Source: an uncultured Spirochaetaceae bacterium
GTDB lineage: Bacteria > Spirochaetota > Spirochaetia > Sphaerochaetales > Sphaerochaetaceae
DNA: 64,000 bases
Reading direction: 5' to 3'
Assembly: GCA_900315435.1 (NCBI GenBank)
Contig: OMYY01000005.1
Span: 1-64,000, forward strand
The notes below the pieces were generated by a model. It saw nothing but the letters and a program-made list of their open reading frames with translations. It had not been told where the DNA came from and did not search any database. Position numbers and translations under genes: made by a program. Below, piece by piece: positions 1 through 64,000 of the stretch; position 1 is the stretch's first letter; each line of letters opens with the position of its first letter.

Positions 1-137
1 GGATGCTTACAAGTTTGAGGCCTCATTCCCTTTTTTTCTACCCCTATGGTGCCTTGTGCTTTCGCTTCATCCCACAAAAATCTGTATTGAGCCTTTTTTG
101 TACCCTGCTTTTGTGTGCCTGCCCATAGTCACGCTGA

Positions 138-165
138 TTGCATGTCGTTGCTCTTTCAGTATACA
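138..165 (+). promoter_or_regulatory. Putative promoter of metNI
   Basis: A TTGCAT box (138-143) is separated by 16 nt from TATACA (160-165). The predicted start lies near 172, just upstream of the metN ribosome-binding site GAGAGGAG. The preceding 137 bases hold no gene or clear structure that I can support. Confidence 0.5.
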
Positions 166-190
166 TTGGTACAAATGAGAGGAGCAGACC

Positions 191-1204
191 ATGCAGATTA
201 CGTTGAACCACCTGAAGCGAAGCTATGGTGATCTTCATGCGGTCAATGATGTCAGCCTCACCATTCCTTCCAACAAGATCTTCGGCATCATCGGCAAGAG
301 TGGTGCGGGCAAATCGACCTTGGTCCGGCTGATTTCCCTGTTGGAGAAGCCGGATTCCGGTGAAGTGTACTATGACGACAAACGAGTGGACAATTTGCCT
401 GTTGAGGAGCTGATGCTGCATCGGCGCCATATCGGCATGATTTTCCAGAACTTCAACTTGTTTTCCAGTCGTGATTGCGCTGGAAATATCGCCTATCCGA
501 TGGAAATCAACGGGTATAAGCGCGATGTGATCGATAAACGGGTCAAGGAACTGTTGCATATGGTAGGTCTTGACGGAAGGGAAAATGCACGTATCAGCAC
601 CCTCTCTGGCGGACAGAAGCAGCGTGTCGCCATCGCACGCGCCCTATCCTGCAACCCAGGAATCCTCTTTTGTGACGAAGCTACGAGTGCCCTCGACCCA
701 CAGACAACCAGCTCGATTCTCGACCTGATCAAGGAGTTGCAGAAGAAGATGAGCCTGACGGTGGTGATGATCACCCACCAGATGGAGGTCGTCCGGGACG
801 CCTGCGAGGAAGTCGCCGTCCTGAATGACGGCATCGTCGTCGAGCAGGGGAAGGTGGGCGATATCTTCAGCAAGCCACAGCATCCCGTCACCAAGGACTT
901 CCTTTCCCGCTTGGTTGGCGTGGACCAAGGCAAGAAGACCGATACGGTCTACCAATGGTCCCGCACAAAGGGTTCCTATATCCTCCGTTTTCCGGGCGAG
1001 GTGACCGACAAACCAGTCATCAGTATGATCAGCAAGAAGTTCGATGTGGATTTCAACCTGCGTGCCGGGGGAGTGCAGACCGTGGGAGGAGAGGAAATCG
1101 GCACGATGTACGTCGATATCATCTGCTCCGACCCGGCAAAGCTCCCCGAGGTCATCAGTGCCTTGCGCGGTGAGGGTCTGATTGTCGAGGAGGTCAAGAA
1201 ATGA
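191..1204 (+). CDS. metN: Methionine ABC transporter ATP-binding protein MetN
   Basis: This is the ATPase that powers methionine import at the cytoplasmic face of the membrane with MetI and MetQ. The 337-aa protein has a Walker A GKSGAGKST (about residues 35-43), the ABC signature LSGGQKQR and a DEATSALDP Walker B/D-loop. Its C-terminal ~75 residues match a NIL-type ligand-binding domain, which in MetN binds methionine and inhibits transport (family knowledge). The ATG is preceded by GAGAGGAG. The stop overlaps the metI start in an ATGA arrangement, which implies translational coupling. The substrate assignment rests on the NIL domain plus MetI and MetQ next door. Confidence 0.95.
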   Translation: MQITLNHLKRSYGDLHAVNDVSLTIPSNKIFGIIGKSGAGKSTLVRLISLLEKPDSGEVYYDDKRVDNLPVEELMLHRRHIGMIFQNFNLFSSRDCAGNIAYPMEINGYKRDVIDKRVKELLHMVGLDGRENARISTLSGGQKQRVAIARALSCNPGILFCDEATSALDPQTTSSILDLIKELQKKMSLTVVMITHQMEVVRDACEEVAVLNDGIVVEQGKVGDIFSKPQHPVTKDFLSRLVGVDQGKKTDTVYQWSRTKGSYILRFPGEVTDKPVISMISKKFDVDFNLRAGGVQTVGGEEIGTMYVDIICSDPAKLPEVISALRGEGLIVEEVKK

Positions 1205-1869
1205 ACTGGACTACCTTTTCCCGCCTGATTCTGCCTGCTACCGGCCAGACGCTGGTCATGGTTTTCTTTTCCACGCTTTTCTCCCTGATCCTGGGATTTC
1301 CGTTGGGTGTCCTGCTGATGGCGACCAGCCGTGAGGACCAGGGCGGCATCACGCCGCACCGCGTGCTGAACGAAGTGATGGACAAGATCGTCAATGTCCT
1401 GAGAAGCTTCCCTTTCATCATCCTGATGATCGTGCTCTTTCCCCTTTCCCGCCTGATTCTCCATACCGCTATCGGCACCAAGGCGACCATCGTCCCGCTT
1501 TCGATTGCCGCCGCTCCCTTCGTGGCTCGTGTCGTCGAGTCGGCGCTGAAAGAGGTCGATCCTGGAGTCATCCAGGCAGCAAGGGCGATGGGGTCGACCA
1601 ACCGGCAGATCATTGTGAAGGTGCTGGTTCCCGAGGCTCTTCCGAGCCTGATCGACGGCGTGACCTTGACCATCATCAACCTGATCGGCTACTCGGCCAT
1701 GGCCGGCGCCATCGGTGGTGGCGGCCTTGGCGACCTCGCCATCCGCTATGGGTACCAGCGCTTCAGGCCTGAGGTCATGGCGGTCGCCGTCATCGTGATC
1801 CTCGTGTTGGTCCAGGCGATCCAGCTGGCAGGCAACAAGCTGAGCGCCAGAATGCTGGCGAGCCGTTGA
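1201..1869 (+). CDS. metI: Methionine ABC transporter permease MetI
   Basis: Inner-membrane permease of the MetNIQ importer. The protein has 222 aa, normal for MetI, with about five hydrophobic segments. The EAA-type coupling motif EVDPGVIQAARAMGST lies near residue 120, and a conserved GGGGLGDLAIRYGY stretch follows. It starts 4 nt before the end of metN and is followed by an intrinsic terminator, so metNI form a two-gene unit separate from the solute-binding gene metQ. Family assignment is very secure. Confidence 0.95.
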   Translation: MNWTTFSRLILPATGQTLVMVFFSTLFSLILGFPLGVLLMATSREDQGGITPHRVLNEVMDKIVNVLRSFPFIILMIVLFPLSRLILHTAIGTKATIVPLSIAAAPFVARVVESALKEVDPGVIQAARAMGSTNRQIIVKVLVPEALPSLIDGVTLTIINLIGYSAMAGAIGGGGLGDLAIRYGYQRFRPEVMAVAVIVILVLVQAIQLAGNKLSARMLASR

Positions 1870-1891
1870 GCCGTGGTGTTCCCTCGAGCAT

Positions 1892-1921
1892 GCCCTCTCT
1901 TTGCGGAGAGGGCCTTTTTTT
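1892..1921 (+). terminator. Intrinsic terminator after metNI
   Basis: GCCCTCTC (1892-1899) pairs perfectly with GAGAGGGC (1906-1913) around a 6-nt loop and is followed by a run of seven T. It separates metNI from the metQ unit. Confidence 0.9.
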
Positions 1922-1925
1922 GAAA

Positions 1926-1938
1926 ATACAGTACATGC
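1926..1938 (+). repeat. 13-bp direct repeat, copy 1 (metI-metQ intergenic)
   Basis: ATACAGTACATGC occurs here and again at 2241-2253, flanking the palindrome, promoter and leader peptide of the metQ unit. Two identical 13-mers in about 330 bp are unlikely by chance. The role is unknown; protein-binding half sites are one possibility. Confidence 0.4.
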
Positions 1939-1964
1939 ATATATATCGAAATTTTTTACAAATT

Positions 1965-1989
1965 ATTAATTATATGTAATATAATTAAT
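1965..1989 (+). repeat. AT-only palindrome upstream of metQ promoter
   Basis: An 11-bp perfect inverted repeat (1965-1975 and 1979-1989) has a 3-nt spacer and consists of only A and T in its arms. It sits about 50 bp upstream of the putative metQ -35 box, inside an AT-rich block that contrasts with the GC-rich surroundings. It could be an operator or UP-like element. No cognate regulator is visible nearby. Confidence 0.45.
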
Positions 1990-2038
1990 TACGTGTAGAA
2001 AACAGACATTTTTGGCAATGCATTGAGGAAATACCCCC

Positions 2039-2067
2039 TTGCATTTGGGGAGAAGTTCCGCTATCGT
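2039..2067 (+). promoter_or_regulatory. Putative promoter of the metQ leader unit
   Basis: TTGCAT (2039-2044) and TATCGT (2062-2067) are separated by 17 nt. The -35 hexamer is the same as at metNI. Transcription would start near 2074, about 20 nt before the leader-peptide start and about 215 nt before metQ. Confidence 0.45.
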
Positions 2068-2094
2068 ATGGAGCCAACAACGAGAAGGAGAGAC

Positions 2095-2166
2095 ATGATG
2101 GACGACAAATTCTTCGCTATCGACAGCATGTGCATGATGTCTCTCATGATGCCCTGGCGGGCATAA
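2095..2166 (+). CDS. Methionine-rich leader peptide upstream of metQ
   Basis: This 23-aa reading frame, MMDDKFFAIDSM followed by CMMSLMMPWRA, has 7 Met codons including two tandem pairs near its end. A strong Shine-Dalgarno GAAGGAGAG lies just upstream. It lies alone between the putative promoter and metQ. GAGAGACAT (2088-2096), covering its ribosome-binding and start region, is perfectly complementary to ATGTCTCTC (2137-2145) in its own Met cluster. ATGCCC/GGGCAT (2149-2154/2159-2164) forms a second hairpin across the last Met codon and stop. Composition, position and structure match a ribosome-stalling leader peptide sensing charged Met-tRNA. The function is inferred. I do not know a described family for it. 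Confidence 0.7.
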   Translation: MMDDKFFAIDSMCMMSLMMPWRA

Positions 2167-2207
2167 CATCATTCATATTCATTCAACGGTCAATTTGGGT
2201 TTCTTGT

Positions 2208-2238
2208 AACGAAGGGCGTATGCCATATTCGTTTTGTT
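2208..2238 (+). promoter_or_regulatory. Terminator-like hairpin in metQ leader
   Basis: AACGAA (2208-2213) pairs with TTCGTT (2228-2233), and GGC/GCC (2215-2217/2222-2224) pair inside around a GTAT loop. A T-rich tail TTGTTCC follows. It lies 41 nt after the leader-peptide stop, where an attenuator would be expected. The stem has an internal bulge, so termination efficiency is uncertain. Confidence 0.4.
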
Positions 2239-2240
2239 CC

Positions 2241-2253
2241 ATACAGTACATGC
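2241..2253 (+). repeat. 13-bp direct repeat, copy 2 (metQ leader)
   Basis: Second copy of ATACAGTACATGC (first at 1926-1938). It lies about 20 nt upstream of the metQ Shine-Dalgarno, inside the transcribed leader. Confidence 0.4.
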
Positions 2254-2289
2254 TTACCATCCACCTATCTGGTGAGGAGAAATTTGATT

Positions 2290-3114
2290 ATGAAAAAGAC
2301 TTTGATTGCTGCTTTTGCTGTCTTGTTGTCGGTTTCCACCGTTTTTGCCAACGGTTCGAAGGAAGAGAAGAGCGCCACGCAGGCACAAGGACCGGTCACG
2401 CTGAAGGTCGGCGCCACCCCTGAGCCGCATGCCGCCCTGCTGAACTTGGTCGTCGACGACCTCGCCAAGCAGGACATCAACCTGCAGGTTGTCGAATTCA
2501 CCGACTATGTCACTCCGAACGAAGCCCTGGAGAACGGCGAGCTTGACGCCAACTACTTCCAGCACATCCCCTACCTTGATTCCTTCAACAAGGAGAGAGG
2601 CTATCATCTGGTCAACGCTGGCGGAATCCATGTCGAGCCGTTCGCCCTCTACTCCAAGAAGTACAAGAGTCTGGCCGATATCCCCAGTGGAGCTACCGTC
2701 GCGATCCCCAACGATCCGACCAACGAAGGCCGTGGCCTCCTGCTCCTGCAGGCTGCCGGCTTGCTGAAGCTGAACGACAATGCCGGACTGGAAGCCACGC
2801 CCGTCGATGTGAAGGAGAATCCGAAGAACCTGAAGTTCCAGGAAGTCGAGGCCGCCTCTCTGCCGAGAGTCCTTGATGACGTCGATGCTGCCGTCATCAA
2901 CGGCAACTACGCCATCCCCGCCGGCCTGGTCGCCACCCGTGATGGCTTGTTCGTCGAGGATTCCTCCTCTCCGTATGTCAATGTGATCGCCGTCAAGGCT
3001 GGCCATGAGAACGATTCCGCCATCAAGGCGCTGGTCGCCGCCCTGAAGAGCCAGAAGGTTGCCGACTACGTCGCACAGCACTATCCCAACGGTGAGGTCG
3101 TCCTGGTCAAGTAA
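2290..3114 (+). CDS. metQ: Methionine-binding protein MetQ (NlpA family)
   Basis: Extracytoplasmic solute-binding protein delivering methionine to MetNI. The 274-aa protein has a signal peptide (MKK, then a hydrophobic stretch, cleavage around VFA/NGS), then the NlpA core with VGATPEPHAALL, ANYFQHIPYLDSFN and the IPNDPTNEGRGL loop. I use the ATG at 2290, 10 nt after GAGGAG. An in-frame GTG at 2272 would overlap that site. Most MetQ proteins are lipoproteins, but no lipobox cysteine is present here, so signal peptidase I cleavage to a periplasmic protein is expected. It is transcribed separately from metNI, behind the Met-rich leader. Confidence 0.93.
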   Translation: MKKTLIAAFAVLLSVSTVFANGSKEEKSATQAQGPVTLKVGATPEPHAALLNLVVDDLAKQDINLQVVEFTDYVTPNEALENGELDANYFQHIPYLDSFNKERGYHLVNAGGIHVEPFALYSKKYKSLADIPSGATVAIPNDPTNEGRGLLLLQAAGLLKLNDNAGLEATPVDVKENPKNLKFQEVEAASLPRVLDDVDAAVINGNYAIPAGLVATRDGLFVEDSSSPYVNVIAVKAGHENDSAIKALVAALKSQKVADYVAQHYPNGEVVLVK

Positions 3115-3140
3115 CCGCGCTTTTCCTTGGTTTCCTCCAC

Positions 3141-3171
3141 GGAGGCTCCCGTCAGGGGCCTCCTTTCTTTT
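3141..3171 (+). terminator. Intrinsic terminator after metQ
   Basis: GGAGGC (3141-3146) pairs with GCCTCC (3158-3163). CCC/GGG extends the stem inside, with one bulged T and a GTCA loop. A T-rich tail follows. Confidence 0.8.
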
Positions 3172-3220
3172 GCCTGCTTTCCCTTTGTTACCTGTACGTT
3201 TGTTTCGTGTTTATAGAAGT

Positions 3221-4444
3221 ATGGAATATCTGATTGTCGCCTTGCTGGCGTTTACCGTTGTCCTGTTGCTGGTGGTTCTCATGCGGAAAGCGGGAAGTGG
3301 GCGGGATGGCGCCGTCCTCGCCGCTCAGATCGAGGCGGTCTCCCGGGAGAGTTCCCGGACCCGGAAAGAGTTGCTGGAAATGCTGGAGCAATACCGTCAG
3401 AGCGAGGAGCTCAGCCTGCGGGACCTGAAATCCCGGCTGGACCTTTCCTCGGGGCAGAGCCGGAAGGAACTGTTGGGAATGATGGAGCAGTACCGGCAGT
3501 CGGTGGGACAGCTGGAAAAGCAGGTTGCCTCCAGCTTGGAACACATCCGGAGCGACAACGAGAAACGGTTCTTCAGCCTGCAGCAGAGCGTCGACATGCG
3601 CCTGAAGAGTTCCTTGAGCACCTCGTTCTCTGCCGTCAGTGCCCAGCTGAACAAGGTCTATGAGGGTCTTGGACAGGTCAAGGAGCTGACCAGCGGAGTC
3701 GATGACCTGAAAAGGCTGATGGGGAACATCAAGACCCGCGGTACCATGGGGGAAGTCCAGGCGAAAAATATCCTGGACGACATCCTTGCGCCAAGCCAGT
3801 ACGAGGAAAATGTCGAGTGCAAGCCTCAAAGCGGGCAGCGGGTCGAGTTTGCCGTCCGCCTTCCTGGTACTGGCAGCGATGTCGTCTACCTTCCGATTGA
3901 CTGCAAATTCCCCAAAGAAGACTTCGAGCGGATCCTCAACGCCCAAGAGGCGGGTGACCGTGAGGCCTTGCAGTTGGCCCGCCGCGCGCTGGAGGTGCGG
4001 GTGAAGGGGGAGGCGAAGGATATCTCCGTCAAATACCTCGATCCGCCGCATACCACCGCCTTCGGAATCATGTTCCTGCCCAGCGAAGGATTGTATGCCG
4101 AGGTGATCCGGATTCCTGGCATCGTCGACGACCTGCAACGTACGTACAAGGTGGTGGTCAGCGGACCGACGACCTTGGCGGCGATTCTCAACAGCCTGCA
4201 GATGGGTTTCCGGACCTTGGCGATCCAGAAGCGCAGCGAGGAGGTCTGGAAGGTCCTTTCGGCGGTCCGCACGGAATTTGGACGATTCGGCGAGGAGCTG
4301 GATACCGCACAGAAACGGATCGGCCTGGTTGCCAGGTCCTTCGACGAGGTATCCAAGCGGACGAGGATGATGGACCGGAAGCTCAGTTCGGTGGAGATGA
4401 TGGAAGGCGACAAAGCGGCCGTCATGTTGCAGGATTTTGTATAA
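3221..4444 (+). CDS. rmuC: DNA recombination protein RmuC
   Basis: RmuC-family protein, associated with limiting inversions between short repeats in E. coli; its nuclease-like fold is predicted, and its biochemistry is poorly defined. The 407-aa protein has an N-terminal membrane segment (about residues 2-21), a long coiled coil rich in E/R/K/Q (about 30-170), and the conserved core with GTMGEVQAKNILDDIL, LPIDCKFPKEDFER and GIMFLPSEGLYAE. I start at the ATG at 3221 because the upstream reading frame overlaps metQ and its terminator. The Shine-Dalgarno is poor. It is monocistronic, between the metQ terminator and the argF promoter. Confidence 0.9.
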   Translation: MEYLIVALLAFTVVLLLVVLMRKAGSGRDGAVLAAQIEAVSRESSRTRKELLEMLEQYRQSEELSLRDLKSRLDLSSGQSRKELLGMMEQYRQSVGQLEKQVASSLEHIRSDNEKRFFSLQQSVDMRLKSSLSTSFSAVSAQLNKVYEGLGQVKELTSGVDDLKRLMGNIKTRGTMGEVQAKNILDDILAPSQYEENVECKPQSGQRVEFAVRLPGTGSDVVYLPIDCKFPKEDFERILNAQEAGDREALQLARRALEVRVKGEAKDISVKYLDPPHTTAFGIMFLPSEGLYAEVIRIPGIVDDLQRTYKVVVSGPTTLAAILNSLQMGFRTLAIQKRSEEVWKVLSAVRTEFGRFGEELDTAQKRIGLVARSFDEVSKRTRMMDRKLSSVEMMEGDKAAVMLQDFV

Positions 4445-4458
4445 ATTTGCACAACTTC

Positions 4459-4487
4459 TGGACAATATTGCATATTTATGTGATAAT
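4459..4487 (+). promoter_or_regulatory. Promoter of argF (extended -10)
   Basis: TGGACA (4459-4464), a 17-nt spacer and GATAAT (4482-4487), preceded by a TG extension. Start is expected near 4494, giving a short leader to the argF ATG at 4511. Confidence 0.65.
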
Positions 4488-4510
4488 TCCCCTCATGGCG
4501 GAGGATACGT

Positions 4511-5533
4511 ATGCAGTGCAATCTGAAAGGAAGAAGTTTCCTGACATTGAAGGATTATTCGAAAGAGGAAATCCTCTATCTTCTTGACCTGGCCGCGGCC
4601 TTGAAGGCGAAGAAGAAGGGCAAACCCCATCCTGCCTACGTGGACGGCAAACTGCTGGAGGGGAAGAACGTCGTGCTGATTTTCGACAAGACCAGCACCA
4701 GAACGCGCTGCGCTTTCGAGCTTGGCGCCAGTGACGAAGGCGCCCATGTGACCTACCTGACCGGAAGCCAGATGGGGAAGAAGGAGTCAATCGAGGATAC
4801 GGCAAAGGTCCTTGGCCGGATGTATGACGCGATCGAGTACCGGGGGTATTCGATGGACTTGGTGAAGGACTTGGTCCGCTATGGGGGTGTGCCCGTCTGG
4901 AACGGACTGACCGACGACGACCACCCGACCCAGACGTTGGCAGATTTCCTGACCGCGGTGGAGCATACCGGCAAATCGGTCGACCAGATGAAATTCGCCT
5001 ATGTCGGCGATGGCCGGAACAACGTGTCCAACGCCTTGTTGATGGGGGCGGTGAAGGTCGGCATGGACTTCAGCATCGCCACTCCGAAGGAACTCTGGCC
5101 GGACTCCGGCCTGCTCGCCTGGGCGGAGGCAGAGGCCGGAAAGAGCGGCAGCGTCATCCAGGTGACCACCGACCCGAACGAGGCGGTGAAGGGCGCCGAC
5201 GTGGTCTACACCGATGTCTGGGTCTCGATGGGAGAGGAGGCGAAAACCGCCGAGCGCATCAAGCTGCTGCGTCCCTATCAGGTGACGATGGACCTGCTGA
5301 AAGCCAGCGGAAACGAGAAGGTGCTTTTCGAGCACTGCCTGCCCTCGTTCCATGACCTCGGAACCCAGATTGGCAGGCAGATCCATGAACAGTACGGCCT
5401 GAAGGAGCTCGAAGTGACCGACGAGGTCTTCCGCTCTTCCCACTCCGTCGTCTTCGACGAGGCGGAAAACCGCCTGCACACCATCAAGGCTGTGGAAGTG
5501 GCCACCCTGAGCGACACGCTTGGGAAAAAATGA
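4511..5533 (+). CDS. argF: Ornithine carbamoyltransferase
   Basis: Cytosolic enzyme joining carbamoyl phosphate and ornithine to citrulline, or running in reverse in the arginine deiminase pathway. The 340-aa protein has the carbamoyl-phosphate motif STRTR (about residues 62-66), HPTQ in the second binding loop, the ornithine-loop DVWVSMGEE and the HCLP signature near the C terminus. A GGAGG site precedes the ATG. It stands alone with its own promoter; no arginine biosynthesis or arc genes are adjacent, so anabolic ArgF and catabolic ArcB roles cannot be separated here. Confidence 0.93.
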
Positions 5534-5593
5534 ACCAATCCGGGTGGTGTGGCTGACGAAAGCATGGTATAGTGTCAACAACAAGGTGTTGCC

Positions 5594-6187
5594 ATGCCAA
5601 AGAAAATAGACCATGAAGCGCGCAAGCAGGAAATCCTGCAGGCCGCGCTGAAGGTATTTGCCCGTGAGGGGTACCGGAATTCGAACCTGAGCCTGATCGC
5701 GGCCGAGTGCAGCCTGTCCCGGCCGACCATTTACCAGTATTTCACCGACAAGGAGGAAATCTACCACTATGCGGTGAAGCTGGTCACGGGCCGCATGTTC
5801 TCCAAATATGTGTCCTACGTCTGGCGTGACCCTAGCGGGGAGGTCGACAAGCTGATCCGGATCTGCGAGGACATCATCGACACTGCCGATGCCAACAACA
5901 TCGAAATCAGCAACTTGGTCGGAGTGATGATCCAGGTCAAGCACGAGGGCCGGGATTTCGAGGGAATGATCATGCACCGCACCGCAAAGCTCTCCATCCT
6001 CTTCAAGCGGCTGATCCGCTCCGGGATGGCAAACGGGGTGGTGAAGAGCTGCGATGTCGACAAGGTCGCCGAGCAGCTGATGGTGCTGCTGGAGGGGGCA
6101 TGCCTGCGGATTGCCTTCTTCAAGAAATACGATACCACGCAGGACAAGGACATTATCCGGACCTTCCTCATCTCCTTCAAAAAGTAG
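5594..6187 (+). CDS. TetR/AcrR-family transcriptional regulator
   Basis: Predicted DNA-binding repressor of 197 aa. The N-terminal ~55 residues form a TetR helix-turn-helix (ILQAALKVFAREGYRNSNLS, then a recognition helix ending PTIYQYFTDKEEIYHYAV). The C-terminal ligand-binding half is not recognisable to a subfamily. It follows argF by 60 bp, with a TATAGT box at 5568-5573 but no good -35. It precedes clpB on the same strand. The target genes and ligand are unknown. Confidence 0.85.
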   Translation: MPKKIDHEARKQEILQAALKVFAREGYRNSNLSLIAAECSLSRPTIYQYFTDKEEIYHYAVKLVTGRMFSKYVSYVWRDPSGEVDKLIRICEDIIDTADANNIEISNLVGVMIQVKHEGRDFEGMIMHRTAKLSILFKRLIRSGMANGVVKSCDVDKVAEQLMVLLEGACLRIAFFKKYDTTQDKDIIRTFLISFKK

Positions 6188-6211
6188 CCGATTCCCGTCA
6201 GCGTGAGTATA

Positions 6212-6242
6212 TTTCCTCCGTACGAGATGATTCCGGAGGGAG
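6212..6242 (+). promoter_or_regulatory. Hairpin masking the clpB ribosome-binding site
   Basis: CCTCCG (6215-6220) is perfectly complementary to CGGAGG (6234-6239), the clpB Shine-Dalgarno. Weaker T-G and T-A pairs extend it to 6212-6214/6240-6242, with a 13-nt loop. This geometry is that of a possible RNA thermometer on a heat-shock gene. Inferred from complementarity only. Confidence 0.45.
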
Positions 6243-6250
6243 AACGGAAT

Positions 6251-8833
6251 ATGGATACTGATAAACTGACATTACGGATGAAAGAGGCCCTGAAGGAGGC
6301 CGTCCAGCTTGCCAAGGACAACCACAACAGCGAGGTGGGCACCGAGCACTTGCTGCTTGCCATGGTCCGTCAGCAAAGTGGAGTGGTCGCACCGCTTCTC
6401 GAGAAGATCGGTGTGTCCAGCGGTCAGTTCGAGCAGACCTTCAAACAGATGGTCGATAGCGCCCCGAAGGCCTATGGCGACCATGCCCAGGTCAATTTCT
6501 CCACAATCCTGAACGACGAACTGGAGAGCGCCCAGCGCATCGCCGGTTCGATGAAGGACGAATACCTTTCGGCCGAACATTTCCTTCTGGCTGTTTTGGA
6601 TGATACGCACACACGGTGCAACGACGCGTTGCAAAAGCTTGGCGTGACCAAGACCGAGGTCCAGGCCGCGCTGAAGGAACTGCGAGGAGGCCAGACCATC
6701 ACCAATGATGATCCTGAGGCGCAGTATCAGACCCTCGAGAAGTACACCATCGACATGACTGCCGCCGCCAAGAGCGGCAAGCTCGATCCGGTCATCGGCC
6801 GTGACGAGGAAATCCGAAGGGTGATGCAGGTGCTTTCGCGCCGCACGAAGAACAACCCTGTGCTGATTGGTGAGCCCGGTGTCGGCAAGACCGCTATCGT
6901 CGAAGGTTTGGCGCAGAGGATCGCCAACGGGGACGTCCCGGAAAGCCTGAAGGGCAAACGGATCCTCAGCCTGGATGTCGGACAGCTGGTGGCGGGGGCT
7001 TCCTACGTCGGCCAGTTCGAGCAGCGTATGAAGGGGGTCATCAACGAGGTTGTTCGTTCCGAGGGCAAGATCATCCTCTTCATCGATGAGCTGCACACCA
7101 TCATCGGCGCGGGACAGGGAGGAAACAGCCATACCGACGCCAGCCAGCTGATCAAGCCGGCTCTCGCCAGGGGCGAGCTGCATACCATTGGCGCCACGAC
7201 GCTCGACGAGTACCGCAAGTACATTGAGACCGACAAGGCTCTGGAGCGCCGCTTCCAGCCTGTCTACTGCAAGGAGCCGAGCGTGGAGGACACCATTGCC
7301 ATCCTGCGCGGCTTGAAAGAGAAGTACGAGGTGCATCATGGTGTCCGCATCAAGGATGACGCGCTGGTGGCCGCAGCGACCCTCTCCAACCGGTACATCA
7401 CCAACCGGTTCCTGCCCGACAAGGCAATCGACCTGATTGATGAGGCGGCGAGCCAGCTGAAGATGGAAATCGAAAGCCAGCCCGTTGAGCTGGATAGGCT
7501 TGAGCGGAAGATCCTGCAGCTGAAGATCGAGCAGAAGTCGTTGGAGAACGAGACCGATCCTTCCAGCAAGGAACGGCTTGAGAAGATCAAAGGCGAGCTT
7601 GCCGACCTGAACAGCCAGGCGGGTTCGATGCGGTTGCAGTGGCAGAACGAGCGTGACGCCATTGTCGGCATCAAGGAGAAGAAGACACAGCTGGAACAGC
7701 TCCGTGTCCAGGAAAAGGACGCCGAGCGTTCGGGAGACCTTGGGCGCGCGGCGCGTATCCAGCATGGAGAGATTCCTGCACTGATGCAGCAGATCAAAGA
7801 GGCTGAGGACAAGCTGAACTCCGTGCAGAAGGATGGCCGGCAGTTGCTTCGCGAAGAAGTCGATGAGGACGATATCGCACGCATCGTCAGCTCGTGGACC
7901 GGGGTTCCTGTGACGAAGATGCGCTCCAGCGAGAAGCAGAAGTACCTGCAGCTTGAGTCGATTCTTTCCAAACAAGTAGTCGGACAGGAGGAGGCGATCA
8001 AGGCGGTCGCCAACGCCATCAGACGGAACAAGGCCGGAATCGGCGACGCCCATCGTCCGCTCGGTTCGTTCCTTTTCGCCGGTCCTACCGGCGTTGGAAA
8101 GACTTTGCTTGCCAAGGTGCTTGCCGGCTTCCTGTTTGACGACGAGAAGGCGCTGACCCGTATCGATATGAGCGAGTATATGGAGAAATACTCGGTATCC
8201 CGCTTGATCGGAGCGCCTCCGGGGTATGTCGGTTATGACCAAGGCGGGCAGTTGACCGAAGTGGTCCGCCGTCGCCCTTACTCGGTGATCCTGTTCGATG
8301 AGATCGAGAAGGCCCACCCGGATGTCTTCAACATCCTTCTGCAGGTGCTCGACGACGGGCGTCTGACCGATGGCCAGGGGAGAGTGGTGGACTTCACCAA
8401 TACGGTGATCATCATGACCAGCAACCTGGGATCGGCCGACCTGCTCGGGGCGACCAGCTTCGCCGAAGGCAAAGCGAGGGTCATGGAGGCGGTCAGAGCC
8501 GCCTTCAAGCCCGAATTCATCAACCGTATTGATGAGATCGTGGTCTTCAAGAGCCTTGGAGACAAGCAGCTCCGCTCGATTGTCACGCTGCAGCTCGAGG
8601 AGCTGAAGCAACGTCTGGAGGGCAGGAACCTGCATCTCGTCTGGGACGACAAGGTGGTCGACCTCGTCTTCAAGAAGGGCTACAGCCCTGCCTATGGCGC
8701 GCGCCCGATCCGCCGTGCCGTGCAGGACTATGTGGAGGACCCGCTTGCGGAGAAGTTGCTTGAGGGTGTCTTCCTGGAAGGCTCCACAATCCATTTGAGT
8801 GTGGGCCCCACCGGAGAGGTGGCCATCTCCTGA
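6251..8833 (+). CDS. clpB: ATP-dependent disaggregase ClpB
   Basis: Hsp100 chaperone that extracts polypeptides from aggregates with DnaK/DnaJ/GrpE (all in this window). The 860-aa length is typical of full-length ClpB. It has an N-terminal Clp_N repeat domain (about 1-145), the first AAA+ domain with GEPGVGKT and ILFIDELHT, a coiled-coil middle domain (about 400-520), the second AAA+ domain with GPTGVGKT and [13 protein letters not shown], and the D2-small C-terminal domain. I use the ATG at 6251, 11 nt after GGAGGG, not the upstream GTG, which has no ribosome site. Confidence 0.96.
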
Positions 8834-8894
8834 ACCGGATTCAGACCGTATGCGTGCCGACATCAGTACCTGCTGGTGCCGGCACGTGTTTGTG

Positions 8895-9473
8895 TCAGTC
8901 CAGCTTTTCCTGGCTGAGCAATGCCTGGTAGGATGAGAGCGTGTCGACGTCGGTGACGTAGCTGCGGTCGTGACTGTTCTTGCATGCGATGGTAGAGGAT
9001 GCAAGCACGTCTTTCATCCGCATTCCTGCGCCGGCGGCCAGAATGGCGGGAATCAGGGTTGCCTTCACCAGCACTGGGTGTCCGGCAACCCCGTCCACCA
9101 TCGGACGGATCCCATCGGTCCTGCGGTCCCATGCCCCTGCCAACTCCCGGTAGTGCCTGCTTCTGATGAGCGGCATGTCGGCCAGTGCGATGAAGAAGTC
9201 TTCCGGATGGGGAAGTGCCTGCACCCCCGCCTGTATGGAGGAAATCTGTCCGCTTTCGTAGCGTTCGTTGCGGACAATGGTGATTTCAGGATATGAGGCA
9301 AGCAGGGACTCGATCCGCATGCCTTGGAAGCCGGTGACGACGATGGTTTCCAGTCCCGCCCCAAGGGATGCCTCTACAGCATGGACCACCAATGGCTTGC
9401 CTTCTGTCTTCCAGAAAAGTTTTTCTCCGCCGGCGCGGGAAGCGAGTCCGGCGGCAAGGATGATCGCGTACAT
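8895..9473 (-). CDS. MocA/MobA-like nucleotidyltransferase
   Basis: A 192-aa single-domain NTP transferase. It starts with the signature LAAGLASRAGGEKLFWKTEG, followed by GKPLVVHAV and the ALADMPLI acidic motif typical of MocA (molybdopterin cytidylyltransferase) and related enzymes. Conversion of an NTP plus an acceptor to an NDP/NMP-linked cofactor is expected. The molybdenum role is not supported by any neighbour. The start at 9473 follows a TATACT box by only 6 nt, so a leaderless mRNA is possible. It converges with clpB and diverges from the DUF554 gene. Confidence 0.75.
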   Translation of the reverse strand: MYAIILAAGLASRAGGEKLFWKTEGKPLVVHAVEASLGAGLETIVVTGFQGMRIESLLASYPEITIVRNERYESGQISSIQAGVQALPHPEDFFIALADMPLIRSRHYRELAGAWDRRTDGIRPMVDGVAGHPVLVKATLIPAILAAGAGMRMKDVLASSTIACKNSHDRSYVTDVDTLSSYQALLSQEKLD

Positions 9474-9479
9474 GGGCAC

Positions 9480-9500
9480 AGTATAGCACTCTTTCAGTGC
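9480..9500 (-). promoter_or_regulatory. -10 box and inverted repeat upstream of the mocA-like gene
   Basis: On the minus strand TATACT (plus 9480-9485) lies 6 nt from the start codon. Immediately upstream GCACT-N5-AGTGC (9486-9490/9496-9500) forms a perfect inverted repeat where the -10/-35 spacer would be, as for an operator. No good -35 hexamer is visible. Confidence 0.4.
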
Positions 9501-9519
9501 CACCGGCCTTTGCGTTACG

Positions 9520-10218
9520 ATGGCACATATGCTTGCCACGTATGTGAACTGCATTGCCGTCATTGCCGGCACCCTGCTCGGGGTGTCGCTTCGTCGCTGG
9601 ATCAAGGCGTCCTATCAGGACATCGTCATCGGATCCACCGGCTTTGTCACCGCCGTCATCGCACTCGGGATGGCCATGAAGAGCGCGTCCTATCTGACGA
9701 TGGTGTGCAGCGTGGTTCTCGGGGGATTCCTCGGGACTGCGCTTCACATCGAGGACCGGGTCCTGCATCTCGGGGTGCGCCTGCAGAAACTGACCTCGGG
9801 AAGGGGGGAAGCCTCCGGTTTCGCCACGGGTTTCCTGTCCGCCTCGGTATTGTTCTGCACCGGGGCCATGGCTATCGTCGGTTCGATCCAGGCAGGGACC
9901 TCCCACGACTATCAGCTCCTGCTGGTCAAATCCGTGATGGATGGCTGCATGTCGGTCGCCTTCGGAGCCGCTTATGGTCCTGGAGTGGCTTTCAGTGCCC
10001 TGAGCCTGTTGCTCTACCAGGGTTTCTTCACCCTTTGTGGTGGCTGGCTGCAGCCTTGTCTTGGGGATGCCGGAATCAACGAAATGGGGGCCGTCGGGGG
10101 TGTGCTGCTGTTGATGGTGTCTTGCAACCTGCTTGGCCTGCGCAAGACCAAGGCGGGAGACTACCTTCCCGCCATCGTCCTCGCCCCGCTGGTGGGCAAG
10201 GTCTTTGCCCGTTTCTGA
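9520..10218 (+). CDS. DUF554 family membrane protein
   Basis: An integral membrane protein of 232 aa (229 if the in-frame ATG at 9529 is used). It has about seven hydrophobic segments and matches the DUF554 (YdfK/YqgA-like) family, with NCIAVIAGTLLGV at the start, GFVTAVIALGMAMKS and the FLSASVLFCTGAMAIVGSIQ signature. The family function is unestablished. No Shine-Dalgarno is evident before either start, so the start is uncertain. It is divergent from the mocA-like gene, 46 bp away. Confidence 0.85.
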   Translation: MAHMLATYVNCIAVIAGTLLGVSLRRWIKASYQDIVIGSTGFVTAVIALGMAMKSASYLTMVCSVVLGGFLGTALHIEDRVLHLGVRLQKLTSGRGEASGFATGFLSASVLFCTGAMAIVGSIQAGTSHDYQLLLVKSVMDGCMSVAFGAAYGPGVAFSALSLLLYQGFFTLCGGWLQPCLGDAGINEMGAVGGVLLLMVSCNLLGLRKTKAGDYLPAIVLAPLVGKVFARF

Positions 10219-10223
10219 CGACG

Positions 10224-10250
10224 AAAAACCGGCCCCGTCGAGGAGCCGGT
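10224..10250 (-). terminator. Terminator of glgP (minus strand)
   Basis: ACCGGC/GCCGGT (10228-10233/10245-10250) forms the stem. On the minus strand it is followed by a run of T (plus 10224-10228 is AAAAA). It lies 20 bp past the glgP stop and may also slow transcription from the DUF554 side. Confidence 0.7.
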
Positions 10251-10269
10251 CGTTCCTTCGCATCCGGAT

Positions 10270-12786
10270 CTAGTGTTTCAGACTCTTGGCGTTGAGCAAT
10301 GCCGTCTCGACCGTCGTGTTCTGGGGGACCGGACACTTTTTCAGGTGCCAGATCTCGTTGGCATACTCGTCGATGGTACGGTCGCTGGAGAACTTCGCGC
10401 TGCTGGCGATGTTCAGGACCGCTTTCTCGTTCCATGCATGCTGGTTGTCGCGATAGAGTTCCAGGGCTTTCCTGTGCTCGTCGCGGTACATGGCCAGGTC
10501 GGCGAAGAGGAAGTAGCGGTCACCCTGGTCGAACAGGCTGGACCAGAGCGGGTCGAAGATTCCCTGCTCGTTGACATTGAAGAAGCCGCTGCGGACCAGT
10601 TCGACCATCGCCTTGATTCCGTCGTCCTTGTTGATCCATTCCCAAGGGTCATAGGTGCCGGCCAAGGCTGCGATTTCCTCCTCGGTATGTCCGAAAATGA
10701 ACATGTTCTCCCTGCCTGCCGCTTCGGCCATCTCGACGTTCGCCCCGTCCAAGGTTCCCATCGTCAGGGCTCCGTTGATCATGAACTTCATGTTGCCTGT
10801 GCCGCTGGCTTCGGTTCCCGCGGTGGAAATCTGCTCGCTGATGTTGCTGGCGGGAATGATGTGCTCTGCCAGGGTGACGCGGTAGTTGGGCAGGAAGAAG
10901 ACCTGCAGCTGGTCACGGGTCTCCGGATCGGAGTTGACCACCTTGGAGACGTTGTTGATGAACTTGATGATCAGTTTGGCGTTCACATAACCGGGAGCGC
11001 TCTTGCCTGCGAAGAAGAAGGTGGTAGGCGTCATGCCCTTGGTCATCTCGCCATGGTTCTTCAGGTCGTTGTACAGCAGCACGACATGCAGGATGTTGAG
11101 CAACTGGCGCTTGTATTCGTGGATCCGCTTGACCTGCGTGTCGAAGAGCATGCCCGGGTTGACGACGTGGCCGCAATCCTTGCGGATGCAAGCTGCGGCA
11201 TCGGCCTTGGTCTGCTGCTTGATTTTGGCGAACTGCTCCAGGAAGGAGGGCTCTTTGGCGAATGGCTTCAGAAGCCCGATCTGGCTGAAGTCGGTGATCC
11301 AGCCATCGCCGATGGCGCTGGTGATTAGGGATGCCAGGGCCGGATTGGCGTCAAGCAGCCAGCGTCTCTGGGTGATGCCGTTGGTCTTGTTGTTGAAGCG
11401 CTCCGGGAAGATCAGGTTGAACTCGGGGAACATCTTGGTCTTCAGCAGCTCGGAGTGCAATGCGGCGACGCCGTTGGTGCTGTGGCTGCCGATGATGGCG
11501 AGGTTGGCCATGCGGATCTGCTTCGGGTCGGATTCCTCGATGATGCTCACCTTGGCCAGCTTGTCGCCCTGCATCGGGAAGAAGCTGACCGCTTTCTGCA
11601 GGAAGCGGCGGTTGATTTCATAGATGATCTGCAGGTGTCTGGGAAGCAACTTCTCGAACATCGGGAGGGACCATTTTTCCAATGCTTCCGGCATCAGCGT
11701 GTGGTTGGTGTAGCCCAGCGTGCGGACGGTGATGTCCCATGCGGGCTCCCAGTCCAGGTTTTCCTCGTCGACCAATAGCCGCATCAATTCCGGCACGGCA
11801 AGCGAAGGGTGGGTGTCGTTCATCTGGATGGCCGCGCAGTCGGGGAACTGGCTCCAGTCGCTGTGATGCCTCTTGAAACGGCGGATGATGTCCTGCAGGC
11901 TGCAGGTGACGAAGAAGTACTGCTGTTTCAGCCTCAGCTCCTTGCCCAGATAGAGCGTGTCGTTGGGGTAGAGCACCTCGCTGAGTGTCTCTGCCTGGAT
12001 CTTGTCACGGACGGCCTGGGTGTAATCTCCCTGGTCGAACTCCTTGAAGTTGAACTCAGCGGTCGCCTTGGCGGACCACAGGCGGAGCGTGTTGACCGTC
12101 TTGGCGCCGTAGCCGATGATCGGAGTGTCGTATGCCATGCCGAGCACCCGCTCGTCGGGAATCCACTTGTAGCAGTCGCGGCCATTCTCCTGGATCATCT
12201 CCACCTTGCCACCGTATTGGACAGGGTAGACCGTGTCCGGTCTCTGGATTTCCCAAGGGTTTCCGTCGCGGAGCCAGTCGTCAGGTTGCTCGACTTGGTA
12301 GCCGTGGACGATCTGCTGGCGGAAAATGCCGTAGTTGTAGCGGATCCCATAGCCATAGGCGGGGTATTCCAGCGTAGCCAGCGAGTCCATGAAACAGGCG
12401 GCTAGCCGTCCCAGGCCTCCATTTCCCAGTCCGGCGTCGGGCTCGACATCGGCCAGCTCCTCATAGGTGTAGCCGATGGAGGCAAGCGCCTCGCGGACCT
12501 CTTTCTCCAAACCGAGGTTGATGATGTTGTTGGTCATCGCCCTGCCCATCAGGAACTCGAGGGAAAGGTAATAGACCCGCTTGGAGTCTTGGGCACGTTG
12601 GGTCCTCCTGCTGGTTTCCCACTGCTGGATGATACGGTCGCGGATAGTCAGCGCGATGGCGTTGTAGCGACCCTCGGGAGAGGTGTGGTAGACGTCGGCG
12701 TCCTCACTGTATTTCAGATGCTCGGCAAAGTCCTGCGCGATGTCTGCTGGTTTCCTTCCAAAACGGGTATTGCTCTGTGTGTTCAC
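10270..12786 (-). CDS. glgP: Glycogen/maltodextrin phosphorylase
   Basis: PLP-dependent GT35 enzyme that releases glucose-1-phosphate from alpha-1,4-glucan ends. The 838-aa protein has GLGNGGLGRLAACFMDS in the N-terminal domain and EASGTGNMKFMINGALTMGT, whose lysine carries PLP. The GTG at 12786 is preferred: on the minus strand it has AAGGAAG 8 nt upstream, whereas the in-frame GTG at 12822 has none. A TATAGT box (plus 12821-12826) would start transcription about 28 nt upstream. Glycogen and maltodextrin specificity cannot be separated by reading. No other glycogen gene is adjacent. Confidence 0.93.
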   Translation of the reverse strand: MNTQSNTRFGRKPADIAQDFAEHLKYSEDADVYHTSPEGRYNAIALTIRDRIIQQWETSRRTQRAQDSKRVYYLSLEFLMGRAMTNNIINLGLEKEVREALASIGYTYEELADVEPDAGLGNGGLGRLAACFMDSLATLEYPAYGYGIRYNYGIFRQQIVHGYQVEQPDDWLRDGNPWEIQRPDTVYPVQYGGKVEMIQENGRDCYKWIPDERVLGMAYDTPIIGYGAKTVNTLRLWSAKATAEFNFKEFDQGDYTQAVRDKIQAETLSEVLYPNDTLYLGKELRLKQQYFFVTCSLQDIIRRFKRHHSDWSQFPDCAAIQMNDTHPSLAVPELMRLLVDEENLDWEPAWDITVRTLGYTNHTLMPEALEKWSLPMFEKLLPRHLQIIYEINRRFLQKAVSFFPMQGDKLAKVSIIEESDPKQIRMANLAIIGSHSTNGVAALHSELLKTKMFPEFNLIFPERFNNKTNGITQRRWLLDANPALASLITSAIGDGWITDFSQIGLLKPFAKEPSFLEQFAKIKQQTKADAAACIRKDCGHVVNPGMLFDTQVKRIHEYKRQLLNILHVVLLYNDLKNHGEMTKGMTPTTFFFAGKSAPGYVNAKLIIKFINNVSKVVNSDPETRDQLQVFFLPNYRVTLAEHIIPASNISEQISTAGTEASGTGNMKFMINGALTMGTLDGANVEMAEAAGRENMFIFGHTEEEIAALAGTYDPWEWINKDDGIKAMVELVRSGFFNVNEQGIFDPLWSSLFDQGDRYFLFADLAMYRDEHRKALELYRDNQHAWNEKAVLNIASSAKFSSDRTIDEYANEIWHLKKCPVPQNTTVETALLNAKSLKH

Positions 12787-12826
12787 GGGTGATTCTTCCT
12801 TCAAAAGCTTTCTAGCAAGCACTATA

Positions 12827-13065
12827 GCAAGGTGGACGAAAAAAGGCGAGTTGCCTGCTCGGAAATTTGCGTGTCTTCCCCGTGTCCATTATCTATACCC
12901 GCGCGCGAGAGAAGTCCGGAATCATGGTGGTGGAGGCCGGATCGGCCGAAGAGCGTCTCCTCGCTTCCTGATGATGGTTTGGCCGAGAAGGAGTGGACGC
13001 GAAGCCCGGTTTTCTGCTATGGTGGGTGACGTGCTCCAAGTTCGGGAATTCCCATCCCGGGCGTA
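12827..13065. other. Intergenic gap between glgP and the tRNA-Thr operon
   Basis: No convincing gene in this stretch. It contains a GGCCG-GAT-CGGCC inverted repeat (12935-12947) and the palindrome GGGAATTCCC (13044-13053), 12 bp upstream of the next -35 box. Either could bind a regulator of the adjacent translation operon. Short open frames here lack ribosome sites. Confidence 0.4.
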
Positions 13066-13094
13066 TTGACAAAGAAAGATGTCCTTGGTAACGT
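13066..13094 (+). promoter_or_regulatory. Promoter of the tRNA-Thr/rpmG/secE/nusG operon
   Basis: TTGACA (13066-13071), a 17-nt spacer and TAACGT (13089-13094). The -35 is perfect and the -10 moderate. Start is expected near 13101, about 36 nt before tRNA-Thr. Confidence 0.75.
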
Positions 13095-13136
13095 AACGAG
13101 TGCGTCTTTACAGAAAGCGTGATGTTTGTGTGTAAT

Positions 13137-13209
13137 GCCTTTGTAGCTCAGTTGGTAGAGCACCACCTTGGTAAGGTGGGGGTCAGCGGTTCAAATCCGC
13201 TCGAAGGCT
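13137..13209 (+). tRNA. tRNA-Thr (GGT anticodon)
   Basis: Acceptor GCCTTTG pairs with CGAAGGC (one G-U), the D-loop has AGCTCAGTTGGTAGAG, the anticodon loop TTGGTAA reads GGT, and the T-arm has GGTTCAAATCC. There is no encoded CCA. A T6 run follows at 13211-13216 without a separate hairpin. It is co-transcribed with rpmG. Confidence 0.95.
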
Positions 13210-13247
13210 CTTTTTTATGGTGATGTTTCGCCGAGGAGCATAGAGCT

Positions 13248-13424
13248 ATGGCTGAGAAGAAGAAAACCAGTGTCGAGAAGATCGCTCTGCAGTGCACCGT
13301 CTGTGGTCGCAAGAACTATACGACCGAGAAGAACAGGAAGAACTCCCAGGAGAAATTCGTGTTCAACAAGTACTGCCCGTTCGATCGCAAGCATACTCCG
13401 CACAAGGAAGCGAAGATCAAATAA
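13248..13424 (+). CDS. rpmG: 50S ribosomal protein L33 (bL33)
   Basis: A 58-aa large-subunit protein. CTVCG (C16, C19) and KYCPFDRKHT show the zinc-ribbon layout, but the second knuckle has CPFD where zinc-binding forms have CPxC, so only three cysteines remain. A GAGGAG site is 7 nt before the ATG. Its place between tRNA-Thr and tRNA-Trp, upstream of secE-nusG, is a widespread arrangement. Confidence 0.95.
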   Translation: MAEKKKTSVEKIALQCTVCGRKNYTTEKNRKNSQEKFVFNKYCPFDRKHTPHKEAKIK

Positions 13425-13431
13425 GCAACCT

Positions 13432-13538
13432 TTCGAGGAGCAAATAGGCCACTAGCTCCAACGGTAGAGCGCTGGTCTCCAAAACCGGATGTTGGGGGTT
13501 CGAATCCCTCGTGGCCTGTCTGCTCCTCGAATTTTTTT
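13432..13538 (+). other. Long-range stem enclosing tRNA-Trp, with T-tract
   Basis: TTCGAGGAGCA (13432-13442) is perfectly complementary over 11 nt to TGCTCCTCGAA (13521-13531). The two arms flank tRNA-Trp by 3 and 2 nt. Seven T follow directly (13532-13538). The element may act as a processing clamp (for example an RNase III site) and as a tRNA-dependent terminator ahead of secE-nusG. Confidence 0.7.
13446..13518 (+). tRNA. tRNA-Trp (CCA anticodon)
   Basis: Acceptor AGGCCAC pairs perfectly with GTGGCCT, the anticodon loop CTCCAAA reads CCA, the T-arm has GGTTCGAATCC, and the discriminator is G. There is no encoded CCA end. It is enclosed in an 11-bp external stem. Confidence 0.95.
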
Positions 13539-13556
13539 CCCCAAGGAGAGACAGTG

Positions 13557-13736
13557 ATGAAGAAACTGATTCAGTATTTCAAGGATTGCCGCAGCGAGCT
13601 GAGGAAGGTCGTGTGGCCATCGAAAGAGAATGTCGCTTCTTCAACAAAAGTCGTTGTCATCTCCACCGTATTGGTGGCAGTGTTTCTTGGGCTGGTCGAT
13701 TTCGTCCTGCTCAAGCTTGTCTATTTGTTGTTCTAG
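13557..13736 (+). CDS. secE: Preprotein translocase subunit SecE
   Basis: A 59-aa single-span component of the SecYEG channel. The motif FKDCRSELRKVVWPSKE is the SecE amphipathic signature. One C-terminal membrane helix covers about residues 34-57. I use the ATG at 13557, 8 nt after AAGGAG; an in-frame GTG at 13554 is closer to the site. It lies upstream of nusG as in most bacteria. Confidence 0.95.
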   Translation: MKKLIQYFKDCRSELRKVVWPSKENVASSTKVVVISTVLVAVFLGLVDFVLLKLVYLLF

Positions 13737-13753
13737 TCTAATAGGATTGAGAT

Positions 13754-14326
13754 ATGGCACAGGGCTGGTACGTCGTACACACATATTCGGGTTATGAGCA
13801 GAAGATCGAACGCATCATCAAGAAGATGCGCGAGACTGATCCTGGCTTCGCCCAGGTGTGCCTTGACGCCAAAGTTCCTTTCGAGACCGTCTATGAGTTG
13901 AAGGACGGCGTGAAAAAGGAAACCAAGCGGAAGATTCTCCCTGGCTATATCCTTGTCCAACTTGACCTTCCCGAGAATACCTGGAGGGCCTGGTGCTTCC
14001 AAATCACCCGTATCAACGGCGTGACCGGATTCCTGACCGCCGACGCCGACCGCCTGAAGCCGCCGGTGCCGCTTTCTGAGAAAGAGGTGAAGAGTATCTT
14101 CCAGAAGACCGGCGACCTTCCAGCCGACCAGGTGTTCAGGCCGAAGCAGACCTTCGCGGTCGGCGACCGTGTCAAGATCATCGATGGTCCGTTCGAGTCC
14201 TTCACCGGGGTGGTCGACGAGGTCAACCTGGAAAAGAACAGCCTGCGCATCAGCGTGGGGATTTTTGGTCGTTCCACCCCTGTCGAGGTCGATTTCCTCA
14301 AGGTGGTGAAGGACGACGAAGTCTGA
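13754..14326 (+). CDS. nusG: Transcription termination/antitermination factor NusG
   Basis: A 190-aa RNA-polymerase-binding factor that couples elongation to Rho or the ribosome. The NGN domain starts WYVVHTYSGYEQKI, and the KOW domain near the C terminus reads FAVGDRVKIIDGPFESFTGVVDEV in two adjacent parts. The middle FLTADADRLKPPVPLSEKEV is the usual linker. The VPFETVYELKDGVKKETKRK loop is longer than the simplest forms but normal for the family. Rho itself is encoded at the end of this window. Confidence 0.95.
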   Translation: MAQGWYVVHTYSGYEQKIERIIKKMRETDPGFAQVCLDAKVPFETVYELKDGVKKETKRKILPGYILVQLDLPENTWRAWCFQITRINGVTGFLTADADRLKPPVPLSEKEVKSIFQKTGDLPADQVFRPKQTFAVGDRVKIIDGPFESFTGVVDEVNLEKNSLRISVGIFGRSTPVEVDFLKVVKDDEV

Positions 14327-14393
14327 GTGGTGGAGGGACGTCCATCACCCGGCTTGCGCTTGCATTGATTTTTTACATACGTCCGTTTCGTAT

Positions 14394-14463
14394 TTGACAC
14401 TCACTTGGGACCTGTGTTCCAAGTCGTGGGAGCCCTACCGTATGGTGGGCGCTATTACCAGCG
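14394..14463 (+). promoter_or_regulatory. rplKA structured leader (candidate L1 autoregulatory site)
   Basis: A TTGACA box (14394-14399) without a good -10 is followed by three hairpins: an 8-bp stem (14403-14410/14417-14424), a stem with a bulged T (14432-14450), and CGCT/AGCG (14450-14453/14460-14463). TGG (14426-14428) can also close with CCA (14458-14460), giving an asymmetric loop of the kind recognised by L1 in other bacteria. The L1 role is inferred. Confidence 0.4.
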
Positions 14464-14520
14464 TGTCGACCGGATCTATCAGCCAACTCAGGCAGGTCGC
14501 AACACGTAAGGAGAGGAAAT

Positions 14521-14949
14521 ATGGCAAAGAAGGTTACTGCCGTCATCAAGCTGCAGTGCCCGGCTCAGAAAGCCACGCCGGCACCCCCGATCGGACCGGC
14601 TCTTGGCCCTCATGGAGTCAGCGCGCCAAAGTTCGTCCAGGAATTCAACGAGAGATCGAAGAAATTCGATGCTGGTCTGATTGTTCCTGTCGTCATCTCT
14701 GTCTATGCGGACAGAACGTTCTCGTTCATCCTGAAGACTCCTCCTGCATCCATCCTGATCAAGAAGGCTCTGGGCATTCAGACGGCTTCGGGTACCCCGA
14801 ACAAGACCAAGGTCGGCAAGCTGACCAAGGCCCAGCTCGAGGACATCGCCAAGCAGAAGCTGGACGATATGAACTGCAACTCGCTCGAGTCCGCTATGAA
14901 GGTCGTCGCCGGTACTGCTCGCAGCATGGGCGTTGAGGTGGAGAAATAA
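14521..14949 (+). CDS. rplK: 50S ribosomal protein L11 (uL11)
   Basis: A 142-aa protein of the GTPase-associated centre, also needed for the RelA response. Family features include the proline-rich [17 protein letters not shown] terminus and [14 protein letters not shown], followed by the RNA-binding C-terminal domain. A TAAGGAGAGG site precedes the ATG. It heads the L11-L1-L10-L7/L12-RpoBC cluster after a structured 194-bp gap. Confidence 0.97.
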
Positions 14950-14951
14950 CT

Positions 14952-15644
14952 ATGGCACACGGAAAGAAGTATCTTACTAGCGCGAAGAAGATCGACCATT
15001 CGAAGAACTACACCATTGACGAGGCTGCCGCCTTGGTCAAGGAGATGGCTTACGCCAAGTTCGACGAGACGGTCGAGCTCGCTGTCAAGCTGACCCTGAA
15101 GAAGAGCCAGAGCGTCCGCGACACCGTCGTCCTGCCGAACCAGTTCGCCGCCCAGAAGCGCGTGCTCGTGTTCGCGAAGGGTGCCAAGGCTGACGAGGCC
15201 AAGGCCGCCGGCGCCACCTATGTTGGCGATGACGACCTGATCCAGAAGATCAAGGAAGGCTGGCTGGACTTCGATGTCGCGGTCGCCACTCCGGATATGA
15301 TGAAGGATGTCGGTCGTCTCGGCCCGATTCTTGGTCGCAAAGGCTTGATGCCGAACCCCAAGACCCATACCGTGACCTTCGATGTGGCCCAGGCCGTCAA
15401 GGAGCTGTCCCTTGGAAGAACCGAATATCGCACCGACAAGACGAATGTCATCCATCTTGCCGTCGGTAAGGTTTCCATGGACGCCAGCAAGGTCGCCGAG
15501 AACGCCAAGGCTGTCGTTGACGAGATTGTCCGCAAGAAGCCGTCCGACGCAAAGGGCGACTATATCGTCTCCGTCTCGCTCTCTTCCTCCATGGGACCGG
15601 GCGTGCGGATCGAGAGTGCCAACCTGTTGAACGCGGTCAAATAA
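14952..15644 (+). CDS. rplA: 50S ribosomal protein L1 (uL1)
   Basis: A 230-aa L1-stalk protein and, in many bacteria, the translational repressor of its own rplKA mRNA. It shows VKLTLKKSQSVRDTVVLP and the conserved DMMKDVGRLGPILGRKGLMP hinge region. It starts 2 nt after the rplK stop, so the two genes are probably translationally coupled. Length and start are canonical. Confidence 0.97.
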   Translation: MAHGKKYLTSAKKIDHSKNYTIDEAAALVKEMAYAKFDETVELAVKLTLKKSQSVRDTVVLPNQFAAQKRVLVFAKGAKADEAKAAGATYVGDDDLIQKIKEGWLDFDVAVATPDMMKDVGRLGPILGRKGLMPNPKTHTVTFDVAQAVKELSLGRTEYRTDKTNVIHLAVGKVSMDASKVAENAKAVVDEIVRKKPSDAKGDYIVSVSLSSSMGPGVRIESANLLNAVK

Positions 15645-15657
15645 GGAGTAGGGAATT

Positions 15658-16200
15658 ATGGAAAACTATCAGACTCGTGTAACTCCTGAAAAGGAAGCCG
15701 CCGTCAAGGCGTTGAAGGATGAGTTCGCCCAGTACGACAGCTTCATCTTCACCGACTATCGCGGCATGACCGTTGAGCAGCTCACCAAGATCCGCAAGGG
15801 TCTTCTGAAGGAGCAGAACAACTACCGCGTTGTCAAGAACACCTATGCCAAGATCGCTCTGGAGCAGCTCAACAAGGAAGTCGATGCTTCCCAGCTGCAG
15901 GGACCGACCGGTATCGTCCTGGTAAAGGGCGATAGCGCGAACGTCGCCGCCAAGGTGGTTTTCGATGTCAAGGACGAGGGTGCTCCGGTTGACGTGAAGG
16001 GCGGTCTGGTGGACGGCAAGTTCATGGACGCCGCTCAGCTCCTGGCCTACAGCAAGCTGCCTTCGAAGAAGGATCTGCTTGCCATGTTGATGGGAACCTT
16101 GAAGGCTCCTGTCCAGAAGCTGGCTGCTACGCTGCTTGCGTATCAGAAGAAAATGGAAGCCGCCGGTGGCGCCGCCCCGGAAGCTCCCGCTGCTAACTAA
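15658..16200 (+). CDS. rplJ: 50S ribosomal protein L10 (uL10)
   Basis: A 180-aa base of the L7/L12 stalk. The N terminus has FTDYRGMTVEQLTKIRKGL and a conserved LKEQNNYRVVKNTYAKIAL block. The C-terminal helix, ending in an Ala/Pro-rich tail, binds L7/L12 dimers. It is only 13 nt after rplA, so the long L10 leader RNA found in some phyla is absent here. Confidence 0.97.
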   Translation: MENYQTRVTPEKEAAVKALKDEFAQYDSFIFTDYRGMTVEQLTKIRKGLLKEQNNYRVVKNTYAKIALEQLNKEVDASQLQGPTGIVLVKGDSANVAAKVVFDVKDEGAPVDVKGGLVDGKFMDAAQLLAYSKLPSKKDLLAMLMGTLKAPVQKLAATLLAYQKKMEAAGGAAPEAPAAN

Positions 16201-16265
16201 CCAGTCTTAGTCTTCGTTCTTGTAACCTGCTACGATTGGAATAAAGATATTGAGGAGAAGGTAAT

Positions 16266-16649
16266 ATGGCTACGAAAGAAGAAATCATTGACGCTATCGC
16301 CAACATGACGGTTCTTGAGGTTTCTGACCTCATCAAGGCTATGGAAGAGAAGTTCGGCGTGCAGGCTGCTGCCGCTGCAGCTGCTCCTGCCGCCGCTGCC
16401 GCTGCCGGTCCTGCCAAGGAAGAGCCGACCGAGTTCAACGTGATCTTGAAGGCTTCCGATCCGGCCAAGAAGATCGCCGCGATCAAGGCTGTCCGTGCCC
16501 TGACCCAGGTTGGTCTTGGCGAGGCCAAGGCCCTGGTCGAGGCTGGCAACAAGACTATCAAGGAGAACGTCTCCAAGGCTGATGCCGAGGCTGCCAAGAA
16601 GGCCCTTGAGGAAGCTGGCTGCACCGTCGAGGTCAAACCTGTTGAATAA
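16266..16649 (+). CDS. rplL: 50S ribosomal protein L7/L12 (bL12)
   Basis: A 127-aa stalk protein recruiting translational GTPases. It has an N-terminal dimerisation domain, an Ala-rich hinge (about residues 35-48) and the C-terminal domain with [20 protein letters not shown] and [26 protein letters not shown] site lies upstream in a 65-bp gap after rplJ. An attenuator-like hairpin follows before rpoB. Confidence 0.97.
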
Positions 16650-16676
16650 TGTTGGGATTGTTCCCACCATGCTTCC

Positions 16677-16723
16677 AAGCGCCACCGCAGGCTCCGGCCT
16701 GCGTGTGGCTTAGTCTGTCTTTT
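16677..16723 (+). terminator. Attenuator-type hairpin between rplL and rpoB
   Basis: GCCAC-C-GCAGGC (16681-16692) pairs with GCCTGC-GT-GTGGC (16697-16709) around TCCG. AA/TT can extend the base, and the interrupted tail AGTCTGTCTTTT follows. A partial terminator at this position would set rpoBC below ribosomal protein levels, as known in E. coli. Confidence 0.6.
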
Positions 16724-16776
16724 CCCGCTCCCATGTGGAGCATATCCGATTTCCTTTTATCTCTGGAGGGTAGATG

Positions 16777-19700
16777 ATGGTAGCCGCCGGCAAAGCCGTT
16801 AAGCGCTCTTACATCGGTTCCGATTTTCAGGAAGTCTGCGAGCTTCCCAACCTGATTGGAATCCAGCTTGAAAGTTATGAACGCTTCCTGCAAAGAAAAC
16901 GCTACGAGAAGGGACAAGCGCCCGATCCGAACTTCGGCCTCGAGAAGGTCTTTCAGTCCACGTTCCCGATTGAAATCCCGAATGGGGAAATGAGACTGGT
17001 GTACGAGGGCTATCAGTTCGATTTCGACAACATCAAGTTCTCCGAGAGCGAGTGCAAGCAGAAGGGACGCACCTACAGCGTGCCTCTGAAGGCCACGATC
17101 AGCCTGGAGTTCTCCAATGGCGAGATTCGTGAGAAGGAAATCTTCTTTGGCGATATTCCGCTTATGACCGACCGCGGTACCTTCATCATCAATGGTGCCG
17201 AGCGTGTCGTTGTCAGCCAGATCCATCGCAGTCCCGGCGTCATCTTCTCCAACGAGAAGGGCGTCTGCTCTGCCAAAATCGTTCCATACCGCGGATCCTG
17301 GCTGGAGTTTGAGATTGATGAGAAGAAGAACCTGATCTACACCAAGATCGACCGCCGCAAGCGGATTCTTGGCACGCTCTTCCTGAGAGCGGTCGGGTTC
17401 GATACCCGTGAGAAGATTGTCGCCCAGTTCTATAAGAGCAACGAAGTCGAGCTCACCGAGGATACCAAGGCCGACTATGACGGCAGCTACCTGTACAAGG
17501 ACGTCTACGCCGAGGTCGACGGCGAGCAGAAGAAGATCCTGCGCGCCGGAGACATGCTCAACGGCAACCTGATCGACGACCTGATGCAGCGTGGCATCAC
17601 CAAGCTTTCCTTGGTCGACATGGACAAGGAGACCGAGGGCACGCTGCACAGCGACTTGATCCTCAACTGCTTTGTCGAAGAGGATACCCGCCATACCTCC
17701 GAAGGCCTGGATGAGCCGAGCAAGGCCGATGTCCTGACCCCGATCTATTCCGTGCTGCTGCCCGGTGAGCCGGTCGCCATCGAGCGTGCGGAGAAGGACC
17801 TGCCTGACATGTTCTTCTCCGACCGCAAGTACAACCTTGGCGATGTCGGCCGCTATAAGTTCAACAAGAAGTTCGGCGGAAACGTGTCCACCGACGTCAC
17901 GACCCTGCTGCCCGAGGATATCATCCATACGATGAACTATCTGATGCGGGTCTACATCCGTGAGAAAAACTTCGACGATATCGACCACCTTGGCAACCGC
18001 CGTGTCCGTTCGGTCGGCGAGCTCCTGCAGAACGCGATGAGCGCCGCCTTCAGCCGCATGGACAAGATCGCCAAGGAGCGGATGAACCTGATGATTGCCG
18101 ACGATAGCGCCCGCAACTCCGCCAAGCCCCAGGATTTCATCTCCATCAAACCGGTGGTCGCGGCTGTCAAGGAGTTCTTCGGCTCCAGCCAGCTGTCCCA
18201 GTTCATGGACCAGTGCAACCCGCTTTCCGAGTTGACCCACAAGCGCCGTCTGAACGCACTCGGCCCCGGTGGCCTTTCCCGTGACCGCGCGGGATTCGAG
18301 GTCCGTGATGTCCACTATACCCATTACGGACGCATCTGCCCGATCGAGACCCCTGAAGGCCCGAACATCGGTCTGATCGTCAGCTTGGCCAACTACACCA
18401 AGGTCAACCAGTATGGCTTCCTCGAGACTCCCTATCGCAAGGTAGTCGACGGCATCGCCACCAAGGATGTCGAATACCTGGATGCGGATGTGGAGGAGAA
18501 CTATGTGCTCGCCATGGCCAACGCCAAGATCGACAAGGATGGACATTTCCTGGACAAGGAAGTCCCTGTCCGCCACAACGGCGATTACACCACGATGCCG
18601 GCAAGCGAGGTCGACTACATGGATGTCAGCCCGAAGCAGGTCATCAGTGTTGCCGCCAGTCTGATCCCGTTCCTTGAGCACGATGATGCGAACCGCGCCC
18701 TGATGGGCTGCAACATGCAGCGCCAGGCTGTCCCGCTTCTTTTCCCGGAGACCCCGAGGGTCGGTACCGGTATGGAGGCAAAGGCGGCCTATGATTCCGG
18801 CGTGCTCGTCAAGGCGAAGCGCAGCGGCACGGTGGAGTACGTCAGCTCCAACAAGATCGTGGTCCGTCCGGACAAGGCGGAGATCGACGGCGAGGTCGAC
18901 TACTACGAGCTGCAGAAGTACCAGAGGACCAACCAGGACACCTGCTTCAGCCAGAAGCCGATTGTCAACAGAGGCCAGCACGTCGTGGCCGGCGAGCCCA
19001 TCGCCGATGGTCCCGCCACCCAGAACGGCGAGCTTGCCTTGGGCCGCAACATCCTGGTCGGATTCGTTCCTTGGAACGGATACAACTACGAGGACGCCGT
19101 CCTTATCAGCGAGAAGGTGGTCAAGGAGGATATCTTCACCACCATCCATATCCATGAGTTCTCCATCGACATCCGCGAGACCAAGTTGGGCGCCGAGAAG
19201 CTGACCCGTGAGATTCCGAACGTCGGCGAGAAGCTGCTTTCCTCGTTGGACAAGGACGGTATCGTCCGCGTCGGCACCATCGTCCATCCGGGTTCCATCC
19301 TGGTCGGCAAGGTGACCCCGAAGAGCGAGAGCGACACGACCCCCGAGTTCAAGCTGCTCAACTCGATTTTCGGAGAGAAGGCCCAGGAAGTGCGGGACAC
19401 CTCCCTGAAGGTGCCCCATGGCACCGAGGGTACGGTCATCGACATCCAGCGCCTGACCCACGAGGAGAACGACGAGCTTCCTGCCGGAGTGGAGGAGACC
19501 GTCAAGGTCCTGATCGCTACCAAGCGCAAGCTGCAGGCAGGAGACAAGATGGCCGGCCGCCATGGCAACAAGGGTGTTGTCAGCCGTGTCCTGCCGGAAG
19601 AGGACATGCCGTTCATGGAGGATGGCAGACCGCTTGATGTCTGTCTGAACCCTCTCGGCGTTCCGAGCCGTATGAACATCGGCCAGTTGATGGAGACCCA

Positions 19701-20298
19701 GCTTGGCTGGGCTGCCGTCAACCTTGACGAGTGGTATTCCTCTCCGGTCTTCCAGAGCGCGACGATGGAGCAGATCGAGGCGAAGATGAAAGAGGCCGGG
19801 CTCCCGACCGATTCCAAGGTGACCTTGTACGACGGCAGGACTGGTGTCCCGTTCGTCAACAAGGTGTTCTGCGGATACATCTACTACCTGAAGCTGCACC
19901 ACTTGGTCGATGACAAGATGCATGCCCGTTCCACCGGTCCCTACTCGCTGGTGACCCAGCAGCCGCTCGGAGGCAAGGCCCAGTTCGGTGGCCAGCGTCT
20001 CGGAGAGATGGAGGTCTGGGCCTTGGAGGCCTATGGCGCCGCCAACAACCTGCAGGAACTGCTCACCATCAAGAGTGACGACATGAATGGCCGTGTGAAG
20101 ATTTACGAGAACATCGTCAAGGGCGAGCCTGTTTCCGGCGTCGGTACTCCGGAGGCGTTCAACGTCCTGATGCAGGAAATCCGGGGCCTGGCACTGGATT
20201 TGTCCGTGTACGATGGAGACGGCAATCAGGTTCCGCTCACCGAGAGGGACGCCAAGCTGATCAACGAGCGCAAGCAGAAGGGCTCGCTGGATAAGTAA
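16777..20298 (+). CDS. rpoB: RNA polymerase beta subunit
   Basis: A 1173-aa catalytic subunit. The rifampicin pocket reads [20 protein letters not shown] then [11 protein letters not shown]. The position equivalent to E. coli S531 is Asn (codon 18253-18255) and N518 is Cys. The C-terminal half has [13 protein letters not shown], and the anchor [20 protein letters not shown] is intact. I prefer the ATG at 16777, 6 nt after GGAGGG; the ATG at 16774 is only 3 nt away. The natural Asn predicts intrinsic rifampicin resistance, as documented in other spirochetes. Confidence 0.97.
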
Positions 20299-20309
20299 GG
20301 AGGAGCCGA

Positions 20310-24647
<4,338 letters not shown>

Positions 24648-24733
24648 GCGAAGCCTGTTGGCGGAGCAAGCTCCCGCGACCATCTCCATGCAAGCCTCTC
24701 CGGCTCCATGCTGAGTTACGGTTTTTGATAGAT

Positions 24734-24757
24734 GCGTCGTCCGGTAAAGGACGACGC
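24734..24757 (+). promoter_or_regulatory. Perfect 9-bp hairpin in the rpoC-rpsL gap
   Basis: GCGTCGTCC (24734-24742) pairs with GGACGACGC (24749-24757) around GGTAAA, without a following T-run. It may be an mRNA processing or protein-binding site separating rpoC from rpsL. A TTTTT run at 24722-24726 follows a weaker AGCC/GGCT stem, which may give partial termination after rpoC. Confidence 0.45.
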
Positions 24758-24813
24758 AGGCCCCTATGGTGTGAGACATGGCGGGCCGACAAAATAGAGG
24801 AGTGTATCGAAAG

Positions 24814-25188
24814 ATGCCTACAATTAATCAGCTGATCAGAAAGGGCCGGAACAAGGTTTCCAAGAAGACCAAGTCCCCGGCTCTCGAGGGTTGTCCTCAG
24901 AAGCGTGGTGTTTGCACCCGTGTCATGACCATGACCCCGAAGAAGCCTAACTCCGCTCTCAGAAAGGTCGCCCGTGTGCGCCTTTCCAACGGCATTGAGG
25001 TTACCGCTTACATCCCCGGTATCGGGCACAACCTGCAGGAGCACTCTGTCGTGCTTATGCGTGGTGGAAGAGTCAAGGACCTTCCTGGTGTCCGTTATCA
25101 CATCATCCGTGGTACCAAGGATACGCAGGGTGTCGCCGATCGCAAGAGAAGCCGCTCCAAGTATGGTGCCAAGAGACCAAAGGCTTGA
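24814..25188 (+). CDS. rpsL: 30S ribosomal protein S12 (uS12)
   Basis: A 124-aa decoding-centre protein. The start [12 protein letters not shown] is canonical and is chosen over an in-frame ATG 36 nt upstream; GAGGAG lies 12 nt before it. [12 protein letters not shown] and [11 protein letters not shown] carry the usual Lys residues, so no streptomycin-resistance substitution is visible at the classic positions. Confidence 0.97.
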
Positions 25189-25203
25189 TTGGGGAGGTAG
25201 CAT

Positions 25204-25674
25204 ATGTCGAGAAGAGCGTCGAAGCATACCAAGGTTGTTGTCGCCGATCCCGTGTATCAGAGCACTGTGGTGGAGAAGTTCATCTGCCGCATGATGGTCG
25301 ATGGCAAGAAGTCCACCAGCAGCAAGATCCTGTACACCGCCATGGAAGAGATGGCCAAGAAGACGGGAGAGAAGCCGCTTGACTCCTTCAACAAGGCGAT
25401 TGACAACGTCAAGCCGCTGGTCGAGGTCAAGAGCCGCCGTGTCGGTGGCGCCACCTACCAGGTGCCTGTCGAGATCAGGGACGACCGCAAGGAAGCCCTG
25501 TCCATGAGATGGATCATCGCCGCCGCTCGTGCCCGCAATGGCAAGAGCATGGCCGAGAAGCTCACTGCCGAGCTCCTGGATGCCATCAACAGCACGGGTG
25601 CCGCCTTCAAGAAGAAGGAAGATACCCACCGCATGGCAGAGGCCAACAAGGCTTTCAGCCATGTCCGCTGGTGA
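25204..25674 (+). CDS. rpsG: 30S ribosomal protein S7 (uS7)
   Basis: A 156-aa primary 16S rRNA-binding protein. It contains [17 protein letters not shown] and the [14 protein letters not shown] terminus. TTGGGGAGGT precedes the ATG. In many bacteria fusA and tuf follow; here a strong terminator and two opposite-strand genes follow instead. Confidence 0.97.
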
Positions 25675-25693
25675 TTGCCAGTTGCGCATGAAG

Positions 25694-25721
25694 ACCGCAG
25701 GTTCCGGCCTGCGGTTTTTTC
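25694..25721 (+). terminator. Intrinsic terminator after rpsG
   Basis: ACCGCAGG (25694-25701) pairs perfectly with CCTGCGGT (25708-25715) and runs into TTTTTT. It ends the large rpmG-to-rpsG block. Confidence 0.92.
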
Positions 25722-25735
25722 TTGCCTCAAGACAC

Positions 25736-26302
25736 TCAGAAAAGGCGCTTGAAGCTGACGGAGACCTGCAGGCCGTCTGCGAGATGCTCTTTTGGATTCC
25801 CGATGACCAAGCCAATCGGGTTGAAGAGGTGGATATAGCCGAGAGAGAGTTCCATCCCCTGCTTTTTGGTGAGCTCCCACCGGTATCCAGTCTGTAGTGC
25901 CAGCTGGTAGACTTCTCCACCATTATCTTCCGCATCGCTTTTGCCGGGCGCGTCGTTTCCGACATATTCCAGGAAATTCAGCCCGAAGGCAGTTCCAAGG
26001 AAAAATCCCTGCTGGTCCTTGTGGAACGGATAGTAGCGGGCTCCCATCTCGATGCCGACGGTAATCATCCAGATGTCTTCGTCGCTGGCTTTGCCGATTG
26101 TGTGGCTGAAGCCGCCAGTGGCGGAAAGGTGAGGGAGCAGGCTATGCTCGTAGCGGATGCCGAGACCGATGCCCATGTGCCGGAGTGACCGCGCAAGTGA
26201 CGAGAAATCTGTCGAGAGGGAGCTATGGACCGGTGCTGCTGGAAGGGGGAGCACGAGCAGCAACGCGAGTAAGGATTGCATACGTCTTTTCCCCATCTTC
26301 AT
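25736..26302 (-). CDS. Small outer-membrane beta-barrel-like protein
   Basis: A 188-aa secreted protein of unknown function. A signal peptide (basic start, LLALLLVLPLPAAPVHS) is followed by alternating polar/aromatic stretches such as GIGLGIRYEHSLLPHLSATG, GARYYPF and LALQTGYRWELT, and a C-terminal Phe. These are traits of 8-stranded outer-membrane barrels. The start at 26302 overlaps the upstream stop in ATGA fashion, so it is co-translated with the preceding membrane gene. I do not recognise a named family. Confidence 0.65.
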   Translation of the reverse strand: MKMGKRRMQSLLALLLVLPLPAAPVHSSLSTDFSSLARSLRHMGIGLGIRYEHSLLPHLSATGGFSHTIGKASDEDIWMITVGIEMGARYYPFHKDQQGFFLGTAFGLNFLEYVGNDAPGKSDAEDNGGEVYQLALQTGYRWELTKKQGMELSLGYIHLFNPIGLVIGNPKEHLADGLQVSVSFKRLF

Positions 26303-27006
26303 ACCAGTACCAACCGAAGGTTGTCCAATTTCGAATTGCCTTGCTTGACCGAGACGGTGATGGCATCGCCCGCTTTGACCGGGAGGCTGAAGGTCTTGCC
26401 CGCAAGGTGCGTTTTCTCTTTCGCCGTGAACGACCATACCTGTTTGTTGTCGATTTTTACCATGATGGTGGCGCCTGCGTCCAGTTCGTCGGCCACAGGT
26501 CCGGCTCCCCTGCCGCTGAGAAAGCCGCAAAGGGTATGGTACCCGCTGGGAACCTTGCCCTTGCCTACCGAGATGCCGCGGGTGTTGGAAGGCTTGCTGG
26601 TCCCATACAGCGTGATGGTGCACCACATGTCGCTTGGCGTCGCGTCAAGGGCATCGTCAATCTGGTTCCATGGCGAGCCGCTGGCGTAGGTGAGGGCGGT
26701 TTTCGCCTCCTTCTTCGGGGGAAGGGGACCGCTGGAAAAGCCGACTGCCAGGTAGAGGTCCGCCAGCCTCCGGTTGTAGATGCACGCGAAAGGAAGGTTG
26801 AGAAGCCAGAAACCGAAGACGCCGGTGGCATGGGAGAGGATGACAAGCACGAGCATCGGTAGATAGAGGAGCGCAAGCAGGATGGTGGCCGGCACATCCC
26901 CGAGGTAGCCCGTGTACACGGGTCCGAGGAGAAACGTCATCCACGAGAAACCACAAGGCAGCTTCACCTCTTCGGTGTCGGTGTGGTAGATTTGCTCACG
27001 TGCCAT
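26299..27006 (-). CDS. Hypothetical membrane protein, possible DUF2628-like N terminus
   Basis: A 235-aa protein. The N-terminal ~100 residues hold a hydrophobic region (GFSWMTFLLGPVYTGYLGD, then two membrane segments), reminiscent of DUF2628-type proteins. The remaining ~130 residues look like a soluble beta domain (GAGPVADELDAGATIMVKID). The ATG at 27006 has AGGAGGT 6 nt upstream, decisive against a start 36 nt further out. It forms a coupled pair with the downstream barrel-like gene. The pair sits between rpsG and tuf on the opposite strand. Function unknown. Confidence 0.7.
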   Translation of the reverse strand: MAREQIYHTDTEEVKLPCGFSWMTFLLGPVYTGYLGDVPATILLALLYLPMLVLVILSHATGVFGFWLLNLPFACIYNRRLADLYLAVGFSSGPLPPKKEAKTALTYASGSPWNQIDDALDATPSDMWCTITLYGTSKPSNTRGISVGKGKVPSGYHTLCGFLSGRGAGPVADELDAGATIMVKIDNKQVWSFTAKEKTHLAGKTFSLPVKAGDAITVSVKQGNSKLDNLRLVLV

Positions 27007-27088
27007 GGAAAACCTCCTGTCCAGTATCGCAGATTTTTCCACTTGAGAACAGTTCCAAATGGTTGTTTTATAAGGTTTTCCCGAATGC

Positions 27089-27117
27089 TTGACACGTTTT
27101 CCTAATTACCGTATATT
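27089..27117 (+). promoter_or_regulatory. Strong promoter of tuf
   Basis: TTGACA (27089-27094), a 17-nt spacer and TATATT (27112-27117). Start is expected near 27124, leaving a leader of about 260 nt before tuf. Confidence 0.85.
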
Positions 27118-27123
27118 AATCGG

Positions 27124-27383
27124 CGTGCGCCCAAGGGGACGGTATGTCCGTGTGCGCACCAAGGACCAAACCGGTTATTGTCAGGCAATAAAAAGGGTGG
27201 TTCCAGAATCGAGAAGTTTTTTTAAACTTGCTATGTCGACTGAGTTTCGCAACGACGTCAACCGACCTCTGGAATCTCTCATTTATCCTCACAAAACAGT
27301 TTGCTCCTCTGTATCAGTAAAGGCCTTGCCTTTATGGTAACACTATAGATTGTGACAGTCAGAAGACTGGTCACAAGGAGGAA
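27124..27383 (+). promoter_or_regulatory. Long structured 5' leader of tuf
   Basis: Five successive hairpins can be read: GTGCGC/GCGCAC with inner GGAC/GTCC (27125-27159); TTATTG/CAATAA (27175-27191); AAGTTT/AAACTT (27214-27229); TAAAGGC/GCCTTTA (27318-27334); and TTGTGAC-AGTC/GACT-G-GTCACAA (27350-27376), whose 3' arm touches the AAGGAGG ribosome site. No coding frame with a ribosome site is evident. It is a candidate for regulation of EF-Tu synthesis. Confidence 0.55.
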
Positions 27384-27386
27384 ATG

Positions 27387-28586
27387 ATGGCAAAAGAGAA
27401 GTTTGTGAGGAACAAGCCGCACGTAAACGTCGGAACCATCGGCCACGTTGACCATGGTAAAACCACCCTCACTTCCGCAATCACTCTGTATTGCGCGAGA
27501 AAGTGGGGCGATGAGGGCAACAAGGCCCTTGCCTACGACAACATCGACAACGCGCCGGAGGAGAAGGCTCGCGGTATCACGATCAACACCAGACACGTTG
27601 AGTACCAGACCCCCAACCGCCACTATGCCCACGTCGACTGCCCGGGACACGCTGACTACGTCAAGAACATGGTCACCGGCGCCGCCCAGATGGACTGCGC
27701 TATCCTGGTCGTCGCTGCCACTGATGGCCCGATGGCCCAGACCAAAGAGCACATCCTGCTGGCCCACCAGGTTGGCGTTCCCTGCATGATCGTCTTCATC
27801 AACAAGTGCGACCAGGTCGATGACCCCGAGCTGATCGATCTCGTCGAGGAGGATGTCCGCGACCTGCTGACCAAGAATGGATACGATGGGGAGCATACCC
27901 CGTTCGTTCGCGGTTCCGCTTTCGAGGCCATGAACCATCCCGATGATCCCGAGAAGACCAAGTGCATTGGCGAGTTGCTCGAGGTCATGGACACCTACAT
28001 CCCGCTTCCGAAGCGTGACGTCGACAAGCCGTTCCTGATGCCGATCGAGGACATCTTCACGATTTCTGGTCGTGGTACTGTTGTCACCGGTCGTATCGAG
28101 CGCGGTGTCGTCAAGGTCAACGACCCGGTCGAGATCGTCGGTATCAAGGACACCAAGGCGACGGTTGTCACTGGCGTCGAGATGTTCAACAAGACCCTGG
28201 ATACTGGTGAGGCCGGTGACAACGTCGGCTGCCTGCTCCGCGGTGTCGACAAGAAGGATGTCGTTCGCGGCCAGGTCATCGCCAAGCCGGGTTCGATCAC
28301 CCCGCACAGCAAGTTCATCGGTGCTCTGTACGTCCTGACCGCCGATGAGGGTGGAAGACACTCTCCGTTCTTCACTGGCTATCGCCCGCAGTTCTATTTC
28401 CGCACCACTGATATCACTGGTACGGTCATCCTGCCGGATGGTGTCCAGATGGTGAAGCCGGGTGACCACACCTCCATCAAGGTCGAGCTGATTCACAAGA
28501 TCGCTATGGACAAGGGCCTCCGCTTCGCAATCCGTGAGGGTGGCAAGACGGTCGCTTCTGGCCAGGTCACCGAGATCGACGACTGA
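27387..28586 (+). CDS. tuf: Elongation factor Tu
   Basis: A 399-aa GTPase delivering aminoacyl-tRNA to the ribosome. It has GHVDHGKT (19-26), the switch [14 protein letters not shown] and NKCD motifs, and the three-domain layout. The second of two tandem ATGs is preferred because AAGGAGG ends only 2 nt before the first. The gene directly precedes rpsJ, while fusA is absent nearby. Assignment is certain. Confidence 0.98.
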
Positions 28587-28601
28587 TTTTTGTGAGTGAA
28601 T

Positions 28602-28645
28602 GTCTTGCCGGCATTCACATGAGCGCCGGCAAGACCCGTTTTTTG
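28602..28645 (+). terminator. Terminator/attenuator between tuf and rpsJ
   Basis: GTCTTGCCGGC (28602-28612) pairs perfectly over 11 bp with GCCGGCAAGAC (28625-28635), followed by CCG and a T6 run that abuts the rpsJ Shine-Dalgarno GGAGG. No new promoter is visible between it and rpsJ, so S10-operon transcription probably depends on readthrough. Confidence 0.8.
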
Positions 28646-28658
28646 GAGGATTTTTCAA

Positions 28659-28967
28659 ATGGCTAAAGAAAGAATTCGTGTCAGACTGAGAGGCTTTGAT
28701 GTCGAGCTCGTCGAGAAGAGCGCCAAGTCGATCGTCGACACCGTAGTGAAGGCCGGTGCTACTGTTTCCGGTCCTGTTCCACTTCCGACTCGTATCCAGA
28801 AATATACAGTTCTGAGATCGCCTTTTGTCAACAAGAAGTCTCGCGAGCAGTTCGAGATGAGAACCCACAAGAGGTTGATCGACATTTTGGATCCGACATC
28901 AAAAGTCATGGATGCCCTCATGAAGCTTGAGCTCCCTGCCGGTGTTGATGTTGAGATTAAACAGTAA
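28659..28967 (+). CDS. rpsJ: 30S ribosomal protein S10 (uS10)
   Basis: A 102-aa small-subunit protein, also the NusE antitermination partner. [19 protein letters not shown] and [19 protein letters not shown] are diagnostic. TTGGAGG precedes the ATG by 10 nt. It is the first gene of the S10-spc-alpha cluster that runs to rplQ. Confidence 0.98.
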
Positions 28968-28982
28968 GAGTTGAGGTAAGAG

Positions 28983-29603
28983 ATGTTAGGGCTTATCGGC
29001 AAAAAAGTTGGTATGACGCAGGTGTTTGACGCGCAAGGCAGGCTCACACCCGTTACTGTTATCAAAATTGAGGACAACGTCGTCGTTGGTGAACGCACCG
29101 ACGAGAAGAATGGTTACAAAGCCGCTGTCCTCGGTTCCATTGACAAGAAAAAGAGCACCGTCACCAAGCCGTATGCTGGCCAGTTCAAAAATGTTTGCGA
29201 ACCCAAGAGAGTTGTTGTTGAGTTCCGCGACTACGAGAAAGAAGTGAAGGTCGGTGAGGTTCTGGGTGTCGATGTTTTCAAAGATACAACGTATGTTGAT
29301 GTTTCTGGAACTTCGAAAGGTAAAGGTTTCGCTGGTGGTATGAGACGCTACGGTTTCAGTGGCGGTCGCGATACCCACGGTTCCAAGTTCCACCGTGATC
29401 TTGGTGGCACGGCTATGTCTTCCACTCCTGCGCGCACGTTCAAGGGCCATCGCATGGCTGGACACATGGGCAACGAGAATGTCACTGTGCAGAACCTGAA
29501 AGTCGTCAAGATTGACGAGGACTTGCAGGTCTTGATGGTCAAGGGCGCAATCCCTGGCCCGACCCACAGCGTCGTCATCGTGAAGAAAGCAGTGAAGAAG
29601 TAA
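28983..29603 (+). CDS. rplC: 50S ribosomal protein L3 (uL3)
   Basis: A 206-aa early-assembly protein. The start [16 protein letters not shown] and the loop [19 protein letters not shown] reaching the peptidyl-transferase centre are typical; the latter normally reads HGSxxHRxxGS. It is in operon order S10-L3-L4. Confidence 0.97.
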
Positions 29604-29614
29604 GGGCGTAAGAT

Positions 29615-30259
29615 ATGGAAACGAAAGTATTTTCTACTGATGGAAAAGAGCTGAGGACTGTCGAGTTGAACGATGATGTGTTCAACCACAAGGTCAGCAA
29701 CGGTACGATTTATTACGCCATCAATAACGAACTCGCGAATCGCAGAGTGGGAACTGCTTGCACGAAGACCCGTGCTGAGGTGAACTACAGCAATACGAAA
29801 CCGTACAAGCAGAAGGGAACCGGCAACGCCCGTCAGGGTGACAAGAAGTCCCCGATTCTGGTTGGTGGTGGTACGATCTTCGGGCCGAAGCCGCGTGAGT
29901 ATGGCTGGGTGCTCCCGAGAAAGATGAAGCATCTTGCCGTGAAGAGTCTTTTGACGCTTGGCGTACAGGAGAACCGTTTGGTTGTCGTCGAGGATTTCAC
30001 CGTCGAGTCCGGCAAGACCAAAGACATGGTGAAGATCCTCAAGACGTTCAATCCTGACGAGACCCGCACCCTGCTGATCCTGAAAGGTGACGATGCGATG
30101 GTTCGCCGTGCCGCGCGCAACATTCCGTATGTCCACGTCCAGTCCTACAACAGGCTGAGCGCACATGAGCTGCTGTACAGCAGAAAGATTGTTGTCATGG
30201 AAACCGGCGCAAAGAACCTGAACAATTTTTTCGGTGAAACCAAAGAGGCCGCAAAATGA
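29615..30259 (+). CDS. rplD: 50S ribosomal protein L4 (uL4)
   Basis: A 214-aa exit-tunnel protein and, in E. coli, the repressor of the S10 operon. The extended loop KPYKQKGTGNARQGDKKSPI and GGGTIFGPKPREYGW are characteristic. Its stop overlaps the rplW start (ATGA), indicating coupling. Confidence 0.97.
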   Translation: METKVFSTDGKELRTVELNDDVFNHKVSNGTIYYAINNELANRRVGTACTKTRAEVNYSNTKPYKQKGTGNARQGDKKSPILVGGGTIFGPKPREYGWVLPRKMKHLAVKSLLTLGVQENRLVVVEDFTVESGKTKDMVKILKTFNPDETRTLLILKGDDAMVRRAARNIPYVHVQSYNRLSAHELLYSRKIVVMETGAKNLNNFFGETKEAAK

Positions 30260-30558
30260 GAGCAGATCAGATTATCATTGCCCCGATTTTGAGTGAGAAG
30301 AGCAATTTTGCGCGCGAAGGGGAGACTAAAAAGTACACGTTCCGCGTCCATATGGATGCGAGCAAGTTCCAGATCATGGATGCCGTCAAGGAACTATTCA
30401 AGGTGACCCCGGTGAAGTGCAATACGATGATTGTCAAAGGCAAGCCGAAATATTCCAGAGGCAGGGGCGGTTACGCTCTCGGCAATACTGGTGATTGGAA
30501 AAAGGCAATCGTGACCTTGGCCAAGGGCGAACAGATCCAGGCCATTGAGGGAGTTTGA
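30256..30558 (+). CDS. rplW: 50S ribosomal protein L23 (uL23)
   Basis: A 100-aa exit-site protein that docks SRP and trigger factor. It shows [20 protein letters not shown] and [20 protein letters not shown]. It overlaps rplD by 4 nt and ends 11 nt before rplB. Confidence 0.97.
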
Positions 30559-30569
30559 GGAGAATAGGT

Positions 30570-31397
30570 ATGGCACTGAGAACTTATAAACCGAACACTC
30601 CGGGCCTTCGCCAGAAGACCACGCTGGTTTTCGACGAGATTACTGCGAAGAAGCCTGAGAAGTCCCTGACCAGCTACCTGCACAGGACTGCAGGACGCGA
30701 CAGCTTCGGTCACATTAGCGTCCGTCGCAGAGGCGGTGGAGTCAAGCGCAAGTATCGTGTGATTGACTTCAGGCGCGACAAGCACGGCGTTGAGGGAACG
30801 GTCAAGACGATCGAGTACGATCCGAACCGCTCCGCCAACATCGCCCTTGTCTTCTACACCGATGGTGAGAAGAGATACATGATCGCCCCGGAAGGCCTGA
30901 AGGTCGGACAGAAGGTCATGAGTGGCGAGAACGCTCCACTGACCGTGGGCAATGCGCTTCCCTTGAAGAACATCCCGCTTGGCCTGATGGTCCACAACGT
31001 TGAGCTCACGCTCGGCCGTGGCGGCCAGCTGGTCCGTGCTGCCGGACTTGGTGCGACGATTGTCGCCAAGGAAGGTTCCTACGTGACCCTGAGACTGCCC
31101 TCCAGCGAGATGAGGATGGTCTTCGGCGAGTGTTATGCGACCATCGGCCAGCTCGGCAACTTCGACCACATGAACGTCAATCTCGGCAAGGCGGGCGCAA
31201 GCCGTCACCTGGGCCGCAGACCGGCCGTCCGTGGTATTGCCATGAACCCGATCGACCATCCGCATGGTGGTGGTGAGGGCAAGACCGGTACGGGACGCAA
31301 TCCTGTCTCTCCGTGGGGTAAGCCTGCCAAGGGTGGTACTACTCGTTCGAAGAAGAAACCGTCGAATGCCTTCATTGTGAAGAAGAGATCGAAGTAA
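30570..31397 (+). CDS. rplB: 50S ribosomal protein L2 (uL2)
   Basis: A 275-aa protein essential for subunit joining and peptidyl transfer. [15 protein letters not shown] and the C-terminal [20 protein letters not shown], including the conserved His, are diagnostic. I start at 30570, with GAGGAG 8 nt upstream; a start 15 nt earlier would overlap rplW. Confidence 0.97.
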
Positions 31398-31407
31398 GGA
31401 GTAAATC

Positions 31408-31686
31408 GTGAGCAGATCTATCAAGAAAGGCCCGTTTGTCGAGAAGAAACTCTTGAAGCGGGTTGAAGAGGCTAAGAAGGCCAATCAGAAATCGATGATC
31501 AAGACGTACTCCAGAGCTTCTATGATCATCCCTGACATGGTAGGCATCACCATCTCCGTTTACAACGGAAAGACTTGGGTGCCGGTTTTCGTTACCGAGA
31601 ACCTCGTCGGACACAAGCTCGGTGAGTTTGCCCCGACCAGAGTGTTCCGCGGTCACTCCCTGGGTGACAAGGCTGTCGCCAAATAA
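31408..31686 (+). CDS. rpsS: 30S ribosomal protein S19 (uS19)
   Basis: A 92-aa 30S head protein with [18 protein letters not shown] and [16 protein letters not shown]. It starts with GTG, preceded by TAAGGAG, 10 nt after the rplB stop. Confidence 0.96.
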
Positions 31687-31700
31687 GGAAGTAGAGCATT

Positions 31701-32063
31701 ATGGCAGATAAAAAAGGTTATACCGCTGTTGCCAAGTTCTTGCTGGTTTCTCCTTCCAAGGTCCGCCCCGTCGCTGACCTGGTGAGACGGAAACCGTACC
31801 CCGAGGCTGTCGCTATCCTCGAGGCGATGCCTCAGAAGGGCGCACGCCTGATCCTGAAGGTATTGAAGAGCGCTGGCGCGAACGCAGTGAATGTGAACAA
31901 CAGATTGGATGAGGAAGATCTGGTGGTTGCTGAGCTGAAGATTGACGATGGTCCCAGACTCAAGAGAGTATGGCCCAGATCCCATGGAAGAAGAGATATT
32001 CTTCTGCGCAGGATGTCGCACATTACCGTCACTGTCGACGAAAAAGCTAGTGTGAGGAAATAA
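31701..32063 (+). CDS. rplV: 50S ribosomal protein L22 (uL22)
   Basis: A 120-aa exit-tunnel protein. It shows AKFLLVSPSKVRPVADLVRR and the beta-hairpin region GPRLKRVWPRSHGRRDILLR, where the family usually has PRARGRA. Its stop abuts the rpsC start codon directly. Confidence 0.96.
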   Translation: MADKKGYTAVAKFLLVSPSKVRPVADLVRRKPYPEAVAILEAMPQKGARLILKVLKSAGANAVNVNNRLDEEDLVVAELKIDDGPRLKRVWPRSHGRRDILLRRMSHITVTVDEKASVRK

Positions 32064-32777
32064 ATGGGCCAGAAAGTTAATCCTATTGGACTGAGATTGG
32101 GTATCAACAAGACCTGGAAGTCCAAGTGGTTTGTAGATCGCAAACAGTATGCAGACACGCTGCATGAGGACTTGAAGCTGCGCAAAGAGCTGCTTGCTTG
32201 TCCTGAGGTACAGGGTGCTGAGATTTCTGACGTCGAGATTGTCAGACAGCCTCAGCGCATCACGATCATGATCACCACCAGCAGACCTGGAATCATCATC
32301 GGCAGCAAGGGTGCCAACGTCGAGAAGCTTGGCCAGAGACTGCAGAAGCTGTCCAATCAGAAGGTGGCCATCAAGATCAAGGAGATCAAGAAACCCGAGG
32401 CTGATGCGCAGCTCATCTCTGCCAACATCGCCCGCCAGCTTGTCGCCCGTGGTTCTTACCGCAGAGCGATGAAGACCGCGATCAGCAAGGCGTTGCAAAG
32501 CGGTGCCCAGGGTATCAAGGTCAGACTTTCTGGACGTATCGGTGGTGCCGAGATTTCCCGCAGCGAGTGGATGAAGGAAGGCCGCGTGCCTCTCCACACC
32601 CTCCGCAGCGACATCGACTACGGTTTCACCACTGCCAACACCTCCTTCGGCTGCATTGGCGTCAAGGTTTGGGTGTTCAATGGCGAGATCTATGACCATG
32701 TCCAGAAGAACGATGCCGGTACGGTCGCCAAGAGCCCGATGAAGGCCGAGGGCGAGACCGCCGATGCAAGGAGCTAA
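32064..32777 (+). CDS. rpsC: 30S ribosomal protein S3 (uS3)
   Basis: A 237-aa 30S head protein with MGQKVNPIGLRLGINKTWKS, a KH domain (GIIIGSKGANVEKL) and the C-terminal domain GRIGGAEISRSEWMKEGRVP. It begins immediately after rplV with no spacer, so translation is probably coupled. Confidence 0.97.
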   Translation: MGQKVNPIGLRLGINKTWKSKWFVDRKQYADTLHEDLKLRKELLACPEVQGAEISDVEIVRQPQRITIMITTSRPGIIIGSKGANVEKLGQRLQKLSNQKVAIKIKEIKKPEADAQLISANIARQLVARGSYRRAMKTAISKALQSGAQGIKVRLSGRIGGAEISRSEWMKEGRVPLHTLRSDIDYGFTTANTSFGCIGVKVWVFNGEIYDHVQKNDAGTVAKSPMKAEGETADARS

Positions 32778-32780
32778 GCC

Positions 32781-33197
32781 ATGCTGAGTCCGAAGAGAGT
32801 TGAATGGAGAAAGAAGCAGCGCGGAGACCGCAAGGGCGTCGCCCATGTCGGCAACACGCTGGCTTTTGGTGAGTTTGGCCTGATGGCTACCGAGCCGCTC
32901 TGGATCACGAACCGTCAGATCGAGGCAGCCCGTATCGCCTTGTCCCGCAGCATCAAGCGCGGTGGCAAGATTTGGATCCGGATCTATCCCGACATGCCGT
33001 ATACCAAGAAGCCTGCCGAAACCAGACAGGGAAACGGCAAAGGTGCCCCGGAAGGCTGGGTTGCAGTCGTGAAGACCGGCACCATCATGTTTGAGATGGG
33101 CGGTGTTTCGAAAGACGTCGCTGTCGAGGCAATGACGCTGGCAGCGTCCAAGCTTCCGATCCATACCAAGTTCGTCGAGAGACGCGAGGCGGAGTGA
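32781..33197 (+). CDS. rplP: 50S ribosomal protein L16 (uL16)
   Basis: A 138-aa protein near the A-site. It has [20 protein letters not shown] and [20 protein letters not shown]. It starts 3 nt after rpsC, with a weak AAGGAG inside the rpsC end. Confidence 0.97.
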
Positions 33198-33202
33198 GAG
33201 TT

Positions 33203-33409
33203 ATGAAGAATTCGTTTAACGATTTGACCCTGGACGAGTTGAAGGCAAAGAAGGAAGAGCTTCACAAGCAGCTGCTTGACCTGAGAATGGGGAGAGTGCT
33301 TGGCCATTTGGACAACCCGCTCGTCCTGCGCACGACTCGCAGAAGTATCGCTCGTGTCAACACGCTGATCCGCGAGTACGAGCTTGGCATCCGTAAGGCT
33401 GCCAAATAA
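33203..33409 (+). CDS. rpmC: 50S ribosomal protein L29 (uL29)
   Basis: A 68-aa protein near the tunnel exit. [20 protein letters not shown] and [17 protein letters not shown] match the family. The ATG at 33203 is preferred over an upstream GTG that overlaps rplP. Confidence 0.95.
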
Positions 33410-33420
33410 GGGAGTGAGAG

Positions 33421-33675
33421 ATGGAAAAAGCTTGGAACAAGACCTTTGTCGGACAGGTTGTCAGCGATAAGATGGACAAGACGATCACCGTCGCCATCTC
33501 CACCAAGATGCTGCACCCCCTGTACAAGAAGTATGTGACCAGCACCAAGAAGGTGAAGGCTCACGATGAGAAAAACGAGGCCAAGGAAGGTGACACCGTC
33601 CGTATCGAACAGTGCCGCCATCTGAGCAAGGATGTTTGCTGGCGTCTCGTTCAGATTGTCGAGCGTGCTCGGTAA
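33421..33675 (+). CDS. rpsQ: 30S ribosomal protein S17 (uS17)
   Basis: An 84-aa primary rRNA-binding protein. [20 protein letters not shown] and [20 protein letters not shown] are typical. It follows rpmC by 11 nt in conserved order. Confidence 0.96.
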
Positions 33676-33694
33676 GTAGGGCAGGAGAGACATT

Positions 33695-34060
33695 ATGATC
33701 CAGATGCAGAGCTATTTGAATGTCGCGGACAATAGTGGAGCCAAGCGGGTCCAGTGCATCAAGGTCCTCGGTGGAAGCCACAGATATGTCGCCAGTGTCG
33801 GCGATATCATCGTGGTCGCCGTCAAGGACGCACTCCCCAATGGCGCCATCAAGCGCGGCGACGTGCTCAAGGCCGTGATTGTCCGTACGAGGAAGGAATA
33901 CCGCAGACCTGACGGTACCTATATCAGGTTCGATGATAACGCATGCGTCATCATCGACGCCAACAATAACCCGCGCGGCAAGCGCATTTTCGGACCCGTT
34001 GCAAGGGAACTTCGCAATGGTTACATGAAGATCGTGTCCCTCGCGCCGGAAGTGTTGTAG
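33695..34060 (+). CDS. rplN: 50S ribosomal protein L14 (uL14)
   Basis: A 121-aa intersubunit-bridge protein. [20 protein letters not shown] and the C-terminal [20 protein letters not shown] are near-invariant. A GCAGGAGAG site precedes the ATG. Confidence 0.97.
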
Positions 34061-34070
34061 GAGATCAGCT

Positions 34071-34376
34071 ATGAGACTGAAGAAAAATGACACCGTAAAA
34101 GTCATCTCTGGCAAGGACAAGGGCAAGACCGGCCGTATCCTTTCCACTGATGCCAAGAACTCGAAAGTTCTGGTCCAGGGTGTCAACATGGTCAAGAAGA
34201 CCGTGAAAAAGAAAAACCCGCAGGACAAGGGTGGCTTCGTGGAGATCGAGGCTCCGATTTCTGTGGCAAATGTCGCTTATGTCACCAAAGACGGCAAGAC
34301 GACTCGCATCGGATACAAGTTTGACGAGAAGGGCAACAAGGTCCGTTTCGCCAAAAAGACTGGGGAAACACTCTGA
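34071..34376 (+). CDS. rplX: 50S ribosomal protein L24 (uL24)
   Basis: A 101-aa assembly initiator with a KOW motif ([19 protein letters not shown]). Its stop shares one base with the rplE start (TGATG), indicating coupled translation. Confidence 0.96.
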
Positions 34377-35005
34377 TGGCAGAAGACAAGAAAGAAAAGG
34401 CGGCAGCTCCGAAGAAGGCTGAGAAAGCTGAGACTGCACCTGTTGAAAAGTTTGTCCCGAACTTTAAGAGGAAGTATCTGGAAGAGGTCGCGCCTGCCCT
34501 GTTCAAGGAGCACGGCTACACCTCCGTCATGCAAGTACCCCGTCTTGAGAAGATCGTGGTCAGCATCGGTTGCGGTGATGCCGTCGAGAACAAGAAACTG
34601 CTCGAGACCGCCGTCAAGGAGCTGGAGACGATCACCGGTCAGCACGTTGTCAAGACCAAGGCGAGAAAGTCCATCGCCAACTTCAAGGTCCGCGAGGGCC
34701 AGGAGATTGGCGCCATGGTCACGCTTCGTGGAGACAATATGTGGTTCTTCCTGGAGAGACTGATCTGTATCGCTCTTCCGCGTGTGAAGGACTTCAGAGG
34801 CGTCAATCCCAACGCTTTCGACGGAAGAGGAAATTACTCCCTCGGCATTACCGAGCAGATTATTTTCCCGGAAATCGACTTCGACAAGATTGAGCGGATT
34901 AGCGGTATGAACATTGCGTTCGTCACCACTGCCAGGACCGACGAAGAGGGCTATGACCTGCTTGCAAAGCTCGGCATGCCTTTCGCAAAGAAAGCCGGTA
35001 AGTAA
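34376..35005 (+). CDS. rplE: 50S ribosomal protein L5 (uL5) with N-terminal extension
   Basis: A 209-aa 5S rRNA-binding protein, about 30 residues longer than the usual ~180. Residues 1-28 are Lys/Ala/Glu-rich ([20 protein letters not shown]) before the canonical core [20 protein letters not shown]. The core continues with [20 protein letters not shown] and [20 protein letters not shown]. The start is supported by the 1-nt TGATG overlap with rplX; no in-frame Met lies at the usual L5 start. The extension may contact rRNA. Confidence 0.95.
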
Positions 35006-35017
35006 GGGTTAGAGATC

Positions 35018-35203
35018 ATGGCAAAGAAATCGTTGATTATCAAATCGAAGAGAGATCCGAAGTTCAGCACCAGAAGCTATCATCGTTGCAGAATTTGCGG
35101 TCGTCCTCGTGGATATATGCGTCAGTTTGATATGTGCAGAATTTGCTTCCGCAAGCTGGCGAGCGAAGGCCAGATTCCTGGCGTTACTAAATCTAGTTGG
35201 TAA
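35018..35203 (+). CDS. rpsN: 30S ribosomal protein S14, zinc-binding type (uS14)
   Basis: A 61-aa type-Z S14. Four cysteines, C24/C27 and C40/C43 (CRIC...CRIC), form a zinc ribbon, and the C terminus is [21 protein letters not shown] precedes the ATG. Confidence 0.97.
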
Positions 35204-35215
35204 GGAGAGACTACT

Positions 35216-35614
35216 ATGGCAGTAAGTGATCCAGTAGCAGATATGCTCACCAAGATTAGAAACGCTAGTCTGGCGAAGCACGATAAGGTAGACATCTCTA
35301 CTTCGAAGATGAAGCTTCAGATCATCAAGATCTTGAAGAATGAGGGTTTCGTGAAGAACTTCAAGAAGGTGACCAAGGACAACTTCCCGTTCGTCCGCGT
35401 CTACTTGAAGTACGATGAGAATCAGGCTCCTGTCATTCATGGCATCGAGCGCATGTCCACTCCGGGCCGCCGCATGTACACTGGGTATCGCGACATGCCC
35501 CGCGTGTACAATGGCTATGGTGTCCTGGTGGTCTCGACTTCCGAGGGTGTCATCACCGGAAAGAAGGCCGCGGAGTCCAAGATCGGTGGCGAGCTGATCT
35601 GCAAGGTTTGGTAA
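35216..35614 (+). CDS. rpsH: 30S ribosomal protein S8 (uS8)
   Basis: A 132-aa central-domain organiser and, in E. coli, the spc-operon repressor. It has [20 protein letters not shown] and the C-terminal [29 protein letters not shown] precedes the ATG. Confidence 0.97.
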
Positions 35615-35628
35615 GGAGGAGGTAGAAC

Positions 35629-36174
35629 ATGTCCAGAATTGGAAGATTGCCTATCGTTCTCCCGCAGGGCGTCAAGGTTTCCGTGGCCGGTACGTCGGTC
35701 ACTGTCGAGGGCCCGAAGGGCAAGACCGCTGTCACCGTGAATCCCGACATCACTGTCGAGGTCAAGGACGGGAAGGTCGAGGTAAGCCGCAAGGACGATT
35801 CGATTCGTAACAGAAGTTTGCACGGTCTGTACCGCCAGCTGATCAACAACGCGGTCGTCGGTGTCACCACGGGATATTCCAAGAGCCTGACGATCAACGG
35901 TGTCGGTTACCGCGCCGAGGCCAAGGGCAAGAACATCCTGTTCACTCTCGGCTACGCAACCCAGATCGAGTTTGTCTGCCCGGAAGGCGTCGAGCTGAAG
36001 GTCGATAACCCGAACAAGGTTACCGTCTCCTCCATCGACAAGCAGAAGGTGGGACAGGTTGCGGCGGACATCAGAAGTCTGCGTGGACCTGAGCCGTATA
36101 AGGGCAAGGGTATCAAGTACGAGCAGGAGGTCATCCGCCGCAAGGCTGGTAAGACCGCTGCCGCGAAGAAATGA
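35629..36174 (+). CDS. rplF: 50S ribosomal protein L6 (uL6)
   Basis: A 181-aa protein near the sarcin-ricin loop. MSRIGRLPIVLPQGVKVSVA and the C-terminal GPEPYKGKGIKYEQEVIRRK are diagnostic. TAAGGAGGAGG precedes the ATG. Confidence 0.97.
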   Translation: MSRIGRLPIVLPQGVKVSVAGTSVTVEGPKGKTAVTVNPDITVEVKDGKVEVSRKDDSIRNRSLHGLYRQLINNAVVGVTTGYSKSLTINGVGYRAEAKGKNILFTLGYATQIEFVCPEGVELKVDNPNKVTVSSIDKQKVGQVAADIRSLRGPEPYKGKGIKYEQEVIRRKAGKTAAAKK

Positions 36175-36189
36175 TGGTAGGCTAGCGTT

Positions 36190-36549
36190 ATGAACAGAAT
36201 TATCGATAAGCAGAGAAAGCACGAACGCCGCAAGCTCCACATCAGAAAGCATCTGAGTGGCACTCCGGATCGTCCGCGTATGACTGTGTTCCGCAGCAAT
36301 CTGCACATGTACGTCCAGGTCATCGACGACGTCAACGGCAAGACCTTGGTCTCCGCCAGCACTGTCGAGGGTGATCTGAAGGGCGTGAGGAACAATGTCG
36401 AGAATGCCGCGAAGCTTGGCGAGATTGCCGGCAAGCGCATGCTCGAGAAGAATATCAACACTGTGGTGTTCGATCGTAACGGTTACATGTATCATGGCAT
36501 CGTGAAGAGCATCGCCGATGGCGCCCGCAAGGCCGGTGTCAAGTTCTAA
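36190..36549 (+). CDS. rplR: 50S ribosomal protein L18 (uL18)
   Basis: A 119-aa 5S rRNA-binding protein. [20 protein letters not shown] and the C-terminal [20 protein letters not shown] match the family. It lies between L6 and S5 in standard order. Confidence 0.96.
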
Positions 36550-36560
36550 GGGGTAGTACT

Positions 36561-37085
36561 GTGGCTAACAATGAAAGAGAAAGAGACCACAACAAGGACG
36601 ATGGATTTGTTGAGCATCTCGTTCGGCTGAACCGCGTCAGCAAGGTTGTCAAAGGCGGCAAGCATGCCTCCTTCGCCGCCTTGGTCGTTGTCGGTGATAA
36701 GAAAGGTCACGTGGGCTACGGCTTCGGCAAGTCCAACGATGTGACTGAGGCAATCCGCAAGGCTTCTTCCAGAGCAAGAGCACACCTGGTTACCGTTCCG
36801 ATGAAGAACGATACCCCGAAGATCCCTCACGAGATCGTCGGCGCCTACAAGAGCGCGCGTGTGCTTCTCCGCCCGGCAGTTGCCGGTACGGGCATCAAGG
36901 CCGGTGGCGCTGTCCGCTTCATCTGCGATGCCGCTGGCATCAACGATGTCGTGAGCAAGTCCCTCGGTTCTCGCAACCCGATCAACTCTGTCAAGGCGAC
37001 CTTTGACGCCATCGAGCACATGATGGACGCCAAGGCTGTCGCCAAGGCCAGAGGCAAGAAGTCCCTTGCCGAGATGTGGGGGTAA
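36561..37085 (+). CDS. rpsE: 30S ribosomal protein S5 (uS5)
   Basis: A 174-aa accuracy-related protein. It has an N-terminal double-stranded-RNA-like domain (LNRVSKVVKGGKHASFAALV) and GKSNDVTEAIRKASSRARAH. It starts with GTG; GGGGTAG lies upstream. It ends 4 nt before rpmD. Confidence 0.97.
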   Translation: MANNERERDHNKDDGFVEHLVRLNRVSKVVKGGKHASFAALVVVGDKKGHVGYGFGKSNDVTEAIRKASSRARAHLVTVPMKNDTPKIPHEIVGAYKSARVLLRPAVAGTGIKAGGAVRFICDAAGINDVVSKSLGSRNPINSVKATFDAIEHMMDAKAVAKARGKKSLAEMWG

Positions 37086-37089
37086 TGGT

Positions 37090-37278
37090 ATGGCAGAAGC
37101 AAAGAAACTGAAAATCACTCTGGTGAGAAGCTTGAACCGCTGCCTGCCCAGCCAGGTCAAGAACGCCAAGGCTCTTGGCCTGGGCAAGATCAGTAGCACC
37201 GTCATCGCGGACGACACTCCGTCGGTTCGTGGCATGATCCGTGTTGTCGCTCATCTTGTAAAAGTCGAGGAGATGTAA
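37090..37278 (+). CDS. rpmD: 50S ribosomal protein L30 (uL30)
   Basis: A 62-aa protein with ITLVRSLNRCLPSQVKNAKA and TPSVRGMIRVVAHLVKVEE. The ATG at 37090 avoids overlap with rpsE; GGGGGTAATGG precedes it. It is immediately followed by rplO. Confidence 0.94.
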   Translation: MAEAKKLKITLVRSLNRCLPSQVKNAKALGLGKISSTVIADDTPSVRGMIRVVAHLVKVEEM

Positions 37279-37279
37279 C

Positions 37280-37711
37280 ATGGCACAGATTGTTGCGCCA
37301 AAGGGCGCAAATACCAAGAAGACCATCGTCGGTCGTGGCGCTTCCAGCAAGGGAAGGACTTGCGGAAGGGGCAACAACGGTCAGAACTCCCGTTCTGGCG
37401 GTGGAGTCAAGCCGGGATTCGAAGGTGGACAGATGCCCTTGTATCGCCGTTTGGCAAGAAGGGGTTTCTCAAATTCCAAATTTAAGGTAACATATCTTCC
37501 TGTTTCCCTTACCGTCCTGGAAGCGAGCTTCGCTGATGGTGAAACCGTGAGCGACGCCACTCTCAGAGAGAAGGGCATCCTGTCCGGTGCCAAAGCCCAG
37601 GCCAAAATCCTTGCGGATGGTGACTTGAGCAAGAAACTCGTCATCGAGGGCCTGAAGGTCTCCGCCGCTGCCGGCGAGAAGATCAAAGCCGCTGGTGGTG
37701 AAGTTCGGTAA
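37280..37711 (+). CDS. rplO: 50S ribosomal protein L15 (uL15)
   Basis: A 143-aa protein with the Gly/Arg-rich N-terminal tail GRGASSKGRTCGRGNNGQNS, then FEGGQMPLYRRLARRGFSN. It starts 1 nt after the rpmD stop. It precedes secY as in most spc operons. Confidence 0.96.
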   Translation: MAQIVAPKGANTKKTIVGRGASSKGRTCGRGNNGQNSRSGGGVKPGFEGGQMPLYRRLARRGFSNSKFKVTYLPVSLTVLEASFADGETVSDATLREKGILSGAKAQAKILADGDLSKKLVIEGLKVSAAAGEKIKAAGGEVR

Positions 37712-37734
37712 GTTGGAGCAAAGAGAAGGGCTTT

Positions 37735-39045
37735 ATGGCAAACTCCTTGGTTGATATGTTCAGAATTAAGGATCTGCGTCGGAAAGTTCTGATCACCCTG
37801 GGCCTGCTGATTGTCAGCAGGGTCGGGGCGGTCATTCCTATTCCGGGTATCGATCCGAATGTCCTGACCACATATTTTCTGGCTCAGAGCAATAGTTCGA
37901 GTTTCGGCCTTACCGAATACTTGAACTTTTTCTCTGGTGGCGCGTTCGAGAATTTCTCCCTGTTCATGCTTGGGGTCATGCCCTATATCAGCATGCAGAT
38001 CATCCTGCAGCTGATGTTGCTGGTCGTCCCCTCGCTGAAGAAGTTGGCGCAAGACCCGGCCGGAAACAAGAAGATTCAGCAGATTACCCGGTATGGTACC
38101 ATTGTTGTCTGTCTGATTCAGTCGTTTGTGGTCACAATTTACGCTCGTTCGATTCCCAACCTGTTGACCTTGGGGATTGTACAGTTTACCCTTATCGCAA
38201 TGTTGACTGTCACGACAGGAAGCATGTTCCTGGTGTGGCTGGGCGACAAGATCACCCAGTGGGGTATCGGCAACGGCATCAGCCTGCTGATCTTCGCTGG
38301 CATTGTCGCGCGTATCCCTGACGGGTGCGTCCAGATTGCCCACGGCATCAGCGCCGGGACGTTGAACCCCCTGTCCGTGGTGATCGTCGCGTTGATGTTC
38401 CTTGTCGTCATCGCTTTGGTTGTGTATGAAGAGCAGGGTGTCCGCAAGATTCCCGTGAACTACGCCCGCCGTATTGTCGGACGCAGGATGTATGGTGCCC
38501 AGAACACCTACATCCCGCTGAAACTCAATCCGTCGAACGTCATCCCGGTCATCTTCGCGAGTGCTTTGCTTTCGTTTCCGTTGCAGATCGCTTCGTCCCT
38601 CGGAACTCGTGTCCGGTGGATGGCACGGTTTGCCGAATGGCTGAATCCCCAGGGAGCCCCCTATCTGATTATCTACACCCTGCTGATTATCGCATTCGCA
38701 TTCTTCTATACCCAGATCTCGATGAATCCCGTTGAGATGGCCAAACAGATCCGTGAGAACGGAGGGTCTATCCCGGGTGTCCGCAGCGAGAAGATGGAGG
38801 AGTACCTCACCAAGGTGCTCAACCGTATCGTGCTGCCGGGTTCCCTCTTCTTGGCTTTCATCGCCCTGATTCCGACCTTGGTACAGAAGTTGTTTAGCTT
38901 TCCCCCGCAGGTCGCCATGCTGTTCGGTGGCACTTCGCTGATCATTATGGTCGGCGTCGACCTCGACACCATGCGTCAGATTGAGGGATTGATGCAAATG
39001 CACCACTATGATGGTTTCACGGTGGGCAAGAACAGAAGTCTTTAA
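37735..39045 (+). CDS. secY: Preprotein translocase subunit SecY
   Basis: A 436-aa channel protein with ten hydrophobic helices. GAVIPIPGIDPNVL, the plug-region SGGAFENFSLFMLGVMPYIS and FYTQISMNPVEMAKQIRENG are conserved features. It partners SecE (13557) from this window. adk and infA, which follow secY in many bacteria, are absent; rpmJ follows directly. Confidence 0.97.
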   Translation: MANSLVDMFRIKDLRRKVLITLGLLIVSRVGAVIPIPGIDPNVLTTYFLAQSNSSSFGLTEYLNFFSGGAFENFSLFMLGVMPYISMQIILQLMLLVVPSLKKLAQDPAGNKKIQQITRYGTIVVCLIQSFVVTIYARSIPNLLTLGIVQFTLIAMLTVTTGSMFLVWLGDKITQWGIGNGISLLIFAGIVARIPDGCVQIAHGISAGTLNPLSVVIVALMFLVVIALVVYEEQGVRKIPVNYARRIVGRRMYGAQNTYIPLKLNPSNVIPVIFASALLSFPLQIASSLGTRVRWMARFAEWLNPQGAPYLIIYTLLIIAFAFFYTQISMNPVEMAKQIRENGGSIPGVRSEKMEEYLTKVLNRIVLPGSLFLAFIALIPTLVQKLFSFPPQVAMLFGGTSLIIMVGVDLDTMRQIEGLMQMHHYDGFTVGKNRSL

Positions 39046-39063
39046 GGCTGAAGGAGCTTTATC

Positions 39064-39180
39064 ATGAAAGTGAGAGCAAGTGTGAAGCCGATCTGTGACA
39101 AGTGCAAGGTTATCCGCCGCCATGGTGTTGTCAGAATCATCTGCGAGAACCCGAAGCACAAGCAGAGGCAGAAGGGTTGA
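39064..39180 (+). CDS. rpmJ: 50S ribosomal protein L36 (bL36)
   Basis: A 38-aa protein with a CCCH zinc site: C11, C14, C27 and H32 in [15 protein letters not shown]...CENPKHK. GAAGGAG lies about 9 nt upstream of the ATG. It sits between secY and rpsM as in other spirochetes and Gram-positives. Confidence 0.96.
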
Positions 39181-39215
39181 TTTTCCAACCCACCATTGAA
39201 TGTAGGAGGCCATAA

Positions 39216-39581
39216 ATGGCAAGAATTGCTGGTGTTGATGTACCGAACAAGGCGACCAAGATCGCGTTGACGTATGTCTATGGCATTGGAAACAAGACCG
39301 CTATGGATATCTGCGCCAAGGCTGGTGTCGACCCGGATGCAAATATCAACACCTTGACCGTTGACCAGCTGGCTGTCGTCAGAAAGGTCATCGACGAGAA
39401 CTATAAAGTTGAAGGCAGACTTCGCACGGAAGTCGCGTTGAATATCAAGCGCCTTATGGACATTGGCTGCTACCGCGGCCTTCGCCACAGAAAGGGTCTT
39501 CCGGTTCGCGGTCAGAGAACCAGAACCAACGCAAGAACTCGCAAGGGTAAGAAGAAGACCGTTGCAGCGAAGAAGAAGTAA
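39216..39581 (+). CDS. rpsM: 30S ribosomal protein S13 (uS13)
   Basis: A 121-aa 30S head protein. [20 protein letters not shown] and [20 protein letters not shown] are near-invariant, with a basic C-terminal tail. TGTAGGAGG precedes the ATG. Confidence 0.97.
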
Positions 39582-39595
39582 GGAGCAGGTAAGAA

Positions 39596-39973
39596 ATGGC
39601 TAACGTAAAACGCAAAGTTAAGAAGACGGTATACGAAGGCAACGTCTACATCCAGGCTACTTTCAACAATACCATCATCACCATTACGGATTTGCAGGGC
39701 AACGCTATTTCTTGGGCAAGTGCCGGTGGACTTGGTTTCCGCGGTGCCAAGAAGTCTACTCCGTATGCCGCTCAGACCACGATGGAGAAGGCCGCCAAGG
39801 CCGCTCTGGACTCCGGTCTGCAGGAAGTGAATGTCTTTGTGAAGGGACCCGGTGTCGGCCGTGAGAGCGCCATCCGTTCTCTTGGTGTGCTTGGCCTGAA
39901 GGTTCGCACCATCAGTGACTGCACCCCGATTCCCCACAATGGTTGCAGACCTCGCAAGAGCAGAAGAGTCTGA
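39596..39973 (+). CDS. rpsK: 30S ribosomal protein S11 (uS11)
   Basis: A 125-aa platform protein with [20 protein letters not shown] and [18 protein letters not shown] at the C terminus. TAAGGAGCAGG precedes the ATG. Confidence 0.97.
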
Positions 39974-39991
39974 TGAGGAGCAGGTAAGAAA

Positions 39992-40633
39992 ATGGCAAGA
40001 TATACTGGACCAAAATGCAGGGTTTGCAGAGCTGAGCGCTGCAAGCTGTTTCTCAAGGGTGACCGTTGCCGCTCTGGCAAGTGCCCGCTGAACGATCTCA
40101 AGAATGCCGGTCTTCCTGGCCGCGATCCGAGAGCCCGTGCGAAGAAGCCGACAACCTATGGACTCCAGCTGGCTGAGAAGCAGAAGCTGAAGAAGACCTA
40201 TTGCATGCTCGAGAAGCAGTTCAAGAGAACCTTTGAGGAAGCTGCCCGCCGCCCCGGAATCACCGGTGAGACGCTTATCAGCCTGCTCGAGTGCCGCTTG
40301 GACAATGTCGTGTTCCGTCTCCACTTCGCCGCCAGCCGCAACCAGGCTGCCCAGCTGGTGAACCATGGCCACGTGATGGTCAATGGAAGACGGGTCAATA
40401 TTCCTTCCTACTCCGTGAAGCCGGGTGACGTGATCACCCTGACCCCGCGTGCGCAGAAGCTGACGCTGATCAAGCAGAACCTCGAAGAGTTTGGCAAGAG
40501 CGGTGTCTGCCCCTGGCTGTCGCTGGATCCGGATGCGATGAAAGGAACCTTCAACGCCGTCCCGAGAAGAAGTGAAGTTACTGAGCTCGAGAAGATCAAC
40601 GAGCAGCTGATCGTCGAGTTGTATTCCAAGTAA
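39992..40633 (+). CDS. rpsD: 30S ribosomal protein S4 (uS4)
   Basis: A 213-aa assembly initiator with an S4 RNA-binding domain (ECRLDNVVFRLHFAASRNQA, then HGHVMVNGRRVNIPSYSVKP). The N terminus has CRVCRAERCKLFLKGDRC, with four cysteines that could bind zinc. In E. coli, S4 represses the alpha operon. Confidence 0.97.
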   Translation: MARYTGPKCRVCRAERCKLFLKGDRCRSGKCPLNDLKNAGLPGRDPRARAKKPTTYGLQLAEKQKLKKTYCMLEKQFKRTFEEAARRPGITGETLISLLECRLDNVVFRLHFAASRNQAAQLVNHGHVMVNGRRVNIPSYSVKPGDVITLTPRAQKLTLIKQNLEEFGKSGVCPWLSLDPDAMKGTFNAVPRRSEVTELEKINEQLIVELYSK

Positions 40634-40643
40634 GGAGTAGTTC

Positions 40644-41711
40644 ATGGCACGCAAAAACCTGCTTAAGGGTTTCAAGAAACCCAAGGGGATTACTTTCGAG
40701 CATAGCGCAGTAGAAACGAACTATGGCAAATTCATCGCCTATCCGTTTGAGAGAGGCTTTGGAACTACCATTGGTAACACGCTCCGCAGAGTGCTTCTTT
40801 CCTCTATCCAGGGATATGCGGTCACTGCCGTGAAGTTCACCAGTTACGACAAAGATGGCAATGCCAAGATGATCGTCAGCGAGTACGAGCAGATTCCTGG
40901 TGTCCGTGAGGATATCATGGACATCACCGCCGCTCTGAAGAAGCTGCAGATCAGGATGCCCGAAGATGTGGAGGGTACCACCCTCTTGATCGAGTGCAAA
41001 GGCCCCGGAGTCGTAACCGGTGCAGACTTTGAGCGTGACCGGGTTGAGATTACCAACAAGGATTTGGTGGTCTTTACCATGATGGATGACTGCAACCTCG
41101 AGATGGAAGTACAGATCGACCTTGGCAGAGGGTACGTGCCGGCTGAAATCAACAAGAAATATGTTGAGGACGAGGCTGGTGTCATCCCTGTCGACGGCGT
41201 CTTCTCTCCCGTCAAACTGGTGAAGTACCACATCGAGCCGACCCGTGTTGGCTATCGTAACGATTACGATAAGCTGACGCTGGAGATTTGGACCGATGGC
41301 ACCATCGCTCCCCAGAATGCCTTGGCGGAAGCGGCCAAAATCGCGAAGGACCATTTCCAGATTTTCATCAATTTCGATGAGTCGCTGATCAACAGCAACG
41401 ACGAGATTGATGAGGAGGAAGCGAGAGTCCGCAAGATTCTGAACACCCCTGTGGAGGATTTGGAACTCACCGTTCGTTCGTCCAACTGTCTGAAGAACGC
41501 CAATATCAGAACCATTGGCGATCTGACCAAGAAGACCGAGGAAGAGATGGCCAAGACGAGGAATTTCGGTAAGAAGAGCCTCCAGGAGATTAAGGAGAAG
41601 CTCAAAGAGTGGAACCTGAGTCTCGGAATGACTGATTACAGTGTGCTGAAGACCGCCATGAGGGTTAACGGCGCAGCCGAGAATAAAGAGGATAATAGCA
41701 ATGAAGCATAA
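40644..41711 (+). CDS. rpoA: RNA polymerase alpha subunit
   Basis: A 355-aa protein with the N-terminal dimerisation domain ([20 protein letters not shown]) and the C-terminal DNA/activator-binding domain ([20 protein letters not shown], then [15 protein letters not shown]). It is slightly longer than E. coli alpha through an acidic C-terminal tail. Its last 11 nt overlap rplQ. Confidence 0.97.
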
Positions 41712-42267
41712 GATTGGTTTCAACGCGCTGGACAGACGCTCCGCTGAGCGCAAGGCCCTCCTGCGTTCCATGGTCACCTCTCTGTTCAAGTATGAACGGA
41801 TTGAGACCACCAAACCGAAGGCTCTCGAGGTCCGCAAGAAGGCCGAGAAGCTCATTACTCGTGCAAAAGAGGACAACGTCCACAACCGCAGAGTCGCGGC
41901 CGCCTATATCTATGAGGAAGGTGTTGTCGCCAAGTTGTTCAACGAGATCGGACCCCTCTTCAAGGAGAGAAAGGGTGGTTACACCAGAATCCTGAAGACC
42001 GGTTTCCGTGTTGGCGACGCGGCTGAGATGTGCATCCTCGAGCTGGTCGAGAAGACCGCCGAACACGAGAAGAAGGCCGAGAAGCAGGCTGAAGAGAAGG
42101 AAGCGAAGGCTTCCGAGAAGAAGGCCGCTCCGAAGGCTGAGAAGGAGAACAAGGACGTGAAGAAGCACGCTCGTTCTTCGAAAGTCGCTGCTGCGAAGGG
42201 CTCTGCCAAGGCAGCAGGCGTCCGCAAGACGATGGCCGGCGGCAAGGCTGGCGGCGGGGACAAATAA
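41701..42267 (+). CDS. rplQ: 50S ribosomal protein L17 (bL17) with Lys/Ala-rich tail
   Basis: A 188-aa protein. The first ~120 residues are canonical L17 ([40 protein letters not shown]). They are followed by about 65 residues rich in Lys, Ala and Glu, ending GGKAGGGDK, which most bacteria lack. The gene overlaps rpoA by 11 nt and ends the alpha operon before a UUCG terminator. The tail may bind rRNA or be unstructured. Confidence 0.95.
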
Positions 42268-42316
42268 GACCCGGATTTCCGTGTTGCGAATGCAAGAGGT
42301 CAGTGCTCTGACCAAG

Positions 42317-42342
42317 ACCGCTCCTTCGGGGGCGGTTTTTTT
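42317..42342 (+). terminator. Terminator of the S10-spc-alpha cluster
   Basis: ACCGCTCC/GGGGCGGT type stem (42317-42324/42329-42336) closed by a TTCG tetraloop, followed by a T7 run. It is a strong intrinsic terminator after rplQ. Confidence 0.92.
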
Positions 42343-42361
42343 CATGCTTCCCCGCCTGTCC

Positions 42362-42390
42362 TTGACAATCGGGCAAGGCACCCCTAGAAT
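42362..42390 (+). promoter_or_regulatory. Promoter of rny
   Basis: TTGACA (42362-42367), a 17-nt spacer and TAGAAT (42385-42390). The start near 42397 leaves a ~23-nt leader with a GGGGG ribosome site. Confidence 0.85.
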
Positions 42391-42419
42391 ATTTTTTATT
42401 ACAATTTAGGGGGTAGTAT

Positions 42420-43949
42420 ATGTCGTATGTTATTACTCTCCTGGTTGCTGTAGTTGGTATTGCTCTGGGCTGGAGCGCCCGTTGGCTGTATGCGAAATTT
42501 AAACTCACCTCCATCGAGCAGAAGGCTGCCCGTCTGGATGCTGAGGCTGTAAAAGAAGCGGAAGCAAAGAAAAACGAACTCGTTCTTGAGACGCGCAAAC
42601 AACTGCTGGACGAACAGCGCCAGCAGGAACGTGAAGCGCGAGAGCGCCAGAATGAACTGCAGAGGACGGAACGCCGCCTGCAGGACAAGGAAGAGGCACT
42701 CGAGAAAAAGCAAGGCGAGGTCGAGAATACCAAGAAACAACTGGGAGACCGCGAGAACGCGCTCAACGATCGGGAGAAGGCTCTCTCCGACCGTGAGGAT
42801 TCGCTTACCAGCGAGCTGGAGCGGATTGCCAGCATGACCGCCGACGAGGCGAAAAACGCAATCATGGCGCAGATGCAGGATGCCGCCCGCCATGACGCCC
42901 AGGTGGAGATCAATAAGATCGAGGCCGAGGCGCAGCTGACTGCCGACAAGAAAGCCAGGGACATCATCGTCTCTTCCATCCAGCGGCTTGCCTCCGAGGT
43001 GACCGGTGACACCACCGTCTCCTCCGTCAGCCTGCCCAGCGACGAGATGAAGGGACGCATCATCGGCCGAGAGGGACGCAACATCAGGACCCTTGAGACG
43101 CTGACCGGAGTGGATATCATCATTGACGATACTCCTGAGGCAGTCGTCATTTCCTGCTTTGATCCGGTGCGCCGCGAGATCGCCCGCGTCTCCCTTGAGC
43201 GCCTGGTGCAGGATGGCCGCATCCATCCGGCCCGCATCGAGGAGGTCGTCACCAAGGTCACCAAGGAAATCGCCCGTGTCGTCATGGACCAAGGCGAGAC
43301 CGTGGTATTCGACCTTGGCATCGGCAACATGAGCCAGGAGGCCATCAGGGCCCTTGGCAGGCTGTATTTCCGTACCAGTTACGGACAAAGCGTGCTGAAT
43401 CACAGCAAGGAAGTCGCCATCCTCGCCGGCATGATCGCCAAAGAGGTGGGCGCCGACAGCCAGCTGGCTATGCGCGCGGGCCTGTTGCACGATATCGGCA
43501 AGGGCATCGAGAGCGAAAGCGACCAGAACCATGCCGAATTGGGTGCCGACCTGGCCAAGCGGCTGGGCGAGGACCCGAAGGTGGTCAATGCCATTCTCGC
43601 GCACCATAACGATGTGGAGCCTGAGACGGTAGAGGCGGTGATCGTGCAGATCGCCGACGCGATCAGCGCTTCCCGTCCTGGAGCGAGACGCGAGACAATC
43701 GACAACTACATCAAGCGTCTCGAGTCTTTGGAAAAGATTGCCAAGGGCTTTGACGGTGTGGACAACGCATTCGCCATCCAGGCGGGCAGGGAACTCCGCA
43801 TCATGGTCAACAACGAGAAGGTGAATGACGAGCAGGCAAAGGATATCGCCCGCAAGATCGCCGAGAGGATCGAGGCTGAGCTTCGCTATCCCGGCCGTAT
43901 CAAGGTGACGATCATCCGCGAGACCCGCGTTGTCGAATACGCAAGGTAA
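42420..43949 (+). CDS. rny: Ribonuclease Y
   Basis: A 509-aa membrane-anchored endoribonuclease initiating mRNA decay. It has an N-terminal transmembrane helix (about 3-22), a long charged coiled coil (about 35-190), a KH domain (MKGRIIGREGRNIRTLE) and an HD domain with LLHDIGKG. The conserved C terminus ends YPGRIKVTIIRETRVVEYAR. It has its own promoter and is followed 2 nt later by ymdB, a conserved pairing. Confidence 0.97.
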   Translation: MSYVITLLVAVVGIALGWSARWLYAKFKLTSIEQKAARLDAEAVKEAEAKKNELVLETRKQLLDEQRQQEREARERQNELQRTERRLQDKEEALEKKQGEVENTKKQLGDRENALNDREKALSDREDSLTSELERIASMTADEAKNAIMAQMQDAARHDAQVEINKIEAEAQLTADKKARDIIVSSIQRLASEVTGDTTVSSVSLPSDEMKGRIIGREGRNIRTLETLTGVDIIIDDTPEAVVISCFDPVRREIARVSLERLVQDGRIHPARIEEVVTKVTKEIARVVMDQGETVVFDLGIGNMSQEAIRALGRLYFRTSYGQSVLNHSKEVAILAGMIAKEVGADSQLAMRAGLLHDIGKGIESESDQNHAELGADLAKRLGEDPKVVNAILAHHNDVEPETVEAVIVQIADAISASRPGARRETIDNYIKRLESLEKIAKGFDGVDNAFAIQAGRELRIMVNNEKVNDEQAKDIARKIAERIEAELRYPGRIKVTIIRETRVVEYAR

Positions 43950-43951
43950 CC

Positions 43952-44740
43952 ATGGCTGAGAAAAAGTCATTGAACGCCCTGATGCTGGGGGATGTCTGCG
44001 GACAACCCGGCCTCCGGGCGCTTTTTGTGTCCTTGGGAGCCCTGAAGAAGGAAACCAAGGCTGATGTGGTGGTGGTCAACGGCGAGAACGCCGCTGACGG
44101 ATTCGGACTGTCGGTGGGACAGATGAACCAGCTTTTTGCCCTGGGGGTCGACGTAATCACCAGTGGCAATCACATCTGGCAGCAGGAGGATCTGCGTCCT
44201 GTCCTGGACAGCGAGAACCGCCTGCTCCGGCCGGCAAACTACCCTGATGGTGCGCCTGGCCACGGCATGTGCGTCGTATCCACCCCTTGTGGCCCGGTGG
44301 CTGTCATCAACCTGCAGGGACGCATCGAGATGCCCCAGACCGATGATCCGTTCCGTGTCGGCTTGAAGCTGGCCCAGCAGGCGAGGCGCCAGACCCCTGT
44401 CGTGCTGGTCGACTTCCATGCCGAGGCTACCGACGAGAAGGAAGCGTTGGGGTTCTACTTGGACGGCAAGGTGAGCGTCGTGGTCGGGACCCACACCCAT
44501 GTGGCCACAGCCGACGCCAAGATCCTTCCTCATGGCACCGCCTACCAAACCGACTTGGGCTTTACCGGTCCGAAGGACAGCGTCATCGGCAGTGTGCCGG
44601 AAATCGCCATCCAGAAACAGCTCAGCCAGATGCCGCTGCGCAACCCGATCAAGGACGGCGATGCGGAGATCAACGGGGTGCTGGTCACTATCGACGTGGC
44701 AACCGGGCAGGCGCTTTCCATCAGGCGGATCCAGGCATGA
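43952..44740 (+). CDS. ymdB: YmdB-family metallophosphoesterase
   Basis: A 262-aa dimetal phosphodiesterase (TIGR00282 type). The B. subtilis homologue hydrolyses 2',3'-cyclic nucleotides and affects biofilm genes. Ligand motifs are present: GDVCGQPG at the start, NGEN, GNHIW, DFHAEATDEK and GTHTHVATAD. It is co-transcribed with rny (2-nt gap) and overlaps tlyA by 4 nt, pointing to a role in RNA metabolism. Confidence 0.93.
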   Translation: MAEKKSLNALMLGDVCGQPGLRALFVSLGALKKETKADVVVVNGENAADGFGLSVGQMNQLFALGVDVITSGNHIWQQEDLRPVLDSENRLLRPANYPDGAPGHGMCVVSTPCGPVAVINLQGRIEMPQTDDPFRVGLKLAQQARRQTPVVLVDFHAEATDEKEALGFYLDGKVSVVVGTHTHVATADAKILPHGTAYQTDLGFTGPKDSVIGSVPEIAIQKQLSQMPLRNPIKDGDAEINGVLVTIDVATGQALSIRRIQA

Positions 44741-45492
44741 GGAAGCGCGCGCTGATCGATCTCCTTTCCTTGCATTACCCGGACATCGGGAGGGAGAAAC
44801 TTGGCGCTTATATCATCTGCCGGAATGTGTTGGCTGGAGGAGAGGTCTGTGCCGATCCGAGGATGAAGTTTCCCGAGGACGTCCCGCTTTCCTTCACCTT
44901 TGAGAAATACGTCTCCCGCGGCGGCTACAAGCTGGAGCACGCCTTGAAAGCCTTCCACCTGGATGTCGCAGGCATGTGCATGCTGGATGCCGGATCCTCT
45001 ACCGGTGGCTTCACCGACTGCCTGCTGCAGCACGGAGCCAGTCTGGTCCACTCGGTCGACGTCGGGACCAACCAACTATCCTGGAAGCTCCGGCAGGATG
45101 GACGGGTCAAGGTACATGAGCAGCAGAACATCATGACTCTCGATGTCCTGGACCCGGCACCCCAGGCGGCGGTTTGCGACCTTTCCTTCCGTTCGATCAG
45201 CGGGGCTGCGGGCCACATCCTCTCGTTGTGCGGCAACAGCTGGCTGGTCAGCCTGATCAAGCCGCAATTCGAGTTGCCCAAAGGCCAGCCGGGTTTCCAC
45301 GGCGTAGTCACGGATCCGCAATTGCTGCGCGATGTCCTGTTGGCTGTCTACCGGCAACTTTCTGATGAGCATATTGCTGTTCGGGATATTGTCAAGAGTC
45401 CCATTACCGGCCGGAAGGGAAATACCGAGTACCTGGCGCTCCTAGCCCTGGATGGGGCTTTGGATGAGCCATCATTTCTGGCGAAGCTCTGA
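44737..45492 (+). CDS. tlyA: TlyA-family rRNA 2'-O-methyltransferase
   Basis: A 251-aa SAM-dependent FtsJ/TlyA-type enzyme. TlyA homologues methylate 16S/23S rRNA cytidines and influence capreomycin sensitivity. The N-terminal ~65 residues are an S4-like domain, then FEKYVSRGGYKLEHALKAF, the SAM motif MLDAGSSTGGFTDCLLQHGA and SVDVGTNQLSWKLRQDGRV. The start overlaps ymdB (ATGA). Its 3' end overlaps the convergent GerMN gene by 21 bp. Confidence 0.92.
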   Translation: MRKRALIDLLSLHYPDIGREKLGAYIICRNVLAGGEVCADPRMKFPEDVPLSFTFEKYVSRGGYKLEHALKAFHLDVAGMCMLDAGSSTGGFTDCLLQHGASLVHSVDVGTNQLSWKLRQDGRVKVHEQQNIMTLDVLDPAPQAAVCDLSFRSISGAAGHILSLCGNSWLVSLIKPQFELPKGQPGFHGVVTDPQLLRDVLLAVYRQLSDEHIAVRDIVKSPITGRKGNTEYLALLALDGALDEPSFLAKL

Positions 45493-45996
45493 GAGGGGCT
45501 GCCCCTCGACCAGAATCTGCACCCTGTCGACAGCCTCGAAAGCCTGCATGGTCGCTTCCAGCTGTTCCTCTGCTTTGTCCAGGTCGGGAGAATCGAGGAA
45601 CTGACGGGAAAGGTCGACAAAGAGCGTGCGGCTGGAGAGGGTGCAGCCGATCAGCTCGGTACGGGGGGAGATAAAGCTGGCGGCTCCTTTCTTGACGCTT
45701 GCCAAGTCCGGGCCTGCGATCAGGTTCTCCAATGTGTCGTGGTATTGGTCACCCCCAAGCCGCTTCTGCCATTGCCGGAAACTGACCTCCCTCAGCGCGC
45801 TGTCGAGGAATGAGACAGTGACCTGCCGGTGGTCGCTTGCCACTTGTTCGACGGAGCGTGAGGCCAAGAGTTCCCGTACTCCGCTTCTCCGGAAGGCATC
45901 CCGGATTTTGGGCAGGCATCCCAGGACCAGCAGGCCGGAGAGGACCAGCCAGCAGAGCCATGCGGCCAGATAGGGGTGTTTCGGAAAATGGCGCAT
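45472..45996 (-). CDS. GerMN-domain putative lipoprotein
   Basis: A protein of about 174 aa. A hydrophobic N-terminal segment ends in LLVLGC, a passable lipobox. The C-terminal region (AASFISPRTELIGCTLSSRT, LFVDLSRQFLDS) resembles the GerMN domain of GerM/LpqB-type envelope proteins. Function in a non-sporulating spirochete is unknown. The start is uncertain: the ATG at 45996 gives the best signal peptide, an in-frame ATG at 46038 is possible, and neither has a strong ribosome site. Confidence 0.65.
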   Translation of the reverse strand: MRHFPKHPYLAAWLCWLVLSGLLVLGCLPKIRDAFRRSGVRELLASRSVEQVASDHRQVTVSFLDSALREVSFRQWQKRLGGDQYHDTLENLIAGPDLASVKKGAASFISPRTELIGCTLSSRTLFVDLSRQFLDSPDLDKAEEQLEATMQAFEAVDRVQILVEGQPLSELRQK

Positions 45997-46080
45997 AGCC
46001 TGAGTGTACCCGACCAGCCACAGCCTTTCCAGTGGCATCGTGTTTGGGACAGGTTTTTCCTCGGAACGGCAGGAAAAGCG

Positions 46081-46109
46081 TTGAGCCCTTTTTTTATCTG
46101 CGATACCAT
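46081..46109 (+). promoter_or_regulatory. Putative promoter of ptsI
   Basis: TTGAGC (46081-46086), a 17-nt spacer and TACCAT (46104-46109). The start would fall at 46116-46119, essentially at the ptsI ATG, and no Shine-Dalgarno is present. Confidence 0.5.
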
Positions 46110-46118
46110 GACTATACC

Positions 46119-47831
46119 ATGATTCAACGAAAAGGCATCGGTACAGCATACGGTCTTGTGCGGGGCGAGGCCTATCTTTACCTCCACCATCCGGTCGCGG
46201 TAGCCCACGATTCCATCACTTCGGAGCAGGTGCCCGGCGAGATCCGGCGGTTCCATCAGGCGGTCGATGCCGCCATCGCCCTGCTGCGGGAAGGCAAGGG
46301 TGACAAGACCAGCCAGAGCATCATCGATACCCACGTGATGATGCTGGAGGATCCGGCCTTCAAGAGCCAGGTGGAGGACCGCATCACCCAGGACCTGGTC
46401 TGTGCCCCTTGGGCGGTCGAGTCGGTGGCGGAGCAGATGGTCAGCATGCTCGACCAGAGCGGAGACGCGAGCCTGAAAGAGCGCTGCGATGATTTGCGAG
46501 ACGTCTCTTTCCAGGTGATCGAGTGCCTTGAAGGCAGGAACCGCGGGAGCCTGGACCATCTGGACCATGACGTGATCCTGGTCAGCGACCGGCTGATGCC
46601 GAGCGAGCTCTTCCTGATGGACAAGACCCATGTGAAGGGCATCGCCCTCGATTCCGGCGGCCCCACCAGCCACGTGGCCATCCTTACCCGCTCCCTCCGT
46701 ATCCCCTCGGTCATCGGTCTCGGCGACCTTTCCAGCCATGTCAGGCCGGCCAGCCAGGTGGTGGTCAACGGATTCGCTGGCAGCGTGGTGGTCGACCCCG
46801 ACCAAGATACGTTGGAAAAATTCCATTACGATTTCCAACGGCTGTGGCTCCACGACCGCGAGCTGGAGAAACTCGCCAGGGAGACGACCGTCATGAAGGA
46901 CGGCCGGATGCTGCATCTGATGGCCAACATCGAGATGATCGAGGAGGTGGACCACATCCATGAGGTGGGCTGCGACGGAGTGGGCCTGTTCCGTTCCGAG
47001 TACCTGATCATCAATCAAGGGGAAAATGTCAGCGAGGAGGTGCAGTTCAACGACTACCGCACCATCATCGAGAAGATGGCACCCAAGCCGGTGACCATCC
47101 GTACGTTCGACGTTGGCGGGGACAAGGTGGTTCCCGGACTGGGCATCGACGAGCAGAACCCGATTCTTGGCTGGCGTGCTGTCCGCTTCTGTCTGTCCCG
47201 CAGGGATATCTTCCTGACCCAGCTTCGGGCCCTGCTCCGGGCTTCCGTCTATGGGAAGCTCAGGATCATGTTCCCGATGATCAGCGGTGTCGGAGAGCTG
47301 GACTCGGTGCTTGATGTGCTGGAGGAAGCCAAGCGTTCGCTTGCCGCCGCAGGCATTCCCTACGACAAGGATGTCCAGGTCGGGACGATGATCGAAGTGC
47401 CAAGCGCCGCGCTTTGCGCCGACCTGCTTGCCAAGCGTGTCGACTTTTTCTCGATCGGTACCAACGACCTGATCCAGTACACCTTGGCCGTTGACCGCGG
47501 GAACGAGAAAATCTCCTATCTCTACCAGCCCTTCCATCCGGCGGTGCTCCGTTCGATCCGCATGGTCATCGCGGCGGCCCATGCCGCCCACATCCCTTGC
47601 GGCATGTGCGGAGAGATGGCAGGCGACCCCCGCTGCTCGGTACTGCTTGCCGGTCTCGGGCTGGACGAGTTCTCCATGGACCCCCAGAAGGTGCTGGAGG
47701 TTCGCAGTGTGCTGCGCTCCGTCAGCTGGCAGGAGGCGAAGGAACTGAAAGACCGGGTCATGACGCTGGAGAGCGCCGATGCCGTGAGCCACACGATGGA
47801 AATCTGGATGAAGGACCATCAGGCCAGATAG
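46119..47831 (+). CDS. ptsI: PTS enzyme I (PEP-protein phosphotransferase)
   Basis: A 570-aa cytosolic enzyme that transfers phosphate from PEP to HPr. The phosphorylated His is H185 in GGPTSHVAIL. The PEP-binding TIM barrel has GLFRSEYL, TIRTFDVGGDK, the FSIGTNDLIQY motif and CGEMAGDP with the catalytic Cys. There is no HPr gene or sugar-specific component adjacent, so it may serve a regulatory or shared PTS. No ribosome-binding site precedes the ATG. Confidence 0.95.
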   Translation: MIQRKGIGTAYGLVRGEAYLYLHHPVAVAHDSITSEQVPGEIRRFHQAVDAAIALLREGKGDKTSQSIIDTHVMMLEDPAFKSQVEDRITQDLVCAPWAVESVAEQMVSMLDQSGDASLKERCDDLRDVSFQVIECLEGRNRGSLDHLDHDVILVSDRLMPSELFLMDKTHVKGIALDSGGPTSHVAILTRSLRIPSVIGLGDLSSHVRPASQVVVNGFAGSVVVDPDQDTLEKFHYDFQRLWLHDRELEKLARETTVMKDGRMLHLMANIEMIEEVDHIHEVGCDGVGLFRSEYLIINQGENVSEEVQFNDYRTIIEKMAPKPVTIRTFDVGGDKVVPGLGIDEQNPILGWRAVRFCLSRRDIFLTQLRALLRASVYGKLRIMFPMISGVGELDSVLDVLEEAKRSLAAAGIPYDKDVQVGTMIEVPSAALCADLLAKRVDFFSIGTNDLIQYTLAVDRGNEKISYLYQPFHPAVLRSIRMVIAAAHAAHIPCGMCGEMAGDPRCSVLLAGLGLDEFSMDPQKVLEVRSVLRSVSWQEAKELKDRVMTLESADAVSHTMEIWMKDHQAR

Positions 47832-47889
47832 GTGTTGCCTTTTTCGTTCCTTCATGAGATTATTCAATCTCCTTCAAGGAATAAAGCAA

Positions 47890-49461
47890 ATGGATGAAAT
47901 AATGGAAATGGAAGATACCAAGACGATTCCCACCGTTGCCATCATCGGGCGGCCGAACGTGGGAAAAAGCACGCTGTTCAACCGATTGCTCGGCAAGAGG
48001 CGCGCCATCACCAGCCCGGTTGCCGGCGTGACCCGTGACACGATCAGCGAACGCTGGCTTTTGGGCAACCACCCGGTCACCCTCGTCGACTCTGGCGGCG
48101 TCAAGGTGGACCAGGAGGAGATGGATTCGCTGGTTGCCAAGCGCTCCCTCGGCCTGCTCGACAAGGCCGACGCGATCCTCTTCATGGTCGACTGCACCGG
48201 CATGACCGCCGAGGACGACGAGTTGATGCAGACGCTGCGTCCCTACACCGACAAAGTCGTCCTGGTGGTCAACAAGGTTGATGACGAGAAGCGCAATGAC
48301 CTGGTCTGGGACTTCTATGGCTATGGGTACCAGCGGGTGGTCGGCATTTCTTCCGCCCACGGCCGCGGCATCGAGGACCTTGAGGATACCCTGATGGGGA
48401 TCCTCAACCTGACGACGGTGGAGAACGCCCCGGAAAGCGCTCCGCAGCTGCGCTTGGCCATCCTGGGCAAGCCCAACACGGGCAAGAGCACCCTGACCAA
48501 CCTGCTGGTCGGCAGCGACCTGTCTTTGGTCAGTGATATCGCCGGCACCACCCGTGACGTGGTGCGTGGCACCTTCACCTACAAGGGAACCGAGTTCTCC
48601 GTCATGGATACCGCCGGTATCCGCCGCAAGGGGAAGGTGGAGGACGATGTCGAATACTACTCGGTCAACCGCGCCATCAAGAGCATCGACGAGGCCGATG
48701 TGGTGGTGTTGATGATCGACTCCCTCGAGGGCGTGACCGACCAGGACAAGAAAATCGCCGGTCTGGTGACTCGCCGTGGTGTCGGAATCGTCCTGGTGCT
48801 GAACAAGATCGACCTGTTGACCGTGAAGAACCAGCTGCAGGCCATCGAGGACCGTACGCGTTTCCTCTTTCCGGTCCTTGGCTTCGCTCCCCTTGTCGCC
48901 ATCAGCGCCAAGAATGGCGAGAACATCGGCAAACTGCTGGATACTGTCTGGGAAGTCCACTGCGAGATGCAGAAGCGCGTCGACACTTCGGTCCTGAATG
49001 CCGCAGTCGCCCGATGGGGCGAGAGATACCAGCCGCCACGAGGCGAGCTGGGCCATTACAAGGTCTATTATGGCACCCAGATCAGCGCCGCACCGGTCAA
49101 GTTCCTCTTCTTCGTCAACCACACGAAGGATTTTCCTCCAGCGTACCTCCAGTACCTGAAGAACTGCATCCGCAAGGACCTCGGCTTCACGATGGTGCCG
49201 GTGGAGATCGACCTGCGCGAGCGACGCCGTAATCCGTCGTTGCACGACAAGCCGAAACAGGTGGTCAGTCTGACGGCAATCAAGAAGCATGCGGCCGAAA
49301 AGGCGGTGAAGGCCAGAAGCGGAGGAAGGGCAAAAGCCAAGGCTCGTCCGGTCAAGCCGGGAAACAAGGCGTCCTATGGCAAGGCGTTGAAGCGGCAGAG
49401 CAAGATCCAGAAGAATGCCGGGCAGATGCAGCAGCACCTGCAGAAGAAGCATGGACGCTGA
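47890..49461 (+). CDS. der: GTPase Der (EngA)
   Basis: A 523-aa double GTPase needed for 50S assembly. G1 motifs GRPNVGKS (20-27) and GKPNTGKS, DTAGI and two NK[VI]D motifs mark the two G domains, followed by the KH-like domain and a basic tail (KARSGGRAKAKARPVKPGNK) longer than usual. The ATG at 47890 has AAGGA 9 nt upstream; a frame start at 47854 lacks one. The 3' end overlaps the next gene by 11 nt. Confidence 0.95.
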   Translation: MDEIMEMEDTKTIPTVAIIGRPNVGKSTLFNRLLGKRRAITSPVAGVTRDTISERWLLGNHPVTLVDSGGVKVDQEEMDSLVAKRSLGLLDKADAILFMVDCTGMTAEDDELMQTLRPYTDKVVLVVNKVDDEKRNDLVWDFYGYGYQRVVGISSAHGRGIEDLEDTLMGILNLTTVENAPESAPQLRLAILGKPNTGKSTLTNLLVGSDLSLVSDIAGTTRDVVRGTFTYKGTEFSVMDTAGIRRKGKVEDDVEYYSVNRAIKSIDEADVVVLMIDSLEGVTDQDKKIAGLVTRRGVGIVLVLNKIDLLTVKNQLQAIEDRTRFLFPVLGFAPLVAISAKNGENIGKLLDTVWEVHCEMQKRVDTSVLNAAVARWGERYQPPRGELGHYKVYYGTQISAAPVKFLFFVNHTKDFPPAYLQYLKNCIRKDLGFTMVPVEIDLRERRRNPSLHDKPKQVVSLTAIKKHAAEKAVKARSGGRAKAKARPVKPGNKASYGKALKRQSKIQKNAGQMQQHLQKKHGR

Positions 49462-50146
49462 GATCAAGGCAGTCGCTTTTGATGTCGATGGTACCCTCTA
49501 TCCCCAACGGAGCTACTATTGGCGTATGTTCCTGGCCGGGGTGAAGGCGCCGTTGCTCGCCTGGGCTTACAACCGTGCCAGGAGGGCCTACCGGATCGAG
49601 CAGGCCAGCCGGCCTACCGTCCCGGAGAACCGGGCAGGATACCTGGACCGGCTTTCCCGGCTGATGCTCGGCTCTCTCCATCGCAAGGCCACCCGACGGT
49701 CGGTCGACCGGATGGGAAAACTGGTGGATGTCGTGTTCTATGCCAGCTGGAGACGGCTGTACCAGGCAGTTCCCGAGCGCAGGGGAATGCGTGAGACGCT
49801 GCATGCGCTCAAGGAACGAGGCTATACGATTGCCGTTCTGAGCGATTTCCCGTTGGAAGGGAAGCTCAAGGCCCTCGGGGTGGACGACGTGGTGGATGTC
49901 GCTCTCTCCAGCGAGGACATCGGTTACCTGAAACCCGATCCCCGGGTATTTTCGAAACTGGTTTCTTGTATCAATCTTGAGCCTCAAGAGGTTTTATATG
50001 TGGGAGACAGCTACCGCAAGGATGTGTTGGGCGCGCGTGGGGCGGGCTTGCATTCCTGCCTGATCACCTCGGGCAGGAAGAAGCGCCACCTGTTCCCCGA
50101 AGCGGAGTATGTGGTAACATCGTATTCGGAACTTGCTGCTCTCTAA
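49451..50146 (+). CDS. HAD-superfamily hydrolase
   Basis: A 231-aa phosphatase-type protein. Motif I AFDVDGTLYP (nucleophile Asp), motif II AVLSDF, motif III YLKPDPRVF and motif IV VGDSYRKDV are intact. The inserted cap domain is helical and Arg-rich. Substrate unknown; several sugar-phosphate or nucleotide phosphatases share this layout. It is translationally coupled to der by an 11-nt overlap. Confidence 0.85.
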   Translation: MDAEIKAVAFDVDGTLYPQRSYYWRMFLAGVKAPLLAWAYNRARRAYRIEQASRPTVPENRAGYLDRLSRLMLGSLHRKATRRSVDRMGKLVDVVFYASWRRLYQAVPERRGMRETLHALKERGYTIAVLSDFPLEGKLKALGVDDVVDVALSSEDIGYLKPDPRVFSKLVSCINLEPQEVLYVGDSYRKDVLGARGAGLHSCLITSGRKKRHLFPEAEYVVTSYSELAAL

Positions 50147-50160
50147 AGGGGGTTCTTGCC

Positions 50161-51954
50161 TTGACGTTTTATGTTTTCGCATTTGTGTTGTTTGCCGTTA
50201 ATTTTGTAATCAGTCTCCTGCTCTTTGGCGCCGCCAATGACCGCAAGAAGATGATGCGGATCCAGGAACAATTGAAAAGGCTTGGGGCCGCCAGCGAGAA
50301 GGAGAACTACCGTCTGCGTGAGAATTCCCAGCATGCGATCGAGATTGTCAACCAGAAAATCGTCCAGGCCCAGAACGTGATGGGGGATATGGACGGGAAG
50401 ATTCTCGATATCCAGAACCGTAGCCAGGATTTGGCGAAGCTTCAGGCGATATTGGCCAACTACCGGCAGGTGATGGGCCAGCTCGCCTCGATCACCGACC
50501 AGGCCGAAGCACGCATCCAGGAAATCCGTGGCGATATCGCCGAGGTGGAGCAGATCCGCCAGACCATCGCCCGGTTCCAGGAGGATACCGCCAAGGAGAA
50601 AACCGCCATCGAGACGATGCGGACAGAGGGCGAGACCGCCCTGAAGACGATGCGGGAGGAGAACGAGGCGGCGGTCAAGAGCCTGCTTGCCGCAAGTGAG
50701 GAGAAGCTGACCGGTTTCCAGAAGCAGGTCGAGGAACTGATGGAAAAGACCAAGAGTTCCATCGACAGCTACACCGAGGCTTTGGAGAAGCAAAAGCAGG
50801 ACGCACTCCAGGCGGTAGAGGAGCAGGGGAAGAAGTTCGGCGAGTTCGAGCAACAGATGAAGGAATCCTTGCAGAAGAGCGAGGACGACTTCAAACGGCT
50901 ACGCTTCGAGACCGTCGGCCAGGTGGACAAGGATATGTCCAACTTCACCATCAGTTGTGCAGAGAAGATGGAGACGGTCTTCAAGCAGACCATCGAGCAG
51001 ATTGACGCCTCCTTCCATACCATGGTCTCCACCAGCCAGGTCTTCATCAACGAGCTGGATGGCCGCCTCGCCTCCGCAAAGGATATCGCCGCCACATTGG
51101 ACGCCAACAGCGCCCAGCGGCTCGAGGAGGTCAGCAAGAAGTTGGCAGAGTACACCCACCAGCTTACCAACAACGAGGCGCTCAACGCCACCCAGGAGAG
51201 CCACAAGCAACAGATGGAGCAGTCGATCGACGAGTTACAGGCAGAGACCGACGCCCTGCACGGCGAGCTTGAGCGGCTGAAGACCGAGAAGGCAGAGATT
51301 GTCAGGGAAATGGAGGAGCGGGCCGAACATATGGCCGACGATGTCGCCTCGGTTCCCGCCCAGGCTCCCGAAAACCCTGATGACCAAGAGCCGGTGTTCG
51401 ATTTCAAACCGATCCCTTCCAGTGCCTTCAACGAGCAGCCGGCATCCGGAAAGGAAACTGATTCCGACCTAGGTTTCGAGCTTCCCAAAGCAGAGGAGCA
51501 ATCCGCTTCTCTTGCAGAGTCCAATGCCTCAGCCCCAGCCGGCACAGGGACCGAACCCCCGTTGGACTTCACCATTCCCGCCGAGGCGCTTGCCGCCGAC
51601 GAACCTGAGGCAGAGGCGGTTCCAGAGGAAGATCCTGTTCTTGACGATCTGCTCGAGACAGAGCCGGAGTCCAAAACGGGAAAGGAGCCAGAAGAACAGG
51701 ACGCTGGTGAAAAAGCATCTTCTGAATACACCACCCAGGAAAAGGTAGTCGAGGCAGAAGGGGAAGTGGACCCTGAAGAAGAACCAGTGCTCGACGATAT
51801 GGTGGATCTTGAAGAGCCTCAGCGGAGCGCAGAGCGTGAGATTATTTCCTCCCTGGCCGATCTGGAGACACGTGAGGTCAAGTCTGAGCCTGAGAAAAAG
51901 CCCAAGCAGTACATCCCCGTCGGGGACGATGAGTCGATTAGCCTGGACGATTGA
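50161..51954 (+). CDS. SpiroCoCo-family coiled-coil protein
   Basis: A 597-aa protein: an N-terminal membrane helix (about residues 2-22), then about 380 residues of heptad-rich coiled coil (EQLKRLGAASEKENYRLREN and onward), then an acidic, Pro/Glu-rich tail ending in QYIPVGDDESISLDD. This matches the SpiroCoCo family, known only from spirochetes and without a defined function. Translation starts at TTG, 8 nt after AAGGGGG; no in-frame ATG lies near. It is likely co-transcribed with der and the HAD gene. Confidence 0.85.
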   Translation: MTFYVFAFVLFAVNFVISLLLFGAANDRKKMMRIQEQLKRLGAASEKENYRLRENSQHAIEIVNQKIVQAQNVMGDMDGKILDIQNRSQDLAKLQAILANYRQVMGQLASITDQAEARIQEIRGDIAEVEQIRQTIARFQEDTAKEKTAIETMRTEGETALKTMREENEAAVKSLLAASEEKLTGFQKQVEELMEKTKSSIDSYTEALEKQKQDALQAVEEQGKKFGEFEQQMKESLQKSEDDFKRLRFETVGQVDKDMSNFTISCAEKMETVFKQTIEQIDASFHTMVSTSQVFINELDGRLASAKDIAATLDANSAQRLEEVSKKLAEYTHQLTNNEALNATQESHKQQMEQSIDELQAETDALHGELERLKTEKAEIVREMEERAEHMADDVASVPAQAPENPDDQEPVFDFKPIPSSAFNEQPASGKETDSDLGFELPKAEEQSASLAESNASAPAGTGTEPPLDFTIPAEALAADEPEAEAVPEEDPVLDDLLETEPESKTGKEPEEQDAGEKASSEYTTQEKVVEAEGEVDPEEEPVLDDMVDLEEPQRSAEREIISSLADLETREVKSEPEKKPKQYIPVGDDESISLDD

Positions 51955-51965
51955 GCCGGGCTCCC

Positions 51966-51995
51966 TTGACGATGGCAATTGTCCATGAGTATGTT
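51966..51995 (+). promoter_or_regulatory. Putative promoter ahead of grpE
   Basis: TTGACG (51966-51971), an 18-nt spacer and TATGTT (51990-51995). The start near 52002 would fall inside the hairpin at 52000-52021. Confidence 0.5.
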
Positions 51996-51999
51996 TCAT

Positions 52000-52031
52000 G
52001 CGTATCCCTGCGGGGGTACGCAGTATTTTTT
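52000..52031 (+). terminator. Terminator/5' hairpin upstream of grpE
   Basis: GCGTA-T-CCC (52000-52008) pairs with GGG-G-TACGC (52013-52021) around a TGCG tetraloop; the tail AGTATTTTTTG follows. It ends the der-SpiroCoCo transcript and is also the first structure on any mRNA from the overlapping promoter. Confidence 0.8.
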
Positions 52032-52048
52032 GTTCGTGAGGGAAAAGT

Positions 52049-52759
52049 ATGAAAATCAACGTGAACAACCACGAGGACTCCGGGAAGGAAGCTGAGAAAG
52101 CGAGCGCACAGCAGGAGGCCACGAAAAAGCCGGAGGCTCAGGCTGAACCCGCTGAGAAGCAGAAGGATTCCCAAGAAGTCAAGAAGGAACCGACTCCTCA
52201 GGAGCAGATTGCCGCGCTTCAGGCGCAGGTGGCGTTGCTCCAGGCCCAGCTTTCGGCGGCCGACCAGAAGAGCCTGCACGATGCACAGACAATCAGCCAG
52301 CTCAACGACAAGGTGCAGGATTGGCAGGACAAATACGCCAGCATGCAGCGCTATGCCTCCACGATGGCCTCTGACATGAAGCGCATGCAGAGCAACACCG
52401 CGATGGAGATCGAGAGAGCCAAGGAGAAGATCCTGAAAGACCTGCTTCCGACCCTTGATGACTTCGAACGCGCCCTGCAGGCAGGCAAGGAGGACCAGTC
52501 CAAGGACTTCGAGAAAATGCTCGAGGGTGTGCAGATGATCAACGACAAGATGTACCAGCACCTTGCCGGCCAGTTCGGCCTGAAGAAAATGGAGACTGAT
52601 GGCAAACCGTTCGACCCGTCCCGGCACGAGGCGTTGCAGATGGTCAAGGACGACAAGTACAAGGACAAGACGGTCACGATGACCTATCAATCCGGATACC
52701 TGCTTGGCGACAAGGTGATCCGTCCCGCGAAAGTGGTGGTCAGCCAACCTTCCAATTGA
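52049..52759 (+). CDS. grpE: Nucleotide exchange factor GrpE
   Basis: A 236-aa DnaK co-chaperone. The N-terminal ~50 residues are charged and disordered, followed by a coiled coil (IAALQAQVALLQAQLSAADQ) and the conserved core KEKILKDLLPTLDDFERALQ and FDPSRHEALQMV. The final beta domain has YLLGDKVIRPAKVVVS. It opens the grpE-dnaK-dnaJ unit; hrcA, which often precedes grpE, is absent. Confidence 0.94.
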   Translation: MKINVNNHEDSGKEAEKASAQQEATKKPEAQAEPAEKQKDSQEVKKEPTPQEQIAALQAQVALLQAQLSAADQKSLHDAQTISQLNDKVQDWQDKYASMQRYASTMASDMKRMQSNTAMEIERAKEKILKDLLPTLDDFERALQAGKEDQSKDFEKMLEGVQMINDKMYQHLAGQFGLKKMETDGKPFDPSRHEALQMVKDDKYKDKTVTMTYQSGYLLGDKVIRPAKVVVSQPSN

Positions 52760-52790
52760 CGATTGCGCCAAGCGTGAGTATGTTACAGAC

Positions 52791-52830
52791 GTTCCGATAA
52801 GGAACAGGAAAACTTTTGAAATTATCGGGA
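52791..52830 (+). promoter_or_regulatory. Alternative hairpins upstream of dnaK
   Basis: GTTCC-GATAA-GGAAC (52791-52805) forms a small hairpin. Its CCGATAA portion (52794-52800) is also perfectly complementary to TTATCGG (52822-52828), so two mutually exclusive structures are possible just before the dnaK ribosome site (GAGGAG, about 52835-52840). The sequence is not a CIRCE element. Confidence 0.4.
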
Positions 52831-52848
52831 ATTTGAGGAGATACAGAT

Positions 52849-54795
52849 ATGGGAAAGATTATTGGTATTGACCTTGGCACGACCAACAGTTGTGTCGCGG
52901 TGATGGAGGGTAACGAACCTCACGTCATCATCAACAGCGATGGCGCCCGCACGACGCCGTCCATCGTGGCTTTCACCGACAAGGGCGAGCAGCTCGTCGG
53001 CCAGCCGGCCAAGAACCAGATGGTCACGAACGCCGAGAACACGATTTATTCAATCAAGCGTTTCATGGGCCACAAGTATCAGGACGCTGATGTCCAGCAG
53101 GAGCTGGGCAGATTGCCGTATAAGGTGACCAGCGACGCTCAGGGCTATGTCCGTGTCGTCGCCCAAGGCAAGGAATACTCTCCGGAGCAGATTTCCGCCG
53201 CCATCCTTCAGAAGATGAAGGCAGCTGCGGAGGCCTATCTGAAGGAGCCGGTGACCGAGGCGGTCATCACGGTCCCTGCCTATTTCAACGATGCCCAGCG
53301 CCAAGCCACCAAGGACGCAGGAAAGATCGCCGGCCTTGATGTGAAGCGTATCGTCAACGAGCCTACCGCCAGCGCTCTGGCCTACGGCTTGGACAAGACC
53401 AACAAGGAAGAGAAGATTGCCGTCTATGACTTCGGCGGCGGTACCTTCGATGTCTCCATCCTGGAGCTCGGAGACGGCGTTTTCGAAGTCAAGAGCACCA
53501 ACGGTGATACCCACCTTGGCGGTGATGACTTCGATGCGAAGATCATCGATTGGATGAACGAGGAGTTCAAGGCGCAGTATGGCATCAACCTGAAGAACGA
53601 TACCATGGCCCTGCAGAGGATGAAGGAAGAGGCGGAGAAGGCGAAGATCGCTCTTTCCAGCACGATGAACTACACCATCAGCCTGCCTTTCATCGCCAAC
53701 AAGGACAACCGCCCGTTGAACCTGCAGATGGATCTTTCCCGGGCCCACTTCGAGGCCATGACCGCCGACTTGGTCGAGCGTAGCCGTGGTCCGGTCACCA
53801 ATGCGTTGCGTGATGCTGGCCTGACGATCCACGATATCGACGAGGTCATTCTTGTTGGTGGCACGACCCGTATCCCCGCGGTCCAGGAAGCAGTCAAGGA
53901 GATGTTCGGCGGCAAGGAGCCGATGAAGGGTGTCAACCCGGATGAGGTAGTCGCCATGGGCGCCGCCATTCAGGGTGGTATTCTTGGCGGAACCGTCAAG
54001 GACGTCGTCCTGCTTGATGTCACTCCGCTTTCCCTGGGCATCGAGACCCTCGGTGGCGTGTGCACCAAGATGATTCCTCGCAACACCACGATTCCGACTC
54101 ACAAGAGCCAGATTTTCACTACTGCGGCTGATGGCCAGACCGAGGTCGGCATCAAGGTCCTGCAGGGCGAACGTGAGATGGCTGCCCAGAACAGGGTCCT
54201 CGGCACCTTTACCTTGGACCAGATTCCGGCTGCTCCGCGTGGAGTTCCGCAGATTGAGGTTTCCTTCGATATCGATGCCAATGGCATCGTCCATGTGTCC
54301 GCCAAGGACACCGGTACGGGCAAGGAAGCCCACATCAAGATCGAGAGCTCTTCCGGACTTTCCGACGAGGAGATCGACCGCATGGTGAAGGAAGCCAAGG
54401 ACCACGCCGACGAGGACAAGAAGGCCAAGGAGAAGGTGGACGCCCGCAACAACGCCGAGACCATGATGTACAGCACCGAGAAGTCGCTGAAGAGCTACGG
54501 CGACAAGATCTCCGCTGACGACAAGGCCAAGATTGAGAAGGCGATTGCCGACTTGAAGAGCACGCTCTCCAACAGCGCCGCCTCTACCGAAGAGCTGAAG
54601 GCCAAAACCCAGGCTCTGCAGGAAGCCTCCTACAAGCTCGCCGAGGAGATTTACAAGCACGCAGGTGCCAACAATCAGAACGGCGGAGCCCAGGGTGGTC
54701 CTGCAAACGGCGGGGCTCAGGGCGGTGCGGCCAGTGGTCCGACGACCCATCAGGGTACAGGTCCTGATGACGCCGGCTATGAGGTCGTGAACTGA
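52849..54795 (+). CDS. dnaK: Chaperone DnaK (Hsp70)
   Basis: A 648-aa ATP-dependent chaperone. ATPase signatures [27 protein letters not shown] and [15 protein letters not shown] are intact. The substrate-binding domain starts after the linker [17 protein letters not shown]. The lid ends in a Gly/Asn/Gln-rich tail and DDAGYEVVN. It works with GrpE, DnaJ and ClpB, all encoded in this window. Confidence 0.98.
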
Positions 54796-54825
54796 TTCCG
54801 GCTTTTTGCTACAATGCAATATCAT

Positions 54826-54862
54826 CACATCATGTCGGCCCCGAAAAAGCCGACATGATGTG
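54826..54862 (+). promoter_or_regulatory. 14-bp perfect hairpin between dnaK and dnaJ
   Basis: CACATCATGTCGGC (54826-54839) is perfectly complementary to GCCGACATGATGTG (54849-54862) around a 9-nt loop. No T-run follows and the dnaJ ribosome site begins 6 nt later. It is more likely an mRNA stability or processing element than a terminator. Confidence 0.75.
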
Positions 54863-54879
54863 TGTTTGAGGACTTTCCT

Positions 54880-56028
54880 ATGGCAGAGACGAAACGAGAT
54901 TATTATGAGGTGCTTGGTGTCGCCAAGGACGCGACTCCAGAGCAGATCAAGAAAGCATATCACAAGCTGGCTTTGGCCAATCACCCGGATACCCATCCGG
55001 GCGACAAGGACGCCGAGGCCCGTTTCAAGGAAGCCACCGAGGCATACGAAGTCCTCAGCGACGAGAAGAAGCGCGCGGCCTACGACCAGTACGGCTTTGC
55101 CGGTATCGACGGAGCTGGAGGCATGGGTCACGACTATTCCCATGTCTACCAGGATTTCTCCGATATCTTCGGAGGTCGTGGCGGATTCGAGGACATTTTC
55201 AGTTCCTTTTTCGGAGGCGGCATGGGTGGCCAGGGTGGCGCACGCCGTAGTGGCGGACCCAGCCAGGGATCGAGCCTGCGCTATGACGTGACGCTGGACT
55301 TCAAGGATGCGCTGTTTGGCACCAAGGTGGATGTCTCGTATATCCATCAGGTGGTCTGCGACACCTGCCATGGTTCCGGTTCTGCTGACGGCACCGGAAC
55401 AAAGACCTGCCCCACTTGCGGAGGAAGCGGCCAGGTACGTAGGAACAGTGGATTCTTCACCGTGGCGACGACCTGCCCCACCTGTGGCGGCAGAGGCCAG
55501 GTGATCGACCATCCTTGCCAGGACTGCCATGGCTCCGGCTTGAAGCGCAAGCAGACCAAGCTGAGGGTCACCATTCCTGCTGGCGTGGATAACGGCAACA
55601 GGGTCACGTTGCGAGGTATGGGAGACGCTGGGGCCAACGGTGGTCCGAGCGGTGATTTGGTGGTTTTCATCACAGTCAGGCCGGACAAGTATTTCGTCCG
55701 GCAGGGCGCGGACCTCTACTTGCAGGTGCCGATCAGCTTCACCCAGGCAGCGCTTGGCTCCGACATCATCATCACCAGTGTGGATGGCAAGGAGCTCAAA
55801 GTGTCCATCCCGGGCGGGACGCAGAGCGGGAAGCTGCTGAGAGTCCGTGGACAAGGCGCCCCCAAGCTCAACAGTACCGATCGTGGCGATTTGTACCTGC
55901 GCATCCAGGTGGATACCCCGAAGCATCTTGGTCTGAAGGCCCGCAGTCTGATGAAGCAGCTGTCTGAGGCTATGGGCGAGAATGACAGGCCGCAGCCGGT
56001 CCCCTATGAGGGTGATATCAACGAATAA
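54880..56028 (+). CDS. dnaJ: Chaperone DnaJ (Hsp40)
   Basis: A 382-aa DnaK co-chaperone. It has a J domain with HPD (NHPDTHPGD), a Gly/Phe-rich region (about 77-125) and four CxxCxGxG zinc repeats: CDTCHGSG, CPTCGGSG, CPTCGGRG and CQDCHGSG. The C-terminal client-binding domains follow. I use the ATG at 54880, 7 nt after GAGGA. It is followed by rlmB 13 nt later. Confidence 0.97.
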   Translation: MAETKRDYYEVLGVAKDATPEQIKKAYHKLALANHPDTHPGDKDAEARFKEATEAYEVLSDEKKRAAYDQYGFAGIDGAGGMGHDYSHVYQDFSDIFGGRGGFEDIFSSFFGGGMGGQGGARRSGGPSQGSSLRYDVTLDFKDALFGTKVDVSYIHQVVCDTCHGSGSADGTGTKTCPTCGGSGQVRRNSGFFTVATTCPTCGGRGQVIDHPCQDCHGSGLKRKQTKLRVTIPAGVDNGNRVTLRGMGDAGANGGPSGDLVVFITVRPDKYFVRQGADLYLQVPISFTQAALGSDIIITSVDGKELKVSIPGGTQSGKLLRVRGQGAPKLNSTDRGDLYLRIQVDTPKHLGLKARSLMKQLSEAMGENDRPQPVPYEGDINE

Positions 56029-56041
56029 GAGGAGAAACGAG

Positions 56042-56785
56042 ATGGGCGAGAAGATTTACGGCAAGCACGCGATTGAAGAGGGTATCAAACTGGCCCCGAT
56101 GGGCTCGACGCTCTATGTTTCCCGCGGAGTCGGAAAAAGTTACTCCGACCTCGAGAGACTGGCGATGCTGACCGGAAAGATCGCCATCAAGAAACTTTCC
56201 CCCCAGGAAATGGACCGCATGATGCCCGGTGTGGAGCACCGGGGTGTTGTGCTTGACTTTGGCGGTGCCCGTCGGGGCGGAGGCCGGCTGATCGTCACCA
56301 CGGTCAGCGAGTTCCTTTCCAAGCTGGAGGAGGGCCAGGGGGCCTTGGTGCTTCTGCTCGACGAGATCACTGATCCGCACAACCTGGGGGCGATTCTCCG
56401 CAGTGCCGACCAGTTCGGAGTCGACTTGGTGGTCGTCCCCGAAAGGCGCAGCGCCCAGGCCAACGAGACGGTCACCAAGATTTCTTCCGGCGCCGCCCAG
56501 TATGTGCCGATGGCGGTGGTCACCAACCTGAGCCGCGAGGTGAAGGAACTGAAGGCTGCCGGATTCTGGATCTATGGCGCGGACATGTCCGGTACGAACA
56601 GCTACGAGACCAAGTTCCCCCAGAGGACTGCCATCATCATGGGTAGCGAGGGAAGTGGCATCCGCGAACTTTCCCGCAAGCTCTGCGACGAGATTGTATC
56701 GATCCCGATGCGCGGGCATATCGACTCGCTCAACGTGTCGGTCGCCACCGGTATCCTGCTTTACGAGTTTCGTCGCCAGCATTGA
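56042..56785 (+). CDS. rlmB: 23S rRNA 2'-O-methyltransferase RlmB (SpoU family)
   Basis: A 247-aa SPOUT methyltransferase. The N-terminal substrate-binding domain starts EKIYGKHAIEEGIK. SPOUT motifs are DPHNLGAILRSADQFG, IIMGSEGSGIREL and IPMRGHIDSLNVSVATGI. E. coli RlmB modifies G2251; other TrmH-like targets cannot be excluded. GAGGAG precedes the ATG at 56042. It is the last gene of the dnaK unit before a strong terminator. Confidence 0.9.
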   Translation: MGEKIYGKHAIEEGIKLAPMGSTLYVSRGVGKSYSDLERLAMLTGKIAIKKLSPQEMDRMMPGVEHRGVVLDFGGARRGGGRLIVTTVSEFLSKLEEGQGALVLLLDEITDPHNLGAILRSADQFGVDLVVVPERRSAQANETVTKISSGAAQYVPMAVVTNLSREVKELKAAGFWIYGADMSGTNSYETKFPQRTAIIMGSEGSGIRELSRKLCDEIVSIPMRGHIDSLNVSVATGILLYEFRRQH

Positions 56786-56802
56786 TGCTTCCATTCCAAC
56801 GA

Positions 56803-56835
56803 AAAGAGCCGCTCTGGTTGCCAGGGCGGCTCTTT
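56803..56835 (+). terminator. Terminator after rlmB
   Basis: A 15-bp stem, AAAGAGCCGC-T-CTGG (56803-56817) with CCAG-G-GCGGCTCTTT (56821-56835), has one G-U pair and a TTG loop. A- and T-rich flanks could make it work in both directions between rlmB and the convergent purD-like gene. Confidence 0.85.
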
Positions 56836-56862
56836 CCTTGTCTCTATGGGTTTCAGAAAGAC

Positions 56863-56893
56863 AAAACCCCTGATGTGACAGGCACATCAAGGG
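56863..56893 (-). terminator. Terminator of the dusB-purD unit (minus strand)
   Basis: TGATGTG/CACATCA (56871-56877/56883-56889), extended by CCC/GGG with a bulge, is followed on the minus strand by TTTTGTCTTT. Confidence 0.8.
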
Positions 56894-56919
56894 CTCCGGT
56901 AAAGCCTGGAGGTTTCCCC

Positions 56920-58179
56920 TCAGTTCTCTAAAAAGCGTTCGCCGATGTCCTGGCGGTACCAGGATCCCTCGAAGTGGATCTTGTTGATCTTCGCGTAGGC
57001 GTTCTTGTTGGCCATGTTGATGTTCTCGCCTTTGCCGACGATGGTCACCGGCCTGCCACCGACGGTAATCGGCTGTCCATCATGTCTCTCGACGGCACCG
57101 AAGAAGACCTGTGGCTCATCCTTGAAGGAGTTGAGCTGCATGTAGGCAGGAAGCGGATCGAGCACCTTGCCGATTTCGGGAGCTTGCGGATAGCCCTTGC
57201 TGGCGATGACGATGGCGACGGTGCTTTGGGTTGAGACACTCAGCTGGTAGCTCCCCAGGTTGTCGTGCTCCATCGCGTACATGATGTCCAGGGCGTCGCT
57301 CTTGATCAGCGGAATGATCGCCTGGGCTGAGGGATCGTTGAAACGTACGTGATAGTCGACCAGGATCGGACCGTCCTTGGAAAGGATTACGCTGAAAGTG
57401 AGTACCCCGTGGTAGGTGAGCTTTTCGACACCCATGCCGTAGATGGTCGGGTTGATGATCCGATTGACCAGCTCCTGGCTCAACTCGTCGCTGATGGGGA
57501 CCGGGCAGATGGCACCCATGCCACCGGTGGGGATGCCCTCCTCGTGCTGGGTCTTGGAGTAATCGCTGGAGAAGGGAAGCAGCAGATATCCCTTGTTGTC
57601 CACCAGTGCGGTGACGGAAAGGGAAAGGCCGCGAAGGTGCTCCTCTACCAGGATGTCGCCTCGCTTGAGCAGTTCTTTGCCGAAGGCGATCAGCTGCTGG
57701 GTGTCAGTCGTATCGATCATCATCCTGCTCGGAGCCGGCCCCTTGCTCTTGATGACCAGGCGTTCTCCCTGGTGGCGCAGCAGGAAGGCTTCCATCGTCT
57801 TGGCGTCGCTGAACAGCTTGTGGCTCGGAGTGGGGATGTTGTGGCGGTCGGTGAAAGCTCGGGCAAAGTCCCTGTCTCCCTCCAGCTTCAGCGATTTGCT
57901 CGGGCAACCGAAGCATTCGATGCCCTTCTCCGTGAGCTTGTCCACCATCGCGCTGAACAATGGCTTTTCGGTGCCGATGAAGACAAAGTCGATGTGGTGG
58001 TCAAGGCAGGCCTGATAGACTTGCCCAAAGTCCTCAGGATTGATGTCAAGATTGATGGCGAGCGCTTCGGTGCCATAGTTGCCCGGTGCGACATACAGAT
58101 CCTCAATGAAATGACTGCGGGAAAGCCACCATGCCAAAGCATGGTCTTTGGCTCCAGATCCTAGGACTAATACTCTCAT
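56920..58179 (-). CDS. Divergent PurD-like ATP-grasp protein
   Basis: A 419-aa homologue of phosphoribosylamine-glycine ligase along its whole length (MRVLVLGSGAKDHALAWWLS, VAPGNYGTE, TGGMGAICPV, GYPQAPEIG). Several near-invariant PurD motifs are changed. The KADGLAAGKG loop reads KSKGPAPSR (from K144), the QDHKR segment reads SDYSKTQH, and the metal-binding EFNxRFGDPE reads DYHVRFNDPS (275-284). It could be a fast-evolving PurD or a repurposed paralogue. No other purine gene is adjacent. It lies 28 bp downstream of dusB. Confidence 0.75.
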   Translation of the reverse strand: MRVLVLGSGAKDHALAWWLSRSHFIEDLYVAPGNYGTEALAINLDINPEDFGQVYQACLDHHIDFVFIGTEKPLFSAMVDKLTEKGIECFGCPSKSLKLEGDRDFARAFTDRHNIPTPSHKLFSDAKTMEAFLLRHQGERLVIKSKGPAPSRMMIDTTDTQQLIAFGKELLKRGDILVEEHLRGLSLSVTALVDNKGYLLLPFSSDYSKTQHEEGIPTGGMGAICPVPISDELSQELVNRIINPTIYGMGVEKLTYHGVLTFSVILSKDGPILVDYHVRFNDPSAQAIIPLIKSDALDIMYAMEHDNLGSYQLSVSTQSTVAIVIASKGYPQAPEIGKVLDPLPAYMQLNSFKDEPQVFFGAVERHDGQPITVGGRPVTIVGKGENINMANKNAYAKINKIHFEGSWYRQDIGERFLEN

Positions 58180-58207
58180 ACGTACCCTCGCCTCAAACGT
58201 ACCACCA

Positions 58208-59206
58208 TCAATTTATGCTCGTCAACCTTGCGCAAATATATGCATAATCCGCTCTCGTCTCGGTGGTGTTGAATGCCTGTTTCGCCTCACGCACCCCTTG
58301 CATCCCACGCAGGTAAAAGGAGGCGCATTTGCGCATCTGGTGGCAGGCGCTCCGCTCTCCGTATTTCTCGATGGTGGCGTCCAGATGCTCCATCAGCGCC
58401 TGGATGCGGCGCTCGGTGGACAAGGGCATCGGTTCCTTCCCCTCGCCCAGCGCCTTGGCGTCCTCGAAGATGAAGGGGTTGCCGATCGCTCCACGGGCCA
58501 CCATGACCGCATCGACCTCGTACGTCCTCAGTACCTTGACGACGTCCGCAGCCGTGAAGAGGTCGCCGCTGGCGATGACTCGCACCTGGGGCCAGTGCCT
58601 TGCCCGGAAGTCGCAGAGCTCCTTCAGCCGTTCTTGGTGGGCGAAGGGGGCGTACCCCTCGGTACGGGTCCTGGTATGGAGCGTCATGGCGCTGGCTCCC
58701 CCAATGGCCACTGCGTCGGCAAACTCCAGAAAGTTGACCGACTGGTTGTCCCAGCCGAGACGGAACTTGATGGAGACGGGGATGTCGGTCAGTTCGGTGA
58801 TCCGCTTGACTATCTGTCTGGCCAGCTCCGGGTCCTTCATCAGCGCCGAGCCGCTTCCGGTGCGGGTTACCTTGGGAACCGGACAGCCTGCGTTGATGTC
58901 GATCATCACCGGATGGTAAGGAATGGTCTTTTCCACCGCTTTCTCGATTGGGTCGAGACTACCCATGAAGAGCTGCACCGCGTAGTTCCGCTCGTTGGAT
59001 GCCCGCTCCATCAGCTCTTCGGTCTTTTCGCTGTCGCGGTAGAGCCCCTCGGCACTGACCATCTCGGTATAGGTGAGGTCCGCCCCATGCTTGATGCACA
59101 GCGAACGGAAGGGAATATCGGTATATCCCGCCATGGGGGCGAGAAACAGGTTGCCTTGCAGTACAGCGCTTCCCACCAGGAAGGGCCGGATGTACGGTTG
59201 CTTCAT
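58208..59206 (-). CDS. dusB: tRNA-dihydrouridine synthase (DusB type)
   Basis: A 332-aa FMN enzyme reducing uridines in tRNA. It has LAPMAGYTDIPFRSLC, TEMVSAEGLY, the catalytic Cys in DINAGCPVPKVTRTGSGSAL, SIKFRLGWD and MVARGAIGNPFIF. The ATG at 59206 gives the canonical N terminus, follows the predicted -10 by 11 nt and lacks a Shine-Dalgarno. Dus subclass is inferred from overall length and motif style. Confidence 0.9.
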   Translation of the reverse strand: MKQPYIRPFLVGSAVLQGNLFLAPMAGYTDIPFRSLCIKHGADLTYTEMVSAEGLYRDSEKTEELMERASNERNYAVQLFMGSLDPIEKAVEKTIPYHPVMIDINAGCPVPKVTRTGSGSALMKDPELARQIVKRITELTDIPVSIKFRLGWDNQSVNFLEFADAVAIGGASAMTLHTRTRTEGYAPFAHQERLKELCDFRARHWPQVRVIASGDLFTAADVVKVLRTYEVDAVMVARGAIGNPFIFEDAKALGEGKEPMPLSTERRIQALMEHLDATIEKYGERSACHQMRKCASFYLRGMQGVREAKQAFNTTETRADYAYICARLTSIN

Positions 59207-59217
59207 GATTGATGCAA

Positions 59218-59247
59218 AATATATCATGCTCCAAATGGCTTGGTCAA
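59218..59247 (-). promoter_or_regulatory. Promoter of dusB (minus strand)
   Basis: On the minus strand TTGACC (plus 59242-59247), an 18-nt spacer and TATATT (plus 59218-59223). Start is expected about 4-5 nt before the dusB ATG. Confidence 0.7.
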
Positions 59248-59290
59248 ACATGCTAACTTTCATCTGGAAAAACACTTACATAAAGCGGGT

Positions 59291-59319
59291 TTGACAAATC
59301 GACCTTGTCGTGCTAGGTT
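59291..59319 (+). promoter_or_regulatory. Promoter of the ricT-like gene
   Basis: TTGACA (59291-59296), a 17-nt spacer and TAGGTT (59314-59319). The ATG at 59328 is 9 nt past the -10, so the start is at or within two bases of the codon. Confidence 0.75.
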
Positions 59320-59327
59320 TCTCTCAT

Positions 59328-60476
59328 ATGAGAAAAGAACAGTATCGTCCTGATGACGGACAGACACATACCAATCACCCGGATAGCGGTTACATCTATC
59401 TGGTGAAAAATCCTTCCAGCAACGAGCTCTCCGTCTGCGCATGGGACAGCATGCTCTACCCGGGCATCAGTGTCGTCATGCCGACACGCTATGGCTTGGA
59501 CCTGGGCATCGTCGTTGCTGACGCTTCGCAGATGGGAAAACCCTATCAGGCCGGATCGACCGAGATCCGGGGTGCCTGTGCACGCTGCCGCGCCGGCTAC
59601 GATGACGGCGATGCCGAGGAGCCGGTCGAGATGGTCGATGACCAGCCTTTGGCGGCCAGTGGCGAGGTTGGGCCGGACGGAAATCCGGTGGTGGACGATA
59701 TCATTTGGAACGAGGATCCCGACGTCGACGCGTGCTCCGAGTGCGAGATGTGCATCGACCAGAGGGATCCGGAAAAGGTGAAGCTTGCAGGGGATGCCCT
59801 GTGGATTGTCCGTCTTGCCACGCCGAGCGACTTGGCCCGCTACCAGGAACTGTCAGGCAAGGAAGAGGAGGCTATGCGGATTTGCCGCGAGAAGATCGCC
59901 TTCCACAAGCTGGACATGAAACTGGTCACCGCCCATTTCCTGCTGGGCGAGCCGAAAATCCTCTTTTTCTTCACCGCCGACGTCCGTGTCGACTTCCGTG
60001 AGCTGGTCAAGGACCTGGTCAGTGTCTTCCGCATCCGCATCGAGCTGCGCCAGATTGGCGTCCGTGACGAGAGCCGGGTGTTGGGCGGGCTGGCCATCTG
60101 CGGCCGTGATTTCTGCTGCCATGCCATGACGGACAAGCTCAACCCGGTCTCGATCAAGATGGCGAAGGAGCAGAACCTTTCGCTCAACTCGATGAAGATA
60201 TCCGGTCCCTGCGGACGCCTGCTCTGCTGCCTGGCCTTTGAGTACGACTTCTACGCCGAGGAAAAGGCCAAGTACCCGCAGGAGGGAAGCAGGCTGAGGG
60301 TGGGGGACGAACTGATGAAGGTGTCCGAAGTGAACATCCTTTCCAAACAGTTGACCTTGTGCGGAACCGAGGGACGGGTGTTGACCCTGCCTGCGAGCGC
60401 CTGCATCTATAAGGAAGAGACGAAACGGTGGGAGATTTCCCAAGAGTATATGGACGAGCTCTTCGGGAAAGAATAA
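59328..60476 (+). CDS. ricT: PSP1/RicT-like protein with Cys-rich insertion
   Basis: A 382-aa member of the PSP1 family. B. subtilis RicT (YaaT) forms an Fe-S-containing complex with RicA and RicF that directs RNase Y cleavage. The core is clear: REKIAFHKLDMKLV, FFFTADVRVDFRELVKDLV, IELRQIGVRDESRVLGG, CGRDFCC, MAKEQNLSLNSMKISGPCGR and LLCC. Between the N-terminal barrel and the core sits an insertion of about 75 residues with CARC (C84, C87) and CSECEMC (C136, C139, C142), unlike the short linker I know from the family. No Shine-Dalgarno is present. Confidence 0.85.
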   Translation: MRKEQYRPDDGQTHTNHPDSGYIYLVKNPSSNELSVCAWDSMLYPGISVVMPTRYGLDLGIVVADASQMGKPYQAGSTEIRGACARCRAGYDDGDAEEPVEMVDDQPLAASGEVGPDGNPVVDDIIWNEDPDVDACSECEMCIDQRDPEKVKLAGDALWIVRLATPSDLARYQELSGKEEEAMRICREKIAFHKLDMKLVTAHFLLGEPKILFFFTADVRVDFRELVKDLVSVFRIRIELRQIGVRDESRVLGGLAICGRDFCCHAMTDKLNPVSIKMAKEQNLSLNSMKISGPCGRLLCCLAFEYDFYAEEKAKYPQEGSRLRVGDELMKVSEVNILSKQLTLCGTEGRVLTLPASACIYKEETKRWEISQEYMDELFGKE

Positions 60477-60496
60477 AAATTCAATAAAGCATTGTA

Positions 60497-60525
60497 TTGA
60501 CCCATTTTATAGTCTGTGCTATGTT
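60497..60525 (+). promoter_or_regulatory. Promoter of rpsT
   Basis: TTGACC (60497-60502), a 17-nt spacer and TATGTT (60520-60525). Start near 60532 leaves a leader of about 80 nt, AT-rich and without an obvious strong hairpin. Confidence 0.65.
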
Positions 60526-60613
60526 GTTAAGCCGTCAGTTAATTTGCTGATTACAAATAAAGAATACTACCAAATAGAAATACATTGGTTTTTCCAGTGT
60601 TGGAGGATCTAGG

Positions 60614-60916
60614 ATGAGAAATCGGTCTGCAGAGAAGAGAGCACGCCAGAACATTGTGCGCAGAGAGAGAAATCGTGAGACCAAGAGTGCTGTCCGCACC
60701 GCCTGCAAGGGCTTCAGCGCCGCTGTCGCGGCAGGCGACAAGGAACTGGCTGCCACCAAGCTGGCGCTTGCCGTGAAGCTGCTCGATTCCGCTGTCGGCA
60801 AGAATGCCCTGAAGCGCAACACCGCTGACCGTAAGAAGTCCCGCCTTACTCGCCACTACAACAAGCTGGTTGCTGGCGCACCGAAGGAAGCTGCTCCCGC
60901 TCAGGCTGCGAATTAA
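60614..60916 (+). CDS. rpsT: 30S ribosomal protein S20 (bS20)
   Basis: A 100-aa helical protein. It has RSAEKRARQNIVRRERNRET, LDSAVGKNALKRNTADRKKS and RLTRHYNKL, with a short Ala/Pro tail. TTGGAGGATC precedes the ATG. Its neighbours are ricT upstream and an HU-family gene 19 nt downstream. Confidence 0.95.
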   Translation: MRNRSAEKRARQNIVRRERNRETKSAVRTACKGFSAAVAAGDKELAATKLALAVKLLDSAVGKNALKRNTADRKKSRLTRHYNKLVAGAPKEAAPAQAAN

Positions 60917-60935
60917 CGGTTGAGGAGCGTAGGAC

Positions 60936-61253
60936 ATGGCAGATTCCAATAAGCTTACCAAAGCTACCATTATTGAGAATCTTCACGAGACTCATGGTTT
61001 CAACCGCAATGACATCCATCTGATCATTGACGAGTTCTTTGAGGAAGTGAAGAAAGGCCTGAAAAACGACCAGGTCATAGAGCTCAGGGGATTTGGCACC
61101 TTCGAGGTCCGTACCCGCAAGGGAAGAGAGAAAGCCCGCAATCCGAAAACGGGCGAGATTGTCTCGGTCTCGACGCATGGCGTGGCGATTTTCCGTCCCG
61201 GAAAAGAGCTGAAGGACTACGTCTGGAATCTTCGGAACCACGAGGAGAACTGA
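60936..61253 (+). CDS. HU/IHF-family DNA-binding protein
   Basis: A 105-aa nucleoid protein. LTKATIIENLHETHGFNRND at the start, IELRGFGTFEVRTRKGREKA in the beta-arm hinge, then RNPKTGEIVSV with the DNA-intercalating Pro. HU and IHF subunits are not separable by eye. TTGAGGAGCG precedes the ATG. It is followed 2 nt later by lnt. Confidence 0.93.
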   Translation: MADSNKLTKATIIENLHETHGFNRNDIHLIIDEFFEEVKKGLKNDQVIELRGFGTFEVRTRKGREKARNPKTGEIVSVSTHGVAIFRPGKELKDYVWNLRNHEEN

Positions 61254-61255
61254 AC

Positions 61256-62899
61256 GTGGTTCAGCAATCGGACAACGGAAAGAGACAGCGGAACCTTGGA
61301 ACATATTGTTCTGAGGTTCTGTTGTTATTAGCCAGCTCTTTCGTTCTTTCCCTGGCGTTCCCAGGCTTTCTCTCGAAGAGCGGATTCGGGTTTCTCGCAT
61401 TTGTCGCGCTGATTCCGGTATTTGTCGTCATCCATCGCACCCGTCCGGCTGCCACACCCTTCTATGGCTTCTTCTACGGGTTCATGTTCTACCTGTTCTT
61501 CAATTACTGGCTGAGGAACTTCCACCCTCTTGCGATCTTCATCGTCACGATCATCAAGGGCGGAGAGATGGCATTGCTTTTTCCCTGTCTGAAAATGGCT
61601 GACAGCTGGTGCAAGAAGTGGAGCTGGCTGGTGCAGGCCTTCATCTGGACCGCCTACACCTATCTCTGCCAGAGCTGGTTCGCCGGCTACCCCTACGGGA
61701 CGATTGCCTACGCGCTGTGGAACTATCTTCCGCTGGTGCAGATCGCCTCGGTCACTGGTATCTGGGGCGTCAACCTGCTTTTGGTCATGCCGCAGTCCTT
61801 CATCGCCATGCCAGTGGCCCGCCGGGAACGTGTGCGCGGCTGGTTGCGGGACCGAAGGGTCTGGGCGGTCGCCTATGTGGTCGGTTTTGTCCTGTGGCTG
61901 GTTCTTGGTACGGCCAGCTGGCAGCGCTGGAAGCGCATGACGCCTGACCGTTCCTGGAAGGTGGCCGTCGTCCAGCACAACGCCAACTCGTGGAAAGGCG
62001 GCTACACTACCTACAAGCGGAACTTCAACAACCTCCGCAAACTGAGCCTGGAGGCGATGGCGAAACATCCGGACATCCTGGTCTGGTCCGAGACAGCCTT
62101 CGTCCCGTCGGTGGCCTGGCATGAGAACTATCCTACCGATCCCGATACCAGCGCTCTGGTGGAGGAGTTTGTCAACTTTGGCAAGGAGCTCAGTGTCCCG
62201 CTGATTACCGGCAATCCGGAAGGTGTCCTTTCCGACCCCTCGCTTCCGCCGGAACTCGAGGATGGAACGTGGAACCGCGAGGACTACAACACCGTCATCA
62301 TGTTCGACGACGGGCAGATCAAGCAGACCTACCGCAAGCAGCACCTGGTACCGTTCACCGAGCACTTCCCCTACGAGAAGACGATGCCGCACCTGTACAA
62401 CCTCCTGAAGGCGAACGACTACCACTGGTGGCTGACCGGAACGGAGAGTGTGGTTTTCGAGAGCGATGGCATCAAGTTCTCCACCCCGATTTGTTTCGAG
62501 GATGTCTACGGAGACCTGAACGCCGAGTTTGTCCGCGGTGGCGCCGACGTGCTGATGAACATGACCAACGACAACTGGTCGCAGAGCGAGGCGAGCGAGA
62601 TCCAGCATGGCGTCATGGCGGTCTACCGTTCGGTGGAGAACCGCCGCACCATGATCCGCTCGACCAACAGCGGGCTTTCCTGCTATATCACCCCGGACGG
62701 ACAGGTCCATGACGAGCTGCCGTTGTTCAAGGCGATGTGGCACATCTTCGATGTTCCCGTCTATCTTTCCTCTACCCACGCAGAGACGGTCTATACCCGC
62801 TATGGAGACTGGCTTGCCTATCTCTCCATCTGGGTCTCCATCCTCTCGCTGTCTGTCGGTCTTGCCGTCACCATCGTCACCCGAAGGAAGCGGCACTGA
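61256..62899 (+). CDS. lnt: Apolipoprotein N-acyltransferase
   Basis: A 547-aa inner-membrane enzyme adding the third acyl chain to lipoproteins, which implies a diderm envelope. About six N-terminal membrane helices are followed by a nitrilase domain. Catalytic Glu is in LVWSETAF, Lys in YRKQHLVPFTEHFP and Cys in TPICFEDVYGD; a last membrane helix is at the C terminus. It starts with GTG, GAGGAG 11 nt upstream inside the HU gene end, so it is coupled to HU. Confidence 0.94.
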   Translation: MVQQSDNGKRQRNLGTYCSEVLLLLASSFVLSLAFPGFLSKSGFGFLAFVALIPVFVVIHRTRPAATPFYGFFYGFMFYLFFNYWLRNFHPLAIFIVTIIKGGEMALLFPCLKMADSWCKKWSWLVQAFIWTAYTYLCQSWFAGYPYGTIAYALWNYLPLVQIASVTGIWGVNLLLVMPQSFIAMPVARRERVRGWLRDRRVWAVAYVVGFVLWLVLGTASWQRWKRMTPDRSWKVAVVQHNANSWKGGYTTYKRNFNNLRKLSLEAMAKHPDILVWSETAFVPSVAWHENYPTDPDTSALVEEFVNFGKELSVPLITGNPEGVLSDPSLPPELEDGTWNREDYNTVIMFDDGQIKQTYRKQHLVPFTEHFPYEKTMPHLYNLLKANDYHWWLTGTESVVFESDGIKFSTPICFEDVYGDLNAEFVRGGADVLMNMTNDNWSQSEASEIQHGVMAVYRSVENRRTMIRSTNSGLSCYITPDGQVHDELPLFKAMWHIFDVPVYLSSTHAETVYTRYGDWLAYLSIWVSILSLSVGLAVTIVTRRKRH

Positions 62900-62907
62900 T
62901 GCCTTCG

Positions 62908-62927
62908 CCGGCACCTTCGGGTGCCGG
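62908..62927 (+). terminator. UUCG hairpin after lnt
   Basis: CCGGCACC (62908-62915) pairs perfectly with GGTGCCGG (62920-62927) around TTCG. The tail has only scattered T, so it is a weak terminator or a stability hairpin. Confidence 0.6.
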
Positions 62928-62963
62928 TTGCATGCCGTTTGTGTAGAAGTGATAACGAATTGC

Positions 62964-62992
62964 TTGACACGAAAATGGCGGGTTACTATAGT
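62964..62992 (+). promoter_or_regulatory. Promoter of rho
   Basis: TTGACA (62964-62969), a 17-nt spacer and TATAGT (62987-62992). The start near 63000 leaves a leader of about 114 nt. Near its end CCCA/TGGG (63075-63078/63088-63091) followed by TTTTT is a weak attenuator-like structure, of interest because rho is often autoregulated. Confidence 0.85.
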
Positions 62993-63113
62993 GAGTGGTA
63001 TCCAAAGACAGTTTTGTCCGTGAATGCTGAAAGCTGTCGATATACTATTTCCCGTACTACGAAATGTGAATCTTCCCAGTACCAAATTGGGTTTTTCTTG
63101 GAGTTAATACTAC

Positions 63114-64000
63114 ATGTCTGACAATGAAGAAGAAGCAGTAAAGGTGGAAACCTCCGCCCAGCCTGGCGAGAAAAAGGCTGTTGTCCGCAGGGTTCGCCGC
63201 GCCCCGCGAAAAGCTCTTGCCGTGAAGGTGAAAGCTCCTGAGGTGGTAGAGCAAGCACCGGAAGCCGCTTCTCCAAGCGCCCCGACGGATGCGTCCCCTG
63301 TCATCGAGCAGTCGCCTGTGGCTCCGGATTCCCAGTCCGGGCAGCGTCCTGAGGAACCGGGAGCCGAGATGGAGAATGCCGGAGGGAACCGCTCCCAGGA
63401 GCAGGGCGAGGAAAGCGCGTTCCAGAACCAGGAGGAGCCCCAGGGCGAACAGCGCCAGGAGGAACCGCAAGGCGAAGGCGGAGGCGAGCAGAAACAGGGT
63501 GGCCGCCATGACTTCGACCGCAACCGCCGTTTCAACAACCGTCAGGGACGCCACAACCAGCGCTTCCAGAAAAACGCCAACAATCCCAACGCCAGCCAGC
63601 GGCCGAACCGCCATCCGCAAAACGAATATTCCCAGGACATCAACATCGAGGAACATCCTGAGGCTCCCGTGCTCAACGTCAACGCCTATGCCTGCCTTCC
63701 CCAGGACCAGATCCGCAAGATCGGCGTGGAGAAGGGTCTGGACGAGAACCGCGTGCTGGATATGAAGAACCAGGAGATCCTGGCCGAGATCCTGAAGAAG
63801 CATTCCGCCGCAGGTGGCGTGATCACCGGCAGCGGCACTCTCGAGGTGCTGCCTGACGGCTTCGGCTTCCTCCGGAGCCCGAACAACAGCTACCTGTCCG
63901 GTCCGGAGGACATCTATGTATCCCCGGCGCAGGTCAAAGGCCTTGGCTTGAAGACGGGTGATACCGTCTTCGGACAGGTCCGTACTCCACGCGATGGCGA
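63114..64000 (+). CDS. rho: Transcription termination factor Rho (5' part, runs off the window)
   Basis: The first 295 codons of Rho; the ATPase domain lies beyond the window. Residues 1 to about 185 are low-complexity: basic and Ala/Val-rich, then Gln/Glu-rich, then Arg/Asn-rich ([20 protein letters not shown]). A Rho_N-type helical region follows, then the cold-shock RNA-binding domain [40 protein letters not shown]. The ATG at 63114 has GGAG 10 nt upstream. Confidence 0.93.

Follow-up and report, generated by a model that had tools for sequence, protein, structure and literature searches.

The locus studied here raises the question of whether a short, methionine-rich reading frame just upstream of a methionine transporter gene could itself sense methionine. 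On the usual view, bacteria gauge their supply of this amino acid through SAM riboswitches, Met-specific T-boxes, MetJ or other repressors. We analysed a 64,000-nucleotide stretch of DNA (hereafter, the window) from an uncultured member of the Sphaerochaetaceae, in which the first-pass annotation had marked such a frame before metQ and proposed that it is a leader peptide controlling this gene.

The leader and metQ as a transcription unit

The names metN, metI and metQ rest on matches to NCBIfam and Pfam profiles, and the features of the locus, together with comparable leaders elsewhere, are collected in Table 1. Since a canonical terminator follows metI, the leader and metQ, which starts 123 nt past the leader stop, appear to form a transcription unit of their own, separate from metNI, as had been claimed. 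The promoter proposed for this unit fared less clearly: the hexamer pair is present, and TTGCAT-type pairs stand at the same distance 5' of the leader in many related genomes, but a consensus promoter scan did not list it, and promoter-like sites in the region were no commoner than chance. If the pair is used, the RNA would be expected to start at about 2074. Upstream of it, at 1952-2002, lies an AT-rich imperfect palindrome with a 78% match to its own reverse complement, which may be an operator or may belong to the terminator region between the genes. Elsewhere in the window, Rfam identified two tRNA genes (13137-13209 and 13446-13518).

The frame proved to be as annotated, with 23 codons, seven of them for Met, and a strong Shine-Dalgarno sequence (SD), except that its second ATG (2098) could also serve as the start in place of the first (2095). 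It is the most Met-rich of the 49 SD-led small ORFs in the window. Four ATG codons make up its Met cluster, and a fifth, at 2149, sits inside the hairpin that follows (hairpin 1). An NCBIfam search with four leader peptides gave no match.

Table 1. Features of the leader-metQ locus (window coordinates) and leaders at other loci
Feature	Position	Strand	Evidence or remark
metN, ATP-binding subunit with NIL domain	191-1204	+	TIGR02314 322 bits (below equivalog cut-off), PF00005, PF09383
metI, permease	1201-1869	+	NF008049 214 bits, above cut-off
Canonical intrinsic terminator 3' of metI	1892-1913	+	parts metNI from the leader-metQ unit
Promoter-like pair TTGCAT-17 nt-TATCGT	2039-2067	+	sequence; TTGCAT 2039-2044, TATCGT 2062-2067
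Leader SD AAGGAG (2085-2090) and 5' strand of helix P1	2085-2096	+	exact complement of 2137-2145
Leader ORF MMDDKFFAIDSMCMMSLMMPWRA-stop, 23 codons, 7 Met codons; start 2095 or 2098	2095-2166	+	sequence and parsed relatives
Met-codon cluster, ATG at 2128, 2134, 2137 and 2146; holds anti-SD TCTCTC (P1 3' strand 2137-2145)	2128-2148	+	
Hairpin 1, (ATG)ATGCCC-TGGC-GGGCAT(AA)CAT; core stem 2149-2154/2159-2164	2146-2169	+	covers last Met codons and stop
U/C-rich, G-poor tract 3' of hairpin 1	2170-2198	+	U-run weaker here than in most relatives
Hairpin 2, AACGAAGGGCGTATGCCATATTCGTT, then TTGTT	2208-2233	+	sequence
metQ, methionine ABC transporter substrate-binding lipoprotein; putative gene under control	2290-3114	+	TIGR00363 231 bits (above cut-off), PF03180 326 bits
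Second leader copy, same genome, MRHSGFSMCMMSSMMPVRA-stop	G000:C45:9298-9383 (L002 1461-1546)		before oligopeptide-type ABC transporter operon
Leader in L150			before complete metN-metI-metQ operon
Leader in L183	1280-1333		before metA
Leader in L161	1194-1262		before metY
Leader in L156			before operon of YbdH-like dehydrogenase and methionine-aminotransferase-like gene

A family-wide leader before methionine genes

The metQ relatives of other Sphaerochaetaceae are preceded by the same kind of frame. With a covariance model made from 25 leaders, the element was detected in 81 of 138 Sphaerochaetaceae genomes (E<=0.01), along with a few false matches near the threshold; the matches L174, L159, L175 and L176 were judged false. 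A pattern search of a sample of the phylum returned about 25 true leaders, every one of them in this family; pattern matches in other Spirochaetota families stayed at chance level, as did the covariance-model scores outside the family in a scan of 393 genomes of the phylum. Frame and Met codons are conserved across genera, which answers the doubt that the first-pass annotation had itself raised, namely that close relatives might lack them. Within the family, Sphaerochaeta halotolerans has no leader, and its metQ lies close behind metI. In a Treponema MAG (L005 2827-2901), an unrelated-looking Met/Cys frame, MKFYFEKLVRENFRNGVMCLSMSL, precedes metQ, with a GAGA hairpin and a T-run behind it; this type was sought in 200 genomes and occurred only once.

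In 72 of 78 parsed leaders the next gene is of the metQ/nlpA type. The other six stand 5' of metNIQ, metA, metY, the operon with YbdH-like and methionine-aminotransferase genes, and, in two genomes, opp. One of these two is the genome studied here, where a search with the leader DNA brought up the second copy, 5' of an oligopeptide-type binding-protein gene, and the other is G083 (L149), with the same arrangement. The supposition that only the supply of the binding protein is tuned in this way does not hold, given this range of downstream genes. Apart from the opp operons, all of the targets belong directly to methionine metabolism or uptake, and peptide uptake is a possible source of methionine. 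The leader-preceded genes look like a methionine regulon.

Selection for Met codons in frame

The peptides themselves vary greatly: they range from 17 to 25 codons, their N-termini differ, and 74 distinct peptides occur among 77 leaders, yet every one of the 78 parsed leaders has an open frame, and the SD and start are kept. ATG triplets 5' of hairpin 1 fall in the leader frame 258 times, as against 3 and 1 in the other two frames, and Met makes up 20% of the residues 5' of the hairpin's Met-run (77 leaders). Because the search model was made from Met-rich leaders, this count is partly biased, which inflates the size of the effect and not its direction. Of the upstream Met codons, roughly one in three is predicted to be unpaired, so RNA pairing does not account for all of them. 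Close pairs of leaders differ at codon position 3 more often than at positions 1 and 2 (147 vs 87 and 101 differences, the pairs being non-independent), a mild coding signal. By these comparisons, the regulatory codons are those of the amino acid that the gene behind the leader deals with, and they are selected in frame.

An early consensus at the C-terminus, PxRA before the stop, had made an arrest peptide a candidate. This was discarded: PxWA and PxGA variants occur, and the motif is lost in L179, L181 and L165, where hairpin 1 stays and the stop codon falls within its loop. In L180 and L182, moreover, hairpin 1 is shifted by one base relative to the frame. As the stem is kept despite a stop in the loop or a shift of frame, the conserved-looking C-terminus is best read as a by-product of the RNA.

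The leader SD pairs with the Met cluster

The ribosome-binding region was noted at the outset to be complementary to the leader's own Met cluster, and here the match is exact over 9 nt, between GAGAGACAT (2088-2096) and ATGTCTCTC (2137-2145). Across leaders, the partners in this helix (P1) are the SD and pyrimidine-rich codons for the dipeptide SS, FS, SL or LS within the cluster, and they change in step, as in the pairs GGAGGACAT/ATGTCCTCC, GGAGAGACAT/ATGTCTCTC, GGAGAG/CTCTCC and GGAGAA/TTCTCC. Own pairs had a mean energy of -13.98 kcal/mol and swapped pairs one of -10.6 kcal/mol, and the observed value was reached in 0 of 5000 permutations, a result that held with 50 dissimilar representatives. 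When the cluster was recoded with synonymous codons, the mean was -9.39 kcal/mol. Since own pairing exceeds both the swapped and the synonymous controls, selection acts on P1 as RNA and not just on the encoded peptide, and SD and Met cluster co-evolve.

A terminator-like hairpin at the leader stop

The second hairpin that had been described, over the last Met codon and the stop, was borne out as well. Its core, ATGCCC-NNNN-GGGCAT, is near-invariant in 77 leaders, with a free loop (31 stem-loop variants), and takes in the last Met codon as well as the stop's first base. Of the expected conserved Met frame with covarying hairpins, the frame and the co-evolution of P1 were found; covariation in the outer 3-bp helix of hairpin 1 was not significant in the swap test, leaving weak support for it. 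In the g21 leaders this outer helix is replaced by TGTGC/GTACA.

In the same 77 leaders, T makes up about 63% and G about 1% of positions 5-14 past GGGCA, and the depletion of G extends to about +34. At least five T in 8 nt follow hairpin 1 in 76% of cases, as against 13% for the best downstream hairpin; the T share of the 8 nt behind the hairpin is 66% and 38%, respectively, over a baseline of 31%. L153 and L164 come close to the textbook form, with GATGATGCCC-N4-GGGCAT-RR-YATC and then seven T. This terminator candidate, hairpin 1 with a U-rich tail, is present in most relatives, its tail being U-weak in the window.

The terminator had originally been placed further downstream, at 2208-2238. 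A hairpin does exist there (hairpin 2), and many relatives have a local hairpin in the corresponding position, more stable than in shuffled sequences (mean z -1.08), but it is not conserved as a terminator, as most relatives have no U-run behind it. Judged by its conserved stem and tail, hairpin 1 is the better terminator candidate. Leaders of one genus (L138, L139, L109, L110 and L112) carry a further short conserved hairpin of the CGG-TATTAT-CCG kind before metQ.

No conserved antiterminator and no switch at the metQ SD

We found no conserved alternative pairing of the arms of hairpin 1 with the 5'UTR or with downstream RNA. Pairing of downstream RNA with the leader SD and the 3' arm of hairpin 1 was no better than in shuffles, and with the anti-SD and the 5' arm only slightly above them. 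P1 was ruled out as an antiterminator, since P1 and hairpin 1 can coexist in free and in ribosome-constrained folds. A textbook-like 2:3 pairing, between GGCATA (2160-2165) and TATGCC of hairpin 2, is available in the window only; it was rejected as an antiterminator because relatives do not conserve it.

A switch at the metQ SD, as in the LEU element, was likewise unsupported. The mean share of bases paired with the Met cluster is 0.06 for the metQ SD and 0.67 for the leader SD, and a simulated ribosome stall barely changed the accessibility of the metQ SD (0.39 to 0.42). That the metQ SD is seldom paired with the cluster and hardly exposed by the simulated stall argues for a transcriptional rather than a translational output.

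Other methionine sensors in the genome and the family

At the leader, Rfam searches of the window at gathering and relaxed thresholds gave nothing relevant, and no SAM aptamer matched. Neither SAM-I riboswitches nor MetJ (PF01340) were found in the genome studied, the MetJ search detecting its E. coli control. In the family, SAM-I scored above the cut-off in 19 of 138 genomes, and most of the loci inspected precede metK. With neither MetJ nor SAM-I found in this genome, and the SAM-I of relatives mostly at metK, methionine itself is left for the leader to sense. Six loci with SAM-I before metK (L189, L194, L195, L196, L198 and L200) belong to family members that also have the Met leader, which suggests that SAM and Met-tRNA are sensed separately there.

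Proposed mechanism and its alternatives

We think it fairly probable that the element is a cis-acting, methionine-specific leader-peptide attenuator that senses Met-tRNA, leaving aside the exact step at which its output is produced. A ribosome would load on the leader and read the AUG cluster, and its dwell time there would gauge the supply of Met-tRNA. With plentiful Met-tRNA it would clear the leader, the Met cluster would re-pair with the leader SD, hairpin 1 with its U-rich tail would form at the stop, and most transcripts would end before metQ. With scarce Met-tRNA it would be held on the AUG cluster, unreleased, and would keep P1 and hairpin 1 open, and transcription would run on into the uptake or synthesis gene. 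We infer the sign, on under starvation (low Met-tRNA), and likewise the read-out, in which transcripts would end early, either at hairpin 1 as an intrinsic terminator or through Rho acting on the G-poor tract. When a pioneer ribosome was simulated in a simple way, slowing the Met codons lowered the chance that hairpin 1 was masked; taken by itself, direct masking has the wrong sign for a regulon of methionine supply. Either the sign is an unexpected one, or the output would need a further element, such as pausing of the polymerase, Rho kept off the G-poor tract by an unreleased ribosome, or some other step. What stands of the original interpretation is a Met-selected leader before metQ with a conserved SD:Met-cluster pairing; a conserved antiterminator or metQ-SD switch is not part of it.

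The outcome of this simulation lends weight to a reading in which leader translation is permissive. Here hairpin 1 would stop the polymerase unless a closely following ribosome masked it, and the leader would report initiation capacity or ample Met-tRNA, with more expression when methionine is ample. Direct masking yields just this sign, the last Met codons and the stop lie within hairpin 1, and P1 would turn ribosome loading into a race; yet starvation-on logic is expected for genes of methionine uptake and synthesis, and permissive translation by itself needs no such number of Met codons, all of which makes this reading unlikely in our view. The sign comes out right if Rho is the agent: with ample methionine the ribosome would be released at the stop and open the G-poor tract to Rho, whereas one stalled on the Met codons would stay coupled to the polymerase and prevent termination. 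The lack of a conserved antiterminator fits this version, the G depletion to about +34 is longer than a U-tract, and rho is encoded on the same contig (window 63702-64000, running past the window end). Against it, the tract just past hairpin 1 is more U- than C-rich, and a stalled ribosome would leave the tract itself uncovered; we rate it as a minority possibility.

Could the RNA act with no translation at all, a protein or ligand recognising hairpin 1 and P1 while the frame is incidental? The near-invariant hairpin 1, kept with the C-terminal codons outside the frame (L179, L181, L165) or one base off it (L180, L182), would suit such an element, but the 258 in-frame against 4 out-of-frame ATG, the retained SD and start and a frame open in 78 of 78 leaders despite the diversity of the peptides would not, and we regard it as distinctly unlikely. 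Translational attenuation, in which the anti-SD of the Met cluster hides the metQ SD unless a stalled ribosome covers the cluster, draws on the fact that an anti-SD is complementary to any SD, and pairing with the metQ SD is indeed predicted in a few leaders (L129, L108, L151 and L157). The pairing and accessibility values given above speak against it, and it seems very improbable. Chance, finally, might produce a Met-rich frame this short, but hardly one conserved in 81 of 138 genomes of the family with a regulon and a frame bias; conservation has already refuted this explanation, whose likelihood is negligible.

Comparison with known leader systems

The attenuators of the trpL, hisL, leuL and ilvL type share with this element a leader ORF, codons matched to the pathway, leader hairpins and a place between promoter and gene. 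They differ from it in two respects: the terminator-like hairpin of the spirochete leader overlaps the control codons and stop rather than lying downstream, and there is no conserved antiterminator. In the E. coli pyrBI and ampC type, the terminator lies near or overlaps a translated leader and is thereby open to masking by a ribosome, and there are no cognate codons. The overlap of hairpin 1 with the translated leader resembles this layout, although pyrBI and ampC respond to different signals. With the SAM-I riboswitch (RF00162), which is present in relatives, the leader has in common the control of methionine and SAM genes by RNA, and differs in having no aptamer.

The actinobacterial cys and LEU leaders have cognate codons, no classical terminators and a possible Rho mode (PMC1262725). 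In LEU leaders the partner of the codon run is the structural gene's SD (PMC1262725), whereas in the spirochete element it is the leader's own SD. For the methionine operons of Actinobacteria, the same 2005 survey reported no upstream RNA structures (PMC1262725), and in 2010 leader-peptide systems were stated to have been shown only in Proteobacteria and Actinobacteria, to which the authors then added Firmicutes (PMC2965389). A close counterpart is metL of Streptomyces lividans, MSTTSDRTPATEATTTPGARCMCRRMCAF, a proposed attenuator before metNIQ that was predicted from RNA-seq (PMC8079986). It too is a short frame of Met (and Cys) codons before a methionine importer operon, but it is leaderless, without a typical terminator and with no described SD pairing or regulon (PMC8079986). 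The spirochete leader has an SD and P1, carries a hairpin at its stop and serves several target genes, and it comes from a different phylum with no evident sequence kinship. The first-pass annotation had known of no such Met leader in spirochetes, and the open-access literature searched describes none, nor any leader-peptide attenuator in Spirochaetota; the idea of a Met/Cys leader before metNIQ had already been put forward for Streptomyces.

Significance

A wider claim, which we advance only tentatively, is that the family possesses a methionine regulon of a new layout, in which one Met run would serve as sensor, as the anti-SD that shuts its own leader and as the 5' arm of a terminator-like hairpin containing the stop, without an antiterminator, and in which dwell on the AUG codons would decide transcription, possibly through Rho and ribosome-polymerase coupling. 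If true, genes for methionine uptake, synthesis and salvage would stand behind a conserved leader whose Met codons sense Met-tRNA directly, the tRNA that also starts every protein. Its compact layout would offer a clear test case for the control of termination by a ribosome close to RNA polymerase. For the Sphaerochaetaceae, the Met leader and its folding point to a built-in gauge of methionine supply.
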